Shown here one piece after another: positions 1 to 46,373 of a stretch of DNA of 46,373 nt. Position 1 is the first letter of the stretch. Every line of letters starts with the position of its first letter. Made by a program: the position numbers and the translations under genes. The stretch covers positions 1-46,373 of the forward strand of contig CANRCX010000001.1 in assembly GCA_947629235.1 (NCBI GenBank), in the 5' to 3' direction. The DNA is from an uncultured Bacilli bacterium. GTDB taxonomy: Bacteria > Bacillota_I > Bacilli_A > RF39 > UBA660. Under the pieces are notes generated by a model that saw nothing but the letters and a program-made list of their open reading frames with translations, did no database searches and was not told the DNA's origin.

Positions 1-30
1 TGTCACTATCAAGGGAAAATTTCCTAACTA
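1..30 (+). repeat. Left terminal inverted repeat of the IS
   Basis: Begins TGTCACTATCAAGGGAAAAT. It pairs with the right repeat at 1378-1407 with mismatches only at positions 4, 6 and 14. The window begins exactly at its first base. Confidence 0.8.
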
Positions 31-1323
31 AGAAATAATTTTCTTTTTAGAATTATGTTTTTCAATATATTTTTGATATGAAGCAGCTTTAAAAGGATGT
101 GATGCAGGTGGTCTGTAAACATTCTTTTCTTTATTTATTTTTTTAGAAGTATGTTGCTCTATAATCAATTTAACAGCATTATAAAACTTATCTTGATAGA
201 GAATATAAAATTTATGATCAAAAGATTCTATAAAAATAACTTTAGTTTTAGGAACTAAATTAATGCGTTGATGATATAATTCAGGATAATAAAGAAAACC
301 TTTATGCTTTATAGTAGAACCATTATTAACAGTTTTAGTAGTAAAGATAGATAAATACAGGTTAATTAAATCGATAGATGGTGACTCTTCCATAAAAGAT
401 TTGTTATAATTAATAGGAAGAGCAAATTGTTTGTTGTATACTGGTAGGTATTCTTTCACAAACTGATTTGCTTTTTCAATTGTATTAATGTCATTAAACC
501 TTAATTCAGCAACTAATCTACTTTGAAAAGTACCAAATAGCCTTTCAATTTTGCCTTTTGCTTGAGCAACAGAAGTTGTTATTATCTCAATTCCTAATTT
601 ATCACAAGCAGCTTCAAACTGAGTAAAAGTGTCTTTTTCAATATTAACCATTTTCTTTGAATAATATTCAAAAATAGTTCTTCTATCAGAATAAAAGGTC
701 ATTGGTATTCCATAATTGGTAAGAATTTGATAAGTCATTTCATAATAACCTTTTATAGTTTCTCCAGTATCAAAATATGCCCCTAAAACATTACCAGTTG
801 CATCATCAATAGCCGCATGGAGATATGTTTTAAAATTTCCAAACCAAAGATGAACAGAAGCATCAATTTGAACTAATTCACCAAAATATTTTTTCCTTTC
901 TCTGGAAGGATGAAGATTTTGTTTTTTACTTTTTTTGTTCTTTTTAGGAGATTTGATATTACCTTCAGATAATATATTATATAAAGTTCCATATGGTATA
1001 TTTATGTTTTCAATATCCCTTAATTTCTCTCTAAAATGAGTAAAATTAAAATCATAATATTTTTCCTTGTAAAGATTAACAATTTTTTCTCTAAAGGATG
1101 AATCTAATTTATTGACAGGAATATTATATTTAGATTTATGAATAAAACCAAATTTACCTTGAGTCTTATAAATATTAATTAATTGATTAATTCTTCTTTC
1201 AGAACAGCCAATAATTATAGATGCTTTCTTTTTGTCAATTTTACCATTAATTGTTTTAATAATAGTTTTATATTTTAACTTTTCTCTATAATTCATCTCA
1301 GATATACTAATTTTTTCTTGCAT
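28..1323 (-). CDS. IS transposase (DDE, ISNCY/IS1202-like)
   Basis: This 431-residue protein catalyses transposition of the surrounding element. Residues 10-60 form a helix-turn-helix segment (KASIIIGCSERRINQL). Residues 148-265 carry the integrase-type catalytic core, with D154 in VQIDASVHLW, D213 in YSDRRTIF and E260 in GKIERLFGTF, a plausible DDE triad. The C-terminal part from about 330 is basic and rich in beta-type residues, as is usual for these transposases. The start is supported by AGGTGA 7 nt upstream on the minus strand. The gene ends only 27 bp inside the left terminal repeat. There are no internal stops or frameshifts, so the element may still be active. Confidence 0.88.
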   Translation of the reverse strand: MQEKISISEMNYREKLKYKTIIKTINGKIDKKKASIIIGCSERRINQLINIYKTQGKFGFIHKSKYNIPVNKLDSSFREKIVNLYKEKYYDFNFTHFREKLRDIENINIPYGTLYNILSEGNIKSPKKNKKSKKQNLHPSRERKKYFGELVQIDASVHLWFGNFKTYLHAAIDDATGNVLGAYFDTGETIKGYYEMTYQILTNYGIPMTFYSDRRTIFEYYSKKMVNIEKDTFTQFEAACDKLGIEIITTSVAQAKGKIERLFGTFQSRLVAELRFNDINTIEKANQFVKEYLPVYNKQFALPINYNKSFMEESPSIDLINLYLSIFTTKTVNNGSTIKHKGFLYYPELYHQRINLVPKTKVIFIESFDHKFYILYQDKFYNAVKLIIEQHTSKKINKEKNVYRPPASHPFKAASYQKYIEKHNSKKKIIS

Positions 1324-1358
1324 AAATAATCACCTAATTATTTATGATACATTATTTG

Positions 1359-1407
1359 GGAAATTTTCGCTTGATAATAGTTAGGAAATTTTCGCTTGAT
1401 AATCACA
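1359..1407 (+). repeat. Right IS end: terminal repeat plus subterminal direct repeat
   Basis: The 20-bp motif GGAAATTTTCGCTTGATAAT occurs twice in direct orientation, at 1359-1378 and 1384-1403, exactly 25 bp apart. The outer copy is part of the terminal inverted repeat (1378-1407). The inner copy has no clear counterpart at the left end, so the ends are asymmetric. Two copies one repeat apart look like tandem transposase binding sites. Confidence 0.8.
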
Positions 1408-1424
1408 TCATTTGTCATAATTTC

Positions 1425-1453
1425 TTGTTAAAAATCATATGTAGTGATATAAT
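1425..1453 (+). promoter_or_regulatory. cdsA sigma-A promoter
   Basis: TTGTTA (1425-1430), a 17-bp spacer, and TATAAT (1448-1453) preceded by TGA, giving an extended -10. It lies just outside the IS right end at 1407, so the cdsA-rseP operon keeps its own promoter. Confidence 0.65.
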
Positions 1454-1469
1454 TAATAAAGGTGATGAA

Positions 1470-2264
1470 ATGAAAAAAAGAGTTATAAGTGCAATTATTG
1501 CTTTAATAATAATTATTCCATTAATTATATTAGGTGGTTATGCATATTATTTTGGTGTAGGGGTTTTAAGTATACTTGGATTTTATGAAATAGTAAGTGT
1601 ATATGAAAAAGAAAGTAAGATACATCCATTTATTAAAATACTTATATTTATATCATATCTTTGTATAGTTTTATCATCTTGTAATAGAAATCTTGACTTC
1701 AATATTGATTATAGATTATATATACTTAACTTATTTGTATGTTTATTACCATTATTGGTTATGAAAAAAAGAGATTATAGTGTTAATGATGCAGTATTCT
1801 TTATAGCAATTACTATGTTACTAGCAACATCATTTAATTTCTTAATAATAATTAGAAATATGAATGTATTGTATTTAGTTTATGTTGTTCTAATAACAAT
1901 AATGTCTGATACATTTGCACATTTCTTTGGAACTAAAATAGGAAAAATTAAATTATGTCCAGAAGTATCTCCAAACAAAACAGTTGAAGGATTAATTGGT
2001 GGATTATTCTTTGGAACATTCTTTGGAACAGTATTCTTTAAAACATTTATTAATACTTATGCAAATTTATTTTTAATAATTGTAATTTCTCTTGCTTTAT
2101 CATTAATTTCTGCATTTGGTGATTTAGTATTTTCAGCAATTAAAAGAAATTTTGGTGTTAAAGATTATGGAAAAATTATGCCAGGACATGGTGGAGTATT
2201 AGATAGACTAGATAGTATATTATTTGCAATACTAGCATTTTCTTATTTAGTATCATTTTTCTAG
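1470..2264 (+). CDS. cdsA: Phosphatidate cytidylyltransferase (CDP-diglyceride synthase)
   Basis: Makes CDP-diacylglycerol from CTP and phosphatidic acid at the cytoplasmic membrane, the precursor of anionic phospholipids. The 264-residue protein is almost entirely hydrophobic helices. Near residues 220-250 it carries the CdsA signature: SAIKRNFGVKDYGKIMPGHG followed at once by GVLDRLDS. The ATG at 1470 is chosen because AAAGGTGATG lies just upstream; a longer in-frame extension back to 1344 would begin inside the IS and is rejected. rseP follows after 14 nt with a strong Shine-Dalgarno, so the two form an operon. The usual Firmicutes order has uppS before cdsA and dxr after it; both are absent here, and the IS lies where uppS would be. 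Confidence 0.93.
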   Translation: MKKRVISAIIALIIIIPLIILGGYAYYFGVGVLSILGFYEIVSVYEKESKIHPFIKILIFISYLCIVLSSCNRNLDFNIDYRLYILNLFVCLLPLLVMKKRDYSVNDAVFFIAITMLLATSFNFLIIIRNMNVLYLVYVVLITIMSDTFAHFFGTKIGKIKLCPEVSPNKTVEGLIGGLFFGTFFGTVFFKTFINTYANLFLIIVISLALSLISAFGDLVFSAIKRNFGVKDYGKIMPGHGGVLDRLDSILFAILAFSYLVSFF

Positions 2265-2278
2265 GAGGAAATAAATAA

Positions 2279-3331
2279 ATGAACTTTATAATTACATTAC
2301 TTATATTATTTATAATTTTAGGATTAATTATATCTATACATGAATTTGGACATTTTATAGCTGCTAAGAAAAGTGGAGTATATGTAGAAGAATTCTCTTT
2401 AGGTATGGGTCCATTAATCTATAAACATAAACCTAAAAAAAGTGAAACAACTTATTCACTTAGATTATTACCAATAGGTGGTTATGTTTCAATGGCAGAA
2501 AAAGCTATGCCAGATAAAAAGATTAAGAAAGATAGAATATTAGAAAATAAAGGATTTTTTAAAACATTTTGGGTTTTAATAAATGGAATTGCATTTAACT
2601 TTATTTTAGCTATTGTATTATTCTTTATTAGTGGACTTTTATATGGGAAGCCAGTAGAAGAACCAATTATTAGATCAGTAGTTGAAAATGGTCCTGCTTA
2701 TAAAGCTGGACTTGAAAGTGGAGATAAAATACTTGAAATAAATGGTACAAAGATTTCTACATCAGATGATTTTGTATTAGAAGTATTAGCTAAGAAATTA
2801 AAAGATAATTATGAATTTACAGTTGAAAAACCAAATAAACAAGTAAAAAAATATAATGTAGTACCAGATGTAAGTGAAAAAGATGGAGAAGAAGTAAGAA
2901 GTTTTGGTATTGAATATGGTAGAACTACATATAAAAAAGGATTTTTAAATGCACTTAGTTATGCTTTTACAGGGACTTGGGATAATACAGTTACAATATT
3001 TAAAATACTAGGATCATTATTTACAGGACAAGTATCAGCTGATAACTTAAGTGGTCCAGTTGGTATTTATTCATTAATAGATACAGTTAAATATCAAGGA
3101 TTAGAAGTATTACTATATTTAACAGCATACTTAAGTATTAATGTAGGAATAGTTAATTTAGTACCAATACCTGTATTTGATGGTGGTAGAATATTTATAT
3201 TAATTATAGAAAAAATTATAGGAAGAAAAACTAATGAAAAATTAGAAGCAATATTAAATTTAGTTGGTTTTGGACTTATGATTATATTAATGATATATGT
3301 AACATTTAATGACATTTTAAGGCTTTGGTGA
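2279..3331 (+). CDS. rseP: RIP zinc metalloprotease (RseP/RasP, site-2 protease)
   Basis: An intramembrane zinc protease that cleaves membrane-embedded substrates such as anti-sigma factors and signal-peptide remnants. In 350 residues it has the active site HEFGH (H21, E22, H25) in the first membrane segment and a PDZ domain around residues 115-190 (VENGPAYKAGLESGDKILEI). The second conserved membrane motif is NLVPIPVFDGG near residue 293, whose aspartate is the third zinc ligand. AGGAGG lies 9 nt before the ATG. It follows cdsA directly, with no dxr gene between them. The stop is TGA, and the next gene starts 5 nt on, using the end of rseP as its ribosome binding region. Confidence 0.95.
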   Translation: MNFIITLLILFIILGLIISIHEFGHFIAAKKSGVYVEEFSLGMGPLIYKHKPKKSETTYSLRLLPIGGYVSMAEKAMPDKKIKKDRILENKGFFKTFWVLINGIAFNFILAIVLFFISGLLYGKPVEEPIIRSVVENGPAYKAGLESGDKILEINGTKISTSDDFVLEVLAKKLKDNYEFTVEKPNKQVKKYNVVPDVSEKDGEEVRSFGIEYGRTTYKKGFLNALSYAFTGTWDNTVTIFKILGSLFTGQVSADNLSGPVGIYSLIDTVKYQGLEVLLYLTAYLSINVGIVNLVPIPVFDGGRIFILIIEKIIGRKTNEKLEAILNLVGFGLMIILMIYVTFNDILRLW

Positions 3332-3335
3332 TATA

Positions 3336-3707
3336 ATGGAGAATAGATATCTTGAAAATAAAATAATTGTTAAGTATTGTAAAGATTATTATAGAATAAT
3401 AAATGAAGAATTTAGTGAATTAGATTTTATGAGTGGTAAATTAATTCAAATATATCAAACATATATATTTAGTATTAATGCAAGAATTAAACAACAATTA
3501 AAAAGTGCTGTTGATTTAAATACTGCAGTAGCTAGATATTTTGATGATAGAGATTTTAAAACAATACTTACAAATATGTTAAAAACATTAAAAGTATCTA
3601 AAAGTGAAACTAATGTTATAGGATATATAGTAAATGCTATAATAAATGAGTACAATAAATATATGGAGGGATATACAAGAAATTTATATATTTCTAGATG
3701 GATATAA
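3336..3707 (+). CDS. Hypothetical protein, 123 aa
   Basis: Not recognised. The product is a small, soluble, mostly helical protein without membrane segments or cysteine-rich motifs, rich in Tyr, Asn, Ile and Lys. The ATG is preceded by GGTGAT, which overlaps the rseP stop, so it is translationally linked to the cdsA-rseP operon. The next gene follows after 15 nt. Its real status is supported by the operon spacing, codon use like its neighbours and an absence of long competing frames. No function can be assigned. Confidence 0.7.
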   Translation: MENRYLENKIIVKYCKDYYRIINEEFSELDFMSGKLIQIYQTYIFSINARIKQQLKSAVDLNTAVARYFDDRDFKTILTNMLKTLKVSKSETNVIGYIVNAIINEYNKYMEGYTRNLYISRWI

Positions 3708-3722
3708 GAGGTTGTGAATAAA

Positions 3723-4208
3723 ATGAAAAAGAATAAAGAAGTTTATTATGATATATATAGTGAATTTTATAATGTAAATAAATATAGAGAATTAAAATCA
3801 ATTTTACATCATGGTAATAATAGATTAGATCATATAAATAGAGTAGCTAAGTTAAGCTTTTTTATGTCTAAAAGTTTAGGACTTGATTATGTATCTTGTA
3901 CTAGAGGTGCTATGATGCATGATTTCTTTACATTAGATGATTTAAGTAAAAATAATATAAGTTATCATAGTTTTTTAAAGCAACATCCAAGAATAGCACT
4001 AGAAAATTCAGAAGAATGTTTTAAAGTAAATGATATAGAAAAAGATATTATACTTACACATATGTATCCAGTAGTAAAAGGAAAACCACATTATAAAGAA
4101 TCAAAAGTAGTATGTATAAGTGATAAATTAATAAGTGTATATGAATTTTTAAGATATGAATTAAAATTAGAAGTAAATGTATTATTAATGTTTTTAATGT
4201 TAAAATAA
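3723..4208 (+). CDS. HD-domain phosphohydrolase
   Basis: The 161-residue protein has the ordered metal-binding residues of the HD superfamily: a histidine in LDHINRVAKLS (about residue 37), the HD pair in GAMMHDFF (about 66-67), a histidine in IILTHMYPV, and an aspartate in ISDKLIS. That points to a metal-dependent phosphohydrolase, probably acting on a nucleotide or nucleic acid end; the substrate is unknown. The ATG at 3723 lies 10 nt after AAGAGGT; a GTG at 3714 in the same frame is too close to that site. It is the last gene of the cdsA operon and is followed 15 nt later by a tRNA gene. The C-terminus is a short hydrophobic tail. Confidence 0.78.
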   Translation: MKKNKEVYYDIYSEFYNVNKYRELKSILHHGNNRLDHINRVAKLSFFMSKSLGLDYVSCTRGAMMHDFFTLDDLSKNNISYHSFLKQHPRIALENSEECFKVNDIEKDIILTHMYPVVKGKPHYKESKVVCISDKLISVYEFLRYELKLEVNVLLMFLMLK

Positions 4209-4223
4209 ATACATTTATTATAC

Positions 4224-4300
4224 GTCCTAGTAACTCAGTTGGATAGAGTAACGACCTCCTAAGTCGTAAGTCGGCAGTTCGACTCTGCCCTAGGACGCCA
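4224..4300 (+). tRNA. tRNA-Arg (anticodon CCU)
   Basis: A complete cloverleaf of 77 nt with encoded CCA. The acceptor stem GTCCTAG pairs with CTAGGAC, with G as discriminator. The D arm is ACTC/GAGT. The anticodon stem ACGAC/GTCGT closes the loop CTCCTAA, giving anticodon CCU (reads AGG). The T arm is GGCAG-TTCGACT-CTGCC. It lies 15 nt after the HD gene and is probably co-transcribed with that operon. Confidence 0.96.
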
Positions 4301-4413
4301 GTAGAAAATATAGTATTTTTAATATAAATTTTTTATGAATAATATAGTATGTATTGAATTTTTATTAAAAAAAAGAAAAGTTTAATACATTTATTATAAT
4401 AAATGCATATAAC

Positions 4414-4442
4414 GAAAAAAAGAGCTTTAAGCTCTTTTTTTC
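4414..4442 (+). terminator. Intrinsic terminator (bidirectional)
   Basis: A near-perfect 29-base palindrome: GAAAAAAAGAGCTT and its complement around a central T, with T and A runs on both sides. It ends the cdsA-tRNA transcript on the plus strand and may also stop the abi transcript arriving from the minus strand. The remaining bases of the 4301-4553 gap hold only AT-rich sequence. Confidence 0.8.
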
Positions 4443-4553
4443 CTCCAATACACTAAATATATTGGAATCACATTACATATAGATTATAGCAAAAAAAATT
4501 ACCTTTGTCTATATATAACTCATTTTTATTATATGTTTTTTAATTAATTTTAT

Positions 4554-6065
4554 TCATTTAATATTTTCAAAATATTTTTTATCTATTCCAGTATAATTAG
4601 AATATTGTATTACTGCAGAAAACGGATTATATTTTGATTTTATTTCTTCTAATTTTATTTTGTTGGATAAAGTATTAATCTTCTTTTTTATAGTTTTAAA
4701 ACTACTTATAAAAGTTTTTAATTCTTTTTTATATGATATATTATTATCAATATTATATATCATTTTCTTATAATTCAATTCAAGAGTATTTAAGTTTTCT
4801 ATTTCATTTAGCAAATTTTCTACACTTGTGGTATCAAGTATTTGTTTTTCATTTAAATCTAAAATTATATTATACTTTTTATATAAACCAGTAAGTTCTT
4901 CATAAAATTTGGTATTCTTATCAATGTAAGAAATCATTTTGTATATTATATAAATCATAAATGATAAATTTATATCTTGGCAAGAATTATTAGCATTATA
5001 TTTATCTTGACCAAAAAATGTTTCTAAATCATGCATTGTTACTGAATTAATTTTATGTTGTTGTATTATTTCAGGTAGTGTAGGATTCTTTTTCATATTT
5101 ACCCATGGTATATCATAACTCATTGTAGGATAATTTATTAAACAATAATCCTTGTGATTATAACAATATATAGGTTGATTATGTGCTAACATATTTCTAA
5201 ACATTCCTATATATTTAATTAGGGTTCTAAAAGAAATAATAAATCCTTTTTCATTTTGAATTTGTTTCTTTGTTTTTGTTTTATCTTTTATGTTTACTTT
5301 TTTATAAGTAAAGTGGTTTAAGCAATCTTGAAAAATCAAGTTACTTATTTCAGGTTTTAAATTTTTAATTACATTATATGTTTCATTCATAGTTAATTCG
5401 TTTATTAAAATCCAGTATGGTACTGTAATATCCTGTTTTCTTTTTCTCTGAATAGGTTTTGAATAAGTTCTTTTTTGTTTTTCAAATATTAACTTTAGAG
5501 TATCTAAAGAATCATTATTTCCATTAGAAGTATCATAATTATTAATATCAGATAAAAAATTAGCTTTTACATCAGGGTTGTTATTTAAATGTTTTATAAA
5601 TATATTTTTTATACTTTCTTCTATTATTAATGTGTATTTTAATAACATATTTCTTAATTCATGTTCAAATTTATACATTCTAAGAAAGTCACCATATTGT
5701 GTATTTGATGGATAAATATGGTGAACATAATTTATTTTAGAAATATTTTGTTTAAGTAATGTATCCTTCATTAACGAAGTATATTTTATACCATATTTTT
5801 TGCATATTTTTTTACATATTTCGTGAAAAATATCTGTATTTGTTTTTATTCCAAATGAAGACTTATATTCATTAATTTTAATCCCATTATTAATATTATT
5901 ATAAATATCATCAATAGTTTCCACATCTGAAACAAACAAAGATTTATATGCATTTATAACTTGATAATAGCTATAACTATTAAATTTAGTTTTTTCACCA
6001 TTCTTAAATTTTATATTTTTTGTTTCTAGTATTTTTATTAATAAATTATTTGAATGTTTTTCCAT
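4554..6065 (-). CDS. Abi-family (AbiD/AbiF-like) single-HEPN protein
   Basis: Similar to the Abi_2 / AbiD-AbiF family of phage abortive-infection proteins, which are HEPN-fold ribonucleases. Family-like segments are the helical RMYKFEHELRNMLLKYTLII (129-148), PYWILINELTMNETYNVIKN (216-235), and the HEPN active-site motif R-x4-H in FRNMLAHNQPIY (R290, H295). At 503 residues it is longer than the roughly 300-residue members. The extra C-terminal 200 residues contain a Lys/Asn-rich, probably coiled-coil stretch around 410-480. GAGGAG lies upstream of the ATG, and an extended -10 promoter is at 6099-6104. It sits alone beside a tRNA gene, a typical place for acquired defence genes. Defence function is inferred from the family and not shown here. 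Confidence 0.75.
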   Translation of the reverse strand: MEKHSNNLLIKILETKNIKFKNGEKTKFNSYSYYQVINAYKSLFVSDVETIDDIYNNINNGIKINEYKSSFGIKTNTDIFHEICKKICKKYGIKYTSLMKDTLLKQNISKINYVHHIYPSNTQYGDFLRMYKFEHELRNMLLKYTLIIEESIKNIFIKHLNNNPDVKANFLSDINNYDTSNGNNDSLDTLKLIFEKQKRTYSKPIQRKRKQDITVPYWILINELTMNETYNVIKNLKPEISNLIFQDCLNHFTYKKVNIKDKTKTKKQIQNEKGFIISFRTLIKYIGMFRNMLAHNQPIYCYNHKDYCLINYPTMSYDIPWVNMKKNPTLPEIIQQHKINSVTMHDLETFFGQDKYNANNSCQDINLSFMIYIIYKMISYIDKNTKFYEELTGLYKKYNIILDLNEKQILDTTSVENLLNEIENLNTLELNYKKMIYNIDNNISYKKELKTFISSFKTIKKKINTLSNKIKLEEIKSKYNPFSAVIQYSNYTGIDKKYFENIK

Positions 6066-6098
6066 GAACTATATCTCCTCTATAAAAAAATTACTTTT

Positions 6099-6127
6099 AT
6101 TATATCATTTTTATTTAACAATGAATA
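6099..6127 (-). promoter_or_regulatory. Promoter of the abi gene
   Basis: On the minus strand TATAAT (6099-6104) is preceded by TGA (extended -10). A weak -35, TATTCA (6122-6127), stands at 17 bp. The transcript would start about 25-30 nt upstream of the abi ATG. Confidence 0.5.
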
Positions 6128-6146
6128 TTACTTTTATTAAATATTT

Positions 6147-6173
6147 AATTGATTTTATATTATAAAATCAATT
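6147..6173. repeat. Perfect 12-bp-arm palindrome between divergent promoters
   Basis: AATTGATTTTAT, a 3-base centre ATT, and the exact complement. It lies between the leftward abi promoter (6099-6127) and a rightward extended -10 box TGATATAAT (6178-6186). No T run follows on either strand, so it reads better as an operator than as a terminator. Confidence 0.55.
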
Positions 6174-6177
6174 CCTA

Positions 6178-6186
6178 TGATATAAT
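6178..6186 (+). promoter_or_regulatory. Rightward extended -10 box (possible small transcript)
   Basis: TGATATAAT on the plus strand, with only a poor -35 (TATTAT). A transcript from about 6193 would run about 100 nt to the hairpin at 6250-6298. The stretch has an AGGAG at 6245-6249 but no ATG-started frame, so a product, if any, would be an RNA. Speculative. Confidence 0.25.
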
Positions 6187-6249
6187 ATCTTTATATAAAT
6201 TATTAGGCCATATTTTATAATATTATTTTAAATATTAATATAATAGGAG

Positions 6250-6298
6250 AAAAATAAAAATATATAAACATTTTTTGATTTATATATTTTTTATTTTT
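6250..6298 (-). terminator. AT-only terminator hairpin after the HAD gene
   Basis: A stem of about 19 bp made only of A and T (5' arm 6250-6268, 3' arm 6279-6298, one bulge) around a 10-base loop. It overlaps the stop codon of the minus-strand HAD gene, with a T-rich tail on that strand. It would also work in the plus direction. Confidence 0.5.
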
Positions 6299-7121
6299 AA
6301 AAAAGTTTGTTTAGAATAGAAACATCATCAATTATATATTTTGGTTTAAATTTTGTTTCTTTGATATCATCTATTGTTGATTCTCCAGATAATACACAAA
6401 TTGTATCTATATTTGCATTTAATCCAGAAGCAATATCTGTATAAAGTCTATCTCCAATAATAACTGCTTTATCTTTAGTACAATTATATTTTTCCAAAAT
6501 AGCATAAATCATATCTGGTTGTGGTTTTCCAATAAATATTGGTTCTTTTTTACTTGCATTATATAACATATTACACATAGATCCACAATCTGGAACGAAT
6601 CCAAAATTAACAGGGCAAACCAAATCAGGATTTGTGGCAATATAAGCAATATCTTTAGTTAATAAAAAAGAAGCATCAATTAATTTTTGATAATTTAATT
6701 CTGTATCATAACCAATTAAAAGAATAGATATATTATCTACAATTTTATCTGTAATATTTAAACCATTTTTTTGTAATTCATTTTTAAAACTACGTGTCCC
6801 AACTACATATATAAGAGTATTTTTATAATCAAAGTTCTTTTTAATATGTGATATAGTAGCTTGAGTAGAAGTAAAAAAGTCATCTTTTTTGGATACTATT
6901 CCCATATCTTTTAATTTTTTAATATATTTACTAACTGATTTAGAAGAATTATTAGTTAAAAAAATATATTTTTTATTTGAATCTTTAATATTTTTTAATA
7001 ATTCTAGAACACCATCAAATAATTTATTTTCATTATACAAAGTTCCATCTAAATCAAATAAAAATAATTCTTTATTTTTTAAAATATTAATATCATTATC
7101 TGTTAAATCATATTTTTTCAT
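6297..7121 (-). CDS. NagD-like HAD-IIA sugar/nucleotide phosphatase
   Basis: A cytoplasmic Mg-dependent phosphatase of the HAD IIA subgroup (NagD, PNPase, phosphoglycolate phosphatase relatives). Motif I is LFLFDLDGTLYN (nucleophile D at about residue 23), motif II is IFLTNNSS near residue 55, and motif IV is the GDRLYTDI segment near 223-230. The cap lies between the second and third motifs, as in this subgroup. Length 274 residues is typical. The start follows AAAGAAAGG, and a good promoter lies at 7145-7173. Typical substrates are small phosphorylated sugars or nucleotides; the true substrate cannot be told from sequence. It is a single-gene unit ending at the hairpin 6250-6298. Confidence 0.88.
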   Translation of the reverse strand: MKKYDLTDNDINILKNKELFLFDLDGTLYNENKLFDGVLELLKNIKDSNKKYIFLTNNSSKSVSKYIKKLKDMGIVSKKDDFFTSTQATISHIKKNFDYKNTLIYVVGTRSFKNELQKNGLNITDKIVDNISILLIGYDTELNYQKLIDASFLLTKDIAYIATNPDLVCPVNFGFVPDCGSMCNMLYNASKKEPIFIGKPQPDMIYAILEKYNCTKDKAVIIGDRLYTDIASGLNANIDTICVLSGESTIDDIKETKFKPKYIIDDVSILNKLF

Positions 7122-7144
7122 TTTTTATTTTTCCTTTCTTTATT

Positions 7145-7173
7145 ATTTTATCATAGGCATACTCATATTTCAA
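7145..7173 (-). promoter_or_regulatory. Promoter of the NagD-like gene
   Basis: On the minus strand TTGAAA (7168-7173), a 17-bp spacer, and TAAAAT (7145-7150) with an extended TGA. It starts 24 bp before the ATG. Confidence 0.6.
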
Positions 7174-7225
7174 ATTTGTTAATATTATAAAATAATATAT
7201 TAAAAAATAGGAAAACATATTAACC

Positions 7226-7254
7226 TTGCACAAAACATATAAATAATTTATAAT
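7226..7254 (+). promoter_or_regulatory. Promoter of the polysaccharide locus (glf)
   Basis: TTGCAC (7226-7231), a 17-bp spacer, and TATAAT (7249-7254). The leader before the glf ATG is about 60 nt. This promoter faces away from the NagD-like gene promoter at 7145-7173. Confidence 0.65.
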
Positions 7255-7319
7255 ATTTTATATAAGTCTGTATTACTTATTTTAATTAAATACAAATGTG
7301 ATGATTTTATGGAGGATTA

Positions 7320-8426
7320 ATGAAAAAATATGATTATTTGATAGTTGGAGCAGGTCTTTTTGGTTCTACTTTTGCTTATGAAATGAGTAAAAAAGGTAAA
7401 AAATGTTTAGTTATTGATAGAAGAAATCATATTGGAGGAAATATTTATTGTGAAAACATTAACAATATAAATGTTCATAAATATGGAGCACATATATTTC
7501 ATACTTCAAATAAAAAAATATGGGATTATGTAAATGAATTAGCAGAGTTTAATAATTATATTAATAGCCCAATTGCTAATTACAAAGGTGAAATTTATAA
7601 TATGCCTTTTAATATGAATACATTTACAAAATTATGGAATGATGTTATTACTCCTATGGATGCAATTAAAAAAATTGAAAGTCAAAAACAAGAATTAAAA
7701 GGAAAAGAACCAACTAATCTTGAAGAACAAGCAATAAGTTTAGTTGGAAGGGATATATATGAAAAATTAGTTAAAGGATATACTGAAAAGCAATGGGGAA
7801 GAGATTGTAAAGATTTACCATCTTTTATAATTAAACGTTTACCAGTAAGATTTACATTTAATAATAATTATTTTAACGATAGATATCAAGGAATACCTAT
7901 TGGTGGATACAATGTTATAATTGAAAAAATGCTTGAAAATTGTGATGTAAAATTAAACATTGATTATTTAAAAGAAAAAGACAAATATGATAAAATGGCA
8001 GATAAGATTTTATATACTGGAATGATTGATGAATATTTTAATTATAGTTTAGGAACATTAGAATATAGAAGTTTAAAATTTGAAACTGAGTTATTAGAAA
8101 ATATTGAAAATTATCAAGGAAATGCTGTTGTTAATTACACGGATAGAGAAACACCTTATACTAGAATTATCGAACATAAGCATTTTGAGTTTGGTACACA
8201 GAAAGATACTGTTATTACTAGAGAATATCCATGCACTTGGAAAATAGGTGATGAAGCTTATTATCCAGTTAATGATGAAAAAAATAATTCTTTATTTGAT
8301 AAATATAAAGAATTAGCCCAAAAAGAAAAAAATGTAATATTTGGTGGAAGATTAGGAAATTATAAATATTATGATATGGATAAAGTAATTGAAGAAGCAT
8401 TGAATTGCGTTCAAGAAAATATTTAA
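7320..8426 (+). CDS. glf: UDP-galactopyranose mutase
   Basis: Converts UDP-galactopyranose to UDP-galactofuranose with a reduced flavin, supplying galactofuranose for surface polysaccharide. The 368-residue protein opens with an FAD-binding Rossmann motif, YLIVGAGLFGSTFAYEMSKK. Further UGM landmarks are IGGNIY (residues 38-43), KYGAHIFHTS, KQWGRD near 159, IPIGGYN, ITREYPC, and the closing GGRLGNYKYYDMDKVIEEAL. GGAGGATTA precedes the ATG. It is the first gene of the locus and 17 nt ahead of a GT2 transferase. The polymer therefore probably contains Galf. Confidence 0.95.
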   Translation: MKKYDYLIVGAGLFGSTFAYEMSKKGKKCLVIDRRNHIGGNIYCENINNINVHKYGAHIFHTSNKKIWDYVNELAEFNNYINSPIANYKGEIYNMPFNMNTFTKLWNDVITPMDAIKKIESQKQELKGKEPTNLEEQAISLVGRDIYEKLVKGYTEKQWGRDCKDLPSFIIKRLPVRFTFNNNYFNDRYQGIPIGGYNVIIEKMLENCDVKLNIDYLKEKDKYDKMADKILYTGMIDEYFNYSLGTLEYRSLKFETELLENIENYQGNAVVNYTDRETPYTRIIEHKHFEFGTQKDTVITREYPCTWKIGDEAYYPVNDEKNNSLFDKYKELAQKEKNVIFGGRLGNYKYYDMDKVIEEALNCVQENI

Positions 8427-8443
8427 AATAAGAAGGAGAGTTT

Positions 8444-9523
8444 ATGAATAAAAAAGAGTTACCACTTATATCTGTTATTATGCCTGTATATAATGTTGAA
8501 GAATTTGTTGGAAAAACAATTGAAAGTGTATTAAATCAAACATTAAAAAATATAGAATTTTATGCAGTTGATGATGGGTCTACTGATGATAGTGGAAAAA
8601 TATGTGATGAATATGCTAAGAAAGATAAAAGATTAATAGTTATACACAAAAAAAATGGTGGAGCACCAGAAGCAAGAAATGTTGCTATAGATAAAGCAAA
8701 AGGAAAATATTTATATTTTATAGATTCAGATGATTGGATTGAATCAGATTATTTAGAGAAAATGTATAATTTAGCAGAAAAAAATAATGCTGATTTAGTA
8801 GTGACTGGTTTCTTAATGGAATATTATCAAAATGGAAAAGAAGTAACTTATAATACTAAATGTGAAAATAAAATTTATAAAAATCAAAATGATTTTAGAT
8901 TAAATGCATATAAATATTTAAATAATAGTTTACTTAGTCTTCCTTGGAATAAATTATATAGATCTTCTATAATTAAATCAAATAATATTAGATTTCCTAA
9001 AACAAAATGGGATGATCATCATTTTAATATGGAATATTTAATGGATGTTGAAAAAGTTGTAATGTCTTCTATGATGAAATATCATTGGTATAGATCTAGA
9101 AAAGGTTCTGAAACAATGATAAATTATAGTGATCCTAATATGTATAATAAAAGAAAAGAACATTATGAACATATATTAAAATTATATAATCATTGGAATG
9201 TTTCAAATGAAGAAAGTATTGAATCAATAAGTTGCTATTATGTAGGAAGATTAATTCAATGTATACAAGAAATAGCTGATAATAAAAATATTTCATTAAA
9301 AGACAAAAGAAAAAAAGTAAAAATAATTTTAAATGATGAAGAAACTATAAAAGCTTTAAAACATACTAAATCACTTTCTAAAAAATTTAAAATTTTAGCT
9401 ATCCCTATGAAAATGAAGAATGTAACTCTTTCACTTCTTTTTGGTCATATAATAAGTTTAGTAAGAAAATTATTTCCAAAATATTTTATAAAACTAAAAG
9501 AAAATGAAGTGCATGGTAGTTAA
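8444..9523 (+). CDS. Glycosyltransferase family 2
   Basis: A GT-A fold transferase that adds a sugar from a nucleotide donor to the lipid-linked polysaccharide on the cytoplasmic face. Residues 5-115 hold the GT2 core: ISVIMPVYNVEEFVGKTIES, the nucleotide-binding DDGSTDDS (about 43-50) and the metal-binding DSDD in YFIDSDDWIE (about 94-97). The C-terminal third is basic with a hydrophobic helix near 325-345 (IPMKMKNVTLSLLFGHIISL), which may bind the membrane. AAGGAG stands before the ATG. Donor and acceptor cannot be predicted. The transcription unit probably ends here; a new promoter follows. Confidence 0.9.
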   Translation: MNKKELPLISVIMPVYNVEEFVGKTIESVLNQTLKNIEFYAVDDGSTDDSGKICDEYAKKDKRLIVIHKKNGGAPEARNVAIDKAKGKYLYFIDSDDWIESDYLEKMYNLAEKNNADLVVTGFLMEYYQNGKEVTYNTKCENKIYKNQNDFRLNAYKYLNNSLLSLPWNKLYRSSIIKSNNIRFPKTKWDDHHFNMEYLMDVEKVVMSSMMKYHWYRSRKGSETMINYSDPNMYNKRKEHYEHILKLYNHWNVSNEESIESISCYYVGRLIQCIQEIADNKNISLKDKRKKVKIILNDEETIKALKHTKSLSKKFKILAIPMKMKNVTLSLLFGHIISLVRKLFPKYFIKLKENEVHGS

Positions 9524-9655
9524 ATATAAAAATTGTTGATTATATACTTATTTTATATTAAAAATAAAAATTTAATTTTTTTGAAATTATATTTTTAAAG
9601 ATTGTAGATAGTATAAAATTATTATATAATAAATATAGTTTTTATATAAAAATGT

Positions 9656-9684
9656 TTGATTACTATTATTTTATATATTATATT
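9656..9684 (+). promoter_or_regulatory. Probable promoter of the flippase gene
   Basis: TTGATT (9656-9661), a 17-bp spacer, and TATATT (9679-9684), 36 bp before the flippase ATG. The 197-bp gap is otherwise AT-only sequence with no gene. Confidence 0.4.
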
Positions 9685-9720
9685 ATTGAAAGTATAGCAA
9701 ACATTATTAGGAGTTGACTA

Positions 9721-11199
9721 ATGAATAATACTGATTTAAAAAATAAAACTATTTCTGGTGTTTTTTGGAAATTTGGTGAAAGAATTACAGCACAATTAAT
9801 AACATTTATAGTTTCAATAGTATTAGCAAGAATTATTATGCCAGAGGATTATGGCATAATTGCCTTAGTAACAGTTTTTATTACTTTAGCAAATGTATTT
9901 GTTACTAATGGTTTAGGAACATCATTAATACAAAAAAAAGATTCTGATGACAAAGATTTTTCTACAATGTTTTATGCTAGTATTATTTTATCATTAATAT
10001 TGTATTTAATTATATTTTTAGTGGCTCCATTTGTTTCAAAAATTTATAAAAATAATTTATTAACCCCTGTATTAAGAGTTATGGGGTTGAGAATACCTAT
10101 AGCAGCTATTAATTCAATTCAACATGCTTATGTATCTAAAAAAATGATTTATAAAAAGTTCTTTTTTGCTACTTTATTTGGAACAATAGTTTCTGGTATA
10201 GTAGGAATAGTAATGGCTTATAAAGGTTATGGAGTATGGGCACTTGTTGGTCAATATTTAACCAATACGTTAATTGATACTATTGTTTTATTTTTTACAT
10301 TAGATTGGAAACCAAAATTATATTTTTCTTATAATAAATTTAAAAGCTTATTTTCTTATGGTTGGAAAGTAATGATTGCTAGTTTTATTGGAACTCTTTT
10401 TGATCAATTAAAAAGTTTAATAATAGGTATAAAATATAAATCTTCAGATCTTGCTTATTATAATAGGGGAGAACAAATACCATCATTAATAACAAATAAT
10501 GTAAATGCAACATTAGAAACTGTTTTATTTCCAACGATAGCAAAAATTCAAGATGAAAAAGAAAGATTAAAAAGTGCAGTAAGAACTATGATGAAAATGG
10601 CTTCATTTATAGCATTTCCAACTTTATTAGGTTTAGCTGTTGTGTCAAAACCACTTATACATATTTTATTAACTGATAAATGGTTATTTTGTGTTCCTTA
10701 TTTACAAGTCTGCTGTGTACAAGCTTGCTTTTCAATACTAGGTACAGTTAATTTACAATCCATAAAAGGTATAGGTAAAAGTGAAACATTATTAAAATTA
10801 GAATTAATTAAAAAGCCAATTTATTTAATTTTAATTTTAATTGGTATGTTTATTGGTCCTTTATATATTGCAATAGGAAATATGATTTATAGTATAATAG
10901 CATTTTTTATTAATGCATTTCCAAATAAAAAGTATTTAGATTATCCAATAAAAAATCAAATTTTAGATATCTTAAATGTTTTTTTAATATCAATTGTTAT
11001 GGTCATAATAGTATACTTTGTAGGTTTAATTAATTTACCAATATTCTCAAAATTGATATTACAAATTTTCTCAGGTATAATTATGTATATATTAATGTCT
11101 TATATATTTAAAATTGATAGCTTAAATAGAATAATATCATTAGTTGTAAACAAAGGAGAAGTTCATGAAAATAAGAGAATTAAAAAGAAAAATAAATAA
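9721..11199 (+). CDS. Polysaccharide flippase (Wzx/PST-type, MOP superfamily)
   Basis: Flips undecaprenyl-linked repeat units across the membrane. The 492-residue protein shows about 12-14 hydrophobic helices and the N-terminal pattern of oligosaccharide flippases (SGVFWKFGERITAQLITFIV, then VLARIIMPEDYGIIALVTVF). It most resembles the lipopolysaccharide/teichuronic-acid exporter branch (WzxC/TuaB style). AGGAG lies 8 nt before the ATG. The C-terminus is strongly basic (KRIKKKNK) and overlaps the next gene by 35 nt, so translation is coupled. With the polymerase-like gene at 17121 this indicates a Wzx/Wzy pathway. Confidence 0.9.
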   Translation: MNNTDLKNKTISGVFWKFGERITAQLITFIVSIVLARIIMPEDYGIIALVTVFITLANVFVTNGLGTSLIQKKDSDDKDFSTMFYASIILSLILYLIIFLVAPFVSKIYKNNLLTPVLRVMGLRIPIAAINSIQHAYVSKKMIYKKFFFATLFGTIVSGIVGIVMAYKGYGVWALVGQYLTNTLIDTIVLFFTLDWKPKLYFSYNKFKSLFSYGWKVMIASFIGTLFDQLKSLIIGIKYKSSDLAYYNRGEQIPSLITNNVNATLETVLFPTIAKIQDEKERLKSAVRTMMKMASFIAFPTLLGLAVVSKPLIHILLTDKWLFCVPYLQVCCVQACFSILGTVNLQSIKGIGKSETLLKLELIKKPIYLILILIGMFIGPLYIAIGNMIYSIIAFFINAFPNKKYLDYPIKNQILDILNVFLISIVMVIIVYFVGLINLPIFSKLILQIFSGIIMYILMSYIFKIDSLNRIISLVVNKGEVHENKRIKKKNK

Positions 11200-12055
11200 G
11201 GCAATTATACTTTTTAATCCCTTTTTAGAAAAATCTAATACGGTTAAAGAAAATTATTATAACTGGAAAACATATTGTATTCTTAAAAAGAAGTATGAAA
11301 AGAAAATAAAAAAATTACCAACATATAAAGAAACGCATAAATATTCAAATAAAGTATGGTGGTGTTGGTTACAAGGAGAAGAAAATGCACCAGCATTACA
11401 AAAAGCTTGCATTTCTTCTTTAAGAAAGCATTTGAAAGATAGGGAAATTATTGTTATAACATTAGATAATTTATATGAATATATTGATTTTCCAGATTAC
11501 ATAATTGAAAAATATAAAAAAGGTATAATTCCAAATGCTAATTTTTCTGATATGATAAGACTCCAATTATTAATTAAATATGGTGGAACATGGATAGATT
11601 CAACTGTATATTGTACTAAATACAACAAAGATTTTTTTGACAGAGATTTATTTGTTTTTAAAGCATTTATGCGTGGTGATGATTCTATTGTTTCATCAAG
11701 TTGGTTTATAACAGCAGAAATTAATAATCCAATATTATTAACTGTTAGAGATTTATTTTTTGATTATTGGAAAACTCATGATTATTTAATTCATTATTTA
11801 ATATTTCATCTATTGTTTACAATAGCAACTGAAAAATATCCAAAATTGTTTGAGAAAGTAGAAAACTTTCCAAATGTATCTCCACATGTAATGCAATTTG
11901 AATTATTAAATGAATATAATGAGAAAAGATTTAAAGAGTTAGAACAATTCTCAGATTTTCATAAGTTATCTAGACACTTAGATTTTGAATCAGTAAAAAA
12001 TAAAAATACAATATACAATTATATAATTGATAGGGAGAATGCAAATGAAAAATAG
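11165..12055 (+). CDS. Capsular polysaccharide synthesis transferase (Caps_synth/GT32-like), copy 1
   Basis: Resembles the capsular polysaccharide synthesis family (Caps_synth), related to GT32-type transferases. Family-like segments are KVWWCWLQGEENAPALQKAC (about 63-82), then ANFSDMIRLQLLIKYGGTWI (about 125-144), followed at once by DSTVYC. The aspartate of the WIDST segment corresponds to the metal/nucleotide-binding DxD region. Length is 296 residues; no signal peptide or clear membrane helix. AAAGGAG precedes the ATG, inside the 3' end of the flippase gene. The next gene is a close tandem copy with a constant 850-bp offset. Confidence 0.82.
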   Translation: MKIRELKRKINKAIILFNPFLEKSNTVKENYYNWKTYCILKKKYEKKIKKLPTYKETHKYSNKVWWCWLQGEENAPALQKACISSLRKHLKDREIIVITLDNLYEYIDFPDYIIEKYKKGIIPNANFSDMIRLQLLIKYGGTWIDSTVYCTKYNKDFFDRDLFVFKAFMRGDDSIVSSSWFITAEINNPILLTVRDLFFDYWKTHDYLIHYLIFHLLFTIATEKYPKLFEKVENFPNVSPHVMQFELLNEYNEKRFKELEQFSDFHKLSRHLDFESVKNKNTIYNYIIDRENANEK

Positions 12056-12252
12056 TAAAAAAAGTAATTCTTTTTTAAAAAAGCTTTCAATTATAAAAGA
12101 AAATAATTATAATTGGAAAACTTATTGTTATCTAAAAAAGAAATATAAAAACAAATTAGATAATTTGCCAACATATAAAGAAACGCATAAATATTCAAAT
12201 AAAGTATGGTGGTGTTGGTTACAAGGAGAAGAAAATGCACCAGCATTACAAA
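11318..12252 (+). repeat. Tandem duplication, 850-bp period, with 85-bp identical core
   Basis: Bases 11318-11402 and 12168-12252 are identical over 85 bp, and shorter identical blocks keep the same 850-bp offset to the 3' ends of the two genes (for example around 11969 and 12819). This is a whole-gene tandem duplication. Confidence 0.9.
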
Positions 12253-12887
12253 GAGCATGCTTAAAATCTTTAAGAGAAAATTTAAAAGATAGAGATATTC
12301 AAATTATAACATTAGACAATCTTAATATATATATATATATGCCTGAATACATAATGGAAAAATATAAAAAAGGAAAAATTCCACCTGCTAATTTTACAGA
12401 TCTTGTAAGATTACAATTATTAATTAAATATGGTGGAACATGGATAGATTCTACAGTATATTGTACTAAATATAATAAAAATTATTTTGATAGAGATTTA
12501 TTTGTTTTTAGAGCTTTCATGAGAAATGATGATTCGATAGTTTCTTCTAATTGGTTTATAACATCAGAAGTGGATAATCCAATATTGATAACAGTAAGAG
12601 ATTTATTATTTGAGTATTGGAAAACTCATGATTATTTAATTAACTATTTAATATTCCACATATTTTTTACAATAGCAACTGAAAAATATCCAAAAATATT
12701 TGAAAAAGTAGAAAATATTCCAAATGTTTTACCACATGTAATGCAATTTGAACTATTAAATGAATATAGTGAAAAACGATTTGACGAAATTAAAAAAATG
12801 TCAGATTTTCATAAATTATCTAGACATTTAGATTTTGAATCAGTAAAAAATAAAAATACAATATATGATTATATTATTAATAATTAA
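12045..12887 (+). CDS. Capsular polysaccharide synthesis transferase (Caps_synth/GT32-like), copy 2
   Basis: A tandem duplicate of the preceding gene, 280 residues from the ATG at 12045. That start is chosen because TAGGGAGA stands 6 nt before it; an upstream TTG at 12027 in the same frame would run into that site. The same key segments are kept, with the WIDST core intact and conserved C-terminal HKLSRHLDFESVKNKNTIY. The N-termini and scattered positions differ, so donor or acceptor may differ. The ORFs overlap by 11 nt. A good terminator is not visible after it; a 9-bp AT hairpin without a T run lies at 12897-12918. Confidence 0.82.
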   Translation: MKNSKKSNSFLKKLSIIKENNYNWKTYCYLKKKYKNKLDNLPTYKETHKYSNKVWWCWLQGEENAPALQRACLKSLRENLKDRDIQIITLDNLNIYIYMPEYIMEKYKKGKIPPANFTDLVRLQLLIKYGGTWIDSTVYCTKYNKNYFDRDLFVFRAFMRNDDSIVSSNWFITSEVDNPILITVRDLLFEYWKTHDYLINYLIFHIFFTIATEKYPKIFEKVENIPNVLPHVMQFELLNEYSEKRFDEIKKMSDFHKLSRHLDFESVKNKNTIYDYIINN

Positions 12888-13370
12888 AAAAACATTTTAT
12901 TTTAACGTATTAAAATAATCTTATAAAATAATCCAAAGACTTTTAGTTTTGCAATCATAAATTAATGATAACTTTTTAAAATTCATTTTAAAAAATATAA
13001 ATTGTATAATCAATTTAATATATAAATCCAATTAAATGTCATGACATAATTGTTAAAGTTATATTTCCTAAATCATATGTTAATATAAGTACAAAAGTTG
13101 CAACAATTTTTGTTGAAGTTTTATTATAATTTCGAATACAGCATCCAAGTATAAAGCAAATTATAATTACAATTTTTTAAAAGTTATAGAAAATATTATT
13201 AAAGAATCATAAAATATATAGGAAAATATTTTATATTGAATTGAATGTAAAATTTTAATGTTGCTCTTGATATATATATATATACGTTATAATATATAAG
13301 GAAAATTAAAAATTTGAATAAAAATTGTATAAAAAATTAATTTTCTTTACATAAAATAGAATTAAATTTG
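12888..13370. other. Gene-free stretch inside the polysaccharide locus
   Basis: 586 bp separate the duplicated transferase from the next gene; no ATG-started gene is supported. A 35-codon open stretch at about 13019-13126 (reading KCHDIIVKVIFPKSYVNIST and on) ends at a stop and has no start or ribosome site. It may be a gene remnant, but its length is only mildly unusual. A weak -10, TATAAT at 13288-13293, has TTGATA only 15 bp upstream. GTTGCAACA occurs at 13097-13105 and again at 13370-13378, where it overlaps the -35 of the next promoter. Confidence 0.45.
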
Positions 13371-13399
13371 TTGCAACATTAATTTTTACATGATATAAT
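13371..13399 (+). promoter_or_regulatory. Promoter of the second polysaccharide operon
   Basis: TTGCAA (13371-13376), a 17-bp spacer, and TATAAT (13394-13399) with an extended TGA. It drives the five-to-six gene unit ending at the terminator 19910-19943. The leader is about 65 nt and contains a run of six G at 13421-13426. Confidence 0.65.
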
Positions 13400-13473
13400 T
13401 AGTCGTAGTAAAAATTTATAGGGGGGATTCTCTATAAATATTTTTAACAAAAATATAGTGAGGAGTTATAATT

Positions 13474-14151
13474 ATGGATGGTATAGAAACTGAACTTGAA
13501 AAAAGTGTATCTAAACAAGCTAGTGTTAAGAATAGTTCATATATATATTTATTTATCAAAAGAACGTTTGATATTATAGTTTCTTTAATAGTTTTCATAA
13601 TTTTATTACCATTATTTTTAGTTTTAGCTATTTTAATTAAAGTAGATTCAAATGGTAAAGTCTTTTATATGCATAAAAGAATAGGAAAAAATGGAAAAAT
13701 CATTTATTTATATAAATTTAGAAGCATGTATAGTGATGCTGATGAAAGATTAAAAGAAATGTTAAAGGATCCTAAAATTAAAGAAGAGTGGGAAGAAAAT
13801 TATAAAATAGATAATGATCCTAGAATTACAAGAGTTGGTAAAATATTAAGAAGAACTTCAATTGATGAATTACCACAATTACTTAATATAATTAAAGGTG
13901 ATATGAGTATTGTAGGACCACGACCACTTGTAGAAGATGAAATAAAAAAATATGGAAAAAATAAAGAAAAATTTTTAAGTGTGACACCTGGTTTAACTGG
14001 TTGGTGGGCTTGTAATGGTAGAAGCTGTAGAACATATAAAGATAGAATGAAATTAGAATTATATTATGTTGATCATAGAAATTTATGGTTAGATATAAAG
14101 ATAATTTTTATGACTGTTGGAGCAGTCATTAGAGGTCATGGGGCTAAATAA
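13474..14151 (+). CDS. Initiating sugar-phosphate transferase (WbaP/PglC type)
   Basis: A monotopic phosphoglycosyl transferase that places the first sugar-1-phosphate on undecaprenyl phosphate and so starts the repeat unit. The 225-residue protein has one membrane helix (about 32-57) then the catalytic domain. Landmarks are KFRSMYSDAD (about 83-92), where the aspartate-glutamate pair of the family usually sits slightly displaced, then TSIDELPQLLNIIKGDMSIV and GPRPLVEDEI (about 128-157), and PGLTGWWACNGR. Length fits the short PglC/EpsL form without the WbaP N-terminal helices. GAGGAG precedes the ATG. The sugar is unknown; galactose or an amino sugar are the usual ones. Confidence 0.93.
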   Translation: MDGIETELEKSVSKQASVKNSSYIYLFIKRTFDIIVSLIVFIILLPLFLVLAILIKVDSNGKVFYMHKRIGKNGKIIYLYKFRSMYSDADERLKEMLKDPKIKEEWEENYKIDNDPRITRVGKILRRTSIDELPQLLNIIKGDMSIVGPRPLVEDEIKKYGKNKEKFLSVTPGLTGWWACNGRSCRTYKDRMKLELYYVDHRNLWLDIKIIFMTVGAVIRGHGAK

Positions 14152-14170
14152 AATATATTGGTGATTTGTT

Positions 14171-16021
14171 ATGTATAAGTATGAAAAAATAATACAGAAA
14201 ATTAAGAAATATAAATATATTTCTTTTGATATGTTTGATACTTTGATTAAAAGAAATATAGATTATCCACAAAATATATTTTTTTTAGTTGAACAAAAAT
14301 ATAATGAATTAAATAAACCTAAACTTAAAAATTTTAAAGATTTAAGAATAAAAGCAGAATTAAAAGCAAAAAGTTTAATAGAAAATAAAGAGCCAAATAT
14401 TTATGATATATATGAAAACATTGAATTAGATTCTAAGAAATATGATATAAATAAATTAATAAAAATAGAAGAAAATCTAGAACTAGAAATTTGTCAAAAA
14501 AATATTGATTTTTATCCAATATATTTAATGGCTAAAAAATTAAATAAAAAAATTACTATTACTACTGATATGTATTTAAGTAAAAATATAATAACAAAAA
14601 TATTAGAAAAAGCAGACATAAAATTTGATTTTCTTTTTATTTCTAATGAAGTAAAATGTAATAAACATTATGGCAGCATTTATCCATATATTTTAAAAGA
14701 ATTGAATATAAGTAATAATGAAATACTACATATAGGTGATTCAAAAAGAGCAGATTTCTTAATTCCTAGATTTAATAAAATTAGTTCTTTATTAATACCT
14801 AAAAAGATTTATAAATTAAATTATATTGATATTAAAAATGATAAAAATTCATTTAATTATACTATTTATGCTAATTTTATAAATAATAATTTAAATTTAA
14901 ATAAAAGTAAATATTACAATATTGGTTATGAAACATTAGGAATAATTTTATTAGAATATTCAAAATGGTTAATTGAAGAATTAAAAGTAAATGAAATAGA
15001 TAAAATATTCTTTTTATCAAGAGAGGGTAAACTATTAAAAAAAGCATTTGATTTAATTAATGATACTAATATAGAAAGTAAATACTTATATGTTTCTAGA
15101 AGAAGTACAAGAGTTAGTACTTTAAAAAGTCTAAATAATTTAGATGATATTTTAAAAGTTATTAATTTAAGAAAAGTTTCAACTTTGGAAAGTTTTTTTG
15201 AAAATGTTGGTCTTGATATAAATAATTATGAAAAATTATTAAAAAAATATAATTATTTTAAAGATGATAAAATAAACAAATTAAATAATTTAGATAAATT
15301 ATTTTTAGAAATAAAAAAAGATATACAAGAAAATGCTAATAAAGAAGAAACATTATTATTAAAATATTTAAATCAAGAAAAATTCTATGGGAAAATTGCT
15401 ATATCTGATATTGGTTGGAAAGGTACTATGCAAAAAACATTAGAATCAATCTTAGATTCAAATAAAATTGATAATGATATTTATGGATATTATATATCGG
15501 CTTTTAATGAAAATAAAAAAACAAAAGGATATATTAAAGATTCAACTTTAATTAATCCTTGCATTCATTTGTTAGAAAAAATTTTTACAGCAAATCATGG
15601 TTCAACTATTAAGTATCAAAAAGAGAAAAATGAAATAGTTCCTGTGCTATCATCAGATAGTACAGAAAATGAAAATAAAATTTTTTCAGAAATTCAAGAT
15701 GGTGCTATTGATTTTATACAAGATGTACTTGAATATAAGACTATTTACAACATAGAATTAAATGAGTTAGAAGCAATAAATGGTTTATTTAGATTAACTC
15801 TATATCCAACAAATAAAGATATTAAATTGTTTAAAAGTATAAATTATAAGGATGATGTAAACTCAAAATTAATAATTGATAAAAGTTTTGCTTATTATTT
15901 ATTTCATTTAAAAAATTTTTATTATGATTTTTATTTAAGTGGATGGAAAATAGGTTTTTTAAAAAATGTATTTAAAATTAAATTGCCATATTTTAAAATA
16001 TATAATTTATTAAAGAGGTAA
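14171..16021 (+). CDS. Large HAD-superfamily hydrolase of polysaccharide loci
   Basis: A 616-residue protein in the style of predicted HAD hydrolases found in capsule and O-antigen loci. The N-terminal half is an HAD fold: motif I FDMFDTLI (about 19-26), the TTDMY segment near 134, and motif IV-type LHIGDSKRADFL near 191-202. The C-terminal half is distinct and carries IFFLSREGKLLKKAFD (about 282-297), YVSRRSTR, and ISDIGWKGTMQKTLE (about 411-425). It is likely a soluble bifunctional protein. No substrate can be named. Spacing is 19 nt after the priming enzyme and 7 nt before the GT4 gene, so it belongs to the biosynthetic operon. Confidence 0.8.
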   Translation: MYKYEKIIQKIKKYKYISFDMFDTLIKRNIDYPQNIFFLVEQKYNELNKPKLKNFKDLRIKAELKAKSLIENKEPNIYDIYENIELDSKKYDINKLIKIEENLELEICQKNIDFYPIYLMAKKLNKKITITTDMYLSKNIITKILEKADIKFDFLFISNEVKCNKHYGSIYPYILKELNISNNEILHIGDSKRADFLIPRFNKISSLLIPKKIYKLNYIDIKNDKNSFNYTIYANFINNNLNLNKSKYYNIGYETLGIILLEYSKWLIEELKVNEIDKIFFLSREGKLLKKAFDLINDTNIESKYLYVSRRSTRVSTLKSLNNLDDILKVINLRKVSTLESFFENVGLDINNYEKLLKKYNYFKDDKINKLNNLDKLFLEIKKDIQENANKEETLLLKYLNQEKFYGKIAISDIGWKGTMQKTLESILDSNKIDNDIYGYYISAFNENKKTKGYIKDSTLINPCIHLLEKIFTANHGSTIKYQKEKNEIVPVLSSDSTENENKIFSEIQDGAIDFIQDVLEYKTIYNIELNELEAINGLFRLTLYPTNKDIKLFKSINYKDDVNSKLIIDKSFAYYLFHLKNFYYDFYLSGWKIGFLKNVFKIKLPYFKIYNLLKR

Positions 16022-16028
16022 TAATATT

Positions 16029-17111
16029 ATGAAGAAGAAAGTATTGATTATAGGTATGTCATCGATAGTTGGTGGCGTGGAAACTTATTTGATGAATTTA
16101 TTTGAAAATATTGATAAAAATAAATTTCAAATTGATTTTTTAGTGCAAAAAGGTTTTAATGGTATTTTTAAAGAAAAAATATTAAAATTAAAAGGAAAAA
16201 TTTTTGAGGTTGATAATTTCAAAAGACATCCTATTAAATCATATAAATTTTTAAGAAAATTTTATAAAGAAGAAAAATATGATGTAATTCATATTAATTT
16301 ATGTAATGCTAGTGGAATTTTATATGCCTATCCATCAAAAAAAGTAAATAAAAATATAAAAATTATTACTCATAGTCATAATTCTAATGATAGACATAAG
16401 TTTCAACATTATTGTCTTAGACCATTATTAAATAAGATTACTACTATAAAAGTTGCTTGTTCTAATCTTGCAGCAACGTGGATGTTTGGAAAAAAACATT
16501 TAAATAATTGCACTGTTCTTAATAATGCAATTAAAGTTGATAAGTTTTTATATAATGAAAAAATAAGAAAAAATATTAGAAAAGAATTAAATCTTACTGA
16601 TAATTTTGTAATTGGACATGTGGGTAGATTCTCTTGGCAAAAAAATCATAAATTTTTAATAGAAATATTTAATGAAGTATATAAGAAAAATAAAAATAGT
16701 AGGTTATTACTTGTCGGAACTGGTGAATTAATGGATGATATAAAATTACAAGTAAATGGTCTTGGATTAAATGATGCTGTAATATTTATGGGTGTTTGTG
16801 ATAATACAAATGAATTATATCAAGCAATGGATTTATTTGTTATGCCATCATTATTTGAGGGATTACCAATAGTTGGAGTTGAAGCACAAACAAGTGGCCT
16901 TAATTGTATATTTTCTGAAAATGTTTCTAAACAAGTATCTATTACAAAACATACAAAATTTTTGCCTTTAAATAATAAGGATATATGGTTAGATGAAATA
17001 TTAAGTAACGAAAAGAAATATTCTAGAAATGATGTTCTAGATGACATAAGAAAAAATGGTTATGATTTAAAAGAAGAAATCAAAAAAATAGAAAGGTTAT
17101 ATTTGAAATAG
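16029..17111 (+). CDS. Glycosyltransferase family 4 (GT-B)
   Basis: A retaining GT-B transferase of 360 residues. The N-terminal acceptor half has the glycine-rich loop in MSSIVGGVETYLMNLFENID (about 9-28). The C-terminal donor half has FVIGHVGRFSWQKNHKFLIE (about 193-212), LLLVGTGEL and the E-x7-E segment FEGLPIVGVEAQ (about 275-286). Overall it resembles EpsF-like capsule transferases. A GAGGTAATAAT ribosome site overlaps the stop region of the HAD gene. Its donor sugar is not predictable. Confidence 0.9.
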   Translation: MKKKVLIIGMSSIVGGVETYLMNLFENIDKNKFQIDFLVQKGFNGIFKEKILKLKGKIFEVDNFKRHPIKSYKFLRKFYKEEKYDVIHINLCNASGILYAYPSKKVNKNIKIITHSHNSNDRHKFQHYCLRPLLNKITTIKVACSNLAATWMFGKKHLNNCTVLNNAIKVDKFLYNEKIRKNIRKELNLTDNFVIGHVGRFSWQKNHKFLIEIFNEVYKKNKNSRLLLVGTGELMDDIKLQVNGLGLNDAVIFMGVCDNTNELYQAMDLFVMPSLFEGLPIVGVEAQTSGLNCIFSENVSKQVSITKHTKFLPLNNKDIWLDEILSNEKKYSRNDVLDDIRKNGYDLKEEIKKIERLYLK

Positions 17112-17120
17112 GTATTTTAT

Positions 17121-18404
17121 ATGAATATTAAATATAAAGATATTGAAAAAAAATTAGTTAAATATAAACAAAAACTTGTAAAAGAATTGAAAACAACTTA
17201 TAAAACAACTATAAAAAATATTAAGAAAATTGATAAAAATACAATTATAAAATATTTTGTTTTATTTAGTTTAATAAAGCCACAACTATTTTTACATATA
17301 AAAATAGGAGACATTATTTTAGATATGTGTCAATTATGTGCAATATTATATGTTCTATATAAGTATTATAAATATATTTATATTGAGCACCATAAAGTTT
17401 CTAATTTTGTAATATTAATAATAATTTTTTCATTTTTTCTTATTATTCCAACTTTAATATATTCTGGAAATATATTTAGTTGTTTAGCTATGGGTGCAAC
17501 AACAACTGCACTTGTAATGTATACTGAATTATTAATGGATGATAGCATTGATAAAATGTTTAAATCTTATATTAATTTATTTGATGCATATATAATTATA
17601 AATAGTATATTTATTATTTTGTTTCCACATGGTTTAAATAATACTACATTACATGAAGTTTATTTTTTAGGTATTGATAATAGATTTATATTTTATTATT
17701 TACCTGCTATATTATTCCATTTTTGTTATTCATATTTAAAATATGATAAGTTAAGGAAAATAGATATAACTATATATATTGTTGCTCTTGTTACTTTAAT
17801 TTATAGATGGAGTGTTGCTGCAGCTTTGGGATTACTCTTGTATATACCATTCTTTCTTATTATAATAAATCGTTCATGGCCATGGATAGATAAAGTGTGT
17901 AATATTTTTACATATATAGGTACAATGTTAGTTGCCAATATAGCTATTATAATTCTAAAAATTCAAAATTTGTTTAAATGGTTAATAGTAGATATATTAC
18001 ATAAAGATTTGACTTTTTCTGCTAGAACAACAATATGGGAAAAAGTTCTACCATGGATTTATAAAAGACCAATTATAGGCAATGGTTATGAGTATTTAGA
18101 AACAACTTTAGCGAAAAGTAATGGAGCTAATCATCCTCATAATTATATGTTAACTTTATTATATAGAGGAGGAATTATATATTTTTGCTTATTTCTTTCT
18201 TTATTAGTTATATCAGGTTATAAAATGATGAACTATAATTATCATAAAGTTACAAAAACAATTGCTTTTACGATTTTTGTAGTATTATTTCTTTCTTTAA
18301 TGGATTCATTTGATTTTGCAATATTTTTTGTAATAATACAAATGGGATATAATATTGAAAAAATTTTAACAAATAATTATAAGATGAAAATAAAAACAGT
18401 TTAA
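17121..18404 (+). CDS. O-antigen ligase / polysaccharide polymerase-like membrane protein (Wzy_C)
   Basis: A 427-residue integral membrane protein with about 10-11 helices after a basic cytoplasmic N-terminus (first 45 residues, many Lys). Near residues 308-350 it has the Wzy/WaaL C-terminal landmark: IIGNGYE followed by NGANHPHNYMLTLLYRGG, with the conserved His-Asn pair in an outer loop. It most likely polymerises the repeat units outside the membrane; a ligase role is possible too, but the LCP protein downstream would take the attachment step. Its spacing in the operon is 9 nt after the GT4 gene. Confidence 0.85.
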   Translation: MNIKYKDIEKKLVKYKQKLVKELKTTYKTTIKNIKKIDKNTIIKYFVLFSLIKPQLFLHIKIGDIILDMCQLCAILYVLYKYYKYIYIEHHKVSNFVILIIIFSFFLIIPTLIYSGNIFSCLAMGATTTALVMYTELLMDDSIDKMFKSYINLFDAYIIINSIFIILFPHGLNNTTLHEVYFLGIDNRFIFYYLPAILFHFCYSYLKYDKLRKIDITIYIVALVTLIYRWSVAAALGLLLYIPFFLIIINRSWPWIDKVCNIFTYIGTMLVANIAIIILKIQNLFKWLIVDILHKDLTFSARTTIWEKVLPWIYKRPIIGNGYEYLETTLAKSNGANHPHNYMLTLLYRGGIIYFCLFLSLLVISGYKMMNYNYHKVTKTIAFTIFVVLFLSLMDSFDFAIFFVIIQMGYNIEKILTNNYKMKIKTV

Positions 18405-18454
18405 AATATGTCAAAAATATGATAAAATTTAATAAGTTTGTATTGGAGGAGTTA

Positions 18455-19906
18455 ATGACAAAAGTTAAAAAGAAAAAATTAAAAATTTATTTAATTAGTA
18501 GTTTGATTATTGCACTTATTAGTGTTATATCATTGTTTATGTTTACTTATTCAATATTAAAAGCAAATATAATACCAACAAAATATTTGATAATAATGTT
18601 TTTAGCAATAGCTATAATTTATACTATATTATTTACATTGTTCTTTAAAAAAAGAATATATCGATTTATAAAAATTATAGCATATATTTTTAGTTTGATT
18701 ATTTCAATAATATTTATAATTGGATCTATTTATATTAAAAACACATTTAATTTTATAGATGGTACACAAGCATCTGAATATGATAATGTTGCTTTTTCAG
18801 TAGTAGTATTAAAGAATAGTGAATTTAAAAGTATTTCAGATTTTAAAGGAAAATTTATTGGATATTTAGATGATGAATATAAAGATGATATCACTAAAAA
18901 ATTAAATGGTACAGAATATGAAGAATTTTTAGGAAGTGATACTAATACTTTATATGATAGTTTATTAAATAAAGATATAAGTGCATTTATAGTTGAAGAT
19001 AATTTTTTAGGATTATTAAAAGAATCTATTGAAGATGCAGAAAGTAAAATAAAAGTTATAGATAATTTTGAAGTAAAAGTAAAAATTGAAAAAGAGAGTG
19101 AAAGCAATAAAATTGATATTAGTAATCCATTTATAGTATATATTAGTGGAATTGATCAATATGGAAATATTAGTTCTGTAAGAGGTAGAAGTGATGTTAA
19201 TCAATTAGCAATTATAAATCCACAAACACATCATATTTTACTTCTAAATACTCCAAGAGATTATTATGTACAATTAGCTGGAACTACTGGAACAAAAGAT
19301 AAATTAACACATGCTGGTATGTATGGAATAAATAAAAGTGTAGAAACCTTAGAAAATTTTTATGATATAGATATTGATTATTATTTCAAAGTTAATTTTA
19401 ATACAGTAGTTAAATTAGTAGATACTATTGGTGGCATTGAAGTATATTCTGACACTGATTTGACTTTGTTTCATGATAAGTCAACTCACATAAAAGTTGG
19501 TATTAATAAATTAAATGGAACACAAGCATTAGCTTATGCTAGAGAAAGATTTGGATATATAACTGGAGATAGACATAGAGGAGAAAATCAACAGGCTGTT
19601 ATAAAAGCAATTATAGATAAAGTTACATCTTCAAAAGTACTTATTGGAAAATATAATAGTATTTTGAAATCATTGGATGGTTCTTTTCAGACTAGTATGC
19701 CAGTAGATACTATTAAAACTTTCTTAAAAATGCAATTAAATGAAATGCCTAGTTGGAAAATTGATACTTATGCAGTTACAGGAAGTGATGGACGAAATTA
19801 TACATATACTATGGGAAATAAGACAAAGCTATATGTAATGATACCAAATGAAAAGACAGTAAATACAGCAAAAGAAAAAATACAAAATATATTAAAAGAG
19901 AAATAA
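18455..19906 (+). CDS. LytR-CpsA-Psr (LCP) family transferase with accessory domain
   Basis: Transfers polymer from its undecaprenyl carrier to peptidoglycan on the outer side of the membrane. The 483-residue protein has three hydrophobic helices (about 8-32, 43-62 and 72-95). An accessory extracytoplasmic domain (about 115-220) and then the LCP domain (about 228-480) follow. LCP residues seen are RGRSDVNQLAIINP, NTPRDYYV, DTIGGIEVYSDTDL, and YARERFGYITGDRHRGENQQ with the pyrophosphate-binding arginines. Three helices plus accessory domain is the arrangement of streptococcal CpsA/Wzg. The ATG at 18455 has GGAGGAG upstream; an ATG at 18419 lies upstream of that site and is rejected. Confidence 0.92.
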   Translation: MTKVKKKKLKIYLISSLIIALISVISLFMFTYSILKANIIPTKYLIIMFLAIAIIYTILFTLFFKKRIYRFIKIIAYIFSLIISIIFIIGSIYIKNTFNFIDGTQASEYDNVAFSVVVLKNSEFKSISDFKGKFIGYLDDEYKDDITKKLNGTEYEEFLGSDTNTLYDSLLNKDISAFIVEDNFLGLLKESIEDAESKIKVIDNFEVKVKIEKESESNKIDISNPFIVYISGIDQYGNISSVRGRSDVNQLAIINPQTHHILLLNTPRDYYVQLAGTTGTKDKLTHAGMYGINKSVETLENFYDIDIDYYFKVNFNTVVKLVDTIGGIEVYSDTDLTLFHDKSTHIKVGINKLNGTQALAYARERFGYITGDRHRGENQQAVIKAIIDKVTSSKVLIGKYNSILKSLDGSFQTSMPVDTIKTFLKMQLNEMPSWKIDTYAVTGSDGRNYTYTMGNKTKLYVMIPNEKTVNTAKEKIQNILKEK

Positions 19907-19909
19907 TCT

Positions 19910-19943
19910 AAAAATCAGGCAAATAAAAATTGTCTGATTTTTT
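19910..19943 (+). terminator. Intrinsic terminator after the LCP gene
   Basis: A 13-bp stem, AAAAATCAGGCAA with TTGTCTGATTTTT (one G-T pair), around a 7-base loop. It ends the operon that starts at 13371. Confidence 0.85.
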
Positions 19944-20051
19944 AAAAATTAAAAATATTGATTTAAATTGAAATATGAGATTTTGATAAAAAACATTTTA
20001 AGTTCTTTAGTATTAAAAAAATAAAAAATAGGATAAAAATTAAGAATATAA

Positions 20052-20080
20052 TTGACAAAATAACTGCAATTATTTAGAAT
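20052..20080 (+). promoter_or_regulatory. Promoter of the LicC/TagF-like pair
   Basis: TTGACA (20052-20057), a 17-bp spacer, and TAGAAT (20075-20080). The leader is short, about 10 nt. Confidence 0.7.
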
Positions 20081-20096
20081 TAAATTGGGTGATGTT

Positions 20097-20798
20097 ATGA
20101 AAGCGTTAATTTTAGCAGCAGGTTTTGGATCTAGATTAGCACCAATTACTAATGATAGACCAAAATCTATGGTTCCAGTAAATGGTAAACCAATTTTAGT
20201 TAAACAAATAGAAAATTTAATGAATAATGGAGTAAATGAAATTTATGTTGTTACAGGATATAAATCTGAAAAAATAGAGGAATTAGGAAAAAAATATCCA
20301 AATTTGACATTCATAAAAAGTGAAGATTATGCTAATACAAATAATATGTATTCTGCATATTTAGCAAAAGATGTATTGAATGGTGAACTTTTTTTAATGA
20401 TGAATGCTGATGTGTTTTTTGATGAAAGCATAATAACAGAATTATTAAAAGAAAATTATACAAATGCAATTGTAACAGATATTGGAAATTATATTGAAGA
20501 ATCAATGAAAGTTGTTGAAGAAAATAATAAATTGATTGAAATTTCTAAAACAATTACTCCAGATAGAGCATTGGGAAGTTCAATAGATGTTTATAAATTC
20601 TCAAAAGAAGCAGGAAGTAAATTCTTTGAAAAATGTAGTGAATATATTGATGATAGACATGAATTAAAATTATGGAGTGAAGTTGCATTGAATGATATTT
20701 TAAATGAAGTAGATTTTGAAGCATGTCCATTAAAAGGTAGATGGGTTGAAATAGATAATCATGATGATTTAGCTTTAGCAAAAAAATTATTTAAATAA
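20097..20798 (+). CDS. LicC-like nucleotidyltransferase (CDP-alcohol or NDP-sugar forming)
   Basis: A 233-residue NTP_transferase protein, short as in choline-phosphate cytidylyltransferase LicC. The nucleotide-binding signature is LILAAGFGSRLAPITNDRPK (about 4-23), followed by SMVPVNGKPIL. The metal-binding aspartate is in MNADVFF (about 105). A closing WVEIDNHDDL segment near 218-227 is common in LicC-like and sugar-nucleotide enzymes. It probably makes a CDP-linked small alcohol. The neighbouring TagB/TagF-like transferase, 28 nt later, would be the natural user. A glucose-1-phosphate type transferase cannot be excluded. The ATG at 20097 is chosen because GGGTGATG lies before it. Confidence 0.82.
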   Translation: MKALILAAGFGSRLAPITNDRPKSMVPVNGKPILVKQIENLMNNGVNEIYVVTGYKSEKIEELGKKYPNLTFIKSEDYANTNNMYSAYLAKDVLNGELFLMMNADVFFDESIITELLKENYTNAIVTDIGNYIEESMKVVEENNKLIEISKTITPDRALGSSIDVYKFSKEAGSKFFEKCSEYIDDRHELKLWSEVALNDILNEVDFEACPLKGRWVEIDNHDDLALAKKLFK

Positions 20799-20826
20799 TA
20801 ATGTAAATCTTATTTGAGGTGGTATC

Positions 20827-21990
20827 ATGCATAATTTTTTATCAAAAATAAAGTTATTTATATTGAAAGCATTAGGAAAAGTTTTTTTCCTTTTATTGTG
20901 GATTTTTCCAATTGATAAAAATAAAATTTTTTGTTCACATTTTAATGGTTTAGGAATAGCTGATAGCCCAAAATATATTATCGAAGAATTATTAAAAAGA
21001 AAAAAATATAAAATAATATGGGCAGTATCAAATCCTAATAATTTAAGTCCAAATGAAAATATAAATTATGTTAAAATAAAGAGTTTAAAATATTTTTATC
21101 ATTTAGCTACATCAAAAATCATTATAAATACTTGTAGATTTCCAGTTTATATATATAAAAGAAAAAAGCAATTATATATACAAACTTGGCATGGATCATT
21201 AATGTTGAAAAAAATTGAATTTGATGTTTCAGAAAAATTAGGATTATCTTATATAGAATCTATGAATCATGATAATAAATTAATTGATGTAATGATTTCT
21301 AATAGTGATTTTACATCAAATGTTTACAGAAAATCTTTTAAATACAATGGAAAAATTTTAAAATATGGAATTCCTAGAAATGATGTGTTAATTAATGATG
21401 TATCTACTTTAAAATCTAAAGTGCATGAATATTATAAAATTCCTATTGAAAATAAAATTTTATTGTATGCACCAACTTTTAGAGATGATTACACAAATAA
21501 TCCATATCATATAGATTTAAAAAATATTGTTTCAATACTAGAAAAGAAAACAAAATGTAAATGGACATTAATGTTAAAAAAGCATCCTAAATTAACAAGT
21601 TTTAAAGGCCTTATTTATGATGATTATGAATATATTAATGCAGATGATTATAATGATACTCAAGAATTATTATGTGCTTGTGATATTTTAATAACAGATT
21701 ATTCATCTATGATGTTTGACGCTTTAATTGCATCAAAACCAGTTTTATTATTTGCTAATGATATTGATTCTTATGTAGATGAAAGAGGTTTTTATTTTAA
21801 ATTTGATGAATTGCCATTCCCTTTATCAACATCAAATGATGAATTGTGTAAAATTGTAAAAGATTATGATGCTAATAAAATTTTAAAGCAGTATGAAAAA
21901 TTCAATAAAAAAGTAGGCTTGATTGATGATGGAAAGGCTAGTATAAAAATTGTAAATTATATTGAAAAATATATAAAAGAATACAAATAA
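20827..21990 (+). CDS. CDP-glycerol glycerophosphotransferase family protein (TagB/TagF-like)
   Basis: Transfers a polyol phosphate from a CDP donor, as in wall teichoic acid synthesis. The 387-residue protein covers a single Glyphos_transf domain: KIFCSHFNGLGIADSPKYI (about 33-51), YIQTWHGSLMLKKIEFD (117-133), ISNSDFTSNVY, YAPTFRDD (about 215-222), and ITDYSSMMFDALIASKPVLL (about 293-312). The N-terminus is amphipathic or membrane-associated (about 10-30). A GAGGTGGT ribosome site precedes the ATG. With the LicC-like gene it may add a phospho-alcohol to the polysaccharide made by the operons upstream. Donor identity (glycerol, ribitol or another) is unknown. Confidence 0.9.
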   Translation: MHNFLSKIKLFILKALGKVFFLLLWIFPIDKNKIFCSHFNGLGIADSPKYIIEELLKRKKYKIIWAVSNPNNLSPNENINYVKIKSLKYFYHLATSKIIINTCRFPVYIYKRKKQLYIQTWHGSLMLKKIEFDVSEKLGLSYIESMNHDNKLIDVMISNSDFTSNVYRKSFKYNGKILKYGIPRNDVLINDVSTLKSKVHEYYKIPIENKILLYAPTFRDDYTNNPYHIDLKNIVSILEKKTKCKWTLMLKKHPKLTSFKGLIYDDYEYINADDYNDTQELLCACDILITDYSSMMFDALIASKPVLLFANDIDSYVDERGFYFKFDELPFPLSTSNDELCKIVKDYDANKILKQYEKFNKKVGLIDDGKASIKIVNYIEKYIKEYK

Positions 21991-21993
21991 AAT

Positions 21994-22015
21994 AAGGATA
22001 ATTTCCTTTTTTATT
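21994..22015 (+). terminator. Weak terminator after the TagB/F-like gene
   Basis: A short stem AAGGA/TCCTT with a 5-base loop and a T-rich tail. Weak but in the right place. Confidence 0.35.
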
Positions 22016-22051
22016 TTGATTTCTTTTGTTAAAATATTACTAGGTGAATTT

Positions 22052-22549
22052 ATGTATTATACAAATTATGATTCAATTGTTGGTAAGTTGTTAATTGTAA
22101 GTGATGGAGAGAGTATTAATGGACTTTGGATATATGATCAAAAGTATTTTTGTTATGGATATGAATTTTCTAAATTAAAAAAAAATGATGATTTGGAAAT
22201 ATTTAAAACAACTAAAAGTTGGTTAGATAAATATTTTAAAGGTTTTAATCCTAATACTCATGAACTTAAATTAAATCCTAGTGGTACTTGTTTTCAAAAA
22301 TTAGTTTGGAGTATATTAGTAGAAATACCTTATGGTGAAGTTATGACATATGGAGAAATTTGTAAAATAATAGAAAAAAGATTAAATAAAAAAATGTCAA
22401 GTAGAGCAGTAGGTAATGCAGTAAGTCATAATAAAATATCAATTATTATTCCATGTCATAGAGTAGTAGGTAAAAATAATATAGGTGGATATGCTGGTGG
22501 AATAAATAATAAAATAAAATTATTAAATTTGGAAAAAAGTAGAAATTAG
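22052..22549 (+). CDS. ogt: Methylated-DNA--protein-cysteine methyltransferase
   Basis: A suicide repair enzyme that takes the alkyl group from O6-alkylguanine onto its own cysteine. The 165-residue protein has the active-site motif IIIPCHRVVG (C135), the helix-turn-helix arginine finger region SSRAVGNAVSHNK (about 116-128) and a PYGEVMTYGEI segment (about 93-103), all standard for MGMT/Ogt. The ATG at 22052 is chosen because TAGGTGAA precedes it; a TTG at 22016 in frame has no ribosome site. It marks the right end of the polysaccharide region and the start of an accessory stretch. Confidence 0.93.
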   Translation: MYYTNYDSIVGKLLIVSDGESINGLWIYDQKYFCYGYEFSKLKKNDDLEIFKTTKSWLDKYFKGFNPNTHELKLNPSGTCFQKLVWSILVEIPYGEVMTYGEICKIIEKRLNKKMSSRAVGNAVSHNKISIIIPCHRVVGKNNIGGYAGGINNKIKLLNLEKSRN

Positions 22550-22624
22550 ATTTAATAATTTTTTATTATGTTTTATAATATAGTAGAAATGCAAAAATAT
22601 TAAAAATAACATGGAGGTAAAATT

Positions 22625-23311
22625 ATGAATGATGAAATTGTACAATCTACAGCTAAAACAATATATAATTATAATTTAGATACAGCAATTGATATAGCAG
22701 AAATAGGTTTGGATAGTTTTTTTGATGATTCTTTATTTAAAGATTTATCAATAACAAGAACAATTTATGGGCTTGTAAAGACTGGTCTAGCAATTAGAGA
22801 AAAGTATTTTTTAAAAAAAACATTGATGTTTATTAATCAATTAAATAATAATGGGATATCTAATGAAAATTATCAACAATATAAAGAAAAATTAAAAGAT
22901 AATGATAAATATATACTTAAAGAATTAGAATATGCATTAATTATAATTGATAGATATGTAGATTATAAAAAAAATATAATTTTAGCAAATTTATATTTTA
23001 ACTATATAGATAAAAAATTTAATTGGGAACAATTTCAAGAATTATCTATAATAGTTGATAATATATTTTTAAGTGATTTAAAAGAACTTGAAAACATTTA
23101 TAATAGACAAATGTTAACAATGAATGATATTAATAATAAGATTAGCTTTAGAAGGCTTAAAACTCAAAATCTTGTAGAGAATATAGAAAACACATTAAGA
23201 TCTCCAGATGGTATGGGCATTGGATTTTACCTTAATGATTACGATTATCAAATAACTGAATTAGGTAGACTACTATTTGAATATGGATTAAATAATAATT
23301 TAAATATATAG
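22625..23311 (+). CDS. Hypothetical protein, 228 aa
   Basis: Not assigned to a named family. It is an almost wholly helical soluble protein. A Gly-containing segment near 45-65 (ITRTIYGLVKTGLAIREKYF) is followed by long amphipathic helices (about 65-190) and a C-terminal segment with GMGIGFYLNDYDYQITELGR that looks like a small winged-helix or beta end. A strong ribosome site (ATGGAGGTAAA) precedes the ATG. The gene stands alone after ogt with no downstream terminator, next to a fragment with a HEPN-like motif and an ATPase gene. Its position in an accessory stretch suggests an acquired gene. Function is unknown. Confidence 0.72.
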   Translation: MNDEIVQSTAKTIYNYNLDTAIDIAEIGLDSFFDDSLFKDLSITRTIYGLVKTGLAIREKYFLKKTLMFINQLNNNGISNENYQQYKEKLKDNDKYILKELEYALIIIDRYVDYKKNIILANLYFNYIDKKFNWEQFQELSIIVDNIFLSDLKELENIYNRQMLTMNDINNKISFRRLKTQNLVENIENTLRSPDGMGIGFYLNDYDYQITELGRLLFEYGLNNNLNI

Positions 23312-23316
23312 ATGAT

Positions 23317-23562
23317 GTGCTAAAAATATTATATGCTAATTATAATAAAGAGTATAAATGTTCTTCAGTAACTGAAAGAATAGAAGAAATAAGAAATAAG
23401 TGTGTTCATGGAGAATATAGAAAAACAGCTGAAGAAAATGATTTATATTGTATTATAGCTTTAGAAATAATAGTTTACTATTTACAGCTTAAAGATATAG
23501 GAGAAAGTAATAATGATACAAATGTAATATTATATAGAGTATTCAGAATTGCTTTGTCATAA
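23317..23562 (+). pseudogene. HEPN-like C-terminal fragment, probably truncated gene
   Basis: An 81-codon open frame from a GTG at 23317; the frame is open upstream only to a stop at 23296-23298. It has no ribosome binding site. The peptide TERIEEIRNKCVHGEY contains R-x4-H (RNKCVH), the catalytic pattern of HEPN ribonuclease domains, followed by a hydrophobic helix IIALEIIVYYLQL, as at the end of HEPN proteins. The lack of a start and the short length suggest the tail of a larger decayed gene. A genuinely short HEPN protein started by an unusual codon is the alternative. The neighbouring 22625 gene is in another frame. Confidence 0.4.
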
Positions 23563-23657
23563 GAAAATTGAAAAAAGTGATTACCAAAGTCTTAAAAATT
23601 GCTCATCACATTTATAAAACTATTGTTATATTACATGAAATAAATTACTCAATAAAT

Positions 23658-23739
23658 GGAAAAATGTGATAAAAGTGGTCAAAAATGTTGGAATTTTGTG
23701 ATAAAATTAGTTGAAAATGATGGAATTTTGTGATAACAT
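23658..23739 (+). repeat. Tandem 32-bp repeat array with built-in promoters
   Basis: Three head-to-tail units begin at 23658, 23690 and 23722, with a strict 32-bp period; the third is partial. Their common core is GGAATTTTGTGATA (units 2 and 3 exact; unit 1 reads GGAAAAATGTGATA). Units 2 and 3 each contain promoter-like boxes with an extended TGA: TCAAAA (23679-23684) to TAAAAT (23702-23707), and TTGAAA (23711-23716) to TAACAT (23734-23739), both with 17-bp spacing. The array ends 21 bp before the ATPase ATG. Confidence 0.7.
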
Positions 23740-23759
23740 TAATAATAGGGTGAATAGTA

Positions 23760-25103
23760 ATGGTTAGATTGAAGAGAAAAATAGATTCATTTTTAATAGA
23801 ATGGAAAAATTCAAAAGATAAAATGCCACTAATTGTTAGGGGTGCAAGACAGATAGGTAAAACTGATGCAATAGAAAATTTTGCAAAAAATAATTATAAA
23901 TATGTTGTTGAAATTAATTTTGCATTACAAAAAGAATATAAAACTATATTTGATGATGGATTTGAAGTTGACACAATAATTAATAATATTTCTATTATCA
24001 ATAATGATATTAAATTTGTGCCAAATGAAACTTTAATTTTTTTTGATGAATTACAAGATTGTATAAATTGTGCAACTTCTTTAAAATCATTTAATCTTGA
24101 TAAAAGATATGATGTTATTTGTTCTGGATCCATGATGGGAATAAATTATAAAGAAATTGAATCAAATAGTGTTGGAAACAAACAAGATTATATAATGCAT
24201 TCTATGGATTTTGAAGAATTTTTGTGGGCAAAAGGATATAAAGAAGAACAAATAGAAGGTTTATATAAATGTATGTATAATGTAAAACCATTGACTACTA
24301 CACAATATGATGTCATGAATCGTAATTTTAAAGATTATATGATTTTAGGTGGAATGCCTGCAATTGTTGCAAAATTTATTGAAAACAAAAATTTTAGTGG
24401 AATATTAACAATGCAAGAACAAATATTAAAAGATTATGAAGAAGATATATCTAAATATGCAGAAGGATTAGATAAAGCTAGAATTTTAAATGCTTATAGG
24501 AAAGTATCAACTTTTTTAGGTAATGAAAATAAAAAATTTATGATATCTAAAATTTCTGATGGAGCAAGGAATCGAGAATATGTTGGAGTTTCTGATTGGT
24601 TGTCTGATGCTGGAATAATAAATATTTCATATTGTTTAGAAGAATGCTCCTTACCACTTAAAGGAAATTATAATCCTGATAATTATAGATTATATTTTGC
24701 AGATACCGGAATGCTCATTGCTTCACTTGATGATGAAGTACAAGATGATTTAAGAAAAAATCAAAATTTTAATACATATAAAGGTGCTATTTATGAAAAT
24801 ATAGTAGCAGATATGTTAGTTAAATCTGGATATAAATTATATTTTTATAAAAATGAAAAAGGAACAATTGAAATGGATTTTTTCATACGAGATGCAAATT
24901 CATTAATTCCAGTTGAAGTTAAAGCAAATGATAATTCAACAATATCATTAAATAATTTAATAGATGGTAAACAATTTAAAGATATAAAATATGGAATTAA
25001 ATTATGCAATAAGAATATTGGATTTAATGGAAAATTTTACACATTTCCTTATTTTATGACATTCTTTTTAAAAAGATTTTTAAGTGAAAAAAATAATTTA
25101 TAA
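23760..25103 (+). CDS. AAA_14 / DUF4143 ATPase
   Basis: A COG1373-type ATP-binding protein of 447 residues, a family spread in many bacteria, often in several copies, with unknown cellular role. The P-loop is VRGARQIGKTD (about 26-36), with alanine where many members have proline. Walker B is LIFFDELQD (about 92-100). The sensor region is VICSGSMMG. The DUF4143 half follows (about 190-440). Its GAIYENIVADMLVKSGYKLY segment and IEMDFFIRDANSLIPVEVKA form a PD-(D/E)xK-like pattern that may be nuclease-derived. GGGTGA precedes the ATG. The gene lies directly behind the tandem promoter repeats. Confidence 0.88.
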   Translation: MVRLKRKIDSFLIEWKNSKDKMPLIVRGARQIGKTDAIENFAKNNYKYVVEINFALQKEYKTIFDDGFEVDTIINNISIINNDIKFVPNETLIFFDELQDCINCATSLKSFNLDKRYDVICSGSMMGINYKEIESNSVGNKQDYIMHSMDFEEFLWAKGYKEEQIEGLYKCMYNVKPLTTTQYDVMNRNFKDYMILGGMPAIVAKFIENKNFSGILTMQEQILKDYEEDISKYAEGLDKARILNAYRKVSTFLGNENKKFMISKISDGARNREYVGVSDWLSDAGIINISYCLEECSLPLKGNYNPDNYRLYFADTGMLIASLDDEVQDDLRKNQNFNTYKGAIYENIVADMLVKSGYKLYFYKNEKGTIEMDFFIRDANSLIPVEVKANDNSTISLNNLIDGKQFKDIKYGIKLCNKNIGFNGKFYTFPYFMTFFLKRFLSEKNNL

Positions 25104-25126
25104 CTTTTATTAATGGAGGCATACTT

Positions 25127-26260
25127 ATGACAGCTTCAAAAATGGACTATTTAATTGAAATATTAAATAATCATACTTATAATCCAATAAGTTATGATAT
25201 TTTCGTAAAAGAAAAAGTAGAAGAATTATATAGATTGCTTGATAAGATTAAACCATTATCGGAAGATGAATATAAAATATTATATTTTAGTATACCAAAA
25301 GGCAATATTAAAGAATATGATGATTATGAAGAATATCCAGATGAAATTTATTGGTATAAAATGGTAACTTCTAGATATAAAAATTATTATACAATATCTA
25401 TTAATTCTAAAAATGTATTATATGCTGATATGAATAAAGAAAATTCTTTTAAAAATTATCAATTACAGGAATTATTGGATTTTTTAATAATTAAAGTAAA
25501 AGAGTGTATTGTGATGCTTGAAAATGGAACTTATAATGAATATATAAATAATAATTATTCTTATAAGAATAGATTTGGAGTTATAAAAAGAAGTAAATAT
25601 TGGCAACTATATCCTGAAATTAAAGAAGATTTATTAAATAGAATATCAGAAAAAGAAATTAATTATTTTATAGAAACTGCAAAGGATGAAGTTAATAATA
25701 GAATAAATAATATGACATCTGGTAAATATTTTGAATGTTTAAGTAAAGTATATAAAAATATAGGTTATGATATAAATAATTTAACAAATAAAGAATTATA
25801 TTTAAAATATTCAGATGGTAGAGATGATGGATTAAGTGAAATAGATGAAAATAGTAGTGATGAATTTGATAAATGGTATAATGACAATAAAAAATGTGGA
25901 CATCCTTGGGAAATAATAAGTGGTCATTCATTTTCAAGAGTTAATTTACAAGTTTGTAAAGATGAAAAAGGTTATTATTTATTTCTTGATGGTAGTAAAC
26001 TTATAAGAAAAATTGAAATTGTTAAAATATTTAATATTCTTAACGAAAATAATATTTCTGTAAAAATATATGATGTAGAGAAAGTAAAAAATGCATTTAA
26101 TGGTTCTGATTATTTAGGAATAGTTCCAAATGAGATTGTACCAATTGAGTGTGGCGGATATTTTAACAAATATAAGCCAACAGAGTTTATACATTTAGAT
26201 GACTCTAAAATATATAAATTTATTAAGTGGGAACCATTAGAAAATATAGAATTAAAATAG
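25127..26260 (+). CDS. Hypothetical protein, 377 aa
   Basis: Not recognised. The soluble acidic protein has no membrane segment. It begins with helical sequence (1-110), continues with a central region rich in Tyr, Asn and Glu (130-250) and ends with a more conserved-looking part. The ending contains KKCGHPWEIISGHSFSRVNL (about 256-275) and then a probable beta-rich stretch, GYYLFLDGSKLIRKIEIVKI. The His-rich GHPWEIISGHS segment could be a metal or catalytic site, but that is a guess. ATGGAGG stands before the ATG, 23 nt after the ATPase stop, so the two are probably co-transcribed from the repeat-array promoters. Confidence 0.72.
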   Translation: MTASKMDYLIEILNNHTYNPISYDIFVKEKVEELYRLLDKIKPLSEDEYKILYFSIPKGNIKEYDDYEEYPDEIYWYKMVTSRYKNYYTISINSKNVLYADMNKENSFKNYQLQELLDFLIIKVKECIVMLENGTYNEYINNNYSYKNRFGVIKRSKYWQLYPEIKEDLLNRISEKEINYFIETAKDEVNNRINNMTSGKYFECLSKVYKNIGYDINNLTNKELYLKYSDGRDDGLSEIDENSSDEFDKWYNDNKKCGHPWEIISGHSFSRVNLQVCKDEKGYYLFLDGSKLIRKIEIVKIFNILNENNISVKIYDVEKVKNAFNGSDYLGIVPNEIVPIECGGYFNKYKPTEFIHLDDSKIYKFIKWEPLENIELK

Positions 26261-26353
26261 GAAATGCTCATCAATTTTGTAAAACTAATGTAAAACTTAT
26301 GATATGTTAAATTAAATTAGTGTAAAAATGGTATACTAATAATTGGTGAAGTT

Positions 26354-26905
26354 ATGAAAGAGAAAGTAGTAGAAAAAGAAAAAACAAATTTAGTGATATT
26401 ATCTTTATTAATAGCAGGTTTATTTTTACCAGCATTTATACAATGTTTAATTGATTTAGGGCCACATAAACAATTAATAATTGGTACTATTGTTAATGCA
26501 TCATTATTTTTATCTAGTATGTATATGAAAGATACTAAAAAAATAATAGCATTATCAACATTACCATCAATTTCTAATATACTAACTGGTGTATTATTTG
26601 AAGGGCTTACATATTATAGTAAATTAATGATACCATTTATATGGTTAGGTAATTTATCTATTATATATTTAGGAAGATTACTTAGAAATAAATTAAATTA
26701 TACTGTATCAAGTTTAATTTCAATATTAGTTAAAGTATCTGTTATATATGGTGGATTTTGTTTAATGAGTTCTGTATTTGATTTTCCATCTAAAATAGTT
26801 AAAGTGATGGGTACTTCTATGGGAATTACACAAGTATATACAGCAACTCTTGGATTTATAGTATCATGTATAATTCTTGGTATTAAGAAATATACTGATA
26901 AATAG
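26354..26905 (+). CDS. Integral membrane protein, possible ECF-type substrate-binding component
   Basis: A 183-residue protein with about five to six hydrophobic helices, small loops and a charged N-terminus (KEKVVEKEKTN). Size, helix number and glycine pattern are like S components of energy-coupling-factor vitamin transporters, but no diagnostic motif is visible and the assignment is weak. The start has GGTGAAG upstream. An extended -10, TGGTATACT (26329-26337), gives it its own promoter. It ends at a good terminator. Confidence 0.65.
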   Translation: MKEKVVEKEKTNLVILSLLIAGLFLPAFIQCLIDLGPHKQLIIGTIVNASLFLSSMYMKDTKKIIALSTLPSISNILTGVLFEGLTYYSKLMIPFIWLGNLSIIYLGRLLRNKLNYTVSSLISILVKVSVIYGGFCLMSSVFDFPSKIVKVMGTSMGITQVYTATLGFIVSCIILGIKKYTDK

Positions 26906-26907
26906 TT

Positions 26908-26937
26908 GATAGTTTTTTTAAAAAAGCTATCTTTTTT
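26908..26937 (+). terminator. Intrinsic terminator after the membrane gene
   Basis: The stem GATAGTTTTTTT pairs with AAAAAAGCTATC (one G-T pair), followed by TTTTTT. Confidence 0.75.
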
Positions 26938-26964
26938 ATTTTTAATTATGCTAAAATTATTTAT

Positions 26965-29115
26965 ATGAAGTATATTTTAGGAAGCATTAGAAAAATTATA
27001 TTTGAAAGTAATACTGGTCCATATAAAGTTGGACTTTTTAGAGTGAAAGAAACTAATGATGATGAGTTAAATGAATATGTAAATAAAGTAATTGGTTTTA
27101 CTGGTAATATAAATGAAGTTAATGATGAAGTGGACTATAAATTATATGGTAAAATGGTTACTCATCCTAAATATGGACTTCAATTTAGTGTAGACTCTTA
27201 TGAAATAGTGCCACCAAGTGATACTGATAGTTTAATTCTATATTTAAGTAGTGGTATGTTTAAAGGAATAGGTGTTAAAACTGCTAAAAAAATTGTTGAA
27301 AAGTTTGGTAGTGATACAATTGAAGTAATTAAAAATAATTATGAAGATTTAACTTTAATTAGTGGTATGAATATGGATAAAGCTAGAATGATTCATAATA
27401 AAATAATTGATAGTGAAATGAATCAAGATTTAATATTAAAATTAAATGGTTATGGTTTTAGTGTTCGTGAAGCTATTGATTTATCTAATATGTATGGTCT
27501 TGATTTATTAAATATAATTGAAGAAAATATTTATGAATTAAGTGATATAGTTTCTTTTGATAAATTAGATTTAATATTTTTACAAAATCATGATGAGATG
27601 AGTAGTAATAGAATTACTGCTTTAATTAAACATAATATTAATGATATTTGTTTTGAAACAGGGGATACAATAATTAGAAAAGAAGAATTATTTTTAAGAC
27701 TTAAAAAGTGTTTTAAAAGTAGTTTTACATCTGATACATTTATTAGTCATTTAAATGAATTATTAGATATTGGTGAAGTAATAGAAATAAATGATTATGT
27801 AACTTTATATGATTTTTATGAAGCAGAGAAAAGAATACTTAGTGATGTTACTAGAATTAGTAGTATTAAAAATATAATTGATAAAGATAAAATAAATGAA
27901 TATATTTTATCTTATGAAAAAAGAAATAAAATTAAATTTAATGAAGAGCAAAAAGAAGCAATAATAGGATCTATTACAAATAATTTTTATATTATAACTG
28001 GTGGTCCTGGAACTGGTAAAACTACAATTATTAAGTCTATTGTTGAAATACTTTTAAATGTAGAAAAAATTAATAAAAATGATATTGCTCTTTTAGCTCC
28101 AACTGGAAGAAGTGCTAAAAGAATGAGTGAAAGTGTAGGAATAACTGCTTCTACCATTCATAAATTTTTAAAATGGAATATGGAAACTAAAACATTTCAA
28201 ATTGATGAATATAATAAAGCTCATGAAAAAGTAATTATTGTTGATGAAGCTAGTATGATAGATATATTCTTATTTTCATCATTATTAAAAGGACTTAGAA
28301 TAAATGTAAAATTATTATTAATTGGAGATGCTAATCAACTTCCTTCTATAGCACCTGGTGATGTGTTAAATGATTTATTAAATATTAGTACTATTAAAAG
28401 TAAATGTTTAAATACAATATATCGTGTTAAAGATGGAAGTTATATTACATATCTTGCTAATGATATTAAAAATAAAAAAGAATTTGAAAGTTTTGATGAA
28501 AAATATAGTGATTTTAAATTTATTGAAAGTAGTGATGATAATATTAAATTATATTTAAGTGAAATATGTAATAAAATCAAAGAAAAAGGTATAAGTACTG
28601 ATTCTTTTCAAGTACTAGCTCCAATGTATAAAGGAGTAAATGGAATAGATAATCTAAATATTATGTTATCTGATATATTTAATCCAAATGAAAAATTTCA
28701 AGTAGGAGATAAATTTTATAAAATAAATGATAAAGTAATACAACTTGTAAATGATGTTGAAAATAATGTTTATAATGGTGATATTGGATACATTAAAGAT
28801 ATTTTTACTGTTGATAAAAAGTTAGTAATTAGAATTGATTATCTTGGAAATATAGTTGAATACAAAAGTGGTGAATTTGATAGATTTACTCTTGCTTATG
28901 CAATAAGTATTCATAAATCTCAAGGTAGTGAATATGATAATGTTGTAATAATACTTGCAAGTAGTTTTAGAAGAATGTTTTATAATAAATTAATTTATAC
29001 TGCTGTTACAAGAGCTAAACAATCATTAATAATACTTGGTAATATATCATCATTTAATAAATCAGTTCAAACATTATATGCAGATAATAGAAATACATAT
29101 TTAAAAAATGTATAA
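26965..29115 (+). CDS. recD2: RecD2-type ATP-dependent DNA helicase
   Basis: A 5'-3' superfamily 1B helicase found without RecBC in Gram-positive bacteria; it acts in DNA repair and fork maintenance. At 716 residues it has the long N-terminal extension of RecD2 with helix-hairpin-helix repeats (about 85-180; GMFKGIGVKTAKKIVEKFGS). The helicase motifs are Walker A TGGPGTGKTTI (about 344-354), Walker B IIVDEASMID (about 427-436), LIGDANQLPSIAPGD (motif III, 452-466) and the C-terminal YAISIHKSQGSEYDNVVI (motif V, about 650). There is no Shine-Dalgarno before the ATG. TGCTAAAAT (26949-26957) lies just upstream, so the message may be leaderless. Confidence 0.94.
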   Translation: MKYILGSIRKIIFESNTGPYKVGLFRVKETNDDELNEYVNKVIGFTGNINEVNDEVDYKLYGKMVTHPKYGLQFSVDSYEIVPPSDTDSLILYLSSGMFKGIGVKTAKKIVEKFGSDTIEVIKNNYEDLTLISGMNMDKARMIHNKIIDSEMNQDLILKLNGYGFSVREAIDLSNMYGLDLLNIIEENIYELSDIVSFDKLDLIFLQNHDEMSSNRITALIKHNINDICFETGDTIIRKEELFLRLKKCFKSSFTSDTFISHLNELLDIGEVIEINDYVTLYDFYEAEKRILSDVTRISSIKNIIDKDKINEYILSYEKRNKIKFNEEQKEAIIGSITNNFYIITGGPGTGKTTIIKSIVEILLNVEKINKNDIALLAPTGRSAKRMSESVGITASTIHKFLKWNMETKTFQIDEYNKAHEKVIIVDEASMIDIFLFSSLLKGLRINVKLLLIGDANQLPSIAPGDVLNDLLNISTIKSKCLNTIYRVKDGSYITYLANDIKNKKEFESFDEKYSDFKFIESSDDNIKLYLSEICNKIKEKGISTDSFQVLAPMYKGVNGIDNLNIMLSDIFNPNEKFQVGDKFYKINDKVIQLVNDVENNVYNGDIGYIKDIFTVDKKLVIRIDYLGNIVEYKSGEFDRFTLAYAISIHKSQGSEYDNVVIILASSFRRMFYNKLIYTAVTRAKQSLIILGNISSFNKSVQTLYADNRNTYLKNV

Positions 29116-29160
29116 AAATCTATAATTTATAAATACTAATAATATCAAAAGGATGGTGAT

Positions 29161-29286
29161 ATTATTAGAACTTTAGAAAAGATGCTAGCTTTTGCAGGTG
29201 GTTTAGGGGTAGGACTAGCCTATAAAAAATATGAAAAAGATATCAGTAAATATATGAAAAAAGCATCTAAAAAAATGGTTGATTAA
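29161..29286 (+). CDS. Small protein, 34-41 aa, unusual start
   Basis: An open frame encoding a short glycine-containing hydrophobic segment MLAFAGGLGVGLAYKKYEKD and a Lys-rich tail. AAAGGATGGTGAT stands at 29148-29160, directly before ATT ATT codons. The first ATG (29182) is 27 nt from that site, too far for initiation. The ATG and GTG inside the site lead to an early stop in another frame. So either ATT (29161 or 29164) is used as start, or a shorter 34-residue form starts weakly at 29182. It ends inside a terminator, as real short genes often do. A membrane-associated small protein is possible; function is unknown. Confidence 0.45.
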   Translation: MIRTLEKMLAFAGGLGVGLAYKKYEKDISKYMKKASKKMVD

Positions 29287-29314
29287 AATAGTTCAAAATT
29301 GAGCTATTTTTTTT
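29285..29314 (+). terminator. Terminator after the small gene
   Basis: The 12-bp stem AAAATAGTTCAA/TTGAGCTATTTT has a 2-base centre and is followed by Ts. It overlaps the small gene stop codon. Confidence 0.75.
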
Positions 29315-29352
29315 ATAAATTTTGTGATATCATTATAGTTAGGAGTGTAATT

Positions 29353-30510
29353 ATGAAAGAAGAAGAGAATATTACTAATAAAAAGATTAATACAAGAAAA
29401 ATTAATCAATTAGTAGGTCTTGGAAATAGAATTGGTAAAATATTATATATTTTATTTATAATTTTATTAATTTACGTTTTAACTTTAATATTTAGAGAGT
29501 GGCATATACTTTCATTTATAGGTAAAATATTATCAATTATTTCTCCATTATTTATTGGTTGGTTTATTGCTTGGTTATTAAATCCATTAGTAAAAAAATT
29601 AATGTCAAAAAATGTTAAGAAAGGACTAGCAGTAACGTTTGCATATTTAATAGTACTTGTAGTAATAGGAGTAATTCTTGGATTTACAATACCATCTCTT
29701 GGAGATCAAATAAGTGATTTACTTGCAGCTGTACCAAAAATAGTTAATGATGTAGGTGGATGGATTGATGATTTATTTGTTAAACTTTCAAATTTAAGTT
29801 TACAAAATTTAGATAATGTAAAAGAAGCATTCTTACTTAAAATAAATACATTTGCAGTAGATATTCAAACTAATTTACCAGAACTTGCAGTTGATATTGT
29901 ATCAGGACTAGCTAGTGGAATTGGTACTATTATATTAAGTTTAGTATTAGCATTTTATATATCTTATGATTTTGATAAGGTATCAGATGGATTTGTTAAT
30001 TTATTTCCAAAAAGAACTAGAAAAGATTTAACTTATTTATTAAATAAATTAAATGATTCATTATATTCATTTGTTAGTGGTACTCTATGGTTATCATTAT
30101 TACTATTTGTAGTATCAATTATAGGATTTTCAATTATAGGACTTAATGCTCCAATATTAATATCATTTATATGTGTAATAACTAACTTAATACCATATAT
30201 TGGTCCTTATATGGGAGCAGCAGTAGCAGCAGCAATTGGATTTGCAGAAAGTCCACTTATTGGTATATTAACATTAGTATTTATACTAATAGTACAAACA
30301 ATAGATGGTCAAATATTAAATCCACTTGTTATGAGTAAAAAGATGGATCTAAGTCCAATAACAATCATACTTTCATTACTTGTATTTGAATACTTATTTG
30401 GAATATTTGGAATGGTCATAGCAACACCAGTAGTAGCATTATTAAAAATCATTTATGTATTCTTTGATGAAAAATATGATTTCTTTGGATTTATAGATAA
30501 GGATAATTAG
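29353..30510 (+). CDS. AI-2E family transporter (PerM/TqsA-like)
   Basis: A multi-pass membrane protein of 385 residues with about eight helices. It is a member of the AI-2E (UPF0118) family, whose characterised members export autoinducer-2 or act as cation-proton antiporters. Typical segments are GWFIAWLLNPLVKKL (about 74-88), the FYISYDFDKV region (about 201-210), and the C-terminal ISFICVITNLIPYIGPYMGA and TIDGQILNPLVMSKKMDLSP. The ATG at 29353 is chosen because TTAGGAGTG lies just upstream; an in-frame start at 29299 is inside the preceding terminator. The next gene follows after 11 nt. The substrate is unknown. Confidence 0.9.
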   Translation: MKEEENITNKKINTRKINQLVGLGNRIGKILYILFIILLIYVLTLIFREWHILSFIGKILSIISPLFIGWFIAWLLNPLVKKLMSKNVKKGLAVTFAYLIVLVVIGVILGFTIPSLGDQISDLLAAVPKIVNDVGGWIDDLFVKLSNLSLQNLDNVKEAFLLKINTFAVDIQTNLPELAVDIVSGLASGIGTIILSLVLAFYISYDFDKVSDGFVNLFPKRTRKDLTYLLNKLNDSLYSFVSGTLWLSLLLFVVSIIGFSIIGLNAPILISFICVITNLIPYIGPYMGAAVAAAIGFAESPLIGILTLVFILIVQTIDGQILNPLVMSKKMDLSPITIILSLLVFEYLFGIFGMVIATPVVALLKIIYVFFDEKYDFFGFIDKDN

Positions 30511-30521
30511 GAGGTAGAAAA

Positions 30522-31277
30522 ATGAATAAGGTAGTAGTTAAGGAGTTTGACAAAAGATTACTAGTTGTTGACATAATGTTATATTGCATATTTATAATAA
30601 CAGGATTTATTTTACTAAATTTTGAATCAATGGATATGTTAAATCCAATTGAATATGCATCCCCATTATTTTATGTGTTTGCATTCTTTTCAATACTTGC
30701 ATATTTTACAAATAGAAGAAAAGGTAATTATGAACTATTAATTTTTGGATTTATTAATATAATTGTTGCAACATTTATATTAATATATCAAGCTTATCCA
30801 GATAGTGGATTCATATTATCTGATGCAATACTTATATATTCATTAGCAATTGTATTAAATAAGGGATATCATTGTGCAGTTTTACTAAGACAAAGAGATA
30901 TTAATTTCTTTATTAAAGTTTCTGTAACTATACTATTATTATTCTTAGGTGTATTTGTTGTATCTTCTCTTTACAATAAGGTTGAAGCTGGTATTATAAT
31001 TATGGGTTATTATTTCATAGTATTTGGTTTATTAAGTTTAATTGAACCATTAATGGAAATATTAATCAAAAATAAAAAAGTAGAAAAAGCTATGCGTGGA
31101 GTATTATCATATGAAAAAGAAAGTAAAACTGATAAGAAAATAAAAGAAATAAAAAGCCATAAACCAGAAAAACAAGAAGAAGAAAAAGAAGAAGTTGAAG
31201 AAGTAAAAGAAGAAAAACCAAAAACAGAGTCAACTAAAAAAACAAAAACTAAGAATAAAAGTAAGAAAAGAAAATAG
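30522..31277 (+). CDS. Membrane protein with Lys/Glu-rich tail (DUF308-like)
   Basis: A 251-residue protein with six hydrophobic helices in the first 185 residues, in pairs as in HdeD/DUF308 proteins, then a cytoplasmic tail of alternating Lys and Glu (about 195-251) ending in a basic run (TKTKNKSKKRK). The tail may bind nucleic acid or ribosomes, or be simple low-complexity sequence. GGAGG precedes the ATG, 11 nt after the transporter stop, so the two are an operon. Function is unknown. Confidence 0.75.
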   Translation: MNKVVVKEFDKRLLVVDIMLYCIFIITGFILLNFESMDMLNPIEYASPLFYVFAFFSILAYFTNRRKGNYELLIFGFINIIVATFILIYQAYPDSGFILSDAILIYSLAIVLNKGYHCAVLLRQRDINFFIKVSVTILLLFLGVFVVSSLYNKVEAGIIIMGYYFIVFGLLSLIEPLMEILIKNKKVEKAMRGVLSYEKESKTDKKIKEIKSHKPEKQEEEKEEVEEVKEEKPKTESTKKTKTKNKSKKRK

Positions 31278-31303
31278 GTTTCCAAATTGGAAATCTTTTT
31301 TTT
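31276..31303 (+). terminator. Intrinsic terminator
   Basis: The stem GGTTTCC/GGAAATC with loop AAATT is followed by eight Ts. It overlaps the preceding stop codon. Confidence 0.8.
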
Positions 31304-31348
31304 GAATTATTTGTATTCATATTTCATATAAATTATTAGAGGTGAATT

Positions 31349-31612
31349 ATGGATATAATTAAAGTATCTAGTAAAAGTATTTCTCAAAAGGTAGCAGGAA
31401 GTATTGCTAATTCTTTTAGAGAAGGAAGCAAACAAATTGAAATTCAAACAGTAGGAGCAGGTGCTGTTAATCAAGCTATTAAAGCAATATCAATAGCAAG
31501 AGGTTTTGTAGCACCACTTGGAATGAATTTAATTTGTACTCCAGCTTTCTACGATGTAGTTATTGATGGAAAAGAGAAAACAGCAATAAAACTTGTCGTA
31601 GAGTCTCGTTAA
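31349..31612 (+). CDS. spoVS: Stage V sporulation protein S family
   Basis: A small, highly conserved protein of 87 residues, matching SpoVS in length and pattern: IKVSSKSISQKVAGSIANSF, TVGAGAVNQAIKAISIARGF and the closing FxDVxIxGxEKTAIKLVVE. In Bacillus it affects septation and spore development. SpoVS is also kept in some bacteria that do not form spores, and it is thought to be a nucleic-acid binding Alba-like fold. It is monocistronic between two terminators, with AGAGGTG before the ATG. A single spoVS gene alone is not evidence of sporulation. Confidence 0.94.
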   Translation: MDIIKVSSKSISQKVAGSIANSFREGSKQIEIQTVGAGAVNQAIKAISIARGFVAPLGMNLICTPAFYDVVIDGKEKTAIKLVVESR

Positions 31613-31630
31613 GCACATATGTGCTTTTTT
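31611..31630 (+). terminator. Intrinsic terminator after spoVS
   Basis: The perfect palindrome AAGCACATATGTGCTT is followed by Ts, and overlaps the spoVS stop. Confidence 0.85.
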
Positions 31631-31704
31631 AAATGTAAACAATTTCAATTTTATAGAAAAACATTTATAAATAGTGTATAATAATCTAGTACAGAGGTGA
31701 TTAA

Positions 31705-32529
31705 ATGTTAAATACTATATTAAGTACAATAACTAAAATATTAGATATAGTAATTGTATGGTTTATGTTTTATCAACTATTAAAATTTTCAAAAAATAAC
31801 TTTAAATTAAGATTAATATTTAAAGGTGTAATATTTATATTATTATTAAAAATACTAAGTGATTGGTTAAAATTAAATACAGTTGGAATAATATTAGAAT
31901 ATGTTATTTCTTGGGGACCACTTGCAGTAATAGTAATATTTCAACCAGAAATTAGAAGTGTTTTAGAAAGTATTGGTAGAACACAATTACTAGGTCGTCA
32001 TAAAACACTAACTGTAGATGAAAGAGAAAAAATGGTATATGAAATTATTAATGCAGTAGAATATTTAAAGAAAAATAAAATTGGTGCATTAATAGTTATT
32101 GAAAGAGATTATAGTTTAGCACAATATATTGAACCAGCTAATAAATTATATGCTGATATTAGTAGTGAATTATTAATATCAATATTCTTTCCTAACAATC
32201 CACTTCATGATGGTGGTGTAATTATTCAAGGAGATAAAATTACTTGTGCTGGTAGTGTATTTCCAACTAGTATGAATCCATCAATTTCTAAAAGACTTGG
32301 AACTCGTCATAGAGCAGCCTTAGGAATTAGTGAAATAAGTGATGCAATTGCATTAATAGTAAGTGAAGAAACAGGTAGAATATCAATAGCTATTCAAAGT
32401 GAACTTAATTATAATTTATCTCTTGATGATGCTAAGTTATTATTATTAGAAGAATTACAACCTAAGAAAGAAACATTCTATGAAGTAGATTCAGAAAGTG
32501 AGAGTGAAGAAAATGAAGAAAATTCTTAA
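31705..32529 (+). CDS. cdaA: Diadenylate cyclase CdaA
   Basis: Makes c-di-AMP from two ATP at the membrane; the messenger controls potassium and osmolyte balance. The 274-residue protein has three N-terminal helices (about 8-80) and a DisA_N domain. Active-site motifs are NNPLHDGGVII (D169-G170-G171; the usual motif reads DGA) and GTRHRAALG (R201-H202-R203). AGAGGTG precedes the ATG, and TATAAT (31677-31682) is a likely -10. cdaR overlaps its 3' end by 17 nt. The glmM gene normally found after cdaR is not in the window. Confidence 0.94.
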   Translation: MLNTILSTITKILDIVIVWFMFYQLLKFSKNNFKLRLIFKGVIFILLLKILSDWLKLNTVGIILEYVISWGPLAVIVIFQPEIRSVLESIGRTQLLGRHKTLTVDEREKMVYEIINAVEYLKKNKIGALIVIERDYSLAQYIEPANKLYADISSELLISIFFPNNPLHDGGVIIQGDKITCAGSVFPTSMNPSISKRLGTRHRAALGISEISDAIALIVSEETGRISIAIQSELNYNLSLDDAKLLLLEELQPKKETFYEVDSESESEENEENS

Positions 32530-33883
32530 AAAAATTCTTAAACTCTTTAAAATTATATTCAATGGAATATATAAAATAATAGATTTAGTAATAATTACTC
32601 CATTATCAAAATTTGCATATTGGGTGGGTCATTCAATAAGTAATAAGAATACAATAGATAGAATTTTAAATAATCCAAATACACTTGTTTATGTTTCATT
32701 ATTTTTAGCAGTTTGTGCATTCTTTGCAGTTGATTTAAAAATAATTAATTTAACAGAAACAGAGTCAATTGTTTTATCTAATCAACCAATTAAACTTGAT
32801 TATAATGAAGAAGCTTATGTTATAGAAGGTGTACCTGAAACTGGAGATATAGTTTTAATGGGTAGAAAGAGTGATTTATATCTAGCAGAACAATTAGGAG
32901 ATCATTTACTTACACTTGATTTAACTGATTTATCTGCTGGTACACAAAAAGTAAATGTAAAATATAATAATCCTATTAAATCATTAAAATATAAAGTAGA
33001 TCCATCTAATGTAACACTAGTTATATATCCAAAAGTAAGCGAATCTAGAACACTTACAACAGATATACTAAATACAGATAAATTAAATAATACATTAGTA
33101 ATTAGTAATGTAGAACTTGATAGAAATGAAGTAATAATAAAATCATATAAAGAAAAATTAGCAACAGTAGCAAGTGTTAAAGCAATTGTTGATGCTAATG
33201 CATTAAATGCAACAGCTGCTGGTAAATATACACTTGAAAATGTAAAATTAGTTGCTTATGATGAAAATGGTACTGAAATGAATGATATTGAAATTGTACC
33301 TGATACAATAACAGCAACAGTAACAATAACATCTCCAAGTAAAGTTGTACCAATTAAAGTAGTACCTGAAGGAGAAGTAGCAAGTGGTAGTGCAATTGCA
33401 ACAATCACTCCAAATGTTAAGAGTGTTACTTTATATGGTGAAGAAGAAACACTTGATTCAATTAATGAACTTGAAGTTAAAATAGATGTAAATGGACTTA
33501 ATAAAAATAAAACATATCAAGAAAGTTTAATTAAACCAAATGGTGTAAGATCTATGTCAGCAACTAATGTAACAATTAAAGTTGTAATGGAAAAAGAAAC
33601 ATCTAAAGAATTTAAAGGAATACCAATAACATTTGAAAATTTAGATACTACTAAATATCAAGCTTTAGCTGCAAATGAAGAAAGTACTAAAGTAGATGTA
33701 GTTGTTAAAGGTGTTTCATCATTATTAAATCAATTAGAACCTAGTGATATAACAGCTTCTGTAGATTTATCTAATTTAGAACCAGGAAATGTAAGAGTAC
33801 CAGTAATGGTAAAAGGTAGTGATGTTAGACTTACATATACATCTAGAACAACAATGATAGAAGTAATAATAACTAAGAAGTGA
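32513..33883 (+). CDS. cdaR: CdaA regulator (YbbR-domain protein)
   Basis: A membrane-anchored regulator that binds CdaA and tunes c-di-AMP synthesis. The 456-residue protein has a basic N-terminus (KKILKKILKLFK), one transmembrane helix (about 61-82) and then an extracytoplasmic array of YbbR-type beta repeats to the end. The ATG at 32513 gives a 17-nt overlap with cdaA; an in-frame GTG at 32498 further inside cdaA is less likely. The stop TGA is part of the terminator stem. Sequence is rich in Val, Thr and Asn and has no cysteine in the repeat part. Confidence 0.9.
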   Translation: MKKILKKILKLFKIIFNGIYKIIDLVIITPLSKFAYWVGHSISNKNTIDRILNNPNTLVYVSLFLAVCAFFAVDLKIINLTETESIVLSNQPIKLDYNEEAYVIEGVPETGDIVLMGRKSDLYLAEQLGDHLLTLDLTDLSAGTQKVNVKYNNPIKSLKYKVDPSNVTLVIYPKVSESRTLTTDILNTDKLNNTLVISNVELDRNEVIIKSYKEKLATVASVKAIVDANALNATAAGKYTLENVKLVAYDENGTEMNDIEIVPDTITATVTITSPSKVVPIKVVPEGEVASGSAIATITPNVKSVTLYGEEETLDSINELEVKIDVNGLNKNKTYQESLIKPNGVRSMSATNVTIKVVMEKETSKEFKGIPITFENLDTTKYQALAANEESTKVDVVVKGVSSLLNQLEPSDITASVDLSNLEPGNVRVPVMVKGSDVRLTYTSRTTMIEVIITKK

Positions 33884-33905
33884 TAAAAAATCACTTCTTT
33901 TTTTG
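33875..33905 (+). terminator. Intrinsic terminator after cdaR
   Basis: The stem AAGAAGTGA/TCACTTCTT with a 7-base loop is followed by a T run. Confidence 0.88.
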
Positions 33906-33931
33906 ACATTTTATCTATTTTATGATATAAT
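33903..33931 (+). promoter_or_regulatory. Consensus sigma-A promoter of the unknown operon
   Basis: TTGACA (33903-33908), a 17-bp spacer, and TATAAT (33926-33931) with an extended TGA. Both hexamers match the consensus exactly. The leader is about 20 nt. The -35 overlaps the cdaR terminator tail. Confidence 0.85.
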
Positions 33932-33957
33932 CTATTCTGCATTTAAGGGGGGTATAT

Positions 33958-34506
33958 ATGAAAAAAAGTAAATTATCTTTAGAAGTAATTTGTCATAGAG
34001 AAAATAAAAAAGATGAAAAATTAGTTTATGACAATCATGAATATAAAACTAAACCAATTATAAATAGAGTTTATATGAATACTGAAGGAATGCTTGCTAA
34101 TATTGAAAATAAAAAAGTAGATTTATTTAGTAAACAATATGATGATTTATCATTACCAACAGATGTAGATGCTTTTTCATTAGTATTATCTAAAAATGAA
34201 ATATATACTAGTGATAAATGTAGTGTTACAAAACCTATATCTTCAAAAGAAATAGTAAGAGTTGGTACAAATTTATATGCTTATGAAAGTAAATCTAGAA
34301 ATGTATTTATTGTAGATAAAGAAGATTTAATAGATGCTCTTAACTTTTTATCATTATTATCTTATCAATATATTAATAAAAGAAAAGAAAGAAAATATAA
34401 TAATGAAAAATTCAAATTATATAAAGATGTTAATGATATATTAAATGAATCTATTAATTATAATTATAAATCAATGATTAATGAAAAATTTAAAATAGGT
34501 AGATAG
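33958..34506 (+). CDS. Hypothetical protein, 182 aa (unknown operon, gene 1)
   Basis: Not recognised. It is a soluble, charged protein with alternating beta-like and turn segments in the first 120 residues and a helical C-terminal part (about 125-180; LIDALNFLSLLSYQYINKRK). One cysteine falls in EVICHRENK and one in SDKCSV. GGGGGG stands before the ATG, and the promoter upstream is full consensus, so it is probably well expressed. Gene 2 starts one base after its stop codon. The three genes of this unit share style and spacing, and may act together. Confidence 0.72.
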   Translation: MKKSKLSLEVICHRENKKDEKLVYDNHEYKTKPIINRVYMNTEGMLANIENKKVDLFSKQYDDLSLPTDVDAFSLVLSKNEIYTSDKCSVTKPISSKEIVRVGTNLYAYESKSRNVFIVDKEDLIDALNFLSLLSYQYINKRKERKYNNEKFKLYKDVNDILNESINYNYKSMINEKFKIGR

Positions 34507-34507
34507 T

Positions 34508-34861
34508 ATGATAAAAGAATTTTGGAAAATGTATCAAGATGATAATTTTGATAATATTATAATTAAAAATAATACTTTTAGAGTTACTGGTTTTATAGAA
34601 GAAAATAAGAAATTTAATAACTCAGATGAATTAAGAAATATTATCAATGATTATTTATCTAATAGTAGATATAATAAAATAGTATTAGTAAAAATAGTAT
34701 ATAGTAATTCAAATAAACCTAAATATACAAAATTGGGTGAATATGAATTTAATTATAGTGACTTTAATGCATTAATTTTATCTGAAAAACAATATTTAAA
34801 TATAATAAGAGATGAAATTAAGAATATTCCTAATAATGTATTAGCAAAAAAATTATTGTAA
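34508..34861 (+). CDS. Hypothetical protein, 117 aa (unknown operon, gene 2)
   Basis: Not recognised. The small soluble protein has a beta-strand-rich core (IIIKNNTFRVTGFI, then KIVLVKIVYSN) and a helical end. There are no cysteines or membrane segments. The ATG follows the gene 1 stop by one base, with AGGTAG as ribosome site inside gene 1, so translation is coupled. Spacing to gene 3 is 46 nt. Confidence 0.7.
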   Translation: MIKEFWKMYQDDNFDNIIIKNNTFRVTGFIEENKKFNNSDELRNIINDYLSNSRYNKIVLVKIVYSNSNKPKYTKLGEYEFNYSDFNALILSEKQYLNIIRDEIKNIPNNVLAKKLL

Positions 34862-34907
34862 AAATATAAAAATAGTAATATAATATGTATTAATTTTGGA
34901 GGGGAAA

Positions 34908-35714
34908 ATGGAAAATATAATAATAAAAGAAAATACAGAAGAAAGTAAATATAATTTAAACAATGAAGAAATAGAAGAATTACTTAGTGATTTTTTAGAT
35001 TCACATAGTATTAATAAAATAGGAGATAATTTAAATTATTTTATAGTAGAAGGAACTAATAATGATTCATTACAAATTAGTAAAGTAGCTATGAATAATG
35101 ATCTTCTAATTAAAATAGTTGCAAAATTTTCTTGTGATAGAAAGTCTTTATTATCAGATAAAGATACTAAAAATATAAATATACAATCATTAATAGATTT
35201 ATCAATGTATGAAAAAGATGATAATAAAAATTCTTATAATATTGGATTATGTGTATTAACTAATAATGATAATATGATTCTTCCAAATGATAAACGTTTC
35301 ATAGAAGATTATTTATATACATTATCTGGAAATAATTTTATAGTAAATGATTTAAATAATAATAGTTTATATTTTAATACGTTTAGAGTAAAATATTCAG
35401 ATGATTTAAAAAATGATATAAGTAATATTGTTAGAAATTTAAATATTAAAATATTCCTTGAAAATAATGCTGATAATGTAAAATCTCTTGATATTTGTGA
35501 AGATATAAATGTAAATAAATTATCAAGAATAGTAGAAAAAGATATGCCTATATTTGTATATAATAAAGATAAAAGAGAATATACTGTATATAAAGAAAAT
35601 GCAATTGAAAATAAAAAAGTTTTATTATTAAATTGTAATGATAGAACTGAGTATACAGTAAAAAGTATTGTTGAAGAAGAAGTAAATCAAGTAAAATTAG
35701 GTAAAATAAAATAA
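34908..35714 (+). CDS. Hypothetical protein, 268 aa (unknown operon, gene 3)
   Basis: Not recognised. The acidic, soluble protein is rich in Asn, Asp and Leu, with no membrane helix. The N-terminal 30 residues are Glu-rich; the middle alternates predicted strands and helices; the C-terminus has a DRTEYTVKSIVEEEVNQVKL segment. The ATG at 34908 is chosen because GGAGGGG stands 5 nt upstream; an in-frame TTG at 34896 would be part of that ribosome site. The stop directly abuts the -35 of the glyS leader, with no visible terminator between. Confidence 0.7.
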   Translation: MENIIIKENTEESKYNLNNEEIEELLSDFLDSHSINKIGDNLNYFIVEGTNNDSLQISKVAMNNDLLIKIVAKFSCDRKSLLSDKDTKNINIQSLIDLSMYEKDDNKNSYNIGLCVLTNNDNMILPNDKRFIEDYLYTLSGNNFIVNDLNNNSLYFNTFRVKYSDDLKNDISNIVRNLNIKIFLENNADNVKSLDICEDINVNKLSRIVEKDMPIFVYNKDKREYTVYKENAIENKKVLLLNCNDRTEYTVKSIVEEEVNQVKLGKIK

Positions 35715-35743
35715 TTGAAAATCAAATAAATTTGTGTTAGAAT
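35715..35743 (+). promoter_or_regulatory. Promoter of the glyS T-box leader
   Basis: TTGAAA (35715-35720), a 17-bp spacer, and TAGAAT (35738-35743) with an extended TGT. Transcription would begin near 35750. Confidence 0.65.
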
Positions 35744-35749
35744 TTGTAT

Positions 35750-35867
35750 GTACAGGTGATAATAGTGTGATGGTAAAACACTTAGGCCATAAAAGTAAAG
35801 TGATTCTCTTAGAATAAGTAAGGTGGAACCGTCCATAATGGACCCTTACATATTTTAGGAGTTTTTT
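35750..35867 (+). promoter_or_regulatory. Glycine T-box riboswitch (compact)
   Basis: The T-box sequence AAGGTGGAACCG lies at 35820-35831. Its UGGA bulge would pair with UCCA, the 3' end of tRNA-Gly with discriminator U. A short stem-loop AGTGT/ACACT (35764-35782) precedes a GGC at 35785-35787, a plausible glycine specifier. The antiterminator stem is GTAAGG/CCTTAC (35818-35823 with 35844-35849), capped by GTCCA-TAA-TGGAC. CTCTTAGAATA (35806-35816) can pair with TATTTTAGGAG (35851-35861) just before six Ts. Uncharged tRNA-Gly would raise glyS expression. The leader is short for a T-box. Confidence 0.8.
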
Positions 35868-35896
35868 ATTTAAAATTAAATGAAAGGAATGATATT

Positions 35897-37273
35897 ATGG
35901 AAAATGAAATGACAATGGATAAGATGGTTAATTTATGTAAACAATATGGATTTATATTTCAAGGAAGTGAAATATATGATGGGCTTGCTAATACTTGGGA
36001 TTATGGACCTCTTGGTAGTAGACTTAAAAATAATGTAAAAGATGCATGGAGAAAAAGATTTATTCAAGAAAGAGATAATGCATATGAACTTGATGCTGAT
36101 ATATTAATGCATCCAAGAGTATGGGAAGCTAGTGGACATGTAGATTCATTTGCAGATCCACTTATTGATTGTAGAGAATGTAAAACTCGTCATAGAGCAG
36201 ATAATTTAATTAATGATTATACTAATAGTTCTATTGGGGATAAAATGACTAATGAAGAAATGATGAATTACATTAGAGATAATAAAGTACCATGTCCTAA
36301 ATGTGGTAAATGTAATTTTACTGATATTAGACAATTTAAATTAATGTTTGAAACATATAGGGGAGTTACACAAGATGCTAAAAGTGTAGTTTATTTAAGA
36401 CCAGAAAATGCTCAAGGAGAGTATGTTAATTTCTTAAATGTACAAAGAAGTATGAGAGCAAAACTTCCATTTTCAATAGGTCAAATAGGTAAAGCATTTA
36501 GAAATGAAATTACTCCTGGTAACTTTACATTTAGAACAATTGAATTTGAGCAAATGGAATATCAAACATTCTGTAAAGAAGGATCTGATCAAGAATTATA
36601 TGAATATTTTAAAGAATATGGTAAAAAATTCTATATGGATTTAGGATTACCTGAAGATAAATTAAGATTTCATGATCATGAAAAACTAGCACATTATGCT
36701 AAGGCTGCATGTGATATTGAATATTTATTTCCATTTGGTTGGGGAGAAATAAATGGTACTCATAATAGAACAAATTTTGATTTAACACGCCATCAAGAAT
36801 ATTCAAGTAAATCAATGGAATATTTAGATCCAGAAACAAATGAAAAATACATTCCATATATTATTGAATCAACTTATGGACTTGATAGAACAATACTAGC
36901 ACTTTTATTTAATGCATATCATGAAGATAAACTAGAAGATGGAACTACTAGAGAAGTATTAAGTTTACATCCATATCTATCTCCATATAAAGTAGCAGTA
37001 TTACCTTTAGTTAAAAAATTTCATAGTGAAAAAGCTCATGAAGTATATGATAAATTAAAACATAAATTTATGACTACCTATGATGAAAGTGGTAATATTG
37101 GTAAAAGATATAGAAGAGAAGATGTAATTGGTACACCATTTTGTATAACTATTGATGATGAAACTATAAATAATAATACAGTTACAATAAGAGATAGAGA
37201 TACAATGGAACAAGTTACTATTAATGTAGATGAAATAGAAAGTTATATTGAAAGTCGAATTAAATTCGATTAA
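35897..37273 (+). CDS. glyS: Glycyl-tRNA synthetase (single-chain, alpha2 type)
   Basis: A class II synthetase that charges tRNA-Gly. The 458-residue protein is of the eukaryote-like dimer type. Landmarks are FIFQGSEIYDGLANTWDYGP (about 15-34), the Zn-type region CRECKTRH with CPKCGKCNF (about 93-142), motif 2 in IGKAFRNEITPGNFTFRTIE (about 196-215) with EFEQME, and motif 3 in IIESTYGLDRTILALL. The anticodon-binding domain closes the protein. It is preceded by a T-box, AAAGGAATG stands before the ATG, and no other gene overlaps. Confidence 0.96.
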   Translation: MENEMTMDKMVNLCKQYGFIFQGSEIYDGLANTWDYGPLGSRLKNNVKDAWRKRFIQERDNAYELDADILMHPRVWEASGHVDSFADPLIDCRECKTRHRADNLINDYTNSSIGDKMTNEEMMNYIRDNKVPCPKCGKCNFTDIRQFKLMFETYRGVTQDAKSVVYLRPENAQGEYVNFLNVQRSMRAKLPFSIGQIGKAFRNEITPGNFTFRTIEFEQMEYQTFCKEGSDQELYEYFKEYGKKFYMDLGLPEDKLRFHDHEKLAHYAKAACDIEYLFPFGWGEINGTHNRTNFDLTRHQEYSSKSMEYLDPETNEKYIPYIIESTYGLDRTILALLFNAYHEDKLEDGTTREVLSLHPYLSPYKVAVLPLVKKFHSEKAHEVYDKLKHKFMTTYDESGNIGKRYRREDVIGTPFCITIDDETINNNTVTIRDRDTMEQVTINVDEIESYIESRIKFD

Positions 37274-37288
37274 TATAACTTTTTTATT

Positions 37289-37316
37289 TTGAAAAATATA
37301 AATTATATGCTATAAT
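37289..37316 (+). promoter_or_regulatory. Promoter of the HerA-like gene
   Basis: TTGAAA (37289-37294), a 16-bp spacer, and TATAAT (37311-37316) with an extended TGC. Confidence 0.6.
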
Positions 37317-37341
37317 CTATATAGAATATGAGGGTGTTGAT

Positions 37342-39099
37342 ATGTTTGGAAAAATAATAGCAATTGATTCAAATATTATAATAATAGAAAATAATTCTAA
37401 AAAAGTAGAATCTTCTTTATTAGGAGTACATTTAATATTTGAAGGTAAACATAAAATAGTAGCAGAAATAACACATATAGATACAGAAAAAATAGAATGT
37501 ATCTTAGTAGGAGAATTTATAGATGATAGATTTGTTAGTGGTATGACTCATAAACCATCAAGTGATTCTAATATTAGAGTTGTAACTACAGATGAAGTAT
37601 TAAAATTCATAGGTAAACAAACTACTGATTCTAAAGATGAAATATATATAGGAAAGAGTTTAGTATATGATGGTTTTTCAGTATCTGCTAATTTAGATAA
37701 TTTTTTCTCTAACCATTTTGCTATACTTGGAAATACTGGTAGTGGTAAAAGTTGTACAGTAGCAAGATTATTTCAAAATTTATTTTATAGACAAAATTAT
37801 TATCCAGTAAATTCTCATATAGTATTATTTGATGTTTATGGTGAATATCATAGTGCTTTTGAAAAAATAAATCAAACTAAATGTAAATATAAAATATTAA
37901 CAACAGATACTTCTGCAGATCCAATTTCTGTTATTAAATTCCCAGCTTATTTTTTAGAAGTTGATGATATTGCATTATTATTAAATGTTACTAGTCCAAC
38001 ACAACTTCCAATTATTGAAAAAGCATTAAAATATGTATATTTATTTACAGAAGAAGAATCAAAAGTAATAACTTATAAAAATAATATAATAGCAAAAGCT
38101 ATTCTTGATATATTAACTAGTGGTAAAGAACCTGCTCAAATAAGAGATCATGTAGTAGCAATATTAACAACATTTCATACAAAAGATATTAGTTTAGATA
38201 GTCAGATAGTTCAACCTGGATATATAAGAACATTAAGACAATGTTTAAATATAGATCAAACAGGTAAAATAAATACAATACAATTAGTAACTGAATTTAT
38301 TGAAGGATTTGTAAATGATGATTTAAAACTTAATGAAAATATGAAACCTAAGAATTATAAGTTAAAAGATTTATATGATGCATTTGAATTTGCACTTATT
38401 AGTGAAGGTGTATTAAAGAGTGATAAAGTGTATGATGCAAATAACATATTAAAAGTAAGACTTGAATCTATTATTAATGGAGAATATGCTAAATATTTTG
38501 ATTATAATGAATATGTAACAAAAGAAGAATATGTAAGAAGATTATTTAAAGATGAAAATTCAAATACAATTCAACTTTTAAATTTTAACTTAAATTATGT
38601 TGATGAAAGATTTGCTAAAACATTTACAAAAATATATTCAAAATTATTATTAGATTATGCTATTGGTTTAGATAAACAAAAGAATTTCTCAGTACAAATA
38701 ATATTAGAAGAAGCACATAGATATGTTCAAAATGATATGGATGTTAATACTCTTGGTTATAATATATTTGATAGAATAACTAAAGAAGGAAGAAAATATG
38801 GTGTAGTACTTGGACTTATTACTCAAAGACCAAGTGAGTTATCTAATACAGCTTTAAGTCAATGTTCAAATTATATTATTCTTAGAATGTTCCATCCAGA
38901 TGATTTAGCTATAGTTAAAAGTCTTGCTCATAGTATATCTGAAAGTGATGTTGAAAAGTTAAAGAGTCTTGGTCCTGGAATTGGATTATGTTTTGGAAAT
39001 GCATTTAGTTTACCAGTATTTGCTAGAATAGATCCACCAAATCCATATCCAAATTCAGCTAATGCACATATTAAAGATAGTTGGTTTAATCAAGAATAA
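37342..39099 (+). CDS. HerA-like ATPase (DUF87)
   Basis: A hexameric FtsK-HerA superfamily ATPase; in archaea HerA works with the NurA nuclease on DNA ends. The 585-residue protein has an N-terminal HAS-barrel-like beta domain (1-65). Walker A is AILGNTGSGKSCT (about 127-139). FDVYGEYHSAF and Walker B QIILEEAHRYV (about 449-459) follow, then the arginine-bearing FDRITKEGRKYGVVLGLITQ and RPSELSNTALSQCSNYIILR. It carries its own promoter and a GAGGGTG ribosome site, and no nuA/nurA gene is next to it in the window. Role here is unclear: DNA-end processing, transport or segregation are possible. Confidence 0.9.
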   Translation: MFGKIIAIDSNIIIIENNSKKVESSLLGVHLIFEGKHKIVAEITHIDTEKIECILVGEFIDDRFVSGMTHKPSSDSNIRVVTTDEVLKFIGKQTTDSKDEIYIGKSLVYDGFSVSANLDNFFSNHFAILGNTGSGKSCTVARLFQNLFYRQNYYPVNSHIVLFDVYGEYHSAFEKINQTKCKYKILTTDTSADPISVIKFPAYFLEVDDIALLLNVTSPTQLPIIEKALKYVYLFTEEESKVITYKNNIIAKAILDILTSGKEPAQIRDHVVAILTTFHTKDISLDSQIVQPGYIRTLRQCLNIDQTGKINTIQLVTEFIEGFVNDDLKLNENMKPKNYKLKDLYDAFEFALISEGVLKSDKVYDANNILKVRLESIINGEYAKYFDYNEYVTKEEYVRRLFKDENSNTIQLLNFNLNYVDERFAKTFTKIYSKLLLDYAIGLDKQKNFSVQIILEEAHRYVQNDMDVNTLGYNIFDRITKEGRKYGVVLGLITQRPSELSNTALSQCSNYIILRMFHPDDLAIVKSLAHSISESDVEKLKSLGPGIGLCFGNAFSLPVFARIDPPNPYPNSANAHIKDSWFNQE

Positions 39100-39108
39100 A
39101 AACACAAA

Positions 39109-39143
39109 TAAAAAATTATTGAAATATTTTCAATAATTTTTTT
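39109..39143. terminator. Bidirectional terminator between convergent genes
   Basis: A 14-bp AT-rich stem, AAAAATTATTGAAA with TTTCAATAATTTTT, around TAT, with T-rich ends on both strands. It separates the HerA-like gene (plus) from the gene ending at 39147 (minus). Confidence 0.75.
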
Positions 39144-39146
39144 AAA

Positions 39147-40268
39147 TTATCTAATAACGTATGGATCTTCTTCAGTTCCAGTACCTGATTTATAGAATGC
39201 AAATTCATTTAAATTAACTACTACATATAATTTATTTCTACTTTTAGCATCTGTTGGTTCATATGTATAACCATCAAATACATATGCTTGATAATCATTT
39301 TCATTAAATGGGGTAATTGACCATTCTGCTTCAGTATATAATTCAGCTATATAATTTAAATTAGTACATGCATTATCATCAACATTAGTACAATCATCAT
39401 CAAGACTAGCTCTCATATATTCATAAGGAAGTAAAGTAGAGAATATATATTTATCTTTTGATAAAACACTACATTCAGCACTTCCATCTTTAGTAGAATC
39501 TGTTTCACTTCTAGCACCAATACATAAGTTTTTAGCATCTAATTTAGCTATATCATTTGATTTTAATAATGCTTCATTAGTTTCTAAATCTTTTAAATAA
39601 TCTTTTATTAAACTAAGTTCAAAATCATTATATCCAATATAAGAATTAACAGTTGTATTATATCTATCATCCCATTTAGTTCTTAATTTAGTTTCAGTTA
39701 TATTTCTAAGTTTTATAGTATTATCACTATTTATACTAATAATTTGCCATATTATAGGAGTTTCTTTTTTTCCTTCACCAGTACTACCAAATGCTACATA
39801 ATTATTTTTAACTTTACCTCTAAAATAATATGTACCATCTTCAGCTTTATAAAGACCTGCATTTTCAGTTACTACTGGATTATCTTTTAATATTTGTTTA
39901 TATAATTCAGTAGAAGCATAAGCATCCCCACAATTAAGTTTAGGTATATATGTATAATCATTTCCATTTTTTACAACGATAATTTCAGCACTACATTTAT
40001 CACCATCTTCAAGTAATTCATTTAATGGTTTAATTAATTCACTGTTAACTAAGGATGAATATGCAAGAGTATATTTACCATCATTTACAGGAAGTAATTC
40101 AGGCTTATTTTTATAATATTTTTCAGTAGCATTTATTATTTTTTCTTCAACTTCTTCATATTCAAAATATTTAGTTTTAAATATAGTAAGTAACCATAAT
40201 ATTACTAATAATAAAACAAGAAATCCAATTAAACCTCCACCCATTATCATAATTGTTTTTTTATTCAT
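39147..40268 (-). CDS. Membrane-anchored extracellular protein with pilin-like stem and cysteine pairs
   Basis: A 373-residue protein with a single N-terminal hydrophobic helix (about 7-30), short basic cytoplasmic start and a long outer part. The stretch following the helix (about 40-120) looks like type IV pilin-like stems: a helix with NATEKYYKNKPELLPVNDG, then a small domain with C92 in GDKCSAEI and C113 in LNCGDAY, probably a disulfide. Further cysteines (LCIGAR, AECSVL, DDCTNVDDNACTN) lie in the C-terminal beta-rich half, which ends GTEEDPYVIR. There is no prepilin cleavage motif or lipobox, so it is an anchored ectoprotein. A TTGTTA-17-TATAAT promoter reads it. Function unknown. Confidence 0.72.
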   Translation of the reverse strand: MNKKTIMIMGGGLIGFLVLLLVILWLLTIFKTKYFEYEEVEEKIINATEKYYKNKPELLPVNDGKYTLAYSSLVNSELIKPLNELLEDGDKCSAEIIVVKNGNDYTYIPKLNCGDAYASTELYKQILKDNPVVTENAGLYKAEDGTYYFRGKVKNNYVAFGSTGEGKKETPIIWQIISINSDNTIKLRNITETKLRTKWDDRYNTTVNSYIGYNDFELSLIKDYLKDLETNEALLKSNDIAKLDAKNLCIGARSETDSTKDGSAECSVLSKDKYIFSTLLPYEYMRASLDDDCTNVDDNACTNLNYIAELYTEAEWSITPFNENDYQAYVFDGYTYEPTDAKSRNKLYVVVNLNEFAFYKSGTGTEEDPYVIR

Positions 40269-40294
40269 TATAACACATCCTTTTTTCTATAAAT

Positions 40295-40323
40295 ATTATA
40301 CAATATAAACAAGATTTTAACAA
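40295..40323 (-). promoter_or_regulatory. Promoter of the membrane-anchored protein gene
   Basis: On the minus strand TTGTTA (40318-40323), a 17-bp spacer, and TATAAT (40295-40300). The -35 abuts the stop codon of the HIT gene. Confidence 0.6.
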
Positions 40324-40689
40324 TTATTTTGTTAATTCGTTAAATATTTCTTCAACACTTCTTTTATCTTTTTTATTAGTATAAGTTGGAATTACATGTA
40401 AATGGAAATGTTTTATATCTTGAATAGTTCCATTATTTTGAAGTAATCTAATTCCATTTGGATGTAATTTTTCTTCTAACATACTTGATATTTTCTTAGC
40501 TGTTTCAAGTATTTTAGTTAAATATGCAGTATCAATATCATGAATATCAGTAAAATGTTTTTTTGGGATAATTAAAGTATGTCCTGCACTCATTGGGTTA
40601 ATATCTAAGAAACACTTTACATCTTCATCTTCATATATTGTATATGATGGAATTTCTCCATTAATTATTTTACAAAATAAACAATCCAT
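40324..40689 (-). CDS. HIT family protein (histidine triad nucleotide hydrolase)
   Basis: A cytoplasmic nucleoside phosphoramidase/hydrolase of the HIT family, 121 residues. The histidine triad is KHFHLHVIP (H94, H96, H98). The Zn-binding pair C3 and C6 in MDCLFCKI, plus the GEIPSYTIYEDEDVKCFLDI and NPMSAGHTLIIPKKH segments, match the Hit/HINT branch. AGGTGAAG is upstream of the ATG on the minus strand. A TTGAAG-17-TATAAT promoter lies at 40709-40737. The gene is divergent from sufS. Confidence 0.94.
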   Translation of the reverse strand: MDCLFCKIINGEIPSYTIYEDEDVKCFLDINPMSAGHTLIIPKKHFTDIHDIDTAYLTKILETAKKISSMLEEKLHPNGIRLLQNNGTIQDIKHFHLHVIPTYTNKKDKRSVEEIFNELTK

Positions 40690-40708
40690 TTTTCTTCACC
40701 TAAGATAT

Positions 40709-40737
40709 ATTATATATTAAAAAAATAATAACTTCAA
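40709..40737 (-). promoter_or_regulatory. Promoter of the HIT gene
   Basis: On the minus strand TTGAAG (40732-40737), a 17-bp spacer, and TATAAT (40709-40714). Confidence 0.6.
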
Positions 40738-40801
40738 TTATTATATTTATTATATTCTCATATTATTTAAGTGAGTATATTATAAATAGGTGAGGTAATA
40801 A

Positions 40802-41986
40802 ATGAATAGCAAAAATGATTTTCCTATGAAAGAAAAAAATATAATATATTTTGATAATGCCGCGACTACATTAAAACCATATAGAGTAATAAATAAAATA
40901 AATGAATATTATGAAGATTATAGTGCTAATTCTCATAGAGGGGACTATGATATTAGTTTTAAAGTAGATGATGAAATAGATTACACTAGAGAAAATGTTA
41001 AAATGTTTATTAATGCAAGAAGAAAAGAAGAAATAATATTTACTAAAAACACTACTGATTCTCTTAATACAATAGTATTTGGATTTTTTTTGAATTACTT
41101 AAAAGAAGGAGATGAAATAATACTTTCTAGTAGTGAACATGCATCAAATATACTACCTTGGATGATATTATCAATTAAAAAGAATGTTAAAATAGTTTTT
41201 GTTGATTCAGTAAATGAAAAATTACATATTAAAGATTTAATTAATAAAATTACTAATAAAACTAAAGTTATATCTCTTGCTCAAATAACTAATGTTAGTG
41301 GGGATAAAAGAGATATTAAAACTATTTGTGAAATAGCACATAAAAATAATATATTAGTAGTTGTTGATGCTGCTCAAAGTGCTCCACATATGAAAATAGA
41401 TGTACAAGATTTAGATGCAGATTTTCTTGCATTTTCAGCTCATAAAATGTGTGGACCTACTGGAGTTGGAGTTTTATATGGAAAATATGAATTACTTAAA
41501 AAAATGATTCCTTTTACATATGGTGGTGGGATGAATTTAAATTATAATGAAAGAAGTTTACAACTAGCTGAAATTCCATATAGATTTGAAGCAGGTACTC
41601 CAAATATCGCAGGAATAATTGGATTTGGTGAAGCAATTGATTTTATTAATGAAATTGGTATTGAAAATATAGAAAGACATGAGAAATATTTAAGAAAATA
41701 TTTAATAAAAGAATTAGAAAAAATACCTTATGTAAAAATATATAATAAAGATTGTGAAGGAAGTACAGTTATTATTAATGTTGAAGGTGTTATGTCAGGT
41801 GATTTAGGTTTATATTTAAATACAAATGGTATTTGTGTTAGAAGTGGTAAACATTGTGCTAAGATGGGAGATAATAAAGAAGATACTGTTAGAATTAGTT
41901 TATATTTCTATAATACATATGAAGAAATTGATTATTTGATTAAAGCATTAAAGGATAGAAAAAGTATTTATGAGTTTGCGAATTAA
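40802..41986 (+). CDS. sufS: Cysteine desulfurase, SufS type (class V aminotransferase)
   Basis: A PLP enzyme that takes sulfur from cysteine as a persulfide for Fe-S clusters or tRNA thiolation. The 394-residue protein has the SufS/CsdA order: YFDNAATTLKP (16-26), H113 in SSEHASNILPW, VVVDAAQSAPH, the PLP lysine K215 in FSAHKMCGPTG, and the active cysteine C352 in GICVRSGKHCAKM. GGTGAGG precedes the ATG. It stands alone, without sufU, sufB, sufC or sufD next to it, so it may serve another sulfur acceptor. The stop lies inside a terminator stem. Confidence 0.9.
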   Translation: MNSKNDFPMKEKNIIYFDNAATTLKPYRVINKINEYYEDYSANSHRGDYDISFKVDDEIDYTRENVKMFINARRKEEIIFTKNTTDSLNTIVFGFFLNYLKEGDEIILSSSEHASNILPWMILSIKKNVKIVFVDSVNEKLHIKDLINKITNKTKVISLAQITNVSGDKRDIKTICEIAHKNNILVVVDAAQSAPHMKIDVQDLDADFLAFSAHKMCGPTGVGVLYGKYELLKKMIPFTYGGGMNLNYNERSLQLAEIPYRFEAGTPNIAGIIGFGEAIDFINEIGIENIERHEKYLRKYLIKELEKIPYVKIYNKDCEGSTVIINVEGVMSGDLGLYLNTNGICVRSGKHCAKMGDNKEDTVRISLYFYNTYEEIDYLIKALKDRKSIYEFAN

Positions 41987-42015
41987 GATTACATATAAAA
42001 AATGTAATCTTTTTT
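41985..42015 (+). terminator. Intrinsic terminator after sufS
   Basis: The stem AAGATTACAT/ATGTAATCTT is followed by Ts. Confidence 0.85.
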
Positions 42016-42115
42016 AATTTGTTAAAAATTAAATTTTAAGTAATAAAATATAGTTTAATTTAAAATAATTTATTTAGAGAAATTTAAATTATCAATAAAA
42101 ATGTAGTATTTAAAA

Positions 42116-42150
42116 TATAATTTTGTTCATTTGAACAACTTTTTTTATTA
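42116..42150 (+). promoter_or_regulatory. -10 box and palindrome before ssb
   Basis: TATAAT (42116-42121) is followed at once by the palindrome TTGTTCA-TT-TGAACAA (42123-42138) and a T run. The palindrome would straddle the start of the transcript, so it could be an operator. It could also be a second terminator for sufS read-through. Confidence 0.35.
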
Positions 42151-42179
42151 TGTTTAAATGATTTTAGAAAGGAGGATGT

Positions 42180-42509
42180 ATGTTAAATCAAATTGTAATT
42201 GCTGGTAGGCTTACAGCTAATCCAGAGATAATTACAACTGAAAACAATAAGAAAAGGACTTATATTACAGTAGCTGTACCAAGAAGTTATAAAAATGTAG
42301 ATGGAACATATGATACTGATTTTATTAGATGTACACTTTGGAATGGTATAGCAGAAAGCACATGTGAATACTGTAAGAAAGGCGATGTTGTTGGAGTAAA
42401 AGGAAGAATACAGACATCTAGTTATGAAAAGGATGGTGATAAAGTTTATACAATGGATGTTATTGCTGAAAAAGTATCTTTTCTTAGTAGTAAAAAAGAA
42501 GCAGATTAA
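42180..42509 (+). CDS. ssb: Single-stranded DNA-binding protein, short form
   Basis: An OB-fold ssDNA-binding protein of 109 residues. It matches SSB from the start (MLNQIVIAGRLTANPEIITT) through DFIRCTLWNG and KGDVVGVKGRIQTSSYEKDG to the last strand (YTMDVIAEKVSFLSS). It then ends at KKEAD without the acidic Gln/Gly tail and the DDDIPF-type tip that SSB uses to recruit partner proteins. It is therefore a minimal SSB; a full-length copy may exist elsewhere. AAGGAGG stands before the ATG. It is not between rpsF and rpsR, the usual location of the main gene. Confidence 0.88.
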   Translation: MLNQIVIAGRLTANPEIITTENNKKRTYITVAVPRSYKNVDGTYDTDFIRCTLWNGIAESTCEYCKKGDVVGVKGRIQTSSYEKDGDKVYTMDVIAEKVSFLSSKKEAD

Positions 42510-42524
42510 AAGTCTGCTTCTTTT
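42494..42524 (+). terminator. Intrinsic terminator after ssb
   Basis: The 12-bp stem AAAAGAAGCAGA/TCTGCTTCTTTT is separated by a 7-base loop. It overlaps the ssb stop. Confidence 0.85.
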
Positions 42525-42603
42525 GTAAAATGATATCTGATTACTTGATTTTTAAAATATATATTTATTATAATAAAAATATAAATATAGAAAGGAGAAA
42601 ATA

Positions 42604-42735
42604 ATGAATAATAATAACATGAATAACATGAACAATATGAATGGAATGAACAACATGAATAACATGAATAATATGAATAACATGAATAATATGAACAACA
42701 TGAATGGAATGAACAACACGAACAACATGAATAAT
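42604..42735 (+). repeat. In-frame 9-bp tandem repeat (Met-Asn-Asn codons)
   Basis: About 14 copies of a nine-base unit (ATGAATAAC and close variants), two with a Gly codon and one with ATG changed to ACG. Length changes of nine bases would keep the frame. Confidence 0.85.
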
Positions 42736-43461
42736 CAAGGTAATCCAGATAATAAAAAGAAACTAACTTTAATTATACTTGTTGTAATTGTATTAGTAGT
42801 TGGTGCATTTGTAGTATATAAATTAATATCTAGTGATAAACCTACTACTGGTGGTGGAAGCAATGCTGCTAGTCAAAAAGAAATAGAGAAATTAGAAAAG
42901 AATATAACTAGTGAAGGACAAGTAACTAAAGAAGGAAAATTAGTAGTGTTTGCTAAAAACAATAATGATATTCCATTAAATTTAACTGTAGAAGTTGAAT
43001 TTTATGATGCAAATGGTAAAATTGTTGGAACTGGAAAAGATCTTATTAGTGGTGTAGGTGCTAAAAGCGAAGCAGCTATAGAAGTATATGAAACACCTGA
43101 ATCATTCGATAATTATAAAATTTATGTTGATGCTAGTAAATTAATAGATACTTCTGCTGTTAAAACTACTTCATATTATGATAAAGTTGAACTTACACAT
43201 AATGATAATGGTGAAGAAATTATTGTTCAAGTAAAAAATAATTCAAAAGATGTAATAGAATATATTGAAGTTGCAGTAGTATTTTATAAAAATAATAAAG
43301 TTGTAGCCTATGAAGATGATATTGAATTAGATACAAAGAGTGGAAGATCAGCAAATTGTAGTATACATTATCCTTATGATAAAAACTTTAAAGATATTTC
43401 ATTTGATACTTATAAAGTTTATTTGAATTCAGCATATTCATCTGAATATAGTGAAGATTAA
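42604..43461 (+). CDS. Membrane protein with (MNN)n repeat tail and FxLYD-like outer domains
   Basis: A 285-residue protein. Residues 1-44 are almost only Met, Asn and Gly in a three-residue period. A single transmembrane helix lies at about 53-73 (LTLIILVVIVLVVGAFVVYK), then a Gly/Ser linker, then two similar beta domains (about 100-175 and 185-280) of FxLYD type, as in LVVFAKNNNDIPLNLTVEVE and IIVQVKNNSKDVIEYIEVAV. The repeat part faces the cytoplasm and the beta domains face outside. GAAAGGAG precedes the ATG. The repeat unit in DNA is 9 bp (codons ATG AAT AAC). Function unknown. Confidence 0.8.
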   Translation: MNNNNMNNMNNMNGMNNMNNMNNMNNMNNMNNMNGMNNTNNMNNQGNPDNKKKLTLIILVVIVLVVGAFVVYKLISSDKPTTGGGSNAASQKEIEKLEKNITSEGQVTKEGKLVVFAKNNNDIPLNLTVEVEFYDANGKIVGTGKDLISGVGAKSEAAIEVYETPESFDNYKIYVDASKLIDTSAVKTTSYYDKVELTHNDNGEEIIVQVKNNSKDVIEYIEVAVVFYKNNKVVAYEDDIELDTKSGRSANCSIHYPYDKNFKDISFDTYKVYLNSAYSSEYSED

Positions 43462-43485
43462 AGTGAATGAAAATTCACTTTTTTT
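43461..43485 (+). terminator. Intrinsic terminator
   Basis: The stem AAGTGAAT/ATTCACTT with a GAAA tetraloop is followed by Ts. Confidence 0.85.
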
Positions 43486-43521
43486 ATTGGGTAAATAAAT
43501 TACTTATTTTTTTGTCAAAAA

Positions 43522-43595
43522 TTAGCACTCATATATTGACATTGCTAGAATATAATATTATAATGGAACTAGCACTGAGAAAGAAAGAGTGCTAA
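43522..43595 (+). promoter_or_regulatory. hrcA promoter with two CIRCE operators
   Basis: The promoter is TTGACA (43536-43541), a 17-bp spacer, and TATAAT (43559-43564). Operator 2, CTAGCACTG-N9-GAGTGCTAA (43569-43595), follows the promoter. Operator 1, TTAGCACTC-N9-CATTGCTAG (43522-43548), overlaps the -35. Each has one perfect and one changed half-site relative to TTAGCACTC-N9-GAGTGCTAA. HrcA would thus repress its own operon twice, with release on heat stress. Confidence 0.85.
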
Positions 43596-43609
43596 AAAGG
43601 AGGTATATT

Positions 43610-44629
43610 GTGATAGGTAGTAGACAAAAAGAATTACTAAAAGAAATAGTTCTAGAATATATTAAAACTGCTAGACCTGTTGGTAGTAAATCTTTATGTA
43701 AGAAATTTAAATGTTCAAGTGCAACTATTAGAAATGATATGGCAGAACTTGAAAGTTTAGGTTATTTAGAAAAAACACATATATCTTCAGGAAGGATTCC
43801 ATCAGAAGAAGGCTATAGATATTATGTTGATAACTTAATGGAACCTAAAAAGATAAGTGGAGAAGATATGCTTAGACTTCAAACTGTATTTAACAATAAA
43901 GAATTAGAGTTAAATGACGCGATAAGCAAAAGTTTAGAAATCATAAGTGATATCACTAATTATACTTCAGTTATTTTAGGTAAAGAGTCAAGTGATAACA
44001 AACTACAAAAAGTAGAAGTTGTGCCAATTAATGAAAGACAATTAATAGCAATTGTTATAACAAATACTGGTCATGTAGAAAATAAAACTGTTATGCTTGA
44101 TGAAGCAATTCCAACAGAAGAAATTGCTAAAACTACTGAGTTATTAAATAAAATGCTTATAGGGACGCCTATAGATGAAGTTCCAAGTAAACTAGAATTT
44201 GATATAAAACCTATTATTAGGAATTATATTAAAAATTATGAAGTTGTATATAATGCATTTTATAATGCACTTAGTAACTTTACTAGTGAAAGGGATGTTA
44301 AATTTACAGGTAAAGCTAATATATTAAAACAACCGGAATTTTCAACAGTTGATGATGTTAAAAACATTATAAGTAAATTTGAAAGCAAAGATATGGTGAG
44401 TAAAATTGAAGAAACTGGTGATGAGGTTAAGGTATATATTGGTCGCGAAAGTGAAATTGATGATAACGTAACAATAGTTAAAACAAAATATAAAGTAGCT
44501 GGAAGAGAAGGTACAATAGCAATCATTGGACCTAAAAGAATGGAATATGAAAGAGTTATCAATATGCTTGAATATTTAAAAGAACATATTGAAAACAAAG
44601 GAAAGGAAGATGAACTTGAAGAAAAATAA
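43610..44629 (+). CDS. hrcA: Heat-inducible transcription repressor HrcA
   Basis: Represses the heat-shock operons by binding CIRCE. The 339-residue protein has an N-terminal winged helix (IGSRQKELLKEIVLEYIKT, then the recognition region CSSATIRNDMAELESLGYLE at about 34-53, followed by SGRIPSEEGYRYYVD). A dimerisation and inserted dimerising domain completes it. The GTG at 43610 is chosen because AAGGAGG ends 6 nt upstream; a GTG at 43589 in the same frame lies within the operator. It is the first gene of hrcA-grpE-dnaK and is overlapped by grpE by 20 nt. Confidence 0.94.
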   Translation: MIGSRQKELLKEIVLEYIKTARPVGSKSLCKKFKCSSATIRNDMAELESLGYLEKTHISSGRIPSEEGYRYYVDNLMEPKKISGEDMLRLQTVFNNKELELNDAISKSLEIISDITNYTSVILGKESSDNKLQKVEVVPINERQLIAIVITNTGHVENKTVMLDEAIPTEEIAKTTELLNKMLIGTPIDEVPSKLEFDIKPIIRNYIKNYEVVYNAFYNALSNFTSERDVKFTGKANILKQPEFSTVDDVKNIISKFESKDMVSKIEETGDEVKVYIGRESEIDDNVTIVKTKYKVAGREGTIAIIGPKRMEYERVINMLEYLKEHIENKGKEDELEEK

Positions 44630-45218
44630 TAAAGAAACTAAAGAAGTTAAAGAAGAAAAAATAAATAAAAAAGAAGAAGTTAAAGAAGAAAAAGTAACAG
44701 AAGAATCTAGTTGTGGTGGATCTTGTGAAGGATGTGCTGGTTGTGGTGGAAGTATTGATCCAGAAACAATGGTACAAATCTTAACAGCAAGAAACCAAGA
44801 ATTAGAAGATAAATATATGCGTTTACAAGCTGAATATTTAAACTTTAAAACTAGAACTCAAAGTGAAGTTAGTAGAATGCTTCAATATGAAGGAGAAGAC
44901 TTCATTAAAGAAATTCTAGTAATTAAAGATAATTTTGAAAGAGCAATTATGATGGATGATAATGACTTAAGTGATGAAGTTAGTAAATTCTTAAGCGGAT
45001 TTAAAATGATACTAGGAAATTTAACTAATTTACTTGATAAATTTGAAGTAAAAGAAGTAGATTGCTTAGGGCTTGAATTTGATCCACATGTAGCAGAAGC
45101 AGTACTAACTGAACATGATGAAAATAAGCCTGAAAATGTTGTTCTTGAAGTATTAACTAAAGGTTATAAATATAAAGATAAATTAATTAGACCAGCAATG
45201 GTTAAAGTGAATAAATAA
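44610..45218 (+). CDS. grpE: GrpE nucleotide exchange factor with Cys cluster
   Basis: Exchanges ADP for ATP on DnaK. The 202-residue protein has a charged Lys/Glu N-terminus (1-32). A glycine-cysteine cluster with C35, C39, C42 and C45 (spacing C-x3-C-x2-C-x2-C) follows, then the long coiled-coil helix (about 53-100; TARNQELEDKYMRLQAEYLN). The beta domain closes it: VDCLGLEFDPHVAEAVLTEH and the GYKYKDKLIRPAMVKVN end. The ATG at 44610 is chosen because GGAAAGGA is just upstream. The cluster is not part of usual GrpE proteins and could bind a metal or sense redox or heat stress; this is inference. Confidence 0.94.
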   Translation: MNLKKNNKETKEVKEEKINKKEEVKEEKVTEESSCGGSCEGCAGCGGSIDPETMVQILTARNQELEDKYMRLQAEYLNFKTRTQSEVSRMLQYEGEDFIKEILVIKDNFERAIMMDDNDLSDEVSKFLSGFKMILGNLTNLLDKFEVKEVDCLGLEFDPHVAEAVLTEHDENKPENVVLEVLTKGYKYKDKLIRPAMVKVNK

Positions 45219-45236
45219 GAAAGGAAATGATAATAA

Positions 45237-46373
<1,137 letters not shown>

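What the first reader, a model, noticed from the sequence alone, without database searches (positions are those of the whole stretch)
23658..23739. Tandem array of 32-bp units, two carrying promoter-like boxes, before a DUF4143 ATPase
Three head-to-tail units with a strict 32-bp period sit directly upstream of the ATPase. Units 2 and 3 hold an extended -10 and a -35-like box at exactly 17 bp, so repeat number would set the number of start points or operator sites. 32 bp is close to three helical turns, so every site faces the same side of the helix, which suits cooperative protein binding. Repeats of this sort could work as copy-number-dependent or self-repressing control of this ATPase family. 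I know of no description of it.
Basis: partly seen in the sequence, partly recalled or inferred. Interest (0 to 1): 0.6.

Follow-up and report, generated by a model that had tools for sequence, protein, structure and literature searches.

The report
ATPase gene cassettes with tandem binding-site arrays
The three repeats in front of this gene are one case of a rule across bacteria and at least one archaeon: genes of this ATPase-nuclease family (counted by others as the fourth most common candidate phage-defence system) usually carry about three evenly spaced copies of a short sequence that follows the protein rather than the host, and in the close copies compared, array and gene move from place to place as one compact unit.

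Summary
The array is real: three units at exactly 32 bp (23657-23752), 0 of 2000 shuffles as good, ending in front of an AAA_14-DUF4143 ATPase (PADLOC PDC-S01). It is not peculiar to this gene. In 74 homologues of the same order, 48 upstream regions hold significant tandem arrays and all 48 have period 32 or 33; across other phyla 38 of 39. A second DUF4143 subfamily, present in the same genome, uses 23 bp (20 of 23). A unit is a conserved block of about 18 bp plus a free spacer, usually three units. The block differs between lineages and follows ATPase identity, not the host genome. Most non-allelic copies (79-97% identical) share DNA from about the first repeat to the stop codon; two empty sites, one at close range, show the same edges; solo arrays mark sites that lost the ATPase. 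Best explanation: the ATPase recognises its own array, which overlaps or abuts its promoter (self-regulation), and array plus ORF form a mobile one-gene cassette. Binding, regulation and self-driven movement are inferred, not shown. I found no earlier description in the papers searched.

The parts
23657..23688 (+). array unit 1 (TGGAAAAATGTGATAAAA core); left edge of the cassette
   Evidence: edge from pairwise comparison
23689..23720 (+). array unit 2 (TGGAATTTTGTGATAAAA core); its 3' part holds the -35 TTGAAA
23721..23752 (+). array unit 3 (TGGAATTTTGTGATAACA core, degenerate 3' half); holds the extended -10
23711..23739 (+). predicted promoter: TTGAAA (23711-23716), 17-bp spacer, TGA-TAACAT (-10 at 23734-23739)
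   Evidence: consensus match only
23747..23753 (+). ribosome-binding-site-like AGGGTGA, 6 bp before the ATG
   Evidence: read from the sequence
23760..25103 (+). ATPase-nuclease, 447 aa: AAA_14 (aa 22-155), DUF4143 (aa 227-390), STAND-type ATPase with winged-helix region by fold, C-terminal PD-(D/E)XK residues E346, E371, D373, E386, K388; right edge of the cassette at the stop codon

Best explanation
The three units are the cognate binding array of the ATPase they precede. Shown: array and ATPase form a co-inherited, sequence-coupled pair with a family-specific pitch (32/33 bp in this subfamily, 23 bp in another), and copies are found as a cassette from about the first repeat to the stop codon at unrelated sites, with two empty sites in relatives. 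Inferred: the protein, a STAND-type ATPase with a winged helix and a PD-(D/E)XK nuclease-like domain, binds one block per unit on nearly the same face of the helix and assembles across three units; because the array overlaps or abuts the gene's promoter, binding sets the gene's own expression (most simply repression); and the array also marks the 5' end of the mobile unit. Whether the protein moves its own cassette, or array and gene are moved by something else, is open.
For: Arrays above the 99% null in 48/74 upstreams, all 48 at period 32 or 33 of 46 periods scanned; 38 of 39 in a separate set over many phyla; non-ATPase ORFs in those loci 20/558, periods scattered. Own-genome subfamily: 20 of 23 significant arrays at 23 bp. 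Units are a conserved block plus a diverged spacer (3/3 agreement 0.79 inside the best 18 bp, 0.29 outside; 0.72 and 0.44 for random placement). Array similarity is background (0.68) for pairs under 50% protein identity, including ATPases within one genome, and rises to 0.95 above 95%; Mantel r 0.41, 0/999. Edges of the 14 non-allelic pairs compared (79-97% identity): left edge at -101 to -123, near the first repeat, in 9 pairs, and inside the array or ORF in the other 5; right edge within 26 nt of the stop in at least one copy of every pair. Empty sites: G294 versus G427 and G024, G166 versus G094. Solo arrays at sites filled in relatives. Fold: STAND/archaeal ATPase and PD-(D/E)XK.
Against: No binding, transcript or mobility data exist here. 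No target-site duplication is general (one 46-bp case), no clear unit-like site at the right end (+0.36 of 18 matches), and no transposase. About a third of same-order homologues and over half of those elsewhere have no significant array, perhaps decayed or too diverged. Promoter placement differs between groups, so array position alone does not say repression or activation. Specificity residues are only suggestive: K369 and K266 accompany both origins of the TTTCTA-type array, 2 of 14 diagnostic columns, while other proteins show 0-2. The second empty site is at 72% identity. Edges were compared only in the window's own subfamily.
Confidence: 0.66

Rival explanations
1. Operator only: the array is the autoregulatory operator of a phage-defence ATPase-nuclease, and the gene spreads by ordinary horizontal transfer without a mechanism of its own.
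For: PADLOC classes the protein as PDC-S01, a defence candidate (PMC12988326); homologues lie in islands and on plasmids; three direct repeats as a repressor operator of a defence island are known for RptR (PMC12255303); array abuts or overlaps predicted promoters in many members.
Against: Copies up to 97% identical share nothing beyond about first repeat and stop codon and two empty sites have the same edges; ordinary transfer should carry flanking DNA of random length. Solo arrays persist.
Confidence: 0.33
2. Host-regulator sites: the repeats bind a host transcription factor.
For: Promoter-like boxes lie in or next to the array.
Against: Different ATPases in one genome have unrelated arrays (similarity 0.688, n=8, equal to background 0.683), while related ATPases in different genomes share arrays.
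Confidence: 0.04
3. The array is a set of alternative promoters whose number sets expression.
For: Units 2 and 3 hold boxes at 17 bp.
Against: In most relatives the best predicted promoter lies downstream of the array.
Confidence: 0.08
4. Recent tandem duplication or chance, without function.
For: Short tandem repeats are common in AT-rich DNA.
Against: Period fixed at 32/33 or 23 across phyla while spacers diverge.
Confidence: 0.01

Closest known systems
PDC-S01 phage defence candidate (PADLOC; AAA_14-DUF4143 ATPases)
   Same: The window protein and its paralogue match its models; ATPase plus PD-(D/E)XK as described in PMC12988326.
   Different: I found no text that mentions a cis array or cassette borders; experimental validation of most PDCs is reported there as pending.
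RptR operator of an E. coli defence island (PMC12255303)
   Different: RptR is a separate small repressor; 9-bp repeats with a TAGCTA palindrome between 58 and 31 bp before the start codon; one conserved sequence. Here about 18-bp blocks, 32/33- or 23-bp pitch, sequence different for each ATPase family.
Iterons of plasmid and archaeal origins (own knowledge)
   Same: Direct repeats at fixed pitch next to the gene of an initiator-like, winged-helix ATPase; self-regulation.
   Different: Mostly chromosomal, no origin features looked for or found, nuclease domain, hypervariable sequence.
Insertion sequences (own knowledge)
   Same: One gene, sharp borders, empty sites.
   Different: No known transposase, no general target duplication, no clear matching site at the right end.

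Membership tests
PDC-S01 (PADLOC) | match to the family profile over the whole protein | tested here: met
   E 1.6e-147, residues 4-440
PDC-S01 (PADLOC) | protection against phage | not testable with these tools
   candidate status only, PMC12988326
AAA_14 / DUF4143 (Pfam) | both domains above gathering score | tested here: met
   73.7 and 101.2 bits
STAND / archaeal ATPase fold | ATPase with helical and winged-helix domains | tested here: met
   2qen Z 14.7 over 263 residues, 2fna Z 13.7, CED-4 Z 14.4, on a model of homologue L083, pLDDT 79
PD-(D/E)XK nuclease | fold and catalytic E..D..ExK residues | tested here: met
   residues invariant in 9 diverse homologues; C-terminal model's best matches are mostly such nucleases, at moderate scores (Can2 Z 8.1, McrC 7.8)
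PD-(D/E)XK nuclease | cleavage of DNA | not testable with these tools
   no assay
insertion sequence | sharp borders and empty sites | tested here: met
insertion sequence | target-site duplication | tested here: not met
   91 sites, mean 7.6 versus null 6.9; one 46-bp case, L016
insertion sequence | terminal inverted repeats | tested here: inconclusive
   only a unit-like site at the right end was sought, both strands
insertion sequence | known transposase or recombinase domain | tested here: not met
   only AAA_14 and DUF4143 in the single ORF
iteron or operator array | same-orientation repeats at fixed pitch next to the gene of a DNA-binding ATPase | tested here: met
iteron or operator array | binding by the gene product | not testable with these tools
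   indirect only: array follows the ATPase
RptR operator | TAGCTA palindrome in 9-bp repeats | tested here: not met
   absent from 23657-23752

The most novel reading that the evidence does not exclude
A new class of minimal mobile element: a single gene for a STAND-type ATPase-nuclease that binds a private array of about three sites, regulates itself through it and moves array plus gene as one unit, possibly guided by resident arrays. Much of what is counted as PDC-S01 would then be such elements.
Probability: 0.35. Interest if true: 0.92.

Novelty: new variant of a known kind. Interest (0 to 1): 0.8.

Why it matters
PDC-S01 is reported as the fourth most common defence system in prokaryotes and awaits experimental validation (PMC12988326). 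A cis array present on a large share of its genes gives a direct handle on what the protein recognises: a candidate binding site can be read from the genome for each member. It also raises the question whether these counts measure immunity or one-gene mobile elements.

Tried and rejected
Known RNA element: no Rfam match at 22500-25300. General target-site duplication: not found. Site at the right end of the cassette: only +0.36 matches of 18. Empty site of the window's own insertion: MGMT and the downstream gene occur in too few congeners. E. coli: only four near-identical strains carry a homologue, no empty site. Solved homologue by sequence: none. Specificity residues: two of 14 diagnostic columns, weak. 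Joined-flank search over the family gave one further empty site; most of its rows were matches to one flank only. Literature searches for DUF4143, COG1373, PDC-S01 and related terms gave no array or cassette description; only open-licence papers were searched, and two queries were malformed. A CRISPR-like reading was considered and set aside without a dedicated test: about three units, and the window's array lies directly before the ATPase.

Full report
Observation. The three 32-bp units exist at 23657-23752, end 7 bp before ATG 23760 and exceed chance. Unit 3 carries a good extended -10 with a TTGAAA -35 at 17 bp; unit 2 a weaker pair.

The ATPase. The 447-aa product matches AAA_14 and DUF4143 and PADLOC PDC-S01. 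Models of a homologue place it with archaeal STAND-type ATPases including the winged-helix region, and the C-terminal domain with PD-(D/E)XK nucleases. The Walker-type residues and the nuclease residues are invariant in nine diverse homologues.

Generality. The exact core GGAATTTTGTGATA occurs in few places in relatives, and two cores 32 bp apart in 12 of 385 genomes, with none for the reversed pattern. Searching with the protein and reading upstream regions showed that homologues at 67-90% identity and also at 28-47% have tandem units, but with different sequences. Scored against first-order shuffles, 48 of 74 upstream regions pass the 99% level, and all 48 have period 32 or 33. In 86 loci, mostly from other bacteria, with one named archaeon and seven viral contigs, 39 pass, 38 of them at 32 or 33. 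In the same loci 20 of 558 other ORFs pass, with scattered periods; some of the six at 32/33 may belong to neighbouring ATPases. Similar units stand before homologues on Vibrio, Acinetobacter, Segatella and Collinsella replicons and in four E. coli strains (two units). Three units is the commonest number: 53 of 81.

Second subfamily. The other DUF4143 ATPase of this genome (L100) has 23-bp units; of 29 upstream regions 23 pass and 20 have period 23, the rest 44, 46 and 48. It too matches PDC-S01. Pitch is thus a subfamily trait.

Anatomy and coupling. Within a unit about 18 bp agree between copies and the remaining 14-15 do not, more sharply than random placement gives. The 18-bp block resembles that of another ATPase only when the proteins are more than about 50-60% identical; within one genome unrelated ATPases have unrelated arrays. 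This argues for recognition by the ATPase rather than a host factor. A change between GGAA and TTTCTA cores happened at least twice on the tree; residues 369 and 266 accompany both changes, but the background rate of such matches makes this suggestive only.

Promoter. In the window's group the -10 lies in the last unit; in others the array ends a few bases before the -35, and overall the best predicted promoter is downstream of the array in 68 of 91. This fits regulation of the gene's own transcription; sign and mechanism are inferred.

Cassette. Non-allelic copies share DNA from near the first repeat to near the stop codon; allelic ones continue beyond. Five of the 14 non-allelic pairs lose similarity earlier on the left, inside the array or (L033/L040) just inside the ORF. 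G294's cassette sits after uvrC; congeners G427 and G024 have the two flanks joined. G166 versus G094 gives a second, more diverged empty site. G428 holds a different cassette at the same uvrC end, with what looks like an imperfect duplication of about 13 nt. Arrays without ATPase occur where relatives are filled (G116; G092, whose contig stretch ends soon after) and elsewhere; L051 keeps two units fused to the last 43 codons. On Bacteroides plasmids homology stops about 13 nt before the array and resumes 6 nt after the stop, but there the cassette stands in place of other genes. Vibrio plasmids differ in unit number, 3 versus 1. G240 has a 46-bp flank duplication and a resident mixed array next to the cassette; L139 has three further arrays downstream. 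There is no general target duplication, so the route of movement is unknown.

Literature. PMC12988326 describes PDC-S01 as the fourth most common defence across prokaryotes, an ATPase fused to PD-(D/E)XK, with validation pending for most such candidates. RptR (PMC12255303) is the nearest functional parallel for the operator reading. In Thermus an AAA_14-DUF4143 gene rises 6.6-fold with a plasmid in Ago-positive cells (PMC4406477), of unclear meaning. No description of the array was found.

Verdict. Observation confirmed and generalised; family-wide, ATPase-coupled array well supported; self-regulation likely; mobile cassette well supported as a pattern in the window's own subfamily, its mechanism open.

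Noticed in passing
window 23605-23625: Inverted copy of the unit core (ATCACATTT) about 50 bp upstream of the array, shared with G014, absent in G011.
   Followed up: partly
window 25127-26260: 377-aa ORF without Pfam match downstream of the ATPase, found in only 3 of 18 genomes of the genus, the three that also carry this ATPase with its array at this place.
   Followed up: partly
window 42613-42734: 13.6 copies of a 9-bp repeat (AATAACATG), the strongest tandem repeat of the window.
   Followed up: no
window 44607-44702: Period-33 repeat of 2.9 copies, rich in AAGAAG, looks coding.
   Followed up: no
L007 (G011): The 3' end of the MGMT gene reads into the array at a TTGGAAAAA match, with the intervening genes of the window missing.
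   Followed up: partly
L139 downstream of the ATPase: Three different tandem arrays (23, 33 and 32 bp) in a row, none directly before an ATPase in the stretch seen.
   Followed up: partly
L156 upstream of the ATPase: Two different 33-bp arrays back to back.
   Followed up: partly
L039 / L070 (G225), upstream of the array: Another repeat, CTACAAATAACCGAATGAAAA, resembling the 23-bp subfamily units.
   Followed up: no
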